A DNA stretch of 64,000 nt from Polytrichum commune (lineage: Eukaryota; Streptophyta; Polytrichopsida; Polytrichales; Polytrichaceae), in the NCBI GenBank assembly GCA_950295325.1, contig OX485806.1, positions 29,264,001 to 29,328,000 of the forward strand. The letters run 5' to 3'. Position numbers and translations under genes: made by a program. This document shows, piece by piece, positions 1 through 64,000 of the stretch. Below the pieces are notes generated by a model. The model searched no databases. It was not told the origin of the DNA and saw only the letters and a program-made list of their open reading frames with translations. The stretch's first letter is position 1; every line of letters begins with the position of its first letter.

Positions 1-846
1 GACGAGGCACGATTTGTACCTAGCTATGATCGGGGAGAACCGACGGCTAGTTCATTATCAGCCGATGGATTTCCCCTCATGGCTGGTCCAAATTTCCAAC
101 CATCGGATGGCAATCCGACTGTAATTTCAATCCTCCGGCAATTAGCCGATGGACTAGAAAATGTCCTGGAAATGTAGCCGATTCTTCTTGTGAGTTACTG
201 GATTTCAGCCGGAAGAAGTATTCAAATTTCAAATATTGGCCCGATACCCGTGTCTACATCTAACTTAGAAAGTATGATGCGTGTTGCTATAGAAGGCCCA
301 GACAATGATTTTGATGACATTCTAACAAGTGCTCTAGATCTTTGGAAGGATGCTGCTAAGTTTCGCTATTTGTATAGCAATCCAGAGCGCTATTTGTCTG
401 GGGCATCTAATGATGCACTTGAGGAAGTACCCTAAACCTTAAACTTTTTGAATTATGCAACCTTTCCATGACCAAATCCAATTGCTTCTATGAAGAATTG
501 GGGGACCCTTGGCCTTCAAGCGGTGAAAGCATTGCTAGGTTCAATTCCTGCCAAGGATATTAACTCTTCAAATTTAAAGTTTTGAACATGCCTTTCTTTT
601 CACTTATTCAAGATTTTGTACTAAGAAATGATTTCTAATAACTTTTCATACATTTTTTAAACAATTAGTGCTGATATGAATTCCATTTAATCGGATATTG
701 GCCAATGAAAATATGAAAATATAGGCAATTGGCCGATTGATTTTACAAAAGACCGGCTCTTGCCGATGTAAATTGGAAAAAATCCGACCCTTCATAGCAA
801 CTACCGGCAATTAGCCACTAAAGCTTCAAAAACTTCCCGAACTCTG
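1..846. other. Intergenic, diverged repeat DNA, no gene seen
   Basis: The stretch repeats short phrases around 'gccgatgg' and 'ggccgatt' and starts with a piece resembling the end of repeat family F (a GGGGAGAA-type end near position 30). Short ORFs are present but show no domain and no splice structure. I see no gene. Confidence 0.4.
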
Positions 847-1052
847 GTACCTAGTGTCACTTGCTATTTGGAGTTATGCGATGCTATAGTTTTTTTGTTA
901 CTATTGATGCAATGGTTTACCAACTAAAGATCTCGATGTTTTATAATGTCCAAACATACAATTTGACCTTTGTTGGCAAAATAATGAGACATATATTGTC
1001 AAAGTTTTAGGATCGCGTAATGAACTCAACTAGTAAGTGACACTAAGTACAA
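847..1052. repeat. Family J short TIR element
   Basis: It begins with a segment containing TAGTGTCACTTGCTATTTGG and closes with an approximate inverted version ending in AGTAAGTGACACTAAG. Related copies lie at about 60,105-60,290 and 60,890-61,075. The short length, inverted ends and lack of coding capacity fit a non-autonomous DNA transposon (MITE). The superfamily is not determined. Confidence 0.5.
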
Positions 1053-1319
1053 TCTTTAGTGTAGTTTAAGTTTTTGGTTTATGGGCCGGTGGATGGACGT
1101 AGGTTATTGTGACACTTGGTGTTTTAGAACTAGTAGGCAATGTTGTGGAGCCTAGTAGGTGGTCACGCTTAGTGTTTGTTTACTTGAGAAGAAATTTGTA
1201 GTTTTTGGGACCCGCTTTTGAAACGACTAGCCAATGAGAAGGGGACATGGAACAAATAAGAAACGTCACTAAAACAATCTTAGGACATATGTCACGTGAG
1301 TGACCAAATGTCCTCGGGG

Positions 1320-2560
1320 GATCCCCAATGTGAGACGGCGGCTTTTTAACCCCTAGAACACCGACATGCTCTCCACCCCCTTTTTAGGCCTAGTTCGTTG
1401 CAATTTCTTCAACGGTTCGTAACCTCCAAGATGTAGGAATTGCATAGCACATCCACCACACAAAATTTTGGGTCGTGGGTCGATGTAAGGACACAAGTTT
1501 TTGTGACACTTGGTAATTTTGGCTGCTAGGGCAATGTGGAGCGTTGGGTCATCCATTGTCACTTGGCATATATTTAATAGGATCTACTATTTAATGAACA
1601 TCCAATGAGAAGGAGACATGTAGTAGACGTACACCACTTAATGATTTTGGCCTATTTTGTTGCATTATCTTCAACCCTTCATAACATTATTCAGCCATGT
1701 GGGTTAGTTTCATGACCCTAGAATATGTCGATTATAATTTGTGAGGTCTCGAATAGAGCAAGAATGTCCATTTATTGTTCATACATTTAGGTTGTGACAC
1801 TTGGAAACTTGGGTGGAGTTTTACACTCGATACTATTCGGAGGAATCGCTGTTCACATGAAACATTTGTTCATCCAGTGTTATTCACCAAAAAACATTAT
1901 TCATAGCAGCACTATCACTGAAAATACCAACTTTATTCACAATATTCTTACTCTTCGTACATGGACTATCCACTATTTGTACCGGTGTCAGTTTGTTCCT
2001 AGTTTCTAAGTTTCTTCCCATGAAGGTAAGATAGATAGTGGAGACCCATACTAGATGCTACATATAGAATGGAACACAACCATGCAACTAAATAATGTTA
2101 CGTATATGACCCTTTATCTTGGAAATGCAAAGCGCATTCAACATCAAATTATGGATTTGTGGGTCAATGTCTAGATGAAGGTGTTTGTGACACTTGGTAT
2201 GTTAGTGTTTGGTAGGCACACAAAGGTTAGTGAGAAATTGGAGGTTTCATTGCACTAGCTTCCGGGACCCTATTTTTTTTTTTTGAAAAAAAAATTTAGC
2301 CTCGGATTATCCAACAAGAGCGAGACACATAGTGAATATACATGCAATAAGTATGTATAATAACACTAACCAAAATTATATCACACATACCTAAATTATT
2401 TGTGTGATCGAAGCCATAGAGGGTCCCAATGTGAGATGGATATTTTCGACCCCTAAATGTGCATGTGCTCTCCATCTCCTTTTCGGCGTATTTTGGCAGT
2501 GCGTCCTCTTTAGCTATTTATGACACCTAATCTAGGAAATGCATAGTACATCCAATCACA
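1320..2560. repeat. Diverged repeated blocks, including a family H copy
   Basis: Blocks near 1,320-1,530, 2,100-2,230 and 2,425-2,560 share phrases such as 'aatgtgagacgg', 'catgctctcca', 'aatgcatagcacatcca' and 'tgtgacacttgg'. Between them, about 1,679-2,100 (family H) matches about 43,200-43,610 over some 400 bp. No protein similarity was recognised. Confidence 0.45.
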
Positions 2561-3889
2561 CACACGGGTTGCTCATAAAGTCTACTTTTCATACAAAAAT
2601 TGAATTGTGGAGAACACAATGCAAATGTGGAGATAACTTTCACATGATAATGGAAAGGTGAAAGAGTACTCTTATGAACGGAGTGACCACAATATGTCAA
2701 GTTATTTCATTTATTTTCCTTTTCTTGTCTACATCAATATGTGCAATTAAAATTGCCCCATGTTAGTTATCGACATTCCAAAGTCTTTAGCAACATAACA
2801 CATTATAATGATTCATTTTGTTACAAAGGTTGCGTTACAGATGAGTCAACGAAGTAAAAAATAAAAAATAAAAAATGATATGATTTATATCCAATGTATT
2901 TTTCATTTGTGTCACTGAGGCGCTGTGAACGCCTCCCGTGTGGTCATGGACTAGGAAGACCTCGGCCATCGATTGCGATCTGACAGATCTAAAGGCTCCT
3001 ATGTTGTCCTTAAATAAAGCTTGAAAAACTTCATGTTGAATGAAATCTCCACCTCTATCTTCTCACAAAGCTTGGATGACATTTCCCAAACTAAGTCCTT
3101 CATCAAAACGGCTTGCGAAGGAGATGATGCCAACGGAGGGATTCGAACCTCTACCTCTTCCTTGCGAAGGGGAACTCCATTGGGAACTTTAGGGGAACCC
3201 TATGGGAACCTTCCAAACCCCACACAAATGCTCTCATATGATGGGATGAACTATCAACCCCTTCATCTTGCAAACAATGATTTTTCATCCACCAAATTTT
3301 CATCTGTCGGAAAAAAAATTCTTCGGGTTGCCTGAACACTTTCGTAGACCGTAAGATGAGACTCTATGAATGGATGGCTTGGATGTGGTATGCTCACGAC
3401 CACACACCCTCTAGTCACAACGCTTCAATGACATGGATTTTACATGGGTAAAGAAAGAGGAAACCTATTTGCAAAGGCAACCAAATTGCACATACATACA
3501 TACATACCAGTGTACCTTTTTCCAGGAACATGAGCAGGCTTGTTACGGTATCAGTGACTCAGTGCTTTAGATATGGGAGCCGTCCGGATATTTACGTAAA
3601 TTTTTATAAACGTATCATAATAAACTGAACCCCGGGACTCGAGTCGTAATTATTATCATTATTATAGTTATTTTTCTTTTTGAAAGGCTGCTAGATTAAC
3701 ACTTGTCACTTGTGGTGGAAGCAAGTACATACGCCAAAAATGTGAGGCGAACAAACAGCCGGCTAAGCCAGTCCAGGGACCGACACATGGGACGCGTTTT
3801 GCAAGGCGGAGGGCCGTCCTTGGGGACCTTTCAATTTGTCAGCCTTTAAAAAATTTAAGGTACGTGGCAGGTGTCCCGGGAGACTTTTG
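2561..3889. other. Intergenic, no gene recognised
   Basis: AT-rich DNA without a supportable gene. Near 3,138-3,155 the minus strand carries GGTTCGAATCC, a pol III B-box-like sequence, which may be a scrap of a tRNA-derived SINE. A 104-codon plus-strand ORF at 3,021-3,335 has no recognised domain and is not called. Confidence 0.4.
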
Positions 3890-4075
3890 GGCATAATCTT
3901 CGGCCAAACTCCGAGTGTTTCTTCCAAGTCCATCCGGTTACATGTGGTGATCTTTCAGTATTTCTTTCTTAAAGTTGAGGTATACTCTATAAATTCCTTT
4001 AAATCGACCGGCACTCTTTCAAAATGTATTGGAACTTCAACTGGTTATTTCTCAAATGAATAACTAACCAACGTC
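3890..4075. repeat. Family F repeat fragment
   Basis: It shares the order of phrases seen at 30,080-30,260, 38,455-38,665 and 61,675-61,895: a 'ttgggcat' start, 'gtttccaagtcc', 'ccggttacatg', a 'tattctataaattcc' middle and an 'aactggttatttctcaaa' end. Noncoding and dispersed. Class unknown. Confidence 0.45.
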
Positions 4076-4114
4076 GGGCAATCTGACGTGAATTTGAGCC
4101 CATCGGCACTACCC

Positions 4115-4350
4115 TGCTCAAGAATCTTCTTGGTGCAGGGTGAGGTTTACTGCCTACCTTGTGGAGGGTGGGTTCTTGGCTTCCTACTTATCTAGCTGAA
4201 TTTTCTCCGTCGAGTAGAGAGAATATTTCACAGCAGGGGTCGAACCGCCAACCACTCCAATCAGAAATGGGTACCTATCCACTATCACCCGGTACTTTAG
4301 GGTCATCTCGGACTTGTTATTTCTGAACCCCACAGTTTCATCTGTAACTA
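4115..4350 (-). repeat. tRNA-derived SINE-like repeat
   Basis: On the minus strand an A-box-like segment (around 'tagtggatagg') is followed about 25 bp later by GGTTCGACCCC, a good match to the pol III B box. The same roughly 200-bp unit recurs at 9,740-9,947 in the same orientation and, more diverged, at 60,395-60,540 in the opposite one. An internal pol III promoter, a dispersed unit and no coding capacity together suggest a SINE. No poly-A or poly-T tail or target duplication was confirmed. Confidence 0.5.
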
Positions 4351-4439
4351 GCGGTTGGGTTCTCCGCAACCATTAGTTGTGCGGGCCTTATGTGGTCACT
4401 CTTCTGAATGCGACACTTATATTTGAGTAGCATATAGTA

Positions 4440-4660
4440 GTGACGGGGGAGAATCGACCACTAATTACAAATGGACCGGTTGATTTTGAGAAACAACTGG
4501 TTGAAGTTCATTTTGAAAGTTCATTGATCAATTTAGGGGAATCTATGGAATATACCTCAAATTCAATAAATCAATACCAAAACATCACAACATGTAACCA
4601 ATTAGACTTGGAAACACTAGGATCTTGATGATTATGCCCACCAATCCCCCCGGACACCGG
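4440..4660. repeat. Family F repeat, inverted copy
   Basis: It starts with GGGGGAGAATCGACCACTA and runs through 'ggaccggttgattttgag' to 'cactaggatcttgat' and 'atgcccacc'. This is the reverse order of the family F copies at 30.1, 38.5 and 61.7 kb. Noncoding. Confidence 0.45.
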
Positions 4661-5847
4661 TCTATCGTTATATGAAAAGATTGGTACAACAATATGTGCA
4701 ATTAGGTTGCCCCACACTAATATATCAACAATCTACACTATTTGGAATATTTACAACAATATTGTACAATAAATATAATCTAATGTGGTTGATGTGGTTG
4801 ATGTGCAAATGAATAAACACAATTATAAGTTCAAACTTAAAACATTGTTGCGAAGGCCTATGTGATCGCTTAAAGAGAAAGAGATTTTATACGTTGACTC
4901 TCGTAACTTTTGCATCTCAATTCCAACTTTGAACCTGAAATGACAACCTCTATGAGTTGCAATTGCTAACCATGATGAAACGATCATGGACCCGATCCAG
5001 TAGTCAAAATTTAATGTGATGCTCAAAGTGCCCACATTAGGGGCACATGCCTTACAACAAATAGCAAGGGGCCTAAAACCACAATTTCTTTCACAGATTT
5101 TGCTCCAGCCAATTGAACGGAGAGAGAGGGAATTATCACATACAAACGTACTTTTCATCCATCTAACATAAAAGCTTGGCCCCTTATAGGTTTGTGGCCA
5201 ATGGCAAATGACTTGGAGTAGACTTTTTCAAGGTCTCTAAAGATCACTTTGGTGTCCAATCAACTACGAATAATAACCTCCAGCTTGCATATTGTTTCAA
5301 GGCTTTTATGTTGGATGAATAAGAGGTAGTACACTTGTATGCGATAATTCCATCTCTCTCTCCCAAATTGAACAACAAAGTAAATAAAACATGCAACTTC
5401 TCCCATAAATTCCAGTAATATGCTCACTTGCATCAAGGTGCGATGCTTGGATCACTATATTCGGTAATTGGAGACTTTTTCATGATTTTGAGACTATTAA
5501 TTAAGGACATGATTTTCAAATAAAGAACAAGAACAACACAAAAATATACTCGATGTGACATAAAGCGATTCATGTGGGCAACACTAACTAATTTGGCACA
5601 AATACATGTCATCATAATAAGAAATTGGACAAAATATTAAACCATTTGCATTTACTTTAAGACTTTCCAAAGTCTCTAATTAACGAATATAGTGATTTGG
5701 AGGACATTGCACAACTATCGAATTTGCCTTGAATTCCTTCCCACAGATACATTGTGACGCCCCACCCTTAGAGATCTTTCTCCTTGATGTAAGAGTCTTT
5801 TCTACAAGAGTCTTAAGGCCCCTCTCCACTCGGCCCTACCTAAGTCT
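4661..5847. other. Intergenic, no gene recognised
   Basis: AT-rich DNA with only short ORFs. The phrase 'catccaacataaaagctt' is also seen near 28,730 and in part near 41,820, so at least part of this is dispersed repeat. No domain or splice structure was seen. Confidence 0.35.
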
Positions 5848-6155
5848 ACATTAGATGTTGTAATTTAGTGTCACCAATTCTATTTGTCTTCCTCAATACT
5901 AATTGTGAACCGCCCTTGTAGTGCCACCAAACACTAAATGTTAACCTAACAATATTTGTCACCCCTTGTTGAAAAAAAAGCATTGGGCATTATAGTTTTA
6001 CAATGTTGGAATTACTGTCACTTACTAAGTGATTTTTCATCCAAATTTCAATCATCAATGATGTAGAATACCAAAGTTTATAAGTGTTTCATTACATAAA
6101 TTTACAATTGGAATGTCAGTTGCTCTAACTTATTCATAACACAGGTGTCATTGGA
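5848..6155. mobile_element. Family B MITE-like element
   Basis: About 300 bp shared with 24,945-25,272 and 45,578-45,927: 'tttagtgtcaccaattc' near the start, 'cactaaatgt' inside, and 'acttattcataa' with a 'gtcattgg' or 'gtcattag' end. The copy at 45.6 kb has clear inverted ends. No coding sequence. Confidence 0.5.
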
Positions 6156-7021
6156 AGAGTAACCACAGCGGCATTGACCCCTAAATCCTTGAGAGACCCC
6201 AAAATGACCAATTTTTGATGGTTTTTGTTTCGAATGAGCCCTTTGACTTTTTTAGATGGAGGTGATATTTCTATCAACATTAATGGATTCCATTTTGCAT
6301 CCAATGTCCCACATTCCATTGGACTTGGACTAAAGCTTAGCCTTGTGGAATTTTTCAGAGTCATCATCCAACACCCCAAATTCCATTTGGACGAAACCTC
6401 ATGACACACTAGGGAATGTGTCAGCTAAAAGAACAACACTCATATGGAGGCATAAGTATAATAGACGATCAGAGCCCGCGCCGCCTAAATTACCTAAATG
6501 TCCGCCGGTTGTCGCGCCTAAATTAACAAGTTGTGCAGTGGTGCAAGAAGGAGCGTGCGTGTGCCTTGGACAATCGATCTCACACTTGTATCGCTCTAAG
6601 GTAGAGGCTCATATTTCCGAGCAGGTTGTAATTCCGACCCCTACGAACAGTGTCAGCTGACCAGAAGGTGACTTGGGGGGAGCGCAAAAGCGACCACAAA
6701 GGTGCTTTTAGGCGTCATGGTCGGTTATAGGTCCTTCCTTAGTTGGGGTGGGGGGTCTCTGTGGATGAAAAATGCAGGGTCGTTGAGCGGAAACCGGATC
6801 CTAGGCGGTTGAGGTTAATTCCTTGTGGCTCATAAATTGAACATATTGGGGGGTGATTTTTGAATAAAGATGATCATTTTTGGGAACCACAACGTGGGCT
6901 TAGAGTGACGGTTTGCTCTTAATTAAAAGCCATGGGGAACAATTGTGCCTATAAGTTTGGTTGGTTGTGTGAGCAAAGGAGGCAGTTTTGGAGGGTTAGG
7001 AAGGAGCGGACTAAGGTTATC

Positions 7022-7350
7022 CGAGCAGCATCCGTCACTGAACACAATAAAGAACAAAAATAATCTTTGACCTTGTGTTATATATACACGTGCACAATTA
7101 ATCCATCACACGCACTCATCACCTTCGGTAGCTTCTCACAGACCTAATCATACCCAATAGCATGTTAACCCAATGATGAGCAACACCTCTCCTCATCTCC
7201 ATTGTAGAACCCAACAAGCCATCAAACTCTTCACCGGTACAGAGAAACATGACCATTCATGCAATCCCAGCATCCGACACCGAACACAATGAAGAGCCAA
7301 AAATCTTTGACCTTGTGTACACGTGCACTAATAACTCATCACACGCACTT
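7022..7350. repeat. Tandem duplication, about 240-bp spacing
   Basis: Segments at about 7,027-7,112 and 7,266-7,350 share 'gcatccg.cac.gaacacaat', 'tctttgaccttgtgt' and 'atcacacgcact'. The spacer is unlike either copy. G-rich runs follow at 7,350-7,410. No gene seen. Confidence 0.55.
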
Positions 7351-8198
7351 GGGGGGGAGTGGGCGGGAATGGGGGGCGGGGAAAGCACCTTGTGGGGGGA
7401 GTGGGGGGGCCACTGCTGGGTATCCAGCTCATATATGGACGGAAATGCAATCCTTGCCGCCATCAGCAAGGTCGCTTTAGGGAGGAGAATCTGACACCAT
7501 CCGCAATTTTTTTTAGCCTTGCAGGTTTAGGCTTAAGTCACCTGCGCTTAGTTTCAGGGTGCCCACTTCTCTAAACAGCACCCACTCTATGTGTATCAGA
7601 TGGTCACTCTAGTGCCATTGTTTTGAAAATTCATAGGTAATTACAGACTTATTGAAAAATAATTTTTTTTGGGGGGAAGGCCTCTTCATACTTTGCGGAG
7701 CATTGAAATTTTATAAACATTTTGTCCTGTCATTCTTACTATCCAAATCCGAAATTCAGTCGGGAATTGGGTCCTCTGCCTTATGCAATGTCCGGGAATC
7801 GTTCGTCGGGGTATGTTAAGGACAATGACGTCCGTTATGGTCTTAAGGTTGCGCATCGTGACCCCAAATCGTCAAAAGTGACCGGCCTTCAATGCCGCTT
7901 TTGCATTGCATTTGGTCGGGAGGAGAAGGTTGGGTCGAAGCGCAAGGTTGCGACTATTGTTCAAGGATGGAGCCATCTCTTCCATTATGATAATATTGAG
8001 AACCATTTTTCGCAACGAGCATTATGGTCAATGGGCTCTATACCAAGCTCTTGAATCCTCTTCTGAGCGCGCTTCTTCATTCTTCGATGACGTTCCGGTT
8101 ATGTTCAAGAACTTCATCAAAGCGCATTTCCCATCTTCGTCTTTGGGCGCTGAGCGACAAATTGTCTACAATATCGAGAACGACATTGTGGATACTTA

Positions 8199-8580
8199 GG
8201 GCAAGCCCAGTGACCCTACACTTGCATTTGCATTTGCGCTTTCTCATCCGCGATGCAGATGCAGATGCAGGATATTGGTCCAGTCACCCTGCTATACCCT
8301 AAAATTGGATGTAAAATAATACAGGAAGTGCAAAACTTCCTGCATTTCAGCAAGATATGCAGGGAGCCTGCTATCAGCTAAGGAAAAACAACTTCATGGC
8401 GGTTTTTAACTAAAGACAGCTCAATATGGTAGGGCCGCAGAAAACTACAAATCATTTTAGAGGAAATTTTGAGGTAGTAAGGTAGAATGAGTGGCAGTTT
8501 TGCTTGGGTCTGCATTTTGGGTGGAGGCCACTTTTCATTCCCAGATGCAGATTCAGATCCAGGAACAGCTGGGCTTGCTC
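8199..8580. mobile_element. PIF/Harbinger-like MITE, 382 bp
   Basis: Both ends are flanked by TTA (8,196-8,198 and 8,581-8,583), the usual 3-bp target duplication of PIF/Harbinger elements. The left end GGGCAAGCCCAG and the reverse complement of the right end, GAGCAAGCCCAG, match at 11 of 12 positions. The inside contains GATGCA repeats near 8,252-8,269 and no ORF of note. It interrupts the BED-like ORF and supplies its stop codon. Confidence 0.75.
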
Positions 8581-8582
8581 TT

Positions 8583-8841
8583 AGTGGCCTTACCAACTAC
8601 AATGAGCCAATTGGGCCATTATGAGACAATCCTTTTGTCACAATTGATGAGATCTTCCATATTACAATTGATTATTTGCATGGTTTTATAAACACATGTG
8701 GGTGTGTTGGAATGGTTGAGTGTATTTAAAGAACCCTCAACGGGTATTCTCTCGTACCAACTAGCAATCATTACGTTCTCATCACGTTCCCTACATTAAA
8801 ATGAGCAGACCAATTGGCTCATTTTAGTTGATAAGGCCACT
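8583..8841. mobile_element. hAT-like TIR element, about 259 bp
   Basis: The left 32 bp (8,583-8,614, beginning AGTGGCCTTACC) and the reverse complement of the right 32 bp (8,810-8,841, beginning AGTGGCCTTATC) differ at 2 positions. With the adjoining base the ends read TAGTGGCC and CAGTGGCC, which fits the hAT terminal pattern. No 8-bp target duplication can be read, perhaps because the neighbouring element entered at the very end. Non-autonomous. Confidence 0.65.
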
Positions 8842-9739
8842 GTCTATTATGGGTGACATGATGTTCAATCCCAAAGACCAAGACGACAGTATTGCAAACA
8901 ATGACGCGGATGAGGAGCATGCATGCATTCGGCATTGCGGCTGAGCTTAATGTTGTAGAGTCCGACTTTTCGATCGTGCATTGGGAGAACGATTTGTTCC
9001 ACAAGCGTTTATTGGACTTTGGATTAGGAGGAGTCATGCAGGCAAAACAGTTCTTGTTCATAGAGCAGTTCCAACATTGATAAATGCTAACCAACCATTT
9101 TCCTGCTTGATAAAGCCTTCATTTGGCCCCCAGCCGCCTAAACTAGCCATTCCCTGATGCGCCTAAATCAAGTTAATTTAGGTGATTCAGGCGACCTTCT
9201 AATATACGCATGCCTGTTCATATGTACTTGGAAAGCTATGAAAATTTGCAAGGATTTATTTTATTTTATGTTAAAGATATCTACAGTTGGGATTGGTAAG
9301 TGTTTATTCTCTTCAACCTATACTTGTGATATAGGTTATTCTCTTTTTGATTACCGATTGGTCACCATACCTATAATCCTTGATTCCCGTCTTTGATACT
9401 TGTAGCACCTAAATATGCTTGCAATCTAAACCAAGTTGTCAACTTAGCCACTGACACTTGGCTAAGTTGCATTTTCATCATGACATGTCATCAGTGAGCG
9501 AAATTCTACTGTGTGGAAATAGGTTGGCCTAAGCTGCGAAAATGGGATGGTGGTCGGGAATGGATCGCCGACTTTAGATTCTTGACTTTGGGACCTCGGT
9601 TATGCAAGCCAACACATAGAAGGAGCAAGGACTTGAATGGCGCAGATTATACGCTTGTGCTGGGAAATTCTTCCTCTCATAGATATGTATTTAAGTTAAG
9701 TAGAACGTGTGAGTGGCCAACATTGGCCCATTGGCCATT

Positions 9740-9947
9740 AGCCCTATCATGCTCAAGAATCCTTTTGGTGCAGGGTGGGGTTCACTGCCTACCTTGCGGT
9801 GGGTGGACGCTTGGCTTCCTACCCACCTAGCTAGTTTTTTTTCTGTCAAGTAGAGAGAAGATTTCACAGCATGAATCAAACCGCCAACCACTCCGTTCGA
9901 AAATGGGTACCTCTCCATTATCACCCACAAGTTTAGGGTCAATTTGG
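9740..9947 (-). repeat. tRNA-derived SINE-like repeat, second copy
   Basis: It matches 4,115-4,350 over about 200 bp ('gctcaagaatcc', 'ggtgcagggt', 'actgcctacctt', 'agtagagaga', 'ccgccaaccactcc', 'aaatgggtacc'). The B-box region has drifted (minus-strand GGTTTGATTC). Upstream, 9,081-9,739 shows no gene. Confidence 0.5.
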
Positions 9948-10199
9948 ACCCTTAAGTGCACATATCGGTGTACCTTGGTACATTGCGGGGGAGTCACCTT
10001 ACACCAATTCATGCAAGAAGATCTCCACACATATGGTGACTACTCTTCGATCGGCCAGGCTTCGATCGGCCAGACCCTTGGAGTTCCCCATTCACCGGAG
10101 TTTTGAAGGACGCTACCATGCAATGATTTTGATATTTAAGGTGCCCACCCTCTCAATCTCCGCATGTTGTATGTGAGTCTATAGTTAATAAGTTAATTT

Positions 10200-10640
10200 G
10201 AGCTTCAGTTTGATTTGGATCCAATTTATGCTGAATTGAGTTTAAGGTAGATGGGCCTCAAGTGGCTCGTTTTCTCAACTCAGATCCCCTATATTTGATT
10301 GGTATGTGGTTTGGTTGAGGATCAAAGAGCAAATCTCATAAAGATACGTGTTAAAATGAGATTAGATTACATTTTCAAATATTGATAACTACTCTACACT
10401 CAATTGTGAATGTAACTGGGAGAACCTATGTATCCAGTTGAGAAATCAACAAACGTGCACTTCCGGTAATCATAACTAAATAAAGGGGGGGGGGGTTCAA
10501 ATTTCAATTTGGTTTTTGCGTGTGTTTCATCGTAGATTTGCTAATGCAACGTGAGTTTTGTTGTGTGAATCTAATTGGTAGAAGTTGGAGAACATGGAAA
10601 ACGAACCAAATAACACCCACATACCTTAAGGTAGAACTGC
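10200..10640. repeat. Family G repeat
   Basis: Shares 'aaggtagatgggc', 'cctatatttgattggt', 'gtgaggatcaaag'-like text, 'aaacatgcacttcc'-like text and 'agttggagaacatggaaaa' with 43,085-43,770, and more weakly with 59,220-59,600. Noncoding; the end structure is not clear. Confidence 0.5.
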
Positions 10641-11349
10641 CCAATTCTGTTAGTGATCCCAACCCCAACACCCACTTCTCCTCAAAGTGGGCAGCTATGT
10701 ACTTGAACATGAACACCAGTTGTATTGATCTAAGGATTAAAAACACAGCTCATTGGTTGAAAGAAACAAAGTGTTAATGATCGAATCTGTCCATTTTGAA
10801 GGGGGTTGTGTGACTAGAAAAAGTCAAATGAGGTTTTTGACTTTAAACTTCTCTAAAATATTGCAAAATGTATTATGCTCTAATTAATATGAGCTTAATG
10901 TCCTTGTGCTCATAACTTAATTGCTATTCCAAATATAATAGTGAAAAATTCATTTGGGGTCAACATGAGAGGCCGTAAGTGCTAAAAGAGTTTGTGATGG
11001 ATGCTTCTACCTTAGCATCAAACCTAGGTACATACTTTCACAAGTTGCACCATCAAAACTATTGTCCTTTATTTGCTATATTGAGTACATTGTAGAATTA
11101 ACATTCGTTGTGAACAATCGAACAATCATTTTACAATGGAAAGTATATGTAAGTAACGATTGCATGATAAGTATGTGATGAGTACTATATGCTAGCTATT
11201 TCTTTATTTATTTTTTTAGTTGCTACACCCAATTTTTGATAGCATACTCTCGGATTACATATTTTTAAATTAAATATAATATTCAAATAAACATGATTTA
11301 AGATTAGATTTGGAGAAAATTGGGCCGAATGATTATCCATACTATTTTT

Positions 11350-11387
<38 letters not shown>

Positions 11388-12494
11388 CCAGACATGCAAT
11401 ATCCTCCCAATTTCCTTTTTTGCATGCATTTGAGATCTAACTATATAGAAGATCGTAATGCATGGTTGGAGCCACTAGTACAATCCATGTGTTTTTCATC
11501 ATCGCAACTAAGCATATAGAAAGATTTGTAAGTGTAATACCTAAACTAATGATAAATTGAGATTTAGAACTCTAATCTCACCGCTATCAACCACAACCGC
11601 GAGGACTTCACACAAGGCAAGTGAAAATAAATAAAACCTTGTAGTTGTGGTTGTTAATTTGTCCCATGTATTTTGCGGGTTCATTATCGTATCTCGTACA
11701 CATCTTTCAAATTTCCAGGTTTTAGAATGCATGTTGCCAATGCTTTACATGCAATAAAGCCTAATCTCCATGACATTCTATAGACAATCCTCCGTAGTAT
11801 CCTTATTTGCATAAAGTCTTGAGGCTCATGTCTTATCTATAGTCGAACCACCTATTCCAGATCAGGTTCCCATTGGGAATCTATAGGGAACTGGAAACTT
11901 GATCAAGTTGGAATCGATAGTGCCATGGCACGTCCTTGGTTTTGAGTGCTACAATGAGAAGGAATTTGTCTCAAAATGAGTGGTCATGGCAGACTCTAGA
12001 CATTGGTAAAGTGTTCAGGCCAACTTTTGGCCTCAAAAATTGACAAATCATTTTAGTTGAAGAAATAAAATTATCAAAAGTCCTCCACTTTTCTATATTC
12101 CTACACGGGAAAAATTTGCATTGCCTTCTACTTCTCCAAATTTGACGCAAAATCTCTTCAATGATCAGCTATGGACACCTCTACTCCAATCCATAACCAC
12201 CCTTTGTAGTGTAAACAACCTTTCACGATGGTTGGTCGTCCAATCTTGTGTCTTTAAAGGAGTTAATAACCAACAAGAGGAGAGTGGATGACTCGCCACT
12301 ACCACATCTCATCATCCAAGTACTCAAGTTTGTTATCGAACATAACCCGACCAGTGCATGGACAAAATCTAGGACTAATAAATGATGTTGCATATCCATG
12401 AATTTTTAATAATGGCAAGTTATGATAGCCGTTTTGCTCTTAGATAACCAGAAAATTACTTGAACTTTTCTTTCGTCATATTCTGACATGTATA
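10641..12494. other. Intergenic, AT-rich, no gene recognised
   Basis: Apart from the microsatellite at 11.35 kb, nothing recognisable was seen. Short ORFs have neither domains nor splice continuity. Confidence 0.35.
11345..11388 (+). repeat. (TTG)n microsatellite
   Basis: About 13 uninterrupted TTG or GTT units follow a short T run. Confidence 0.95.
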
Positions 12495-12566
12495 GCGTCC
12501 GTAGTCCAACGGTTAGGATAATTGCCTTCCAAGCAATAGACCCGGGTTCGACTCCCGGCGGACGCA
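12495..12566 (+). tRNA. tRNA-Gly (anticodon UCC)
   Basis: A 72-nt cloverleaf. The acceptor stem GCGTCCG (12,495-12,501) pairs with CGGACGC (12,559-12,565), with discriminator A at 12,566. The anticodon stem ATTGC/GCAAT encloses the 7-nt loop CTTCCAA with anticodon TCC at 12,528-12,530, reading glycine GGA and GGG codons. The T arm contains GGTTCGACTCC, the internal B box. No intron. T runs for pol III termination lie at 12,591-12,594 and 12,602-12,606. The sequence is of plant nuclear type. Confidence 0.97.
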
Positions 12567-14139
12567 CTCTCTTTCGAAAAAGTTCTTCAGTTTTGGGATT
12601 GTTTTTACCTAGATTGAGAGACTTCTGATTGCGCACTTTTAGTTAGTGGCACATTATTTTCTTGATTACATCAATAATTGGTTACCAATGCAAAGTTCCT
12701 TTGTCTCTGACTTCACAAGTTGCTTAAAACCTTACTGCTCGATGAAATTTCCAATTGAAGTTGCAGTGGGTGAGTTGAGGTTGGTTCTCATTAGAGGTCC
12801 GGGTCCAAGAAGTTTAAGTGCATAAACACCCTTAAATGGACCTTACATTCAAACTCAATATTGAACCCACACTTGAGGATTGGTTTCTCAAGGGAGGAAT
12901 ATTTTCATGAGATGAAACGAACACCAGGATTAGCACCATTCCACTTCTTCGTACCTTGGACCCAGACATAAGTATCGCTGCATGCGTTTGTGAACATCAC
13001 TTGTTCATAAGGATGACAATGCACAATGGAATTTTAATAAGGCTTGACAATATCACCACAGATCATTTTCACGTTCAAAAAGTCAGAAATTAGTTAGTTT
13101 CTTGTTGCAAGTTAGTGCAAAACTTAGATGGGTGGATGTTTAAAGTCAAATAGCACATATTCTGGCATTTCTGTTATATCAAAAACTTTGGGACTACTTT
13201 GTGGAAGGTTGTGAACCGTGAGCATCTTTTTCATTGGATAGGATTGCTAACCAAGAAATGCCTCCCATCTATGACACAATAATTTGAATCCTCAGAGTCT
13301 GTTTTGAAGCACAGCTCACTTCCCAAAACAAACGTCAAAATTTAAACTTCTTTCCTTGCAGAGAACCTACATAACCAAACATCATAAATTCTTGCAATCC
13401 ACAAAAACCAGTTGTCAAGTCTGTGCCTTTTGAAGACTTTGATTTCTTTGTAAGCCTCACCAAATAGATGATTTCAAATCCAACCTGGCAAGAATGGAAT
13501 ACAATGGTGATAGTATGTCCACAGACATACAATTTCCATCATCATAATTCCTTTCCACATGCTCAAGGTTTTCCATTTTGTATGGATACCAGTAAAACTA
13601 GTTTGTTGCACAAACAGACAGGAAACCACCTCCTGAAACATCCATTGAAATCTTTTTGCACATGTCATCATGCATAAATGACAAGTTTCAAAGATTCAAC
13701 TCTCCTTAAATAGATGCTTCAGAGAAAGCAGACAACTGAGAAGCTGTTGCTATCCGTTTTGCAATTTCTTTTCCTGCTCTTTGAGCAGTTCAGACCTAAG
13801 ACCACAACTACAAAACCTTGCAGTTTTACGCGATGATCGACCAAGTTGTCAAAGTTTTACACTAACTACATGTCCCACAAATAACTTACAAACTATTGTT
13901 GTTGACCCGAGAGTTCTTCGACCCAGAAAAGGTTAATAGGTCGATATCGGACTCGGGCTTCTTGAAATCACTCACTTGGAAAGCCTCCTTGAGATAAGAG
14001 ATAAATCTGGAGCTCAATGTTGGGTCACATGCACCATTTTTGGCAAATCATGTAGTTGAATTGGCACAAGTTACCCACTCGCATAGCTGAAAGCCGAAAG
14101 CCGAAAGTCGCAGGTCGAGACAGAAGTCGTTTGGAGAAA
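12567..14139. other. Intergenic and probable 3' UTR of the RLP4-like gene
   Basis: No tRNA or protein gene was recognised. The part next to 14,140, perhaps back to about 13,300, is a reasonable place for the 3' UTR of the minus-strand gene. No polyadenylation site was fixed. Confidence 0.35.
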
Positions 14140-17100
14140 TTAGGCGGGATTCAAAGGAGTTGAATCTGAGTACGCTGCAGGTGCCGGACGACTGAAGTGG
14201 TTTGAGAGCACGTTTCTTGCCATTTGTACATCACGCACAAATGTTGTGCGAGCTTTCGCATAAGGCGCATCTCGTGCTGCACAACCAAGAAAAGAACACA
14301 TTTTCAATTGTCAAAAGTGTGAAATATCATAAACCTTGCACCTTAAACTCCAAACATATTTGAACATTGGATTGGCTCAAAAATTGTCTCATTCAGCAGG
14401 CAATTGTGAACACAAAAATCGTAATGTTGTAAAGTCATAATCATAAGGTAGTGAACCCATATTCAGTTACTTTTCTTAATTGGGTGGTGTGTGGTTAGTT
14501 GTGACTCCAAAAACAGATACCAGAATGAAATGTGCTCAAAAAGGATTGGACCACATGTTCAAATAAGGTAACCATTGTAGGCTCAATAGGCAACATAATT
14601 GGGGGAGGGCTATATGAACATTTAATGAGAACGAGAATCTTCACTTTGATAATGAATAAGATATTCATATAAGCTCCAAAAATAATGAGGAAAGTAGCTA
14701 CAGCATCAATTAGGAATTGCTAAACCATCTTGTACTAATCACATGCTTCATACTCTAGGAGAAGTGGGCTACTCGGAAACAGTAACCATTTAAGACCCAT
14801 CCACCTCATAATCTAAGCAAATAGTCCAATCGCATCATAACACGTGTCATTTTGGTTTTTTTTTCTTTGACTACTAACTGTGCTAAGGCGTTCTTTTTGA
14901 GAAAAAATACCACATAAGGCCCACACACTTTACACATAAGGACCTGAATTTTATCCATTCCTTACACTGGATTTTGACTCACACCAAGGTAAAAACTTTG
15001 CTCTGAAACTGATAGCTTTTATTCAAGCTAATCTCTTTGATAAAAAAGATGCAAGCACATGTTTAGTGTAAACCAACAAAATGAAGAGTAAATCTGTACT
15101 TACGTAATCGTTGTGCTCCTCGAGCAATGTTTTGGCGCCTCTTCCAGCACAAATAGCCGCCCACGAAGAAGGCAACAATTCCAAAGGCAATGGCAAACCC
15201 AATGCCTACTTTAGCAGCTGCTGATACTTTATGGCAATTTCGAATACCAACACCACAGAGTCCCGCGTTGTTTGCAAGGCTGCACAAAGACAGGAAATAG
15301 AGAACATGAATTTCAGAATAAGCCTAGCCTGGATTTTAGACCAATGCAACCACAAAAACTGTGATACAGATATGGTAAACTTTGTGACTTGTGGAAAACT
15401 TACTTCAAAATGGCACCACGAATCGGGAATGCTCCCAGGGCAGGTGGCACCTCTCCACTCAACTGATTATCATTAAGCAACCTGTCATCACATGAAAATG
15501 AGTGATCACCACAAATCACAGAAATTTTGAGCTGAAGCTATCCATTCAACAATTTTAATCTCCATCGTAGTCCTTACATATATTTTGAAATAAAATGGCG
15601 CTGCTTGATTTGTTGTCTTGGTTCTAGTGAAGTGCCTGAAATTGCTTTAAAATGCGACTATTTGAAGGAACGGATGATACTTACAATTCTTGAAGGTGGG
15701 GAAGCTGGCCAAGACTTGCAGGGATCGATCCATTCAGATTGTTGTGCGAAAGATCCCTGAGAGAATGGGAAATACAAGTTAAAACAAAGACCAGCGGAAG
15801 CACTTTTAAATAGAAAAATAAGTCCCACAGCCACAAAGACGCACAAACTCTATAATTGTAACCGTTCCTTCTTAAGGACCACTAACTTTGATTCAAAATA
15901 TGATAGTTACCTCCATGCCACAAGTTCCAACTCAATTACACTTACTGTTGAGTATTTTATAATCTTAATTGATTTTTCCTAACCTAAAATGGTAGGAAAC
16001 TTACAAAGTGACAAGACTGGAAATGTTGCCAAGTGATGAAGGAATAGAACCCGTAAGGAAATTGTTGCTCAAGTTTCTGCTCACATAACCACCATCAATT
16101 AGGTGTCAGCATATTGGGTCTACACTCTGATAGTTCTCCTAGTAGTAACCTGCCAATTTAGGTCCACAAACTAGGGCAAAGATCATTAACAGTAAGGACC
16201 ACCTATTTCCTGTAATGAGGAATTTGGCATTTCACTGACACTTAGAGACAGGCCGAAACAGAAGCTTGGAGCTTACAGATTTTGAAGGTGTTGCAACGCC
16301 ACCACATTGTCACCAAGTTGACCACGCACACCCTGATTGTCTAGATCCCTGCACAACAAAATTTCCATATCACACTCAAATCAGATTCATAGACTTCATT
16401 TACTCCTAAACACACAAAGTTAACCCGTAATTTTTTTACTTTTTTTAAATAGTAGACCATTGCAAGTGCTCTTACACATACCATTATTGCTTTCGGCACA
16501 TAATAATGACAATTCTCTCAACTAACGGCAATACATGTCATGCAATGGTTGGTTGGAAAAGGTTAGAATCTTGGTGTGGAATGGAAAAACTCAATTTGTG
16601 GTGATTGACAATCTGAAGAAGAAGAATCTGCTGAATGCAAAGCACAATCAGATGAATATACTTACAAGCCATAGATGAACCAGGCTCCGGCTGTTGCGTC
16701 GAATCCACAGTCAATACCATACCAAGGATGCACTTGAGGGACACATGGATCTCCATTCCATCCAAGTCGTGACGGGAGCATAAGGGTTTGCTTCATCCTT
16801 TGAAGTGCCCATACTGCAGAAGCCCAGAAAGAGGAATATCAAAAACCTCTACAATCACATACCATCAGCACTTACTCGCCTTGATACAAATCACAGATAT
16901 CCCTATATTTACTAACTCACAAACCTCAAGATTCAGACATTTATATCACATCAAATTACAACATTGGACCAATGCCTATCAGACATAGGATTAAAATATT
17001 GATCCTTTGTTTCTACGATTTATTATTGAAATTACCTACAAGGCTAAATATGAGTTATATCAATGTATGAATCACTAGCTAGATGTTGAGTCTTCACTGA

Positions 17101-19853
17101 CCAGATGTTAGACCCTGCTAAAATAGAATAATCCTCTACCTCAACATGACTTTTGGTAAGGAGCAAGTTGTTATGCATACAACACTCTCCATGTTCGATA
17201 AGTTTTCGGTGCCTGCTTGCTTGGAGCTAGTGCGGAGGTTTAAACAAAGTGCATTCTATCCATAAGTTTCTATATCAGTTCATTGAGGGCCAAACTTAGT
17301 TCTGACTTTCATGAACTATGAAATAAGTTCTTCGTTCAAATGAACACTACCTCCGAGCTGGCACCGTCACAAGTGGAAAGAAATTACTATTATAATTGTA
17401 TGCAAAACAACCTATGGGACATCATAGGATTTAGGGTTTAAGAAACCCAATTCAGTAACTCTAATATTAACAACCATGATATTTTCCACATACCATTTTC
17501 ATCGAAGGTCGCATACTCTCTCGGAATGATTTGGTAGATCTCAAAGGCGTTCACGGCAATCGACCCCGCCATCGGCTCGAAACTAAGCGTCAAAGTCCTG
17601 CCCTCCACCAACACCGTCTGGTTCAAAATCAAAGCTTTGTACTGCGCGCCTGTCATCTTGAAGATATCCACAACCGGGAAGAGAGGCTGCCCATTCGCCA
17701 ACACACTAAAAACTCTCTCATTCACTCCCGTGATGTCAGGTTCGATCTCCGCAAAGTGCAACCAAATCGAGTAATTCTGGTTCGGCTGAACGGGTATGGT
17801 ATACGAGAGCTTGTTCATCGGCCCCGTCGTCGTCGCCGACTGATAAATCGCTTGCGGGTAAATATTCGGAGGCGTGTTATAATTCGTAATGTTATTCGTC
17901 GTGCGCATCACGCTCACGGCCGACCCGGGCGTAAATAGGGTTTGATCGGTCGCCCAATACCGGTCGCCGCCCCACGGGTCCGCATTGAAAGTCGACCCGT
18001 ACCCAGATTGCTCGGCGCCCGCCGTAACGCGCTTGACGGTCCGAAGAATCACGTTCAAGTTGGAGTTGGCGCCCATATTGTAGGCGTCGTCGTAGATTTG
18101 CAATATTTCAAGTGACGCGACCACGGGGTTTCCATGTCCCGAGCTGTGGAAGCATGCGGTTGCCGCGCCGTCGGTGACGTGAAGTAGCGAGTCGGCGTAT
18201 TCGTTGTCGACGGTCGTGGACCAGCCGTGAGCTAGCGAGTATACAAGTGTTCCTTCAAGTGAAACTTCAAACTCGGGCTCCCGCCCTGAATTGTCCTGTT
18301 GGCCATATGAGAAGAAAAACCTACACAATACCAACAAGTTGTCAAATGAGCAAGACAGGTGGATTAGAATTGAACTGTCAACAGAATTTTGAGGCTTGAA
18401 TTAGCTTGCGGGCGTGATAGTAACATCACTCTTTTTCTTACACCATCCTCACAAACCCCTCGAAGCATCTATCGACACTGGTTGTATATTTATTCATTCA
18501 TTCACATCAAATAACATCAACATTGAAATAATGCCTGCCGAATATATATTGCACTCGGGTGTAATACTACAACATTCTTATTCTTCCACCCCGAACCAAC
18601 AGAGAAAGAGACGAAATTCACTTCAATTACATCAGCAATCCTTCGAAACTATGGCAATGCAGAGCCTCCAAATTTTCTGACATCAATGCACTTGTACACG
18701 ATACTTACAAAGCTCCCCAAAGAACATCACATGCTCAGTAAAAAAACTTACTGCAAATCCTTTAAGAGAGCTCATTCAAATTGAGTGCAAGCTTGAATGG
18801 GCACACCTTATCAAGTAATGACCACTTGGGACTGTAATGTTGTAGCAATTCTCAGGTCCATCTGAGATCTCGAAGTAGCGGATGGTATTAAGTTGTGAAG
18901 CTATCCTGCTGGTTACAGTGAGATTGGCGGAGCTTCCACCTGAGTAACCAAAATCTTTCGACCACAAGTAGCCAGTATCCGGGGCATATGATTCAACGTC
19001 GGAGCCACAAGCAATTCGCACTGCAAAAGGGCCTGTCAGGCACCACACACCACCACTACAGTAATCAGATGCTCACCTCGTCAATTGTGACGAGTTTTGA
19101 AACAATCTAGACAGTCGATTTTGATCAAATGTGGTTTGCAGCTTGAATTTAGATCGGTGTCGCTCCTGAACTCAGATTGACAGATAAAGCAACTTTTGTT
19201 TCGGTTTGGTTCGGCTCACATTGAGTTCACCCACCCTTGGGCAATCACCCCCACCCCCCCCAATAAGAAAACTACATCGCTACAAACAGTGAGAAGGACA
19301 GAGCAAGTACATTGAGGGACCGATCCTAGAAGAAGATTACTGTAGGCACGAAATTTGAAATTTTGTTTCGCGGCTGGAGAGATCGGCTATCTGATTGACA
19401 TATGATCGGTGCGACAAACACTCGTTTCGCACTCGAATTCGCGACAATGAAACCAACTTCAGTTCCGGTTCAAATAGAATAGAATCCACCCCTGAGCAAT
19501 GGGCCTCTACAGGTATGGCGGTCCCATCGGACTTTGACTGGAAAATTTGCATCGCTACTGACACCAACTTACAAGGATAAGCAAGTGCATTGAGGGACCG
19601 ACACAGCAGAACTACCTAGAACTACAACAGATAGGCATGAATGTAACGAAATTAAGTAAAGGAAGTGCAGGCAACTCACATTTCAACTCCGATGCCGACA
19701 TTCAAAGTTTGGGCTATAGTAAGGTTCCAGACAAAAAAAAGGCACTAAGTTGTAGTAATGATGTATACCTCCACTTTGAGCGGCGACGAAAGAGGCTTGA
19801 AGAGCGCATATAGCGGCAACAACAAAGAGAGCCATGCCTTCTGTCCGACCCAT
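14140..19853 (-). CDS. RLP4: RLP4-like malectin-domain LRR receptor-like protein (10 exons, 626 aa)
   Basis: Exons on the minus strand: 19769-19853, 18807-19020, 17494-18320, 16666-16813, 16277-16348, 16005-16076, 15685-15756, 15404-15481, 15104-15279 and 14140-14276. They total 1,881 bp and close in frame. Residues 1 to about 26 form a signal peptide (MALFVVAAICAL core). A malectin-like domain (about 30-370, CGSD start) is followed by a WNGDPC-type linker, four short LRRs and a GLCG cap. Three of the LRRs sit on 72-bp exons of identical phase. A membrane span lies at about 547-568 and is followed by a short basic tail containing APYAKARTTF. There is no kinase domain, and this architecture and tail match plant RLP4 proteins. 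The product is expected at the plasma membrane or endomembrane; its ligand is unknown. The ATG at 19,853 was chosen because the in-frame ATG at 19,901 would add a Gly/Arg-rich stretch in front of the signal peptide; 19,835 is also possible. Confidence 0.92.
14460..14940. repeat. Inverted family D and C repeat fragments in the last intron of the RLP4-like gene
   Basis: The last intron (14,277-15,103) contains text reverse-complementary to family D copies at 38-42 kb ('gataatgaataagatattcatat', 'aagctccaaaa'). It is followed by family C phrases ('agtccaatcgcatcataaca', 'accacataaggccc'). Noncoding; likely old insertions. Confidence 0.45.
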
Positions 19854-20337
19854 CTCGGCTCTACCTCTACCTCCACCTCTGCCCCAAACCAACCAACCCA
19901 CTAGCTATCTCCCAGATCCGCCGAGCTTCTTCGTTCAAAACCGAAATTGGAACAAATTCCGATACCCTGTCATACCATTAGCTCCTTCGAGTCTTGCAGC
20001 CTGTTCTCGCCTCCAGATCTCACAATGCCGTCTACTAAGTGTCATCATGGCGGTCGCACAAGGAGCTACAATCAAACATGGCAGCATTAATCTCCTCTCC
20101 CATGGCAGAGGCTGCCCCCCTTCCCTTCCCCTCCCCCGGATCCTCCTGCTACAACTCACACAATGCGGTAGCCTGATGCTGCGCTTGATGAGACCACCTG
20201 AGCATACCTCTCATCCCCCCCCACCCCACTAACCCTGCAAACAAATGCCACCAGACCGCAATTCTTCCCGGACTCCGATCGAGTCCACCCGTCCACAACG
20301 AACTCACGCTTCCTGTGGTTGCTGTTGTTGTCAAAAC
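19854..20337 (-). promoter_or_regulatory. Probable 5' leader and promoter zone of the RLP4-like gene
   Basis: Directly upstream of the chosen ATG the minus strand is rich in GGTAGAG/GGAGGTAGAG-type purine repeats, common in plant leader regions. No unambiguous TATA box or transcription start could be placed. ORFs here are by-products of the GC-rich, repetitive DNA. Confidence 0.35.
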
Positions 20338-20880
20338 TGCGGGGATCTAAAAAATGCAAGACCTGCAATAATGCGTGGTGGATGGGTTCCCGAAGCAATC
20401 TAACCGACAATTTGGATGCGGGTTCTCCCTCCGTCCACCGAACTTCCTTCCTCCCTCCTTCCCGAAGCTTCCGCTCGGACCAAACTAAACCTCCACTTGC
20501 AGGGATCTCGAGAATGCAAGACCTGGCACAATGTGGGATGGATCCCCGAAGCAATCTCTAAGTTGGCCAAGAATTTGGACGGGGGGGGTTCTCCACCGAA
20601 CTTGCTTCTTCCCTCCCAGGGCTTCCCACTCCCAGACCTATCTAATCACTAACTTGTCGCGGTTATCACAAGTGGAGGGGTGTCGAAAATGCAACAAAGC
20701 ACCAGCAGGAGCGGACCTGCGACAACGCGGGATGCTTACTTACTTACTAGCCCTGCAGGAACCAATCTAACGAAAGAAACTTGATGTGGCGAGTCCACCG
20801 AGGAGCTGCTGCTGCTCCTTCCCCCCTGCCTTCCCAAGGCTTGCGGCGCTCCTTGCAGGGATGAAGCCAAGATGGGCGAG
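20338..20880. repeat. Three diverged tandem units of about 165 bp upstream of the RLP4-like gene
   Basis: Units begin near 20,338, 20,501 and 20,673. Each has a 'GGATC..AAAATGCAA' start, and the first two also share 'cccgaagcaatct', 'ttctccaccgaactt' and 'cttccctccc'. The third is strongly diverged. All frames give low-complexity ORFs, which I do not call as genes. Confidence 0.55.
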
Positions 20881-21119
20881 AAACCAACGAAATCTTCTCC
20901 AAAAGCGGAAGTGGAGTTAGGATTGTAGGAATTAGCCGGTGGGCGGGTGATCCATCCATCCATCCATCCCACCCCATCCCATTCCCTCGAGGGTCCGAGA
21001 TCCACGAGACCTGCAACGTAATTTGCGTGCACGCCCCCATTCGCCGCCCCTCCCTCCGCTTTCATGACACACCGCCGATCCCACCCGCAGCCGCCGGGGC
21101 CTCCGCCGCAGATCTACCG

Positions 21120-21665
21120 CAGGCGTAGATTTCTCACTTCCCCCTTGCGTTCTCGCGGCGACTCCACCTACCCCAGCCTCTACGAATCGCGTACATTTCA
21201 GCCCCCAATGGGGATTGGGATGGGCTCCACTACCATACAATGTATAATTTTCGTATCCGCCTTGGGGCCTCGCCGCGAGTCCACGCGCTCTATCCTCTAC
21301 GAAATAAGTACATTTTATCCCGACAGGTTCTGAGGGGGACTCCACCGTCAATCTACCCAACTTCTACATTTCCGTTCCCCGTTGTGTCTGGCCCATGTCT
21401 ACCCAGTACAATATCTACGTAATGCATACATTTCATCCCCAGTGGGGGAGGAGGGGACTCCACTGAAGTTCTACGAAAGGAGTACATTTGCGGCTTCCTA
21501 CTGGTGTGTGGCCCGAAGTCCACCCCCCTCCCCCTCCCAACATCTATGGACAAGGTACACTTCCAGCCCCACTGGGGGAAGCTCCACTAAGAATCTTGAA
21601 AAAGGATACATTTCCTGCTTCCCCACCTCTACAACAAGGGTACATTTCATCCCCACTTGCGGGGG
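21120..21665. repeat. Degenerate minisatellite with TACATTT cores (period about 55-115 bp)
   Basis: At least eight variants of TACATTTC followed by a C-rich stretch, often with GACTCCAC nearby, occur near 21,190, 21,305, 21,361, 21,424, 21,480, 21,556, 21,605 and 21,641. On the minus strand several units read as a repeated peptide of the form VESP...GMKC.YFVE. A smaller related patch lies at 27,560-27,740. Confidence 0.6.
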
Positions 21666-21904
21666 GGTTGTAGTTGTTGACTTGCCAATACAATTAAGTT
21701 AGTTTTGAGGGGGTAATGCGTTTCTATCTATTATTGCTCTAGATACAAGTGGGCTAGAATATATAGAGGACATCGAGGTGGGGGTGAATGGGTGGCCTTG
21801 GACGCAAAGTGGCTTGTATGTAGTCTCGAAGGGAGAAGGGGAATGATACCCACTCGTAGATTTGAGGGGAGGTCCCACGTGGAGACTCGTGTGAGTTTCC
21901 ATTT

Positions 21905-23110
21905 CATTAATTGTATCGGAATAGGTACGTGAAATGAAATGAAATTGATCTTAAAGTTCAGGAAGCCAAAAAGGTTATGGGACTAAAAGTACATCATGAT
22001 GGTTTCAAACCAGCAAATTCTCTAGAGTGGTAGAGTGCGGTTGCCTCCATGAGATAGATTTTAATATCAACTTGGCGGTATAATTAAAAGAAATACTTGA
22101 GGTTCCCTAGGACTACCTTCTCAAATAATGATGGAAACTTATCAGGTTAGAAGTATGCCTACCTTGTCACTTGGCAAAACAAGATCATGGTGAGGAAGAA
22201 TGGGCTCCCATTCACGTTGGTGCAAATAAAATGCACTAATGTTATTTAAAATGTATTGTGAAAACTTATCTCTTATGGGCTTTAAAAAGGGGCATTCCAA
22301 CACAAAACGTGCCTCATTTCAATTGCATAATAGGACCAAAAGTGGCATAGTCTAGTATCTTTGGAGATAGGGATAGGTGATCATCGTCCAATTTCAATGG
22401 CTAGTCTATGGTTCAAGGTGTGGTAAGCAACAATAATCTTGCATTGTGTTGTTGTCAATGGTTGCTTCAAGTATAATTCACATTCGTATTTGAGGAAATC
22501 CTTGAGGTGGAGGTAATCTAGTTTCTTCCATGAGAGATGGAAAGAGTTCCACTCTTTTGCAAGGAAAGGCCTCCTTGATATCATCATGTGTTATTTTAGA
22601 CATGGTTAGGTTGTTGTGGGTGTCCCAGTGAGATAGACCCCATGATGTCTTCCACATGGTTGTCAATTTGTGCCAGGTGTTAAATCCATGTTTGGGCAGG
22701 TGTCAGGAAAGTGAGGTTGCTTCACTAACTATCCAAGAGGGGGATATGTGGGTGAGCCGTTGTTGAAAGCCTATAACGAGCTTGAGAGTGTGTAATTTTA
22801 TGAGAAGTTCTCCAAGTCTAGCCAACAAAATATGATAGGTTGTCGAAGAATGCACTTTGACATGAGACATCATATGCATCTTCATGCCCTCGTCAAAAAG
22901 CTTTCAATGAGAGTTTATCAAGTCACCTCTCAAAATTTCAATGCCATATGTGAAAGTTGGAAGCACCAAAGCCTTGACTAGATGGGATTTGAGTTCCCAA
23001 CTACTTCTTCTTTCCTTAAAGTACTCATCAAGGCTTTCATAATTGTAATTATTCGCCTTTTACTAGATGGCTCAAAGTATCCATGCGAATCAAAATCTTG
23101 CCAAATTCTT
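21905..23110 (-). mobile_element. Truncated, inactive LINE: 3' part of the reverse-transcriptase ORF
   Basis: The minus strand reads from about 23,000 down: ALVLPTFTYGIEIL, then MKMHMMSHVKVHSSTTYHIL, LGELLIKLHTLKLVIGFQQR, SPSWIVSEATSLS, TMWKTSWGLSHWDTHNN, MSKITHDDIKEAF, DYLHLKDFLKYECELYLKQP, TLNHRLAIEIGR and finally YLMEATALYHSREFAGLKPS. This is the C-terminal part that follows the RT domain of plant non-LTR elements, including a Cys/His patch near 22,300. In-frame TGA codons and several frameshifts show it is dead. The 5' part is missing, and a TTA-flanked MITE begins about 20 bp beyond the last recognisable coding. Family assignment is from memory of plant LINEs. Confidence 0.65.
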
Positions 23111-23133
23111 TGCATCAATGGAAGGTTAACTTA

Positions 23134-23648
23134 GGGGCGGTTTACACTATGAACCAAGAGCCATGACCATGAAATTCTAAAATCTGTGATTGGAGAGTAA
23201 AGTGCTCTTGGTCCCATTTGGCTTTACACTACCTTGAAAAAAGGAGAATGACCACTAACTTTGAGGTCCCCAAAAACTACTAAAATCTGCCATTTGGTTA
23301 ATGTGCCATGGTCCAACAGGTTTTCCGTTGAGGCGAGGCAAAATGCTCGACTCAACGGAAATCAAGGGAGCCGTAAGGCTGAAAATCAGCCATTGGCCGA
23401 AAAAAAAAATTAATAATTTTTTTTCCCGATTTTTTTTGGGCATGTATTAAAAAAATCGGCACCTTCACTTTTTGGTGTGTGGTCATTCCTCTTGGTCCAC
23501 ATTCAGTTTACACCTAGTGAAGGGCCCATGAACCATGAAAACTAATATTTTAGTAACTCGGACCATGGAAGTCGTCCCATGAAGTCGTCCCACGCAAAAT
23601 AGGCCTCTTACGTGGGACGACTTCATGGTCCATAGTGTAAACCGCCCC
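23134..23648. mobile_element. PIF/Harbinger-like MITE, first of three joined end to end
   Basis: Flanked by TTA (23,131-23,133 and 23,649-23,651). The left end GGGGCGGTTTACACTATG matches the reverse complement of the right end over 18 bp. Just inside the right end is an inner palindrome around 'gaagtcgtccca'. No coding sequence. Related ends are seen at 25,389-26,507, 26,993-27,556 and 53,261-53,705. Confidence 0.8.
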
Positions 23649-23651
23649 TTA

Positions 23652-24128
23652 GAGTCGCTTCACACTATGGTCGAAGGTCGAGAGGCCGTTGATTTCCACC
23701 AATGAGATTGCAAGAACCAAGAATTCGGCCTCTCGACCCTTCACACTAGAGGCCAAAGTCCAAAGGCCGTCGCAATTTAAAATGCCACATGGCAATACTT
23801 TTTGACCAAGGCGATGGACTCTTGAAGGAAGTTTCGGTCGGACAAGAATGGAAACCCAAACTATGGTCGAGAGGCCTTCGATATTTTTCCATAAAAAAAA
23901 CATTGACAAGATCTTAGCCGTTAGATCGGAGAAGTTGTTTTGGACAAGGAATAAAGTGGGATGCTCCTTCTTCTTCTCTCCTTTGGAGCTTCACACTATG
24001 CCCACCCAAAGGCTCCAATTCTTGTATTTGATTGGCTATTTTCAACCCATTTCTTTGGACTCTCAACAAAGTTTGGCCATTCAATCCCATGGCCTCTTGA
24101 CTTGGACAGCCATAGTGTGAAGCGGCCC
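23652..24128. mobile_element. PIF/Harbinger-like MITE, second of three
   Basis: Left end GAGTCGCTTCACACTATGG; reverse complement of the right end GGGCCGCTTCACACTATGG. It is flanked by the TTA at 23,649-23,651, shared with the first element, and by TTA at 24,129-24,131. It carries repeated 'gaggcc' and 'aaaggcc' phrases and no gene. Confidence 0.75.
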
Positions 24129-24131
24129 TTA

Positions 24132-24721
24132 GGGCCACTTCACACACAAGGTTGAAGGCCCTTGACCATGGCAATGTAAGAGCTCTCATTGGTCAAAAAG
24201 GTGGAGACCGTCCAAGTTCACTTCACACTAGGAGGTGAAGGCCTAAAGGCCCAAAGAAAAGTTCATGGATGAAAAGTTTACATGGAGTCCTACATGGTTG
24301 GTTGTGGATAAGGGTGCATGGTCTACCGGAAATTGCATCAGACCCACCTCCAAAAGGTGGGCTTGACGCAAATTCCGGGAGACCATGACTTTTTTAATAA
24401 ATTTTCCGGCAGGACAGACTGCATGGCAGATTCCATAACATATTCCAATACAGATTCCAGGATAGACAAACACCACCAAGTAATTATCTTAAATTGATAA
24501 ACTTGGAGAAATGTTATATTAAACCAAATCCTCCCCTCTTTTACCGCCAACAAAATATGCAATGGTCCCACAACATGGTTCATTCTCACTTCACACTATG
24601 CTTGAGGACCCAAGACTACATAAAATGGCTTTCCCAACACCCATGGTACGGCCTTTGGATGAGAGTCAAGGGTCCTCACCATTACAAGGTCACGGCTCTT
24701 GGCTCATGTGTGAAGTGGCCC
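24132..24721. mobile_element. PIF/Harbinger-like MITE, third of three
   Basis: Left end GGGCCACTTCACACACAAGG; reverse complement of the right end GGGCCACTTCACACATGAGC. It is flanked by the shared TTA at 24,129-24,131 and by TTA at 24,722-24,724. It belongs to the group seen at 33,473-33,971 and 40,102-40,599. Noncoding. Confidence 0.75.
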
Positions 24722-24944
24722 TTACTTGACCAATGTTTCCCCATGCACCTCCCCGCCTTGGATACTCTACTTTCCCCAAATACAATCTTCGTCTTTAATT
24801 TACTTTAATAATTGAAACAGTAGAAACACATGACTCCCACCTCAAAATTATCTTATATTGGCAACCACTCCTCAACTCACTTGGAAGCAGACAATCCCTC
24901 CCCCTGAATGAACATGGAGAATCGACCGCTACACCACATACTGC

Positions 24945-25272
24945 ATTTAGTGTCACTGATTCTATTTGTCTTGCTCAATCCTAATTGTAAAACTGCCAGT
25001 GTAATGTCGCTACCACTAAATGTAAATCTGACACTATTTGTCATTCCTTGTAAATAGAATCCGGCATTGTGCATTTGTAATATTGCAATTCATGTCACTT
25101 ACTAAGTGATTTTCCATCCAAATTTTGATCGTCCATGACAATATTTTATTTCGTAAATATTAGGTCACACAATATACCAAGTTTTGTTTCAATAACCGGC
25201 GTTCGGATGAACTAAAAGTAGATTGAGTTGACAATACTTGGAAACTTATTCATAAGAAGTGCCATTAGGAAT
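24945..25272. mobile_element. Family B MITE-like element
   Basis: Matches 5,848-6,155 and 45,578-45,927 through 'tttagtgtcac', 'ttgctcaatcctaattgtaaa', 'cactaaatgtaaa', 'cacttactaagtgatttt' and 'cttattcataa'. Noncoding. Confidence 0.5.
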
Positions 25273-25388
25273 ATCACCGCTGTGATGTGAATTACTAAAT
25301 GACAATATCTCCAATATTAGTGTAGTTACAGATGAACCAGTTGAGTTTGAGAAATAAGTGGTTGAACTTCAAGACTTTAGGAAAATTA

Positions 25389-26507
25389 GGGCCGGTTTAC
25401 ACTATGGACCATGAAGTTGCCCCATGGTGATCTAAGAGCGTTGATTGGTTGTTGATGTCGTCCCGGGACAACTTCGGTTTACACTAGAGACAAAATGGCA
25501 GAGGGACCATGAAGGTCGAGGTCCCCAAAATATAAAATTTAAAGCCTAATAAATGCACTGACATGGTCCAACGGGTTTTGCGGTGAGAGAGGCAAGAGAG
25601 GTGGTCTGGTAGGAAAAGGCAAGGGCCCATGTCAAAGAAATGCCATTTCAACAACTTTCTAAATGAATCTACCCTTTATGTGCCTTAATTATATCATAGC
25701 CCATGAGACATGCCAACCTTGCCTTGCCCTACCCCTTAAACCGGCTCCCACATTTTTCACCAAACAACGTGGGACATCTAGAACTCAAGAATTCAAGTGC
25801 ACGTTTGTTTTTTTGGTCTACCAACTGCAGTGTTTGGAATTTGGGGGCTTGTAATATACTGTTGGAAAGGTCTTGAAAATACCTTTTCCAACGGTATATT
25901 AAACACCCCAAAATGTTTAAAAAATACAGTTGAAAAATGAAAAAGAAAAATCTGTAGTCGTTTAATGACTGTAGATCAGGGTGGTCAAAAGAACCGCAAT
26001 GGGAAATCTTCTTACACTAATTATCAAAGAATTGAACTTTAGTGTTGAGCAAGGTAGGGTGGTAACAACATTAAATATAATCAAGCACTAAATATCCTAT
26101 TTAGTGTAGTGACAACACAAGGTACATGTCACATGCAAATTACATTGAACATGTACAAATTAAATCGCTCATTTTTTTGTAAAAATTATTGTGAGAAGAT
26201 TTGCAAGCCACATCTTCGATACATTTAACAAGAAGTGAAGACAAGTGAAGCCCAAGAGAAGACAAGAGAATGGTCAAACTTGAATTTTTTTTTCAAAATT
26301 GCCCTTTATTAAAAAATCGGCACCTTCACTTTTTGGTGCATGGTCATTCTTCTTGGTCCACATTCGGTTTACACCTAGTGAGGGACCCAAGGCTCTCAAG
26401 ACTATCTTTTTATGAAGTCAGACCATGGAAGTCAGACCATGAACTTGGACCATTGACAAGGCCATCTTCCATGGTCCGACTTCATGGTCCATAGTGTAAA
26501 CCGACCC
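25389..26507. mobile_element. PIF/Harbinger-like MITE with internal insertions, 1,119 bp
   Basis: Flanked by TTA (25,386-25,388 and 26,508-26,510). Ends GGGCCGGTTTACACTATGG and, reverse-complemented, GGGTCGGTTTACACTATGG differ at one position. It is about twice the length of its relatives because it contains a foldback at 25,843-25,909 and a stretch near 26,040-26,115 resembling the end of family B. No gene. Confidence 0.75.
25843..25909. repeat. Foldback, about 30-bp arms with 9-nt loop
   Basis: The left arm around TAATATACTGTTGGAAAGGT (25,852-25,871) pairs with 25,881-25,901, with one mismatch and one bulge. G-rich and C-rich tails extend the pairing. Transcription would give a tight hairpin. 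Confidence 0.7.
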
Positions 26508-26992
26508 TTAGTGATCGTTTGAGAGGATTCTATAGAATATGCCTAATATCAATAAATGATAAACGAAAAGATGTCAACATGTAACCGGTTGGACTTCAAA
26601 AGGCTAAAACCTTGACAGATTGTGTGCCCAAAAACCTCTCCAGACACTGCTCCAAGTGGGTTGAACTACTTGGAGAGCCTAGAGGAATTGGGGTGGGTGG
26701 GAAGGAGCAAAATCTTCACACCGCTTAGATTTTAGGGTATGCACGTATGTGATAATTCCCTCCCTCTCCCTATGAAATATCACCCTAACTGAAGTGACAT
26801 ACTTCGAAGCAGTCCATATAAGGTAAATTCAAGGCCCTCGAAACTTGGTAAAACATGATCAATGAAAGATAGAATGATCTCCCGTTCACGTCAATGTAAG
26901 AAAACACATTGACATCTTATTGATTTTGTTGTATTATAAAATTGAGGTCGGAATGCATTTCTCTTGTTCATATTATTACTCACAATGAGCAA

Positions 26993-27556
26993 GTTGTTTA
27001 CATCATAGACCATGAAATTGTCCCTTGTTCCTCTAAAATATGTGATTGGCCGTTGAATTTGTCCTAGGATCGCTTCGGTTTGCATCAAGGAAAAAGAAAA
27101 TATGTAAGTGTGACCATGGAACTTGAGGTCCCCAAAAGGTCTATTTTCAGGCCTACGTTATCCATTGTCATGGTCCAACGGATTTTGCTGTGGGAAAGGC
27201 AAAAGAGGTTCTCGCGTTGCAAATGTCAGGGGACCATGGTAGAGAAATGCCGTTTTAGTTTTTTCTGCTAGACATACATCGTTCATAACTATGAGGAAAG
27301 AATGGGAGGGAGAAGGGGAGGAGGTCAAACATGAAGAAAATTCCCAAAACTACCATTTTTGGACATACATTAAAGATATCAGCACGTCCACTTTATGGGT
27401 GCATGGTCACTTCTCTTGGCCCATGTTTGGTTTACACCCAATTAGGGGCCCAAAGGCTTTAAGAATGCATTCTTTAGAAATCGAACCATGAAAATGTGAC
27501 CATGGAAAAATGCCCTTTGACATGGGACAAACTTCACGGTCTATGATGTAAACAAC
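26993..27556. mobile_element. Degraded MITE of the TTTACACTATG group
   Basis: Left end GTTGTTTACATCATAGACC; the reverse complement of the right end is identical over those 19 bp, with one mismatch just inside (CATGAA against CGTGAA). The outermost bases and the target duplication are not recognisable. Confidence 0.6.
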
Positions 27557-27559
27557 CCG

Positions 27560-27740
27560 TGATTGGAACTCGGTGGAGTCGGCCCCCCTTCCATAATGCA
27601 GAAGAGGCAAGCTATTGTGCCTATGGCACCCATAGCTCCAGCTCCCCTCAGATGTACGCATCACGAACATTTCCCGCTCCCCTTGGGGGCTTGCAAGGGT
27701 CCCATCCACCATACATTTTAGCCCACTTGGAAGCTATGGT
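27560..27740. repeat. Patch related to the 21-kb minisatellite
   Basis: Contains 'gaacatttcccgctcccc', 'ttgggggcttgcaagggtccc' and 'catacattttagccc', resembling units at 21,120-21,665. Short and noncoding. Confidence 0.4.
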
Positions 27741-27827
27741 TTGTCCATTTCCCATTGGACTTTGCGTCCTCCAGTTGAATTTGGACATAAGGTAGACGTG
27801 CCTTACATGGATCCGTAGGGCTGGTTT

Positions 27828-28231
27828 AGGCTACGGTGAAGAAGTGTGCCAATTGGTCAAGAATTTCAGCCCAAGACATGGTTATTTGAGGCAACGGTTG
27901 ATATGGTGGATGAGATATAGAAATACAAAACCAAGCAAATAGAATACCCTCAAGTTGGAGTTCTCCAAAGGCCAAGTTTCTTGTCTGAAGGTTTGTGGTT
28001 GCCCAAGAAACTTGACCTCCAGAGAACTCCCATTGAAAAAGAGGATGTTGTACGTCATGTTGGCAACCATGTCCTTTTTTTCATCCATGCTTGAAGGTCT
28101 TCATCAAAGAAGTCTTGGTCGTAGTGTAAACCCCAGGTGGTGAAGAACCCATGTTGTAGTTGGTTGTATTGCTCCATTCCCCTAAAATGCTTGACCAATG
28201 CATTTCCATACTGTAGTCTAAACCGGCCTTT
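27828..28231. mobile_element. Probable degraded MITE of the TTTACACTATG group
   Basis: The left end GGCTGGTTTAGGCTACGGT and the reverse complement of the right end GGCCGGTTTAGACTACAGT match at most positions. No clean target duplication. Inside, 'ccaagtttcttg' and 'caagaaacttgac' form a further inverted pair near 27,972 and 28,003. Confidence 0.45.
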
Positions 28232-28234
28232 AAA

Positions 28235-28640
28235 GTATCTCTGCACCCACTTCTCGTAGGATATGAAACACACGATTTAGTGAGGAATGATTATCAAATC
28301 CAAATTGTGATCGTAGCCATTGGCCTTGTTATTTTTGTTGTTCGTATGAATATCATATCCATTGTTAAGGGAACATTCACACACTCATTAAGTAGTTGTA
28401 GAGGTTTCTCCGATCATGTTGACTTTTGATCCTAGAATGGTTAGCATTTTTTGAGCATGTAGTCCAATATATTTTAAGCACATGTCTTTTTTGGCGTCCG
28501 TTCTTAGAGCTAGAGCAAACCACACACCACTCAAACATAAGGTGTCCATATTATTCACATGTGTGATTAAACACATTTACCTTAAGCATTGGAAGCAACC
28601 AATATAAGTTATTGAGACAATAATATGACATATCATTTGA
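28235..28640. repeat. Family D repeat, inverted copy
   Basis: Reverse-complement relatives of 'gagcatgtagt', 'cacccacttct' and 'tatgaatatc' phrases found at 38-42 kb. Noncoding dispersed repeat. Confidence 0.4.
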
Positions 28641-30079
28641 TTTATAATATTGATCAATATATTTCCTACTGTCATTACTTGTAATAAAAAGGGAAGAGAA
28701 TTATCGCATACAATTGTACCTCTCATTCATCCAACATAAAAGCTTGAAATAGCATGCACTCCTCAATGCAATTCCCAACACATTATAAGTCAATATGTTG
28801 ATGACGCGTCATTACTACGAGAATGGAAGAATCTAGCATATGACATAGTTGTTATTAATATGACATAGTTGTTGTCATGTATTGTTGAATTGATAAATGA
28901 ATCATCTTTAAAAAAACCCTAAATTAGTTTTTTCCTAGTCATTTGAGATGAATAAGCTACCAACCTATAGAGGGTCAAGTTTTTACGTTGGTTGGATGAG
29001 AAGTACACTCATACACCCTAGTACTCCCTCTCCAAATTAAAAGTATGGAAGAGATCTCCAAAAACAATCAAGGATGCATAACAAGATTGAGAATTCATGG
29101 TGTTTATGAAAACTTGTCCATTTGAGAACACAACGAATTAATTTAAAACTTTAAAACATATACTATGAATACATCTAACTCCATAAATGGAATAATATTA
29201 CATGAAGTAGTTTATCACACTCGGTTGCAATGAATCGGCTCTCAACCTTACAAGGGTTTGATCTATACAGTAACCCCCTCATCCATAGGTCACGAGTTTA
29301 CATAGACCCCATGAAATCTAAACCATGTGACATTCCACAAACACAAAACATTCATAAAAGAAAAGAAAAAGAAAAAGAACAGCATATGCGTTCTCTCCTC
29401 GATATTAGTGTGGACTTTTGCAACCGTCATATACATGTCAAATGCCTGTCACACCTATCAAATGTACGTCATATATGCATACATTATTTGAGATTTGTGA
29501 TGGGTGTAAAAAGCAACCTTGCCCGACATATATGCATGAAAAATGGGGGAGAAAAAGGAAGGGAGAATGAGAATCTTGTCCTTATTATTTTCATACGATC
29601 GAACTCGGTTCTCATGACCGCCTTTTGAAACTGCGAAGCATGAGTTACTTAATGCCATAAGTCACTTAGCATTAAAAGGGTGGAAGTTTGTGGCAGCTTG
29701 GTACCATACCCGTGCAACTTGACGGCCTCGGTTCATGACACCTTCGGTACTTACGTACCAAGTTTGACTCCAACCAATTAAATTTTAAGTGACCCCGCTT
29801 TTTGTTTTTTGCACCGTAGTCCTTTTTGCATAGGTAATATAAGATATGAGATTAAGGTAGTCTAAAAACACGGTGTACGTTTATCATAGCATTCTTCCTA
29901 GACGTGGAATAAGTACCATGACCCTATTATATATGGATACTTCCAACTTCGTATATATGATTTCGATCATTGGATTCACTACCAACATATGAGTCTTAGG
30001 TAACTGTCCTATATAGTCCTTTTGCATAGGTGAGATGTGAGAAAAGAAATATGACTTTGATGCACTAATCGGGGACATT
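28641..30079. other. Intergenic, AT-rich, no gene recognised
   Basis: Includes a stretch near 28,690-29,000 also found near 41,790-42,050 ('cattcatccaacataaaa', 'gatgagaggtacgctc'-like text). The 132-codon ORF at 29,230-29,628 has no domain or splice support. Confidence 0.35.
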
Positions 30080-30265
30080 TTTGGGCATGGTCGGTTGAGA
30101 TCCTAGTGTTTGCAAGTCCAACCGGTTACATGTTGACATCCTCAAGGTTTTCCTTTATTAAATTGGGGTATATTCTATAAATTTCTCTAAAATGATCGGT
30201 AATTTTCTTGCAGTCTCGAACTTCGACCGGTTATTTCTCAAACTCAACCGGTTGGTTTTCCATGA
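30080..30265. repeat. Family F repeat
   Basis: Contains 'ttgggcatggtcggttga', 'gatcctagtgtttgcaag', 'ccaaccggttacatgttgaca' and 'aaactcaaccggttgg'. Closest relatives are at 38,455-38,665 and 61,675-61,895. Confidence 0.45.
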
Positions 30266-30889
30266 TCATAGCTTTGATGTTACTACTAGCATGAATTTAT
30301 GGTGTAGCTTCATTTTCGAGTTGGTTTGAATCTACATTATGGGAATTAGAGGGGCTCCGACAATTACTGCCTCCTTTCAAAGGTGAACACCTTGAACGGG
30401 CATGGACAAGGTGGCTGGCACCTATCTCCCCCCCCCCCTCCCCAAGGGCAAGCCCCTAGGTTCCCACATGGTTGGTTGAAAATATCCAGCTCATCCGGAT
30501 ACCCCCACTGTAATTGGGTAGATCGTAGATTAAGACAGTCTAAAACATGGTCTACATCTATCATGGAGCTCCTTTCTAGACGTGGAATAAGACCCATGAC
30601 CCCATTGCGGACACTTCCAACTTCATATATATATGATTTTGATTGTTGGATGCACTACCAACATATGAGTTTTGGGCAACCGTCCTATGTCAGTGAAAAT
30701 TCAATGCAAATCTACCATTGTGATTGATTTGTAGTTCTTTCGGTGATGTAGGACAAATTTCTAGTGACCTTGGTCACTTGCCCAAGTCTCATACGCATAT
30801 AGTGTTTGGACAAGGAATCGTCTCATCTAGTCAACAATTGTGCATCGCACGTATTGTCATTTCAAGTTCCATGATCGTAGTTGCCAGGA

Positions 30890-31145
30890 TACAAAATGTA
30901 GAGGAGGTCAAAGTATAGATTCACTTTATTTGTATACGATGACATAACCTTAAACCATCCCAATTTGCTAACAATTGAACATAGAACAAGCATACGTTAT
31001 GATTGCATAATCCAATCTTATCGTAACACCCATGTCTTTTTGGTGTGCAATCGTAACAATGAGCCTTGCCATGTACTACTCAAATGTAGGCATCTAATTA
31101 AGAAGGGCGGGCTCATAACAAGTCACATATGTTACATCTACCACA
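30890..31145. repeat. Family C repeat fragment
   Basis: Phrases 'gaggaggtcaaagta', 'caatcttatcgtaacac', 'gagccttgccatgtac' and 'ctcaaatgtaggcatcta' parallel 37,681-38,060, 46,155-46,519 and 54,702-55,115. Confidence 0.45.
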
Positions 31146-31164
31146 ATTATACATATAAGACTAA

Positions 31165-31564
31165 GGGCCGGTTCCCATGGGGGTTCCAAATCCCAAGTCC
31201 CCCTCATGTCAACAAGTCCCAACATGGTGATGGCAAAATCCCTATTGTTGAGCCTCAAGGAACCATTATCATTTGATTTATATTCATTAAAGTAAAATCT
31301 TGATTGTTTTATGCATGAAATCTCATAACTAATGTTGAAAAAATTGGTTTAACTTTCTGCTCGACCCAACTCTCAGCACAAGTCCCAAATCTCACCTCCA
31401 AAAAAGCGTTGCCACGAAGACGTCCATGCCATAATCAGAACTTAGGACTTGAGACTATGTTTGAAGTGGTAAGCCCCAACTTCCATGCTCTCAACGGCTA
31501 AGATTGCACATATTGACCTCAAGTGACTTGGGTCTTAGGACTTAGGACCTTTGTGAACCAGCCC
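31165..31564. mobile_element. PIF/Harbinger-like MITE, 400 bp
   Basis: Flanked by TAA (31,162-31,164 and 31,565-31,567). Ends GGGCCGGTTCCCA and, reverse-complemented, GGGCTGGTTCACA match at 11 of 13 positions. Noncoding. Confidence 0.65.
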
Positions 31565-31567
31565 TAA

Positions 31568-32098
31568 TGCCCCCTTCCCACCTGACTTTAGTTAAGACCC
31601 AAAGTATTTCCTAAAAACCGGGTAAAGCTCCCTCGGTTATAGCGGAGGCATCCGACTATCCCAATGCACCTACAAGAACTTGCTCCGGAGATTTTCAAGT
31701 AGCTTTCAGTTAAGTAGCTTTCACACAGGTTCATGGTTTTATCTACCAAGCAATGAATGTTGGGTAGTTTTTGTCCCATCCCCAAATGCCTTACTACTCA
31801 CCTATCTTACCATCGGTTTTTGTTAATGAAGCTCCTCGTGCCCTCATAGCTAAGACTAAAAAGCAACCAATCACAAGGGTGGGAGGCGACACTTTTAAAG
31901 TTCCTATATTCTTGCCTCATGTTTAGGTACCGATGGGAGGGTCGGTGGTTGAGGCTTAAAACCTCCACTTTTAAGCCATGCCACATCATTTGCCACCTAG
32001 GCTCGGCACTAAAAAGAGCCGTATGTGTGAACCCTAGATAACTAAAACTGCTTTTAGACTAAAACTACTTCTAACTAATGTCAGGTGGGAATGCCCCA
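31568..32098. mobile_element. Second TAA-flanked TIR element, 531 bp, abutting the first
   Basis: It uses the same TAA (31,565-31,567) on its left and TAA at 32,099-32,101 on its right. The inverted ends share TTCCCACCTGAC and TTAGTTA; about 22 of the first 27 positions match. No gene. Confidence 0.65.
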
Positions 32099-32101
32099 TA
32101 A

Positions 32102-33470
32102 GTTAGATGTGAACTTGAAATGTGTTGCAAAATGTGGACTAAAACGTGTGGTCAACATCTACGATGCCAGTTCTTTCAACTACTTAATTAATTAGAGCTA
32201 CTTCTTCGGTGCGCTATTTTGAGGAGGTATTCGTACAGCAAACTTACATCGAAGAGACAAAGGAACTTGACTTTTGATCGAGGTAGTAATTAATGAGGAC
32301 GAGGTGCCAAAAAGAAGTCGAGTTTAAATTATTGACTCTCTTTTGGAGAAGCTTCGGAGCAGTATCCTCCACATGTGGGAAAGTTTTTTTGGCAGGCAGC
32401 CTTTACACACAACCATCAAACATCATGTTGAGTGGGCAGCGTTTGGTGCACAACTACACCCCTCGATGCCTAATGAGAAGCCAAAAAGTGGTTGTGAGCC
32501 TTTCTCAAACACACTCGATTTTTTCTAGATGAAGTAATATTATCTATTATTTCTTTTTGTTGCACTCGGAGATAGTAAGAGTGTTGCCTAGTGAACATGG
32601 ATTTTATGGGTTGACTCAGATTTTTACCCCTGTTTCCACGTATCATTCGGTGGTTGTCTATGCTCATTTGGTTGATGCCTAAGCTTGTTAACTCAATTCG
32701 GTAAAAAATGTAACTTTTCTTGGCTTTCCGGTCATTTTCCCTAAGTTTTTATAAGTAGTCGGTTACAAAACTGACAAATAAAATAAGAACTCAGTTCACA
32801 TACTAAATTTAAGGTAATTTGGACATTTTTTCAACTTTGATTACTACATATGATAAAAAAAAATCATTTCAAATCATATTTTGAAAGAAATCAGAATTAT
32901 TCAAGTATGAAAACATGAAACCCTTAATAATACATGAAAACAACAACCAAAGACATCAAATAGACACTCAAAAATATGAAATCAGCAGCTTTAAACATTT
33001 GATAAACATTGCAAAACATTAAAATAGCACTTAACAAAGGGATGGCGATGATAGCTTTGGTGCAGTCTCGCTGCAGCACCGTAATTGTAAACCCTTAAAG
33101 ATAGTTAGAGATAGATGAAGGATTCAAGGTAAGGTGTGGGAGAACCAGTTATAACCGGAGATGCCCTCGAGCAACTCAACTAAGAACCAGTGGGAGATGG
33201 TGTGGGGCACCTAATATCCGCCCACTCTTGGATGGGAACGGATGAAAAACCGTCATCAACTTTACAAAAGCGGTCGATTTCCTATACACTTAATTTTTCC
33301 TTCAGTTATACGGCCTAAAATACTGAAATTAAACCGATAATTTATTGATTTCACTATGTTGATTTTACATTAAATGTCGGATCTCCCCATTCATTGGTGT
33401 TGCCACTCGTCCTTCGGAATTGGTCATGCCAAGAGCTTTTGTATCGGATTATTGGGGAGATCCGAGATGT
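32102..33470. other. Intergenic, no gene recognised
   Basis: The two overlapping ORFs at 32,293-32,532 have no known domain. The remainder is AT-rich and without recognisable repeats. Confidence 0.35.
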
Positions 33471-33472
33471 TA

Positions 33473-33971
33473 GGACCACTTCACACACGAGACTGAGAAC
33501 CCGTGATTGTTACACTTCAAGCACTCTCATTGGTGGAAAGGGCGGAGCCGGTCCAAGTTCGCTTCACACTACGCTTGAGGGACCAACTAAGTAAGTGAAT
33601 CCACAATGGATGCAAAGTCTACATGGATTCCTACATGGCATCGAATGGACCATGTTTCATGGTCACTTGGATTATTTTCAAAATCCATCTTTAGGAGGTA
33701 GGCCTAACATAAAACTGGGAGACCATGGCACTCTAAATGTTCACAACCGTTGATTTATTTTGTTTTATCGTGTGTGAGGACCAACATGAATATAAATTCA
33801 TTGAAATAGCATCTGGTTGCAGGTCCGGTCACATATGGCTTCACACTACGCTTGAGGGTCCGTGACTACACCACATGATGTTGGAGGTGTGTTGGGACGG
33901 CCTTTGGACACTATATATTGGGCTCTCACAATTTCATGGTCACGGCTCTTGGCTCGTGTGTGAAGTGGCCC
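33473..33971. mobile_element. MITE of the CACTTCACACACGAG group, 499 bp
   Basis: Left end GGACCACTTCACACACGAG; reverse complement of the right end GGGCCACTTCACACACGAG. TTA on the left and TTT on the right suggest a mutated target duplication. The same element occurs in reverse orientation at 40,102-40,599, sharing inner text such as 'cttgagggtccgtgac' and 'gggacggcctttgg'. Confidence 0.7.
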
Positions 33972-34439
33972 TTTGTGGTCTCAGTTCACTGCTCTACACC
34001 CCACCCGTTTATTGTGACCAGGTCTTTGTAGGTCAAGGATGGGGGTCCCTTTATTGGTCCCAACCAATGTCACATTACTATTCCCATGTCATTGCCACAC
34101 TACCGGAGGCCGTTTTGGTCATAAATTGGGCCGGAGAAATCCATTCAAGTGTCGGGGTTGTGGGTTTTCAAAATATGTGTTGGGAGGGTTTAGCTAGAGC
34201 GGCTCAATAGTGGGTCATACTTTCAATGGGTAATGACACCATATGCACCGAGGACACGTTGGGGACCCCAATAGGAATGCTCTAACATTCTACAACACTT
34301 CAAACAAATTGATTGAAATGATCTATAAACAATTTCTTTTGGTGGACCTTGAAGTAGTTGGAGTCTTAGTTTCTTCTTTGTTACAAAAAGCACTACCTAC
34401 TTGGAGAAAGCAACTTGAACAAGGTTATTGATATGAACA

Positions 34440-37400
34440 GAAAAGGAAACAAGAAAAAATAATTCCCGTATTCATTTACTGGCATGAATGTGAGCATGTT
34501 AGCCTTATGTTGATCATGATTATTCATAATGCCATAGTAAGGTGTTATGCCTGCATTTCGGGAGGTGGGCTCTAGTAATAGAATAGTTATAAGATGTTAT
34601 GGGGAGAGGGAGGACGGGTATTTGTTTGTTGTCTAGTTTTCTTTTGTTTGGGACTAGGTATGTGAGGTACTTGATGGTGTCTTGGTGTATTTTTTTCACG
34701 AGGTTTTTAATATTAGATTTTGGAATATTGAGATTAGCGAGCTTTTTGATGGAATGTTCTTGTATGGCTCCTCTTACTCCAGCGGTGATGGTGATGAGGG
34801 GGTTTACTTTCCATCTGTTGTTTGTATGGTGTTAATAAGTGGGTCGTATTTTATATGCTTATATTCAAGGGCTTGGTTAGAGAATCTATCATGACAATAT
34901 GTGAATTCTATGAATTGATTGTGTGTGTGTGTGGGGGGGGGGAGTATTGGTGTTTGGTTTTCGTTTGCATGGCAATGGCATGGGGTGGGGGTGCATGTAG
35001 TGTTTAGGCAATGAAGTGCACCACTTTGTTGTGGCGTGATACTCTTAGACCTTTTTATATGTTGTTTTCTACATGTCGATAGAAGGTGGGGCCATGTGTT
35101 TATGTAATTGTTGGGGTTTGGGGTGTGTGAGGGTTATTTTTAAAATTTAAAATTTAATTTATGGTTTCCATGTATTGGACATATTCGAATTTTAGAGTTT
35201 GCATGACTTGGGCGTCGGTCATGACCATGGCATTTTAAAAGAGGTTGGAGAGTTTGTGGTATATTTGGTCACTTGATAGCCATTTGTCAATGTATGGGAA
35301 TTTGTTTTTGGTGTGTTTACATTATGTGGTAGTTGGGCAACTTGTGGGCAATGTGTGTGTGGGGTGTGGTGATGGGTTTGTCTTTGTGTGTTCCCTTGTT
35401 TGCTAGTGTGTCTATTATTTCATTTATGGTGATGCTAGTGTGGGCTCTTACTTTGTGTATGTAGATTTTGTAGCAGGTCCAATATATTTGGTGTATAATT
35501 GCTACTATAAACACTTTGTTTGGGTGGTGGTGTTGTGAGGATGGATGTTGTACGTGGTTACTTATTAGAAATATACTATTGAGGTTGCATGTGAATATGT
35601 GTCCAATTGGGTGGTTTTCATGGTTTTGATGGCAGTGAGTATGGTCTTAAGCTATGCTTGTAGGATGTTGCGATAGCTCGGTAGTCTTCCAGATATTTGT
35701 GTGTTGTTGTTGGGGTTGTATACCCTAATCATGCGGTGTTGCCATCTACTCGTCCTCATAAATTTTTAGTGGGGGAATGAAGGGTTAGTATGTGTATATG
35801 CATTGTTATAGGTGGAATTTGAGAGGGTGGATGTGGTTGTATTCAATTGGTATGGGTGTCAATGAGGTTGTTTTAAGGGGTGTGTCTACTCTGGAGGCGG
35901 TTTGCCATGTGTTGGAGAATTTCATGTTATAATGTGTGGGAATGTGTTTAATGGGGTAGGTATTTACTTGTATATTGTGGATTATCTTCATGATGTGGTG
36001 AAGTGCTTGATATATTTATTGTGGGACAAGTTCCAAATTGGTGATATGTCATGTTTGAGGATGTGGCTTATGTGGTAGGTTCCTAGGTAACAACCATGTC
36101 AGAATTTGAGGGGTTGTGTAATTTGGGCATCCGTGATCCGTGTTGCCTCCTAGAAGAGCTTATACCATTTTAGGTGGAGGTTGGTGTTCGTGAGCCATGT
36201 TTTAAGATTTGGGGTTTGTGAGACTAGAGCAGTTGTGTATTTTTTTCAAAACGCGCCGGTGCTTGTGATGTTACCATTTCATTGGTTGTCCAAGGGTGTG
36301 AATGAATTGTTGGTGTAGTATGATTGGGTGAGAGGGTATTTGAAAGGGTGGATGTTGGTGACACTTGAGGGAAGGGGTGGTGAGGGGAGGTGGGGTAGGT
36401 GTTGTGCCGATCTTTGGGATTTTATTGATGGGTTTGTATGTGTGTGTTGTGAGACAAGTGGTGCTTTCTCGTATGAGGGTTGTTGGTAGACTTTGTATGA
36501 ACAAGTTAATGTTAGTACTATTATGTTTGTGTGAGACGAGAAGGATGATGGCGAGAGTGGGTTCTTTTGTGTTGTAGTACACATGTAGTGAGGGCGGGGG
36601 GTGTTTTATATTGTAAGGGGGGAATTGTTGTGACGTTTGGTTGTTGTAATGGGTTAAATGTATTACGTGACCAATTGTCATGATTAATTATTAGTAAGGT
36701 GGGGGTGTTGGGGTTTGTGTGTGATGCTAGGTGAGCCCATTTTATGGATTTGGTATTAGCATGGGGTCCATGATGTGTGTTCAACCATGTCCTTATCATT
36801 GGTGGGAGAATGCATGGCCAATTGAGCCAAATATGATGTCTCTTTTGTGTGATGATTGGTATTGTGTGAATGTTGTGGGGCAGGCGAGTGGGTTGGAGAA
36901 GTATGAGTGTGAGTTTGAATTTGTTGATGAGTTTGTTTAGTATGGTTTCGGGGAAGGCAATGTGGTTGTGTATGAGGGGGATTGTATGTGGAGAGTAGCT
37001 CTGTATTGTTTTAATGTATTTGTTGGCGAGGAATAGGACTTTCGTAGTCTTGCAAAGTCTTGTGGTGGTAGCAATAGGGTGGGCATGGTTTTAGTGGTTT
37101 TCCTTTCCCATAGCCATGTAATCCTCTCTAGTGTAATGGTTGCTTGGTAGTTGTTGTTGTGGTCATGTATTTATGCAAGGGGAGGGTGTATTCGGTGTAT
37201 GGTGGGTGTGGTGGTGATGATGTCTTTATCCGGATTGCATTTTTGTATGTGTAGGGTGAGGAGTGGGATGCTTAGGATTGGACATACACATCTTTTGTCT
37301 TTGGTTTGTGGGTTTAGTAGGGTGTCCATAAGTTTTTGTTTTATGGCTTGTTGTTTGGTTTGTTGTGCAAATTTTGTGAGGAGGAGTACATTGTGTTCGT

Positions 37401-37600
37401 ACATGATGTTATCATAATTTCGTATTTGGGATTGTGGGATCCAATTCACATGTGTGTTGTGAGGGTTCTACCATTCACATTGTAGGCTAGTGGCACGCTT
37501 TCAACCTCCCCATTTGTCTTTTCTATATATGATTTTGAAGTCCGTTATGTGTGTGATGGGAAGGCCTAGTGGTATGTTATTTGTGTTTTGCCTTGGTTGA
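34440..37600 (-). mobile_element. Decayed retroelement (LINE-like) with RNase H motif and extreme GT skew
   Basis: The plus strand is overwhelmingly G and T for about 3 kb, so the minus strand is rich in A and C. At about 35,390-35,460 the minus strand reads KVRAHTSITINEIIDTLANK, the pattern of the last motif of a reverse-transcriptase-linked RNase H, where NExxDxLA follows the catalytic His. Upstream on that strand, ORF pieces with VYYNTKEPTLAI (about 36,560) and TKFAQQTKQQ (about 37,360) lie in an order that fits RT then RNase H, oriented toward 34.4 kb. Many frameshifts. No LTRs were seen, so non-LTR is favoured but not proven. Confidence 0.5.
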
Positions 37601-37680
37601 GTGTGGAGGTTGGTCCAAGGGGGTTGGGTATGTGGGGGCAAGATTGTTGGGGTGTGAAACTTTGTCCCCCTTGTAGTAAC

Positions 37681-38060
37681 TTATGGTGTGTGGCCTTGTA
37701 GTGGGGACTTCCAACTCCGCATACTATTTGTGACCCTTGGAGCAAATCGGGAATTGTTTTATTTTGTTATCAATTGTGGAGCACACACCTTTCATTTTAA
37801 ATTTGTGAATAAAGTTGAGATGCAAAAAATAGAGGATGTCAAAGTGAAGACTGTCTTTCTCTTTCATTGATTGCATGGACCCTCCCAATTGTCTTCAATG
37901 TGGAACATGCAATGGTGTCTATATTAACTACAAGCCTTGCCACACACCACTCAAATATTAGGTGTCCGATTAAGAAGATTGATCACATAAGGTCCACATA
38001 TGTACCTTATTGGACATATTATAGTTGTGAAAGAAGTCACTTAAACCTGCAATATTGTTA
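37681..38060. repeat. Family C repeat
   Basis: Begins 'ggtgtgtggcct', then 'cttccaactcc', 'agttgagatgcaaa', 'ggatgtcaaagtgaagact', 'cctcccaattgt' and 'ccacacaccactcaaata'. It parallels 46,155-46,519 and 54,702-55,115 over about 380 bp. Noncoding. Confidence 0.55.
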
Positions 38061-38454
38061 AGTTCAGTAAGGTAGAAGTGCATTTCGTGGATACTTTTCC
38101 CTCTACATCCACAATTAGTACAAGTTGATCAACACATCCAAGTCGTGCCTACAACCATTTGCCTCATAATGTCCAAAGCTAGTGTGAAAATCTTGTTTGT
38201 TACCAAAGTGAAGACTTTTATGCTTGTTAAGTGGTCATATAGACCCCCCCCCCAATCGTGTTGACTATGTAACTTGCAAAGGTTACCAAGTTTTTTGCAT
38301 GTAGTTGAATCTCCTTTACACACATGTCTTTATTTTTGGTGTGCATTCTTAAATCCAAACCTACCACATCAAACTCAAATACATGTGTCCAAGTATTGCT
38401 ATGTTGGATTTAGGCACGTCTACCTTACAACTGAGGAGGCAACACACTGTCTGG
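38061..38454. repeat. Family D repeat
   Basis: Phrases 'gtcataatgtccaaagc'-like, 'aaagtgaagacttttatgct', 'gttaagtggtcatatag' and 'gcatgtagttgaat' recur at 38,935-39,300 and 42,290-42,740. A run of nine C lies at 38,247. Confidence 0.45.
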
Positions 38455-38665
38455 GGAGATTTTTGAGCATAATCAATCAAAATCCTAGTGTTTCCAAGTC
38501 CCACCAGTTGCATAATTGTGATCTTTCGGGTTTTCTTTATTAATTCGAGGTAAATCTCATAGATTCCTCTAAAACGATCGGTAATTTTCCTAGAGTCTTG
38601 AGCCTCGAATGGTTTATTTTCAACCGGTCCATATGTAACTAGTGGTCGGTTTCTCCCCGTTCTTT
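38455..38665. repeat. Family F repeat
   Basis: Runs from GGGGAGATTTTTGAGCATAA to GGTCGGTTTCTCCCC with 'gatcctagtgtttccaag'-like and 'cctctaaaacgatcgg' inside. Its outer ends form an approximate inverted pair (GGGGAGA outside on both sides). Confidence 0.5.
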
Positions 38666-40098
38666 GAGGCCAAGAGATTAAAGAGTGGGAAACATTTGGG
38701 CTATGGTACTGCTTGGCCACCACCCAACTAACTCATTCAAGCTTCAAGTACTTGGATACCAACCCTACGAATGACAAAAAGGCTGGCATATCCAACTACA
38801 AGTGGACACTTGGTACCCTTTTTTGTTTGAAAAGGTGGACACTCAAGAGAATTTGAGACACATTGGACGATGAGAATGCAACTTGTGGTTGTTGCAAGTT
38901 GTGAGGGTATCACAATTTTTTTTCACATAAGGTAGGTGCGTCTTAAACGGTTGCTTCTTCGTCCGACTTAGAGGGCCACTTCTTCTAGGATATGGAACAC
39001 GTGATTAGTACAAGATGGTTAACAAATTCAAAGTGAGGCTGGAGCCTTTTTTTCTCATAATTTTTGGAGCTCGTATGTCGAATATCTTATTCATTATCAA
39101 AGTGAAGGTTTTCGTGCTTATTATGTGGTCAGATGGGTCCCTCCGATCACACCATTGACCGTTGAGCCTAGAATAGTTATCATATTTTGAGCATGTAGTT
39201 CAGTTTCTTTTAAATTTGTGTCTTTTTGGTATCCGTTTTGGAGCCACACCCACATATGACTCAAATATAGGTGTTTGATTGGGATAAGTAACCGATCTAG
39301 GCATTTTTACTTTACCAATGGGTGAAGGCATGTTTACACTAGTGACTAGTGATGATGGCCACCGTTTTCTGAATTCTCTCATTCATCGAGGAATGAACAA
39401 TGGTCTCACTTTGTTTTACACGAGGTCATCAATAACATAGGAGTGATTATGTCAAAACATGGATGAGAAAGTAAGATGGAATATTTCTACATGCTTAGAA
39501 ATTAATAAATGTTTGGTGATCACCTTGATTTTACTACTAGAAAACCAAAACAAGATGTCTCAACATTAAATAAACATGATTGTATCAAGGAGAAACCTTT
39601 TTTTGGTACATTATATTTTAGTAAAATATGTTTCCATCCCACGTTTATTTTCATTGTTTTTCCTCATACGTTTTGGTTCCGTTAAAAATATTACGTCATA
39701 GTCTACGTCTAGTTGACACTACCTCCATGACTAAGGCTTCTAAAAAGTCATATGAATTTCATTTGGTCATGGTCTTCAAATTGCCGACAATGACCACAAG
39801 AAATCCTAAGTCACTTCTTCTCATGCACGTGATCATGTGTGTAAAACAACCATAAGGGTATTGTTTGATAGTTCGAAATTCGATACCCGGAGTATCATAT
39901 TTATAGATGGTCTTGAATTATCCAAGGGTAACATAGGTGAGAAATACCATGAAATCTCGTAATGGGTGTATTTGCAGTTTATCAAGTGAGTATTAACACT
40001 AGTATTAAAGGATGTGATACCTTTGGGTCAGGTATTTTATATCCATACACATATCCCGATTGATATCTACGTTTTAACACAAATTCCCACATGCAACA
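38666..40098. other. Intergenic with a further family D copy, no gene
   Basis: About 38,935-39,300 repeats family D text. The rest has short ORFs only and nothing recognisable. Confidence 0.35.
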
Positions 40099-40101
40099 CA
40101 A

Positions 40102-40599
40102 GGGCTGCTTCACACACGAGCCAAGAGCTGTGACCATGAAATGTGAGAGCCCAAAAGAAAATGTCCATAGGCCGTCCCAAGACACCTCCACAATCATGTA
40201 GTGTGGTCACGGACCCTCAAGTGTAGTGTGAAGTCATATGTGACCAGGCCCTCAACCAAATGCTATTTCAATGAATTTTTATTCATGCGAGTCCTCACAC
40301 ATGATAAAATAGAATGAATCAACGGTTGTGAGCATTCGGAGTGCCATGGTCTCATGGTTTTGCGTTAGGCCTATCACCAAGAGGTGGGTTTTGAAAATAG
40401 TCCAAGTGACCATTAAACATGATCCATTTGATGCCATTTAGGAACCCATGTAGACTTTACATCCATCTTGCATTCACATACTCCGTTGGTCCCTCAAGCA
40501 CACTGTGAAGCAAACTTGGACCGGCTTTGGCTTTTCCACCAATGAGTGTGCTTGAAGTGTAATGGTCACGGGCTCTCAGTCTCGTGTGTGAGGTGGCCC
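40102..40599. mobile_element. MITE of the CACTTCACACACGAG group, inverted copy
   Basis: Left end GGGCTGCTTCACACACGAG; reverse complement of the right end GGGCCACCTCACACACGAG. Flanks CAA (40,099-40,101) and TAA (40,600-40,602) look like a target duplication with one change. The inner sequence is the reverse complement of 33,473-33,971. Confidence 0.7.
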
Positions 40600-40602
40600 T
40601 AA

Positions 40603-42289
40603 GTAAAAGACTTGGGAATCCTACAATAAACAAACAACACTAGGCACCGTGTGGGTTGTTTGGATGCATGTTGCTAAACTCTTAACAGTCCAAGTTGACC
40701 ATTTTGGGCCTCCTGGTGTCATTTAGCAGCTTAAGATTGCCTCTTGATATTTTAAGTTGAAGTAGTGAAAAAATACATAACATTATTCAATTGACTATGT
40801 GCATTGGGTGGGGCCGGGAATAACTGAGATCCTATTCAAAATTACACTTTGTTTGTTTTTTCAACAGAGCAATGCACTAGCAGATTTAGGTTGAAAAACT
40901 TGGATGAAGCAATGTAATTATATTATTAGAATGGAACGGTTGATAACAGTTGAATCATGTTATGACACACCATATAGAACTGTTAAAAATACACGATGCA
41001 TCATTCCAACTCGAGCATACATATATGAATGATGAGGATAGTTGAGCTCGCCAAACTGACCTAGACTCACATCACAATTGTCACATATGACTTTATTTTT
41101 GTTTTCCTATGTGTTTAATAGGTTGTTAATTATGGAATTGATATCCTCAACGAACAAAATGTTGTTATGTTTTTTGTACAAATCATCTCATAAACATGCC
41201 CCATTAAGAGTTGAAATTGCTTTCCTAGATCTCATATACACGAGATATCCTCAAATAAAGTTGGAGTACTAGAGTATTTCTCAAAATGAGTCTGGCATGA
41301 CACTACTAAAAAGTGGTACCACAATATTTTTGAAAGTCAATGTAGTGCATGAACTTGACCATGTAGTAGGAACGTGACATCTTCTATGCCCATGGATAAA
41401 CATATTGCTCTATGAGTTGCCCCCCCCCCCCATCAATCTCACTCGAGGTGGAAAAAAAATCAAATATATTAGTTTTTTTGGGGGGGGTTTATAGCTAATA
41501 TGACTTTGGAACTAACATTAGATACATGTATCATTAAAATGACACCCGATTGAAATGAAATAACAACAAACCTATGGCTTTTGATTCACAACAACTATTA
41601 TGAAGGAGGGGGGATGTGATTGAATCCATCCCCTCCGAGATTTGTTGTTAATTCATTCCAATAAGATCCCACTAGATTAAACGAAGCTTAGTTCAAAGGA
41701 TCTTGTCAACTCATAATAGAAACATCAAAGTTGTGCAATGTTACTTTGCGTTCTCACCTCCCCCCTTGGTACACGGAGAAAGAGAGAGAATCATCGTATA
41801 CAAATGTACTTCTCATTCATCCAACATAAAACCCTAAAACACTACGCAACATGGAGGTTATTATTTTAAGTTGATTTGACACTAGAATTAACTTTAAAGA
41901 CCCCAAATTAGACTAATTGAAACCATTTGAAATGAATAAGCAGCAAACCTAGAGGAATCAAGTGTTTTCTTTTAAACATATTATTAAATTAATTTATATA
42001 TTTGGATGGATGAGAGGTACGCTCCTATACAATAATGCCCTATCTCTCCTTGGTACATAGGGGCCATTTAACTATACCTTGATTCTAGTGGACGCCCTTT
42101 ACTTTACCGTGGTGAGATTGTTGTGTGTGTCAATCTCAAAGAGCAAGACATCCCATCTACCTTATAGTATGATAGTGATTGGATCGACAAGTGACATTGG
42201 TTTTGTTTGTTGGCTTGATTGCTGAAAGTTTGGAGTTATCTAGATATGAGATGAGCCGTATCTTCTAGAATATTCCGTTCATATTAAGG
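40603..42289. other. Intergenic, AT-rich, no gene recognised
   Basis: Holds poly-C and poly-G runs near 41,421 and 41,481 and text shared with about 28,700-29,000. No coding or RNA gene was recognised. Confidence 0.35.
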
Positions 42290-42401
42290 TCGATGTGCCT
42301 TAGATGAAAAACGTTCCTTTTTGCACCCACTTCTTTTAAGTCATGAAACACGTAATTAGCGCAAGATGATTAGCAATTCCAAACCGTGCCCGTAGCCAGT
42401 T

Positions 42402-42740
42402 GTCTCATAAATTATGAAGCTCATATGAATATCTTATTCGTTCTCAAAGAGAAGATTTTTGTGCTCATTAAGTGGTCATATAGGCCCCCCATTCATGTTA
42501 AAAAGTGAGCCTAGAATGGTCACCATTTGCCTCATACATTGTGGAGCTCATACGAATATCTTATTCGTTCTCAAAGGGAAGATTCTCATGCTCATTAAGT
42601 GGTCATATAGGTCCCCTGATCATGTTGGATAGTAAGGCTAGAATGGTCATCATATGCCTCATTATTTTTGGAGCTCATATGAATATCTTATTCATTATCA
42701 TCATGATGGTTCTTGTGCTTGTTAAGTGGCCATCTAGGTT
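42402..42740. repeat. Three tandem units with a 127-bp period (family D)
   Basis: Units start at 42,402, 42,529 and 42,656, each with a 'CTCATA' or 'CTCATT' start, 'gagctcatatgaatatctta', 'gtgctcattaagtgg' and 'tcatatagg'. The start points are exactly 127 bp apart twice. The third unit is the most diverged. Confidence 0.75.
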
Positions 42741-42879
42741 CACATGTAGGCACAATCGCAACGGTATCAACATTGGTTCACATCAAGGTGATTTGGTCTT
42801 AAGACCAAAGAAACTTCAAAATCAAGTATTGGCCGAGACTCAAAATTTTGGATTCAAGGAGTAGCAACATTAGATATAA

Positions 42880-43770
42880 TCAAACACTTAATATCCTATT
42901 TAGTGTAGTGGTGTTGATAGTGCAATGCACTTGTTTTCGAGGGTGGTTGAGGTCTTGGTTTGCTTGTTGGGTGTTGCTTGTGTATGTGAGGGTGCCGTAG
43001 GTGGTATTGTGTTTGCGACGAGTTTGTTTGCAGTTAGTTTTAGCCTTCCCGGAGCAACTCGTTGTCTCGAAATGGGAATACATAAGGTAGATGGGTATTA
43101 AGTGCTTTGTTCTGTCAATTGGGATTCGGGATCCTATATTTGATTGGTGTGTGGTTCGGTGAGGATCAAAGGACCTATGTATTCATTTACAAAATCAATC
43201 AATATAACATTACTTAGCCATGTGGGATCAGTTCCATGATCTTGGAATATGTCAATTATATTTCATGGGTCCCCCGAACAAAGCAAGAATTTTCGTTCAT
43301 TATTCATACATTCATGCTGAACTTGGAAATTTAGGTAGTGTTTTACTCCTTGCACTATGTGCAAGAATCAATGTTCACCTAGGGAATATCCAAAGGATAT
43401 GTTGTTCATCCCAAAAATATTCCCTACAAATACTATCATAGCAATACCATCATTGAATATACTCACACTATTCTTAACATTCTTACTAATCATATTGGCA
43501 TTATTCATCATTCAAACTGGCATCAGTCTCTTCCTACAAAGGTAAGATAGTGGAGGCCCATGCTAGATGCTGAATATAGAATGGAACACAACCGATGCAT
43601 CTGAATAAGATTATGAACAAACATGCACTTCCAATAACCATAACTAAATCACAGGAAGTCGAATCTTCAATCCGATTTTTGCCGATGTTTCATCATAGAG
43701 TTGCTAATGCAACACGAGTTTTGTTGGGTAAACCTACTTGTTGTAGAAGTTGGAGAACATGGAAAAACGA
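42880..43770. repeat. Family G repeat split by a family H copy
   Basis: From about 43,085 the text follows the family G copy at 10,200-10,640 up to 'cctatgtatt', breaks at about 43,200, and resumes at about 43,610 with 'aacaaacatgcacttcc'. The intervening 410 bp matches 1,679-2,100 (family H). The layout shows a nested insertion. 42,880-43,084 contains an end related to family B ('cctatttagtgtagtg'). Confidence 0.6.
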
Positions 43771-44297
43771 AGCAAATAATGACCCACACGCGTTAGCTAG
43801 AACCGGGCCCGGGCTGGCTCGAGGGCTTGCCTGTAAGGTAGGCTATTCAGTTCAGCAGCTTCTCTGGCCCCTCCTCATTGTAATTATAAGGTCATAATGA
43901 GGCTCCTTTATTACTGCATGTAAGCTTGTGGGCAGGAGAGCGGATTACAATGTACAGAGGGGCTACATGTGGACACGTCCTAGGGGTGGGGGGTTAGGCA
44001 CATTTATGAGCTCAGGAATCTAGGTGGCCTCTGACTCACCCCTCTTGGTACACGTGTACATTACTCACTCCTATTATAATTGTCACGGTTTGGTTTGGAT
44101 GCTTCCCTCTTTCAAATTCTCAACTGCACTTGGTTCTTATTAAATTATGCTTCTCTCTCTCTCTCCGGGTCCTCTCTCTTTTTGAGCTTCCAAATCATTT
44201 GCCTTCGTTAGCTTTTATGATCTTAAGGTGTGCTTGTCTTATGTGGTGCCATATTGTTGTTGGATTTTAAGGTCAAGGCATTCGTACTCGACTAATG
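43771..44297. other. Intergenic, no gene recognised
   Basis: Contains a CT-rich run near 44,152-44,182. No coding or RNA gene recognised. Confidence 0.35.
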
Positions 44298-44454
44298 GTC
44301 CGCCCACACTTACTGGTGTGCCGGCCCATGAGTGAACGATTCCTACCAGCAGGGGTCACTTTGAGAATTGGTTTAGCTAGTGAGAGCCACTGGTTGCAAC
44401 CAATGTTGATACACACCGTTCATTGGTGGCCCATACCAGTAAGTGTGGGTGGGC
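44298..44454. mobile_element. Short foldback element, about 157 bp
   Basis: The left end GTCCGCCCACACTTACTGG and the reverse complement of the right end GCCCACCCACACTTACTGG match at 17 of 19 positions, with looser pairing to ATGAACG further in. The target duplication is unclear. Noncoding. Confidence 0.6.
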
Positions 44455-45577
44455 TATAAGTTCATTTAACTGCTCATTAGGAAACTTGTAATGTTGACAT
44501 GTATGAAATCGATATGTTTTAGGCATACGGGGTTAAGGTTGAAGCTTATTGAGAGGCGCCTGTTCTCGATCAAGACGCCATTGGCAAGTTATTGGATACT
44601 GGAGTTTCGATTAGGTTGGGATTGCATTTCGATCAAGCCGGAACCAATAGTGTCATGACACATGTCGTGGTTTTGCGTGTTTTGCGTGTTAAAGTGAAGA
44701 GGAATGAGCGGTTATTCCAGACTCTAGACATTGGTAATATGTTCGGGCCAACTTTTAACTTCAAAAATTCATAGTAATCTCAAAATAAGGAATCAAATTA
44801 CCAAAAGAAATTGTAGTCCTCTTGATTTCTATCTTCCTACACGAGAAAAAATTGCACCGCCTTAAACTGCTATGAATATGGTGTAGAATCTGGCGCCTTA
44901 AGTGATCGGATATGGGCTAATCAATTACAAGCTTTCACCTAACCAACCACCTAATACTACATGGGTTCATCAAACAACATTTTTTTAGCTTCCATTCATT
45001 CAAGCTGGTAATTGATTGTTGTGGCACCTAAAGATGTTTGCAACCTGAACCTAGTTGTCAACTTAGCCTTTGACATTTGGCTAAGTTGGACTTTGATCAC
45101 GACATATCAACATTGATCAAAGATTGCTATCGTGTTGCACGGGAATAGGTTGGAGGCTAAGTTGTGAAATTGGGGTGGTGGTTGGGATTGGTTAGCTACC
45201 TTATGACCTATGGATCTTATGGGTTGGCTACTTATGACTTATGGGTCTTACGGGTCTTGTGGGTTGGCAACTTGGCTACCCTCATGTCTTATGTCTTTAA
45301 AATTCCGGACACAAGAATTCTTATGGTCCAAAAATTTATTGGTCGATGGTCTATTGGTGAAACCAACACAAGAGCCCGATGTTAAGGTGGTGGACATTTT
45401 CAGAATCACCACATGCACTTATTGTGCAATATTGTACAATTTAAATGGTAAAGAAGGGTTTGGCAACGGCACGTTTTTTGGTGTTGGAATCCCGGATGGC
45501 ACATTTTACCATGACAAGTTTCCATTTTAGTCATGGGCCGGAATCACTAAATCGACTTCATGGAAAACATAGGACAC
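44455..45577. other. Intergenic, no gene recognised
   Basis: The part near 45,000-45,180 resembles 9,400-9,560 ('gttgtcaacttagcc', 'gacatttggctaagttg', 'gaataggttgg'), so it is partly dispersed repeat. No gene. Confidence 0.35.
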
Positions 45578-45927
45578 ACTAAATATTGTATTTAGTGTCA
45601 CCAATTCTATTTGCCTTGCTCAATACTAATTGTAAACTGCTTGTGTGGTGTCACCAACACTAAATGTAAACCTAGCATTATTTGTCATCCATTGTAAATT
45701 TTTTTGAGTGTTATGGGTTTACAATATTGCAAATACTATCATGTAATACATGTTTTTTCATCCAAATTTCAATCATCCATGGCAATATTTCATTAGAGAA
45801 ATGTTAGGATCATAATATACCAAAAGCCGATGAACTAAAATCTAGTCAGGGTGACAATATTTGTAAGCTTATTCATAAAAAGTGTCATTAGAAAACATAC
45901 CATAAGACACTAGATACAATATTTAGT
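45578..45927. mobile_element. Family B MITE-like element with clear inverted ends, 350 bp
   Basis: The left end ACTAAATATTGTATTTAGTG and the reverse complement of the right end ACTAAATATTGTATCTAGTG differ at one position; the left end is itself nearly palindromic. The target duplication was not resolved. The best-preserved of three copies. Confidence 0.65.
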
Positions 45928-46154
45928 AAAGTTCCCCAGGGCATACATGTATCTTTCCCATGTAAAAATATAATTTCCTACTATTTAACGATTTGTAAAA
46001 AAGTCAAAGCATGGATGCAAAAATCCCCGCTTTGTGTGAAAATGTAGACTGGGCATTTAGAACGTATTGAATATAGTTTCATGCTCATAGACAAAGACAA
46101 ATATCCAACATGTGGACATGGATGCTCAAGTGCAGTTTTAGTAAAGCCATATGA

Positions 46155-46519
46155 AAGACATAAGGTGTGTGGCCCTACTGTGGACAATTCAAACTCCACA
46201 AACAATTTTGGCCGTTGGAAAGAATTGGTAATTGTATGAGTCTAGATAGCAATTGTGAAGCATGCATACTATCAATTCAAGTGTCAGAGTTGGGATTGTG
46301 ATGAAATAGTCATAGGAGATCAAAACGAAGATTCTCGTTACATTAACGTGATGACATACACCCTCTCAATTGTGTTCATAATTGAACCTAGAATGATTGA
46401 TATGTTTTGAACACATAGTTCAATTGAAGTCCAATCATATTGTATCACTCGTCTCTCTCATGTCCATTCAGAATATCCCACGTTCCACTAATCTTTCTGC
46501 ATGGACCCTCCCAATTGAA
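46155..46519. repeat. Family C repeat
   Basis: 'aaggtgtgtggccctact', 'acaattcaaactcc', 'agagttgggattgtgatgaa' and 'ggagatcaaaacgaag' parallel 37,681-38,060 and 54,702-55,115. The copy runs into the inverted repeat at 46,520, and part of it continues inside that repeat's loop. Confidence 0.5.
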
Positions 46520-47020
46520 GGCACAAATTAACATAAAATTTGAGCACAATGCCATTTGTTGGGGGGGGGGGGGGGGGTGAACACACTCTATTTTGGCATC
46601 AAATTGCATTTCAAATAACACATATCCCTCCGAAATTAAACATAGAGGTTTTCATATTAGATATACATGTGTGCTTAAAGGGTTGCCAAATTAACTCCGG
46701 ATTGATGGTCTAGAACCCTAAACCCTAGAAGACATTATATATTGCAAGTACATAGTCCAATCTCATCATAACACGTCTTCTTGATATTTGTCTGATGCTA
46801 CAAACCTTGCCATATGCGGCCCACATTTCTAGACCATCAATCCGGAGTTAATTTGGCAACCCTTTAAGCACACATGTATATCTAATATGAAAACCTCTAT
46901 GTTTAATTTCGGAGGGATATGTGTTATTTGAAATGCAATTTGATGCCAAAATAGAGTGTGTTCACCCCCCCCCCCCCCCAACAAATGGCATTGTGCTCAA
47001 ATTTTATGTTAATTTGTGCC
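46520..47020. repeat. Long inverted repeat: arms of 196 and 194 bp, 111-bp loop
   Basis: The left arm (46,520-46,715) and the reverse complement of the right arm (46,827-47,020) are identical base for base, except that a run of 17 G in the left arm corresponds to 15 C in the right. The loop (46,716-46,826) contains family C text ('agtccaatctcatcataaca'). Transcription in either direction would give a long, perfectly paired hairpin RNA. No TIR-type ends or target duplication flank it. Confidence 0.95.
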
Positions 47021-48118
47021 GAACCTGCTTTCGACTTACAGTATACGGATTCAATTATAGTTAATGAGTATTGATCACCTGCAAGTTGGGGCATCCAGTG
47101 GTTGTGAGTTGCAGCCATTCTCCTACAGATTCCTGGGCCTGTATGTCAGTGCATCTACTCATAAGCTTACAGGCCCAACTTGATACTCTTCAATTGCATC
47201 ATGCAAACAATGTAATAACAAGTATACTTGTCACCAGCATGGACTAAAATGCTACAAGATTTGTACACAACTCCAAGTTTCTGTGTGTAGTAGTCCTTTC
47301 TCAACACTAGACCACTTGTTTGATTTGACACTCTATATAGTGCAAACCCTACTGAAAGAAACCCTCCAATCCACAACCCCAGCTTGAACATAGTCGCAGA
47401 AAAACCCACTGCACAACAGAGCAGTAAAAGACTGAAATTAAATGTCTAGAATCTACACTTGCAGAGAAACAAAACACACGGGACAACTTAATTGCCCACC
47501 CACTCATCATCTCCTCAGCCAGAAGGGGGTCGAATTCCAATGGATATGAAATGTTTCATATACATATTCTTTGACAGATAGTCAGGTTCCTGGTACTAAG
47601 ATCAGTGTCTTCTTTGTGCACACTTAAAATGACTTCCCAAAGACTGAACAAAACTCAAGGCTGCTAAGGTATGTATAGGGTTTAGGCAAGCTTGATCAGT
47701 CTGTGGATGGCATATTATATACAGAACACCTCAAAACTACAAGGCAAAACTTGGTCTAGTGAAGCGTGGCAAAGCTGATCTTTGACCATACGGACTATAC
47801 TTGTTTGCTCATCAGCAGAATCAGCTGTTCCTGTACATGTAAAATTCTCTGGTGGATTCTGCTCCACCTTGAATGTGGTATCAGATTGATTGGAACCCAA
47901 GGACCTAAAGCTAACTGTTACCCAATATGGTATGGGTGAATTAAATGCATAGGGAAGTTCTACAGGTATGGCCATGGTGCTTTTCCATCACACAACTATA
48001 CTAGAAGTACCAGATTTGAGGCTAGGATTTCATACTGACCCTCGAAATGTGACAGGGTTGCAAGGAGGATAAATTTGTAAGAAATAAATAAGTGGGATCT
48101 ATTTTATTATTTGAAAGT
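47021..48118 (-). other. Region downstream of the SGR2-like gene, probable 3' UTR near 48.1 kb
   Basis: This follows the SGR2-like stop codon. An 86-codon minus-strand ORF at 47,715-47,975 and an 80-codon one at 47,167-47,409 have no recognised domain. They may be chance ORFs in a long 3' UTR. No polyadenylation site was fixed. Confidence 0.35.
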
Positions 48119-51100
48119 TTATACTGGTTTTCGATTGTATTTGTAATAGCTTTGCTGGATGAAAAAGGTGGAATCTTCATCACCATCATCCGAATCATCT
48201 TCTCTACTCACCGTGCGTACGGGGCTTTGAGGTACTGCTACTTTTGGAGTCTCAATATCTTCATCAATTGTCATGTTGAGAGGCTCCATTGTCACTCTCT
48301 CAGGTTCTGGCTCTTCAGGAATGTTACGATACAAATGTTTTAAGATAAAAAGGGCGGTGTCTTGGTCTTGCCAATATGACCTGCTCACCAAGCACTTGCA
48401 TTAGTCTAGAGTTGTTCGACTCCCTGAAAGGGCCCAGAGGACATTAAAATGGCTGGATTCTTTGCAACAAATTAAGCATACCAACAAAGTAAACAGATGA
48501 CATCTGTGCAAAGTAGTACAGTGCAGATCAAATTTAAACTACCACTCAAGGGTAAGACCTACGTGTGAGAGCTGATAGCAGAAATGTATTGATGCTCAAA
48601 TGTAGAGTCCTGCAAGTGAATGCAACAACCAATTGCTTGAATTAGTGCAGGTAATAAAAAGATATCTTGGAACAAGGTACACTACAATAAAATTATCCTT
48701 ATCTGATATTGTAATGAAGATATTGGGCATCTTGCACAACAGAATGAAGCTTTTGAATAGAGGCCCCTTGTCTGCATCTCCACAAACACATTACACTTGC
48801 AAGACACAACTAAGATGTGCAAAAATGACAAACCTGCAACATGCAGTCGATTCGACCATCTGAACTACCAGTGAGGCGCTCCATCACCAATTGTCCATAT
48901 GATTTGGGTTTCTCCCTATTCCTCTCCTTTTCCTCTTCATCTGACAACCACTTTTACTTTAGGAAGACAAGAAGCAACCCAAGGGAAATTACAATTTATT
49001 CACTGCTGTCTTGATCTCTGAAAGCCAGTTGATGAACTGATGCTGCACTGGTTTTGGACAACATCCATATGGAGAGAAAATGTAAATACTGACCTGTTAT
49101 CTCATCATCTTTCTTTGAAACAAATGCATGCGAAATTCGAGTCTGTCAAACAGAGAATTCACAAGTTCCATTACTAAAAATTGTCAACGTGTTTAGGTTT
49201 CCTGGAGGCAATCGCAAACAATAGTACATGTGTCCAGAAACTTAGCATATAACCAGTATGTATAAAACTCTGAAAAGAATATGTATGACTGAGATATACC
49301 CCAACTGCTCCAATGGAATCCACAATTGCCTTGGACTTCATGCTTAAATCCTCACTAAATTCCTGTGAACATGATGCAGGCAGATTTCCCATCAACACAT
49401 AAATAGCATATTTGATTATCAAATTGCAAATCAGATGGATAACACGAGATGTTTCAATCCCCACATGACATCAACAATCAACAAAGGTAAATGGTTGTCA
49501 TGCTGAACTGACATTACTCACCTTTGACTAAAATCAAGGTACAAGAAAACCTCTACACCTTGTGCGAAAGTGGGATGATCAGAGCAAAAAGCAAAGGAAA
49601 ACAACACTACATACATCAAACGATATCATCTAGAGGCATATTTTACATTGGATTAGCAAAACAGAGATCACTCAGATAGAAACTATTAGGTCATGACAAG
49701 CACAAACTAACCTGAAGTCCAATGTGCAAGCGTTTTCCTCCTTTGTGATAGGGAATGAACACTGGTCGTTTGCTAATATAATCTTTACAAACAAGTGGCT
49801 CAAGCCTGCACCACCATTCACCACGATCACCTCAGTTGCTGATACATTCTTCCCTTGAAGAGTGTGGACACAACAGAAAAATGCATGTACAGAATACGTT
49901 CCTCTAGGAAACTTGAATAATGGATATAATGCTCAAAGATTGTCATCTTCCTTAACAACAACCACTAATTTTATGCACGACTACGAGGATAGAGACTAAA
50001 GGCCTGACTTTGTGATAACATTTACTTACCGGTATGCAACTGGGTCATAGGGATGGAAAATGTTAAGCAGAAGGCGGCATGCTGGCATCTCCTCATCAAT
50101 GCCTTCATCTTGCCAATACTCCTTGCCTGATCCTGAACCAATGCGTATATTCCGAAGTGCTAAAAACATTCCGAGGGGGGAGCCAACTGCATAGAAAGTG
50201 TCAACCTGTCCCAACAGAGCAAACACCTTCAAGAAGTTAAATATGGACCAACTTACTTGAGGTAGTCAAGTACGCCTTGATCAGTTGGAATATGGGTCAC
50301 ACCTTGAATTTGAGTTTTGGATAAGTAATGAAAGATTTATGTTGTTTGCGCGAGCTGACAGAAGCTTCTAAATTTCCACGCACGGAGCTGAATTCGAGAT
50401 CTTGCTGAAGGTTTTTATATGAGGCACTTGGTCCCAAGTTGGGACGACTATCATCTTCTATAGTATCTGAAGGTTTAATTTCTTCAGCTGTACTTTGATC
50501 TTGTGAAGGACTCCCATCAGTTGCTTGACAGGTGTCGAACGGTCTTGCCACTTCTTCTGAGAATTCTTGCATCGACCTGCTCTCCAACAACCTGAGCTTC
50601 TCTTCTAGCAATGCAACCTGTAATACGCACAAGAAAACATATGTTACACATGAGCTTCATTTTAGTGAGACCTGCAAAAAGCGGCTTCAACCATCCACTT
50701 TGAAAGTTATAACTAGTTTTTTCCACTTATAGTTTACAAGAGTGTCTGCTTAATAATACCTTTGCCTTCAGCTTTTCCACCTCAGAAACCTCTTCATTGC
50801 CTGCGGCATTACTCTCTGCTCTTGTATTCCCAGAACTCACTTCTGCTTTCTCCATCTCTGTAATGGCAATATTCTCTGAGACATCTTGCTCTGACCTTTT
50901 TATAACCTCTGGAATAGCCTTCTCATTGTCTGCACTCTCAAGCTCTTGCAAAATCTCCTTTTCGTTTTCATTCTCAATTCCAGTCTCGACTTTCTCCTCG
51001 TCCTTCTCAAGAGCTTGAGCATCTGTCCCACTAACCTCCACCTCCTTTTCAGCCTCCTTATCTCCTATCTCGCTCATCTCATTTATGATCTCTGTGTCCT

Positions 51101-54100
51101 CTCCAATGCTCACCTCATTCCCTACCTCCTCAGATTCATCAACTTCCTGTAAAGGCTCAGTTGTTTCATCTGCACATTTGATCTCCTCTGGGACGTCTGT
51201 CCCTATTGCAGTCTCGGTATGTTCTACATCAGCTGACTTCGGCATTGTTATTTCAATATCCTCCAGGGATTTTTCCTCAACTATTCCTTCTCCTTTCTCT
51301 GGTGATACAATACCAGGTGTGAGTTCGGAATCCAATGAAACTTCAGGCTCTGCCATATCAAAGTTATGGACAGACAAGTCATCCTCAGAGCTGGACCCAT
51401 TATCGTTAACAGCTGGGAGGCGATCAGTCTTTGGCATATCATCCTCAGTGTCATCATTGGGCATTATTGAGGCATTTACATTCTGGACTGGGAAAGCCGA
51501 AGTTAGAGTGTCCTGGTGGCAAAGAATGTCGTAAGTGAGAACACTTCCCAAAGAGTGCCCATAAAGTGAAACCTGCATGCGCAAAGAAACCATTAAAACA
51601 ATATCCTTGTCCAGAGAATGATAATTGCCACATACAGATTAATTCTAGTACTCCAGATAAGATATCTTCCGTCACACAAGATGCAGAAAATAGGTGCTTT
51701 AGCTATGTAGCAGTCTTGTAATTACCAGTACACTACAGTGAAAACTGCAAGTCATGCATCTATCATACATATTGAATCTTAGAGAGTCATCCTTTAACTT
51801 CAACAGTTAGTCTCCTATGATTTTCCATTGGTAGTTTTGCATATAAAATCAATAATCTCTTTCCACTTGTGGTGCATAAACCTCCACACTACCTCCAAGC
51901 ACACATTGGAAACTTACTGAACATGGAAGGTATTGCATGCAAAACAATCAACTCCCAGCCAAAAATTGTGTTGAGTTAGAGGATAAATCTATTATATCTC
52001 CCTAGATTAGAACTCTGTGTGTATCATTCAGGAAGCTCCAATATTCAATTGATTATTCTGTCTCCATAACTGAATAAGATAAACATTGAGATTCAGTACC
52101 TTGCCATCAAAACTTGGATTCCTCTTGATGAACTTGGTGTACAGACGATTTAGAGATCGTGTCACCTGCAATCAACAAACATAACCCTATAAATTTCCTC
52201 GTTAAATTTCTCACACGACTTATCTTACAACCTCATAGAATGATATACATGCAAGTGCAAAGCCACTCCTGTTAAACCTCTTCAGTCTGGGTGCTTCTCA
52301 GCTAAACTCCATACTGATCAAACTGGCATTCTTTTGTCGCTCAAGGCAAAATCCTTTCAGGTAATCCACAAACCTGTCGAATTCTTTCACACCAGAACAA
52401 TGGAAATGGTGCAAACTCCTCAATACAAAATTTCAGAATATAATTTATGAGATAGTATAGAAGATTACAGAGTCAATGATGTCCTGGCAATACACAGGGC
52501 TCATGTAGTACAGAACATCATGTACAGTTGCAGTTATCATTGCACGCAAGGCACGGACGCCCTCTAAAGTGATGTTCTCCATTGCCACCTCGCCACCCAA
52601 TTTCAATTCTCTCCTCCACTGAGATTTAAACCAGAAAACCACAGATCAAATACATAACAGCAATAATTCTAAACTGTAAGATAAACTCTCCTGATTCTTG
52701 TCCCCAAATTGTAAGTACTACGATCTTCACAAGAGAGTTCTGTAAGAGTTTCAAACCTGGCAAGGTATAAAGAGGATACGCTGAGCATTGCGTTGATGCG
52801 TTGTGAGATGCTGCTCTGCTAATGCTGAAACAGTTTGTCGAAAAGTGCCCACATCATCCACCAAATTAGCCTTCTCCAGTCGCTGCCCAATTCCATGGAC
52901 CATGAAAACCACATGACGTACAGGTACCTGAGAGCTCAAAATTTGGTCAGGTTTTGAGAAAAGAGTACACTTCCTTTATGATAAACAAGATATATCTGAC
53001 CCTGGATAATTTCCAAAGTACTACTAATTTCTTCAGGCAGTATTGAATGGGGTACAGCATGGTGGTCACTACAAGAAATGGAGTATAACATTAACCTGAG
53101 AAGCATAATCATCGAGCTCCTCCTCCTTCCGTTGCCTTCGTTCATCCTGTGTGGCAAGTTCTTTACCAGTGCATAAGCTGCTCTAGAAAACCTCTACTTA
53201 CAACACATCAAGCACAGCCTATTTGCCTGATCATTCTTCCAGACGTCAAACACCCCCCAAGGGCCATTTTACACTATGTCCAAGGGCTATGACAAGGAAC
53301 TTCTGAGGGCGATCATGGGCCTTCATGTGTTCTGTAAAGACATAGGTGACCAAGCTCTCAACTGAATATTATTTCAAAACCATCCTATTCATGTAAACCC
53401 TTCCACACAATAAGGCATAATAAAACAAGGGTTGTAAGATTTTGAACTGCCATAGTCTCCTGGTTTTGTGTTAGACCCACCTCTTTGAGGTGGGCTTGAC
53501 ATAAAAACCTGTAGACCTTGATACATTATCCATTGCATGCCATGTAGGCCTCCACGTAGGTCTTTCATCCATCCAAACATTCAACCTTTGTTGGTCCCTC
53601 AGGCTCTAGTGTGGAGTGAAGTGGGACAATCTCAGTATTTTCCAGCAATAAGAGATTTCAGATTTCAATGGTCACATGCCCTCAAGCTCTGGTGTAAAGT
53701 GCCCCTAAGACAAGGCCTGTGTTAACACCAGTCACTGGTGTATATAGGCGCTGATCCTTAAGAGTGGTTTTGTGGTGTAGGATAAGGCCATGTTGCATGA
53801 GAATAGGTTGCTATTGAGAATTGGATACCCAAAGTACCTGAGTAGCACTGTCAGGGGGAGCAAAGCCTCGGCGGAGCTTCACTCCGCTTCCTTTCAAACC
53901 GAGTACAGCAGAAATGCCCGATGCATCTACTGCAAGAGTTGCTTCCCAGCTGTCGTCCTCTCCCATAAATAGAGCATGCAATCCCTACAAAGAACAACAC
54001 TCCATTTTTTTCATTAGAGTGTCTGGAATCAGGTAACTTTTATTTGTTTCATGCATAGTTGGAACATCACTTTAAACCCCAAGGTCTTCAATGTTAACCA

Positions 54101-56998
54101 CAGCAAAAAGTAGACATCACTGGTGAATATCGATCAAAAGAATATACTTAGCCTCAAAAGTGCCTCTAGAAACAAATTGCGGGAACAATTAAGGTTGATA
54201 ATCAATCAGTCCTCAGGTTCTATTTGAAAACAAAACAGGGCATGCCTTTCATAGATGGAAAAGGTGTTGCATCTCCATATCTGAAAGGCGGGCATAGTGA
54301 GGGACAAACCTGTGAAGTGCCTGTAAGGTTTACGCGGTGCGCATATAGTCCTGATGGTTGAAAAGTCCGGCGACGCCAAACCTACTAGCACAATAATGGT
54401 GTCTTCAGTTTATGCTTATAGTCTCCATTGAAAATTAATCCAGCCAGAGTTCTCAACACTCTTATCAAATGTATTATTTCCCCATATGTAACCCATTTTT
54501 CCAAAAGCCTCTACAGATGCTGCAAAAATTACCTTCTTATGATAAGCAATCTCCAACTGCTCAGCAACGTCCTCCCGTAAAGGTAACCAATCAAGCCCAC
54601 CTTTCCTTACATACCAATGTCCTCGCAGGACTCGCCGATGTTCACCTCTCCAGTAGACTGGAATACATCTCCTTTGCATGAGATCAACCTGTATCAAGAA
54701 AATTGCAGTAAGGTGTGTGTGGCCCTATTGTGGACACTTCCAACTCCAAAGAAAATTTTAACCATTGGATTGAATTGGGAGTTGTGTCATCTGGTTAGCA
54801 ATTGCAAATCACACAGATGGTCATTTCAAATTCCAATAACAGAGTTGAAATGCACAAGTTATAGGAGGTCAAAGTGAAGACTCTCTTACTCTTTATATAA
54901 TCACACAGGCTCTTACTCTCCCAATTGTGTTAACTATTTAACCTAGAGTGTTGTCTATATTTTGAGCACATAGTCCAATCTCATTGTAACACTTGTCTCT
55001 TTGCTGTCCATTCTTAACTGCAAGCACCACCATATACCACTCAAATATAGGCATCCAAATAAGAAGAGCAACCACATAAGGCCCAAATACCTTACTTATT
55101 ACACATTTTCCCATGAGAAAGGAACAGGGGAATCATAATCTAAAAGACTTTATACAACAAGTATGGTTCCTTGAGAGTATGAAAATTGTTTCTCAGATGT
55201 ATCCCACATCTTTCAGCACAAGACAAACCTCATAAAGCCCACCCTTGACAAGCACACCCACGCTCTCGCCTTCATCAAAATCCAGGCTGTTACCAGCATA
55301 TGAGCCTCCCTGATCATTAGTTTCATTGAGAGGTTTCAAGTCTCCAATTGATCCCTCTCGATTCTGGCTGGATGAATTTACTGGGCCTTCACTAACTTCT
55401 GCATACTCTCTCCACCAAGCTGATACTAATTCTTCTTCTCTCTGCAGGCAAAACTTCACATGTCAAAATTGGATGCAAGTTGTAACCTTGCAATGATGGG
55501 ATGAAATTTGACATGCTGTAAGTCCTATATAAACCTAGATCTCTCATACCATGTTTTCACTTCTAAATGCAGGAATATAGGCTGACATTACAGAAAACTC
55601 TCATGAGAAAGGTAGTAAAGCTTAGACCAGGATGCAAACCTGTATGAATGCAGCCTCAAGTGCAAGAGAGTCGCGAACACTAAATCGAAAGTAATCACCT
55701 TTTCCCACCACCTCAGATGCTGGCACTTGGGCTGCAGCTTCTGCGCATCATCCAATTCATGACATTGCGTTCCAGATTAACCCTCAACCCTGCAAATTTT
55801 TGGACGCTAATCAACTTGTTGCAGAAAGAGTATCTCTCTATGTACTTATCTGCATGTGATCAAAGCAATTAAATTTATGATGACGTAAACCAAGACAACC
55901 TGAGCTGTTCTACCCTCAATTTGCATAGGAGGAGGTTCAGCTCTGGCCAGTCTTCAGTTTCTAGACGGTATGCTTCCTTATTTGTAAGTTTATGATGCCT
56001 TTTGCACAGAATAGTAAGAGTTTGGATGCAAGAACCCAAAACTCTATTTGGCACCATTCGCTAATTCAAAAAAAAAAATGATGATGGGCTTCATGAATTT
56101 AGGTTTCTCCAGCTCTTATTTGTGACAAAATATGAATCTAAAGATAGCTTCTGCGCATCATCCAATTCACAACATTGCAGTGTCCAGTTTGGCCCTTAAG
56201 CCTGTGAATTTTCCGACGCTAATCAACTTGTTGCAGAGCGTATCTGTCTATGCACTTTCTGGTGTGTGATCGGAGCAATAAAATTTTGATGACATAAACC
56301 AAGATAAGCTGTCTACCCTCAATTTGCATAAAAGGAGGTTCAGCTCTGGACAGTCTTCAGTCTCTGGATGGTGTTGCGATATTATTTGTAAGTCTAGGAT
56401 GCATTTTGCACAGGACGGTAAGAATTTAAATGCAAGAACCGGATTTCTTTTAGCCCCGTTTGCTTTATGAATTTAGGTTTGTCCAGCTCTTATTTGTCAG
56501 AAATGGGAATTTGGAAATACCGTGAGGTCGAAGTGGAGTTTTGCAGAAGTACCACCGAACATCAGCACCGTCAGAAGCACTATTTGTGCGCACACCATAC
56601 TTGGCAGCAGCGGCTGTCTGCTCCAATGAAGCCCTTGCGTTCACAGATGCAGGGGCCACCATCGCCTCTTCTCGCAGCTCGTCCTGCTTCACTTGCGCCT
56701 CAAGTGCAGCAAGTGACGAAGAATGAGAAGTAACTTGCTTTGCTTGTAGAGGCGAAGAAGAATTGGACAATTCAGAGCCTGGTACTACTGAGTAATCTCC
56801 AGCCACTTTCGGCACAAGGTGAGATTCGTAGCCTACGTAAGCATCCTTATTATTGCCTTCCGGGGAGGCGCGAAGGGGACTCTTGGGCGAACTACTTTTG
56901 ACGAGGGGAGACCGTTTGCCAGGGGATTTCTGCTGAGGTGATCTAGGCATTGATATGGATTTTGCTGGAGACCGAGGCACTCCATTTTCAGCCGCCAT
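48119..56998 (-). CDS. SGR2: SGR2-like DDHD-domain phospholipase (19 exons, 1,176 aa)
   Basis: Exons on the minus strand: 56521-56998, 55640-55740, 55229-55441, 54533-54688, 54310-54381, 53838-53984, 53096-53146, 52757-52927, 52469-52618, 52100-52165, 50760-51572, 50303-50617, 50030-50205, 49712-49805, 49300-49362, 49094-49142, 48834-48940, 48563-48609 and 48119-48380. They total 3,531 bp and close in frame. Order: an SP/K-rich N-terminus; DVRWYFCK (about 148); VMHGIG-type motif HGIGQ (about 417-421); lipase motif GHSLG with candidate nucleophile Ser542; a long acidic Glu/Ser-rich insert (about 562-790); then the DDHD region with candidate ligands Asp965 (YDPVAYR), Asp1070 (GRID), His1089 and Asp1097. 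The family is the phosphatidic-acid-preferring PLA1-like group; Arabidopsis SGR2 acts at the vacuolar membrane in shoot gravitropism. The protein is longer than SGR2 (about 930 aa), mainly through the acidic insert and N-terminus. Start ATG at 56,998 precedes MAAENGVPRSP. Confidence 0.93.
53261..53705. mobile_element. MITE inside intron 6 of the SGR2-like gene
   Basis: Left end GGGCCATTTTACACTATG; reverse complement of the right end GGGGCACTTTACACCAGAG. Flanks CAA (53,258-53,260) and TAA (53,706-53,708). It lies wholly within the intron between exons 53838-53984 and 53096-53146, leaving the splice sites untouched. It belongs to the TTA/TAA-flanked group that is frequent across the window. Confidence 0.65.
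54702..55115. repeat. Family C repeat in intron 3 of the SGR2-like gene
   Basis: Runs from 'aaggtgtgtgtggccctatt' to 'aagaagagcaaccacataag'. It fills most of the intron between exons 55229-55441 and 54533-54688. The best-preserved family C copy by length. Noncoding. Confidence 0.55.
55736..56505. repeat. Tandem duplication in intron 1 of the SGR2-like gene, units about 410 and 360 bp
   Basis: Unit A (about 55,736-56,130) and unit B (about 56,146-56,505) share 'agcttctgcgcatcatcca', 'cgctaatcaacttgttgcag', 'taccctcaatttgcata', 'ggaggttcagctctgg' and 'tccagctcttatttgt'. Unit A begins 5 bp inside exon 2, so unit B carries a copy of the exon 2 splice acceptor at 56,151. The copies have diverged by many substitutions, so the event is not recent. 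Confidence 0.85.
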
Positions 56999-57001
56999 AA
57001 T

Positions 57002-57415
57002 TTTTGCACGATTCAGCTGTGAAAGAAAAAGAAAAAAAATCTAGACCTCAAAATTGAACAGCTGACGTGACATCCAAAGCTAGGTCTACACGACAAACAG
57101 GAAAGACAAACCTAAAGATCGAGAAAGCTCCGAATTGCACACGTATTGCATACTTAGGTTCTCCACACAAATGCACAATGGCACTAAATCTCCACTGTTG
57201 ACATCCATATTTGTGCAATTCAGCTGTAAGAGAATATCTAAACCTCAAAATTGAGAGGCTGACGTGACATCCAAATCAAAGTCTATACGACCTACAGGAA
57301 ATAAATAAACCTAAAGATCAAGAGAGCTCGGAATTCCACGCCTATTGGATAGGTAGGTTCTCCAACACACAAGCACAAGAGCACTCAATCGAGCTGCCTA
57401 CCTACCTAGAGAACA
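57002..57415. repeat. Tandem duplication upstream of the SGR2-like start, unit about 207 bp
   Basis: 'attcagctgt' at 57,011 and 57,218, then 'cctcaaaattga', 'gctgacgtgacatccaaa', 'aaacctaaagatc', 'taggttctcca' and further pairs. The unit covers the likely 5' leader. Both copies are diverged. Confidence 0.8.
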
Positions 57416-58135
57416 ACGAACCAAGTCGAATTCGCCTTCAACCTCCGCAACAACTCCTCCATTGAATCCTAAACCCTACGTTCGTCAAGAAGCCCATAGT
57501 GCAAGCGATCTTTGTAAAGTGCGACGCAACCCAACCCTTCCCACATACCACCGCACGTCCAAAACAAAAAAAACTATACCTCAAAAAGAATAAACGTCCA
57601 CGTCACACTTAGCCTTCACAATCTCCAAACCTAAAAAACCCCTCCAACCTTCCAATCCCTGCAACACTCATCGCAAGAAGCAGAGAAGTAGAAGAAACAG
57701 AAGAAGAAACCGAGATGGGCCCCCAAAGAAGGCCTAACTTCTTCGCTACGGCATCGATTTGAGCCCCGCAAAGGCTGAAAATGGCTCCGCAGAGGAGATG
57801 GATGCGTAAAGCGCAATATGGACTCAGAAATCAGTGCGAACAGGTCCCGGGAGACGCGATTTTGGGGGGATCGACGGGACTGCCAAGCAGGGAGGGGAAG
57901 AGGAGACGAGAGTGCACAGGACGGAGAAAGGATTTGGGGCGATACCCGGCGATTCGGGGGGCGGGGGCCTGTATCAAAGAGCGAGCCGCCCCCTGTTTCC
58001 CTGGGTAGCGGGCGGGAGAGGAGCATATTCATAAGGGAGCCAAAAGCTTCCGCCCTGGCTCGAAGCCCCGGGTATCAACATGACCATTTCATTTATGGGT
58101 ATTTGGTGATGGAAATGGTGTTTTTAATTGGGTGA
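57416..58135 (-). promoter_or_regulatory. Probable 5' leader and promoter of the SGR2-like gene
   Basis: GC-rich sequence with CT/GA runs (57,660-57,720, 57,890-57,960) upstream of the SGR2-like coding start. ORFs in all frames here are composition effects. No TATA box or start site was fixed, and an intron within the leader cannot be excluded. Confidence 0.35.
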
Positions 58136-59219
58136 TGCCACGTGGCGTATTCTTTGGGTCTCGATTGAGCCACCTTATGGGTTGCTCCTCATGCACGGTA
58201 AGGTGAGTTAACTTGAGGCATTAGTTGGCTTGTGGGCTCGGAAGTTACCGGAGAACACCACACTACACGCATTGACTCATTTAGTGCGTGTGGTATCAAT
58301 TGTTCAAAACATGCATTATTTTGTCAAATCTCAAAATTTGTGAGGGCTGGATTTTTAAATTGAATGATATTAAATTCATGAATACATTGCCCATTTATCA
58401 TACATACGAGATAATTGATGCGTCCTCTAAGGTATTTGTGAGTGAGTTCAAAGAGGTTTCTTCTTCTTCTTCTTTTTAGCCAACGCCGCTCAATTATGAG
58501 GCATCTCCTAACACTAAGATTTTGAAGAGAGTTTGTATAGAGTTATTTGGAAATTTATTTACTAATATTAACATTATTATCAAATATACTATCGTTTCTT
58601 ATTACATCCAATACGATTGGTCTAGAGTCAAAATTGTGTAAAATTGTAGATATTAAATTATCATAAACAATCTAGAGCCTTGTGTCTAGGGAATATGCTA
58701 GTTTTCTATCTAGATCTATGTATAGGCCTACATATGGTTAGTTGGCCACCTTGCCCTCATTATTGTGAAGCTTTGAATGGCCACTATTGTGTGTCGAGAA
58801 ACTTGTTTGTACGGTGATATGTGCACGCCTCCCATCCTTTCATTTTACCCTTTAAGTTCACTATGAACTAATAGAATTTTGAAGGCCATGGAAGATTGCC
58901 CAAAACCATGTCATGGGACTCTAGACATGTCATTGACATAAAGGTGGCATTGTACATTGGCAACATTTCATTGACATGTGGATGAAGTATATGTGTACCA
59001 TGCTTTTATGCAAATAAAACACATACAATCACTTCAAGAATCATGGGTTGTTAACAGTGGTTTTCAGTCATTTAGGGTATATTTTTGGTATCCAAATGCT
59101 ATTGGCAAAATGGATTTGGATACCTAAACTCTACCTCAAGTGGGCAAAAACCAATGCTAATGATATGTGATCCTTGTAGTGAATGTACAACTCCTCAAAG
59201 ATGGAATTACGGAAATTGT
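58136..59219. other. Intergenic, AT-rich, no gene recognised
   Basis: A (TTC)n run near 58,459-58,476. Otherwise nothing recognisable. Confidence 0.35.
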
Positions 59220-59600
59220 AAGACAACACGCATAACAACTTATGTTTGTACCATGGCTAGGTGAGGATCAAATAAGAAACACCGTAAAGAGACATGTCTA
59301 AAAGACATTGTACTACATCTCCAAATTTGATTACACTAACTACTTCACAATTGATAGTGAATACAACTGGAGGAACTTATGTAATGTTCGATTAAGAACT
59401 CAATAAACATGCACTATCAATAATCACAATTGAATAAGGGGAGGTACAATTTCCATACGATGTTTGTTGATGTTTCATCACACACACACACACACAAACA
59501 TGTTTATGGAACACAAACTTCAAGACGTAAAATTCGTCAATAGAAGACAAAGAACACCCGCATAACGAGCCACTTAACACCCACATACCTTAAGGGCTCT
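59220..59600. repeat. Family G repeat, diverged copy
   Basis: 'gtgaggatcaaataag', 'tcacaattgatagtgaatac', 'aactcaataaacatgcac', 'gatgtttcatca' and 'acccacataccttaagg' follow the order of 10,200-10,640. It carries a short (AC)n run at about 59,480-59,496. Confidence 0.45.
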
Positions 59601-60104
59601 CTATTTCAACATAAATTCATTAATTTCCCCTCAAGTTTTGCCTCATTTTATCAACTAATGTTTAACTAATTTCAGACTTTTTGGCCAATTTCGGACTGAA
59701 CCACCACCACACGCTCGCTTTAATGTCTCCATTATGATGCCAAATGTATGCACCCATCATGTCCATGGTCTTTCAATACATAATTACCTATATATTGACT
59801 ACATGACGAGTACAAGTAACAACACTTGAAGCAAAAATGTTTACATTTCCAAAAACTGCCTAATATTTTCAAACTCATCAAAAGTTTGGATCACTTAAAT
59901 ACATGTAAATATGGTTGAGACCATCATGAATCCCACGTGGAAATTAGACTATGGCACTTGTAAAGTTGAAATAGAGTGCCATGTACGATAGTTTCCTTCA
60001 AACCATGACCTAGAAATTATCTAGAATATCATCGGAGGTGTGACTCAACCAAGTTATATACATGTCCTTAAAAGGGCTACACTTATCATCCCAATTAGTA
60101 TGTG
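59601..60104. other. Intergenic, no gene recognised
   Basis: AT-rich, with no ORF or repeat that I can name. Confidence 0.35.
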
Positions 60105-60290
60105 CTACTATTTGAAGTTACGTAGTGCTATAAGTACTTATTGAGAATGTAAAATTTTACCAAGCAAAGTCATTTTTGTTCTATAATGTTTGTGAACAAC
60201 CTATTGACCTTTTGTTAGTCAAAATTAAACTCTTGAGAAAGACGTTATTGCATTGCGTAAATACAAATAGTAACAAACACTAATTGGGAT
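60105..60290. repeat. Family J element, diverged copy
   Basis: Starts 'tatttgaagttacgtagtgct', contains 'tgttctataatgtt' and 'cctattgaccttttgttag', and ends 'gcattgcgtaaatacaaatag'. It parallels 60,890-61,075. Confidence 0.45.
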
Positions 60291-60394
60291 AATCAATATA
60301 GTTAGTAAGTAGAAGACTAAACTGTGAAGCTTTCACTCCAAGTGTAAAATATTGAATATAAAAAAGATTGAATATAAAATATTCAAGTATGATA

Positions 60395-60540
60395 TGAGAT
60401 GACCCTGAACTAATAGAGGATAGTGGAGAGGTACCCAAAACCGAATGAAGTGGTTGGCAATTCGATTTCTGGCTATGAAATCTTCTCTCTACTTGACATG
60501 AAAACTAGCTAGGTGGCCACGCGCCTTGTGAGTTCCCAAA
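60395..60540 (+). repeat. SINE-like repeat, diverged inverted copy
   Basis: The plus strand carries 'ggatagtggagaggtaccc', 'agtggttggcaattcga', 'gaaatcttctctctacttgac' and 'aactagctaggtgg'. This is the reverse orientation of the copies at 4.1 and 9.7 kb. The B box is decayed. Confidence 0.45.
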
Positions 60541-60889
60541 AAACACAAATGAAAAGTTTACATGCAAGTGGTATTGCCTTCTAGTGATTCACATGTTTAA
60601 CTAAACCAATGACCAATAGAAGAGTGATTTTTTGTCAACTTCCAATGTCATATTGGAGGGGCCCCTTGTAAAAGTGTGTGTGAGCATTCTCTTGGGCTTG
60701 GGCTTCATGGCATTTATCATGGATGAAGGGGCTCTAGGATAAACAAACCCCTTGTAGGTTTAATTATGATTCATTCATTCCAATTGGGCCCACTAGCCTA
60801 TTTGGGATCATTGATATCATTCGTGGTGTCAATTATTTAGCAATAGAGCTTTCATGCTATACAATATTTCACTATACTAAATATGAATT

Positions 60890-61075
60890 TTAGTGTCACT
60901 TACTATTTGGAGTTACACAATGCTATATCTTTTTACTATTGACGTAAATTTTCACCAAGAGAAGTTGTTATTGTTCTACAATGTCCAAACAACCAATTTG
61001 ACATTTATTGGCAAAATATGAGATATACAATAAATAAATAGCATTGCGTAATTCCAAATAGTAGGTAACATTGAA
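60890..61075. mobile_element. Family J MITE-like element, 186 bp
   Basis: Left end TTAGTGTCACTTACTATTTG; reverse complement of the right end TTCAATGTTACCTACTATTT, with matching continuing through 'GGAGTTACACAATGCTAT'. Best-preserved of three copies. Noncoding. Confidence 0.6.
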
Positions 61076-61394
61076 TACACTATAAATCTAATTTCTATAA
61101 ATATAAGATACATTTAAATTTCATTTTCCAATGGATGAGTTTACATAGACACCACAAAACTCTAGACATTCATCATTACATGATGTATTGCACAAATACA
61201 CACCTAAGAACCTCTAAGGCTCCTACCCTTTAAAGGAATTATTGTAGGGCCACATTCCATTGCAATATGTATCTTCCCTTGGAAGGGAGACAAACTAAGG
61301 TAGATATGCCTAAATCCAACATAAAGAATAATTTTGACACATATATTGAGTGATATGTGGTTAGGTGTGTATCTAAGAACAAACACCAAAAAGA

Positions 61395-61670
61395 CAATTA
61401 TCTAGAAGGGATTGGACATGTGCTCAATATTATGCAATCATTCTAGACTCAAAAGTCAACATGATTGATATATGACGAGCCAATGAGAACGAGAAGCTTC
61501 ATTTTCATAATGGATAGGATATTCATTGAGCTCCAAAAAAATTTAGGTAAATAGCTACATGCATGATTTGGATTTACTAATCAGCTCACATTAATTGCGT
61601 GTTTCATATCCTACGAGCAATGAGTGCAGAGTGAAAAAGTCTCCAAATAACACACATCTACCTCAATGTC
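61395..61670. repeat. Family D repeat, inverted copy
   Basis: 'gtgctcaatattatgcaatc', 'tagactcaaaagtcaacatgat', 'ttcataatggataggatattca' and 'gagctccaaaa' are the reverse order of copies at 38-42 kb. Confidence 0.45.
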
Positions 61671-61674
61671 CAGG

Positions 61675-61895
61675 GAGTCTTTTGGGCATAAGTCAATCAA
61701 GATCCTAGTGTTTCCAAGCCCAACCGGTTTCATATTGACATCTTTTGGTTTTTCTTTATTAGATTGGGGAATATTCTGTAAATTACTCTTCATGGAATGG
61801 TTATTTTCCTGAAGTCTTGAATTTGAACTGGTTATTTCTCAAACTCAAATGGTTCATCTGTAACTAGTAGTCAGTTCTCCCCATTCATTGATCTA
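61675..61895. repeat. Family F repeat
   Basis: 'ttgggcataagtcaatcaag', 'gatcctagtgtttccaag', 'ccaaccggtttcatattgac', 'tggttatttctcaaactcaa' and 'agtcagttctcccc'. A well-preserved copy. Confidence 0.5.
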
Positions 61896-62131
61896 CCTTA
61901 CTATGTTATTAGGAGTGCACAAGGTTGTGCCCCTTTTGCACATTTATGTATAATTAGCACGTGGTACTTTCTCATGTCTTGCTACGTGGTCCATAATCCC
62001 ATATACATGTCTCCCATGAAAAATAGTGAGGGCGGACCGCATTTTATTCCCTCCCACAGTGCTTCAAGGTTCTCACAGGTGCTACATGACTTTGAAATTG
62101 AATTGTTGCAATTAAGATTTAAAAATGGATC

Positions 62132-62712
62132 AAATGTGCATAAGACATACAGAATGTTCAAAACCCTAGACCATGTGGCTCCTCATGATTCCTCTGCTGC
62201 AGGCTGAAGTGTAAAAACATGGTTTGCAATTGCCAAAATCCAGCTATTCAGAAGGAAAAATAGGAATGATTTACAGAACTCATTGTCTTGATGAGAGCAG
62301 TGTCCTACTTAAACCTGAATCCTCAATACCCAACAATTCAAGTCAGTGTCTAAGCTTTGTCGTTAGTTTCTTTGCCAGGAAAAATTATGTACATTTGCTC
62401 CTTCCAAAAGCTGCAAAAATAAGTTACATTTTTTAGATTAATTTAAATTTGTGGGACAAATGTGCACAAGATGTACAAAATGGTTGAAACATCAGATTCT
62501 CTCTGTTCCACTTTGCATAGTGCAAAAAATGATGTTTGCAATTACCAAAATCAACTGTTTAGGAAAAACGGCTTGTCTTACAAAAGTTGCTGTGGTCTTC
62601 ATGAGAGCAGAATCCTACTTGAAGGTAAATCCTCAATTTCCAACAATTTAAGTCAGTATCTATTCTGTTATTTTCATTGTGAGGAAAGTATTGTACAGTA
62701 CTCCTTCAAATT
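62132..62712. repeat. Diverged tandem duplication, about 312-bp offset, downstream of the RING gene
   Basis: 'tttgcaattgccaaaatc' at 62,223 and 'tttgcaattaccaaaatc' at 62,535 are followed in both units by 'atgagagcag', 'tcctactt', 'aatcctcaat' and 'aagtcagt'. It adjoins the stop codon at 62,729 and probably includes 3' UTR. 61,896-62,131 shows no gene. Confidence 0.7.
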
Positions 62713-62728
62713 CCATTGATATAGTATT

Positions 62729-64000
62729 TTAGAGCCGCCGCCTTCGTCTTCCTTGCGATTGTATCCAGTCCGAAGTATCCGGATACAACCTCTCCAGGCT
62801 GGTGTCCTGACCAGCATGACCTTCAGAGTAAGATGCAAGGTTCACATAGCCAGGAGGAACATCCCAGTTAGCTCTGCAATAGATGCAAGTCACTTTATGT
62901 CCTGTGCTTATTTTGCTGCGACTCCACTTTTCAAAGCAATCGTGGTGTACATTGTTGCCACATGCTTTGCAGAAGACAACAGGTTCTTTTGCTTTGCCAC
63001 CATCACCTGCCATTGATTCATAACAGATGGGACAGTCTCCATCAATGTCTCTTTGTATTCCCTTCTCTGAGTCTTTCTTGATATCTTCCACTTTGTCTAA
63101 TTTGGTTCCTGCACAATTCATCCACTCGTAAGAAGCTTGATTGATCCAATGAGACCAAATTAATATCCTTGTAAGTATCAATGTTCAAAGAACATTTACA
63201 GATACAGGTGACCCTAAACCCTAAACCAGAAAATAAGAAATGCAGAGAGATAGTTAATCCAAAGCTTTTAGAGTTACTTACTGAATACGAAGCAATCAAA
63301 AGGAAGCCAGCAAAAGCTATAATGAGAAAAATAAACAAGGCACACATGTGCAATAGCCAAATGGTGGAAAGTCATTTGACCAGGGGCCACCATCAACAAT
63401 CTAAATGGAAAAGGTCACCTTTCCCAACATCCCTACTGACCATCAATTCCTGAGAGTGCATCTTTGACTTGGGTTTCTGCTACCTCTCCAGAGGTAATGG
63501 GAAGACTCAAGAAAATTGCTGTATAACATATAAGTCCTAAGACCTAGAATTCGACACATGGAACCATGAGAGTTGAGACAAAACCATGAAGTAGGAAAAT
63601 CAAAGTCAGATTAATATGCAAAATTATGGCTAACATAGCAGTTATTAAATGAAGTGTAAGTTGTTCAATAATGGAATTTGTGCAGCAATGAATGGCATGG
63701 CATGCTGTTCTAGATGCCAGAATTAGCGTAGCTTGAAAATAGGGATGCTCAACCAAAGGTGGGCAAATGTAGTCATCGACCATATTAACAAAGAAATTAT
63801 CTCAAGTGTGTTGAATCGTGAAGGATGGAAGTGATATCTAGTTCCATACAAATTCAGAAAGTGCAAGCACAGATGGATTAAAGCAAAACATACCTGTGAT
63901 TTCAAGAAACCTTTGACGCACACTCTGACTTGCTAGAACACCTTCATTTGTGGCAGAAATGTTCAGTAAATCCTCAAGCTCGCTTGAAAGATAAGCCTTC
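62729..64000 (-). CDS. RING-finger protein (ZSWIM2/MEKK1-type zinc finger), 3' part, cut by the window edge
   Basis: Two exons are visible on the minus strand: 63894 to beyond 64000, and 62729-63108. The intron is 63,109-63,893 (GT-AG), and the frame runs through it. The first exon encodes LEDLLNISATNEGVLASQSV and VRQRFLEIT. The last exon carries a zinc finger with eight ligands: CPIC, then CKAC, then a His four residues on, a Cys after HHD, and CIYC. This spacing is like the RING of ZSWIM2- and MEKK1-type ubiquitin ligases. The C-terminus is WIQSQGRRRRRL. A role as an E3 ubiquitin ligase is inferred. A SWIM domain, if present, would lie upstream and outside the window. Confidence 0.8.

What the first reader, a model, noticed from the sequence alone, without database searches (positions are those of the whole stretch)
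46520..47020. 196/194-bp inverted repeat with base-identical arms around a 111-bp loop
Reading both arms against each other, every base matches except the length of one homopolymer (17 G against 15 C). Surrounding repeats are old and diverged, so perfect arms imply a very recent inverted duplication, active gene conversion, or an assembly artefact. It has no TIR-element ends. If transcribed, for example as read-through from the convergent side of the SGR2-like gene, it would form a long perfect hairpin suited to Dicer-like processing, and the family C text in the loop would tie it to other loci including an SGR2 intron.
Basis: seen in the sequence. Interest (0 to 1): 0.8.

Follow-up and report, generated by a model that had tools for sequence, protein, structure and literature searches.

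The report
Fresh inverted copy beside plant gene
A 196-base stretch of plant DNA was probably copied backwards into an old repeat about 110 bases away, most likely during repair or replication, leaving a perfect hairpin; it is a tidy example of a known kind of mutation, with no evidence yet that it does anything.

Summary
Left arm 46520-46715 (196 bp), loop 46716-46826 (111 bp), right arm 46827-47020 (194 bp). The arms agree at all 179 sites outside one homopolymer, 17 G against 15 C. Searched alone, the arm matches nothing in the 408-Mb genome but the two arms, so a transposon family is unlikely. The loop supplied the key. The bases just left of the palindrome (46498-46519) and the loop are consecutive parts of one degraded copy of a very common ~330-bp repeat. 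With the left arm removed they align as one piece, positions 194-332, and four other genome copies run unbroken across that join. The left arm is therefore probably an insert; the right arm, next to unique DNA, is the likely template. Best explanation: one inverted templated insertion, by foldback priming at a break or a replication template switch. Zero substitutions bound the age only at roughly 0.6-1.2 million years or generations (rates recalled). Transcription, small RNAs and read support were not testable. The trans-silencing idea is weakened: the shared repeat lies in the loop, outside the long stem, and the arms have no other detected copy.

The parts
46161..46469 (+). Complete copy C1 of dispersed repeat family C (model positions 1-297)
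   Evidence: nhmmer 206.9 bits; 40 other matches listed in the genome search, 69-76% identity
46498..46519 (+). Left piece of a second, truncated C copy (C2), about positions 192-213
   Evidence: 46498-46517 is 20 of 20 identical to 37872-37891 inside a C copy; 18-base core present with <=4 substitutions in 16 of 20 fetched C loci L014-L033
46520..46715 (+). Left arm, inferred inverted copy inserted into C2
   Evidence: interrupts the C alignment; no other genome copy found
46561..46577 (+). 17-G tract in the left arm
46716..46826 (+). Loop, the remainder of C2 (about positions 222-330)
   Evidence: nhmmer with left arm removed, 50.6 bits, positions 194-332
46725..46730 (+). CTAGAA, inverted match to TTCTAG at 46827-46832; possible foldback nucleation site
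   Evidence: read from the sequence; role is speculation
46827..47020 (-). Right arm, inferred template (original)
   Evidence: continues into a unique flank
46965..46979 (+). 15-C tract in the right arm
46517..46519 (+). GAA at the outer edge of the left arm
46713..46715 (+). GAA at the inner edge of the left arm; possible priming microhomology
47021..47023 (+). GAA just outside the right arm; with 46517-46519 it could be read as a 3-bp target duplication
47021..47700 (+). Unique right flank
   Evidence: query 47000-47700 matches only itself in the genome at E<=0.001
48119..50265 (-). DDHD-domain part of the SGR2-like gene; the segment matching the end of the DDHD profile runs to a stop at 48119, about 1.1 kb from the palindrome. 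The gene probably reaches further, to about 55.4 kb, by my reading of the frames (recalled resemblance, no Pfam match)
   Evidence: Pfam DDHD E 7.2e-19 in 50029-50265; pieces below Pfam's cut-off at 49694-49831 (E 0.0021) and 48122-48400 (E 0.0099)

Best explanation
It is a short-range inverted templated insertion. A break or stalled fork occurred inside the truncated C2 repeat copy, between C positions about 213 and 222. The right-hand end folded back, or the nascent strand switched template. It copied the unique segment now seen as the right arm (46827-47020), and the new strand was joined to the left-hand end. The result is left arm (copy), loop (C2 remainder), right arm (template). GAA at the inner edge may be the priming microhomology. 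Shown: identical arms, an arm with no other copy found, and continuity of the left flank with the loop once the left arm is removed. Inferred: that the right arm was the template, that one event did it, and whether it was break repair or replication. If transcribed, the arms would give a perfect duplex of about 195 bp, a plausible Dicer-like substrate acting mainly on its own locus; nothing here shows that it is.
For: Arms identical at 179 of 179 sites outside the homopolymer. At E<=10 the arm matches only the two arms, while C copies at 69-76% identity are found by the same tool. 46498-46517 is C position about 192-211. The left-arm-removed join aligns to the C model as one stretch, 194-332, 50.6 bits against 44.6 for loop plus right arm. 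Only 29 of 5000 random 50-mers from the window did as well in place of the left flank. In the genome search with the join (40 candidates scored), 4 of 39 non-self matches cross it; base by base they run on without an insert, ours being about 4 bp shorter there. Yeast precedent: foldback insertions at breaks, 10 to over 150 bp, 41-nt loop (PMC11724301, abstract and two sections read). Template switching is proposed to make perfect hairpins (PMC8794818, abstract and discussion read).
Against: The C2 continuity adds only about 6 bits to a match that the loop already makes alone; the 50-bp left flank by itself gives no reported match to the C model, and by position and strand alone continuity would occur by chance about 4% of the time. 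The native order also gives a very weak C alignment (2.1-2.6 bits, 46500-46549) that runs from the flank into the first 30 bases of the left arm with a 12-bp gap; if real it would favour the left arm being native. The direction right-to-left is not proven: the left arm could have come from elsewhere first and then served as template. The microhomology is only 3 bp. 196 bp is long for a foldback insertion: in the yeast study most were under 14 bp. No relative or second haplotype was available to show an empty site. The right arm begins where the C unit ends, a coincidence not explained.
Confidence: 0.7

Rival explanations
1. A single-copy MITE or foldback transposon of 501 bp with 196-bp terminal inverted repeats and a 3-bp GAA target duplication.
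For: GAA lies at both outer ends; long near-perfect TIRs occur in some plant MITEs and CACTA-type elements make 3-bp duplications of any sequence (both recalled); a review gives 2-9 bp A-T rich target duplications for MITEs (PMC12595863, passages read).
Against: No second copy of the arm found. The loop continues the flanking C copy, so it does not look like element-internal sequence. GAA fits neither TA nor TWA, the ends GGCAC are not CACTA-like (recalled), and a 3-bp match at a given junction has 1/64 chance.
Confidence: 0.11
2. Older inverted duplication kept identical by gene conversion or hairpin-templated correction between the arms.
For: Identical arms 111 bp apart are a plausible substrate for such correction; the homopolymer difference shows that the arms can differ.
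Against: Not needed: 0 changes in 179 sites is compatible with simple youth. The inverted alignment ends exactly at 46520/47020 with no diverged shoulder reported; weak shoulders were not sought specially.
Confidence: 0.1
3. Assembly or sequencing artefact (chimeric palindromic read).
For: No reads could be mapped; long G/C tracts are error-prone (recalled).
Against: The arm sits inside C2 with ordered flanks on both sides, so an artefact would have to splice 196 bp into one exact site. Homopolymer lengths differ. G/C tracts of 12 or more are common in this assembly, 8 in 160 kb. Palindromic-read chimeras normally lack a retained loop and separate flanks (recalled).
Confidence: 0.05
4. A working hairpin-RNA locus (24-nt or 21-22-nt siRNA source, proto-MIRNA) retained for regulating the SGR2-like gene. 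This concerns function and could hold together with any real origin above.
For: Strong fold; lies about 1.1 kb past the segment with the end of the DDHD domain. A review reports that about 486 of 634 gene-proximal Arabidopsis inverted repeats give 24-nt siRNAs (PMC12595863 section 11 read, citing Arce et al. 2023, not read).
Against: No transcript or small-RNA data. The left arm matches nothing else in the window by more than 13 exact bases and nothing else in the genome at E<=10 (matches of 21-24 nt alone might escape that search). No Rfam family reaches its gathering score there.
Confidence: 0.12

Closest known systems
Local foldback inversions / inverted templated insertions at double-strand breaks (yeast, Yu et al. 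2024, PMC11724301; abstract and two sections read)
   Same: Inverted copy of nearby DNA inserted at one point, original retained, loop between, short microhomology.
   Different: Here 196 bp with a 111-nt loop and 3-bp microhomology, in a plant genome and inferred after the fact; in the yeast assay 10 to over 150 bp, most under 14 bp, 41-nt loop, imperfect 10-bp microhomology.
Template switch mutations creating perfect hairpins (Monttinen and Loytynoja 2022, PMC8794818; abstract and discussion read)
   Same: One event creates a perfect stem.
   Different: The largest pattern mentioned in that discussion is 59 bp and failed their quality control; events there are inferred from reconstructed ancestors. 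Here 196 bp, inferred from paralogous repeat copies within one genome.
Gene-proximal inverted repeats of Arabidopsis (Arce et al. 2023, seen only through the review PMC12595863) and IR71/IR2039 (passages of PMC5910406)
   Same: Inverted repeat within 3 kb of a gene, able to fold.
   Different: About 68% of those are attributed to transposons; small RNAs are known there and unknown here.
Inverted duplication model of MIRNA birth (PMC3237417, title and abstract opening in a search listing only; Allen et al. 2004 recalled)
   Same: Young perfect hairpin from an inverted duplication.
   Different: The arms here have no detected source gene in the genome, so there is no ready-made target.

Membership tests
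Inverted templated insertion (foldback or template switch) | Inverted copy identical or nearly so to a nearby source | tested here: met
   179 of 179 sites, 111 bp apart
Inverted templated insertion (foldback or template switch) | One arm interrupts a sequence that is otherwise contiguous | tested here: met
   C2 alignment 194-332 with left arm removed; 4 of 39 non-self genome matches cross the join; gain about 6 bits, matched by 29 of 5000 random flanks
Inverted templated insertion (foldback or template switch) | Microhomology at a junction | tested here: inconclusive
   GAA, 3 bp, chance 1/64 at a given junction
Inverted templated insertion (foldback or template switch) | Empty allele or relative with the template alone | not testable with these tools
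   No relative or second haplotype held; each flank has one full-identity copy
MITE / foldback transposon | Several copies at unlinked sites | tested here: not met
   Arm has no other match at E<=10; the 36 non-self matches of the full element lie within query 205-309, essentially the loop
MITE / foldback transposon | Target-site duplication at the outer ends | tested here: inconclusive
   GAA at both ends, 3 bp only
MITE / foldback transposon | Interior belongs to the element, not to the flank | tested here: not met
   Loop continues the left-flank C copy
hpRNA / siRNA or MIRNA locus | Long stable stem | tested here: met
   -367.7 and -382.5 kcal/mol
hpRNA / siRNA or MIRNA locus | Transcript and 21-24-nt small RNAs | not testable with these tools
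   No RNA data
hpRNA / siRNA or MIRNA locus | Stem sequence matching a target elsewhere | tested here: inconclusive
   No other genome match at E<=10 and at most 13 exact bases to the rest of the window, but matches of 21-24 nt elsewhere in the genome might escape that search

The most novel reading that the evidence does not exclude
A newborn hairpin-RNA locus caught before any divergence: one foldback event of almost 200 bp made a perfect long duplex precursor from unique DNA downstream of an SGR2-like gene. That would show that plants can gain siRNA or proto-MIRNA loci without a transposon or a gene duplication.
Probability: 0.12. Interest if true: 0.5.

Novelty: new member of a known kind. 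Interest (0 to 1): 0.32.

Why it matters
It is a clean natural example of an inverted templated insertion in a plant, polarised by the old repeat that it interrupts. Paralogous repeat copies can serve as empty-site controls when no relative is at hand. If the hairpin is transcribed it would be a test case for how perfect hairpin loci are born without transposons.

Tried and rejected
Tandem-register reading: C position 225 recurs 337 bp apart in C1 and the loop (my arithmetic), close to the 328-bp period of the tandem C array in L004, which first suggested a replaced tandem unit. Rejected because 46498-46517 is C position about 192-211, so C2 is truncated and the spacing without the left arm is about 141 bp.

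Arm as a degenerate C unit: nhmmer finds only 2.1-2.6 bits at 46500-46549, carried, as I read it, mainly by the 20 bp outside the arm. Rejected, but counted as weak evidence against in Best explanation.

Whole-element removal: left flank plus right flank gives no C match. This is not independent support, since the left flank alone gives none either.

Second example: the perfect 62-bp inverted repeat in L002:1755-1900 looked like a parallel case beside C. A palindrome in L046 shares 22 of 24 bases of its arm, which points to a MITE-like element, so it was not used as a parallel; this rests on two loci.

MIR1520: a 28-bit match at 46376-46497 (gathering 53, E 0.21) was not repeated in any of 20 other C loci and is treated as chance.

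Extra GAA in the join: including the inner GAA as native C2 sequence scored slightly lower (48.1 against 49.2; 49.7 with neither), so it does not settle where the break lay.

Coding in the arms: frames were listed but not scanned against Pfam. Of ten neighbouring segments scanned, one passed Pfam's cut-off (DDHD); two more DDHD rows and three rows of other families were below it; four segments had no row. Polyadenylation-like signals on the minus strand from the stop to 46400: none canonical, AATAAT at 48111 and ATTAAA at 46907; not informative in plants. Paper searches that gave nothing useful: none; one great-ape paper; one unrelated paper. Confidence in the best explanation was lowered from 0.72 to 0.70 on checking, because the left-flank-plus-right-flank control is not independent.

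Full report
OBSERVATION. The palindrome is as described: arms 46520-46715 and 46827-47020, loop 46716-46826, with 17 G at 46561-46577 against 15 C at 46965-46979. All 179 aligned positions outside the tract are identical. Folded as RNA it gives -367.7 kcal/mol on + and -382.5 on -, z -37.5 and -44.7, with 0 of 100 shuffles as stable in each case. In 16 pieces of 10 kb taken at round positions over the seven long contigs, no exact inverted pair of 25 nt or more with spacer up to 2 kb was found (two of 22 and 24 nt). The 14 inverted pairs of 50 bp or more within 2 kb were 66-88% identical. So it is rare at this sampling depth, but 160 kb only bounds the rate at about one per 50 kb, and among loci fetched for other reasons L002 holds a perfect pair with 62-nt arms and L004 one with 32-nt arms.

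PLACE. The window is C4:29264001-29328000 of a 408-Mb assembly with 64 contigs, seven of them 42-78 Mb long. To the right lies a DDHD-domain (SGR2-like) gene on the minus strand: DDHD E 7.2e-19 in 50029-50265, with pieces below Pfam's cut-off at 49694-49831 and at 48122-48400, the last matching the end of the DDHD profile and running to a stop at 48119. The palindrome thus lies about 1.1 kb downstream of the apparent stop.

COPY NUMBER. Searched alone at E<=10, the left arm matches only itself and the right arm. The right flank 47000-47700 matches only itself at E<=0.001. So the flank and the loop belong to one old dispersed family and the arms do not. The tool warns that it can miss diverged or common sequence.

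THE REPEAT AS A RULER. A profile of C built from 35 copies has 300-odd positions. It places a full copy C1 at 46161-46469 (positions 1-297) and part of a second copy in the loop, 46723-46791 (positions 225-295). Between C1 and the palindrome, 46498-46517 is identical over 20 of 20 bases to a stretch inside the C copy at 37685-37925. Its 18-base core recurs with up to 4 substitutions in 16 of the 20 fetched C loci L014-L033, at C position 188-205 by my arithmetic; it also appears, with 4 substitutions, in 2 of the 16 random 10-kb pieces. So the left flank stops at C position about 211-213 and the loop resumes at about 222. With the left arm cut out, flank, loop and what follows align to an extended C model (27 copies, 370 positions) as one stretch, 194-332, at 50.6 bits; loop plus right arm gives 44.6. 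The left flank alone (50 bp), and left flank plus right flank, give no reported match, so the second of these is not independent support. As a control, 5000 random 50-mers from the window were put in place of the flank: 29 scored as well or better. That pool includes the window's own C copies, so the test is conservative. Searching the genome with the 156-base join (40 candidates scored), 4 of 39 non-self matches cross the join. Fetched and aligned, all four continue through it with no insert; ours is about 4 bp shorter there than three of them, with a like-sized gap nearby in the fourth. The other 35 start inside the loop part (query 39 or later). If a second C fragment had a random start and strand, continuity within the range seen would arise about 4% of the time, so this is good but not overwhelming evidence. 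One result points weakly the other way: in the native order a 2.1-2.6-bit C alignment runs from the flank 30 bases into the left arm with a 12-bp gap.

READING. The left arm is most simply an insert in an old C copy. The right arm joins unique DNA and is the natural template. One inverted copying event over about 110 bp explains arms, loop and flanks. In foldback terms, the right-hand broken end carries the loop strand; its 3' end pairs with a site at the inner edge of the right arm, is extended about 190 bases, unpairs and is joined to the left-hand end. GAA at 46517-46519 and again at 46713-46715 can be a 3-bp priming match or a 3-bp target duplication; the scores do not decide. A six-base inverted match CTAGAA (46725-46730) / TTCTAG (46827-46832) near the join could have helped the foldback, but the product does not join there, so this is speculation. 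Replication template switching gives the same product and cannot be told apart.

AGE. With 0 changes in 179 sites, the 95% upper bound is 1.2 million generations at 7e-9 per site per generation or 0.56 million at 1.5e-8 (both rates recalled). The two-base homopolymer difference may be mutation or sequencing error. Conversion between the arms cannot be excluded.

FUNCTION. None is shown. Were it transcribed, the duplex would be a good Dicer-like substrate. A review reports about 486 of 634 gene-proximal inverted repeats of Arabidopsis yielding 24-nt siRNAs (PMC12595863, section 11 read; the primary paper not read), so self-directed 24-nt siRNAs are a fair expectation. Action on other loci is not supported: the stem has no other genome match at E<=10 (matches of 21-24 nt alone might escape that search) and no exact match over 13 bases elsewhere in the window. 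The loop shares 17 exact bases with the C copy near 54.7-55.0 kb and 25, read from the alignment, with one distant copy, L053, but it lies outside the long stem.

LITERATURE. Local foldback insertions at breaks are documented in yeast (PMC11724301: abstract and two sections). Larger foldback-primed inverted duplications are described in PMC10622511 (abstract and outline only). Template switching as a maker of perfect hairpins is in PMC8794818 (abstract and discussion). The paper searches that could have shown plant cases of this mechanism listed none that I recognised as such; only titles and abstract openings were seen, 12 of 23 papers, so this is not a claim that none is in print.

VERDICT. 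A real and well-formed structure as far as the assembly shows, most likely one inverted templated insertion: a new instance of a known kind. Interest is modest.

Noticed in passing
L002:1755-1900 and L046:9843-9998: A perfect 62-bp inverted repeat with a 22-nt loop in L002, and in L046 a palindrome whose own arms are 82% identical and which shares 22 of 24 bases of the L002 arm: probably a MITE-like family, one copy with identical arms.
   Followed up: partly
L004:819-1815: Three tandem units of family C with a 328-bp period, 89% matches: the dispersed repeat also occurs as short tandem arrays.
   Followed up: partly
L039, L040, L042, L044, L046, L047, L049; window 41420-41431: G or C runs of 12 or more are common in this genome: 8 in 160 kb of sampled sequence.
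   Followed up: no
window 33470-33973 and 40100-40602: A 504-bp inverted pair at 86% identity about 6 kb apart, more alike than the other inverted pairs over 100 bp in the window apart from the palindrome.
   Followed up: no
window 54715-55016: A nearly full copy of family C (positions 5-300, 263.7 bits), probably inside the SGR2-like gene (gene extent recalled, not shown by Pfam).
   Followed up: no
window 12495-12567: tRNA-Gly (TCC) gene.
   Followed up: no
window 46826-46832: The inner end of the right arm coincides within a few bases with the end of the C unit; unexplained.
   Followed up: no
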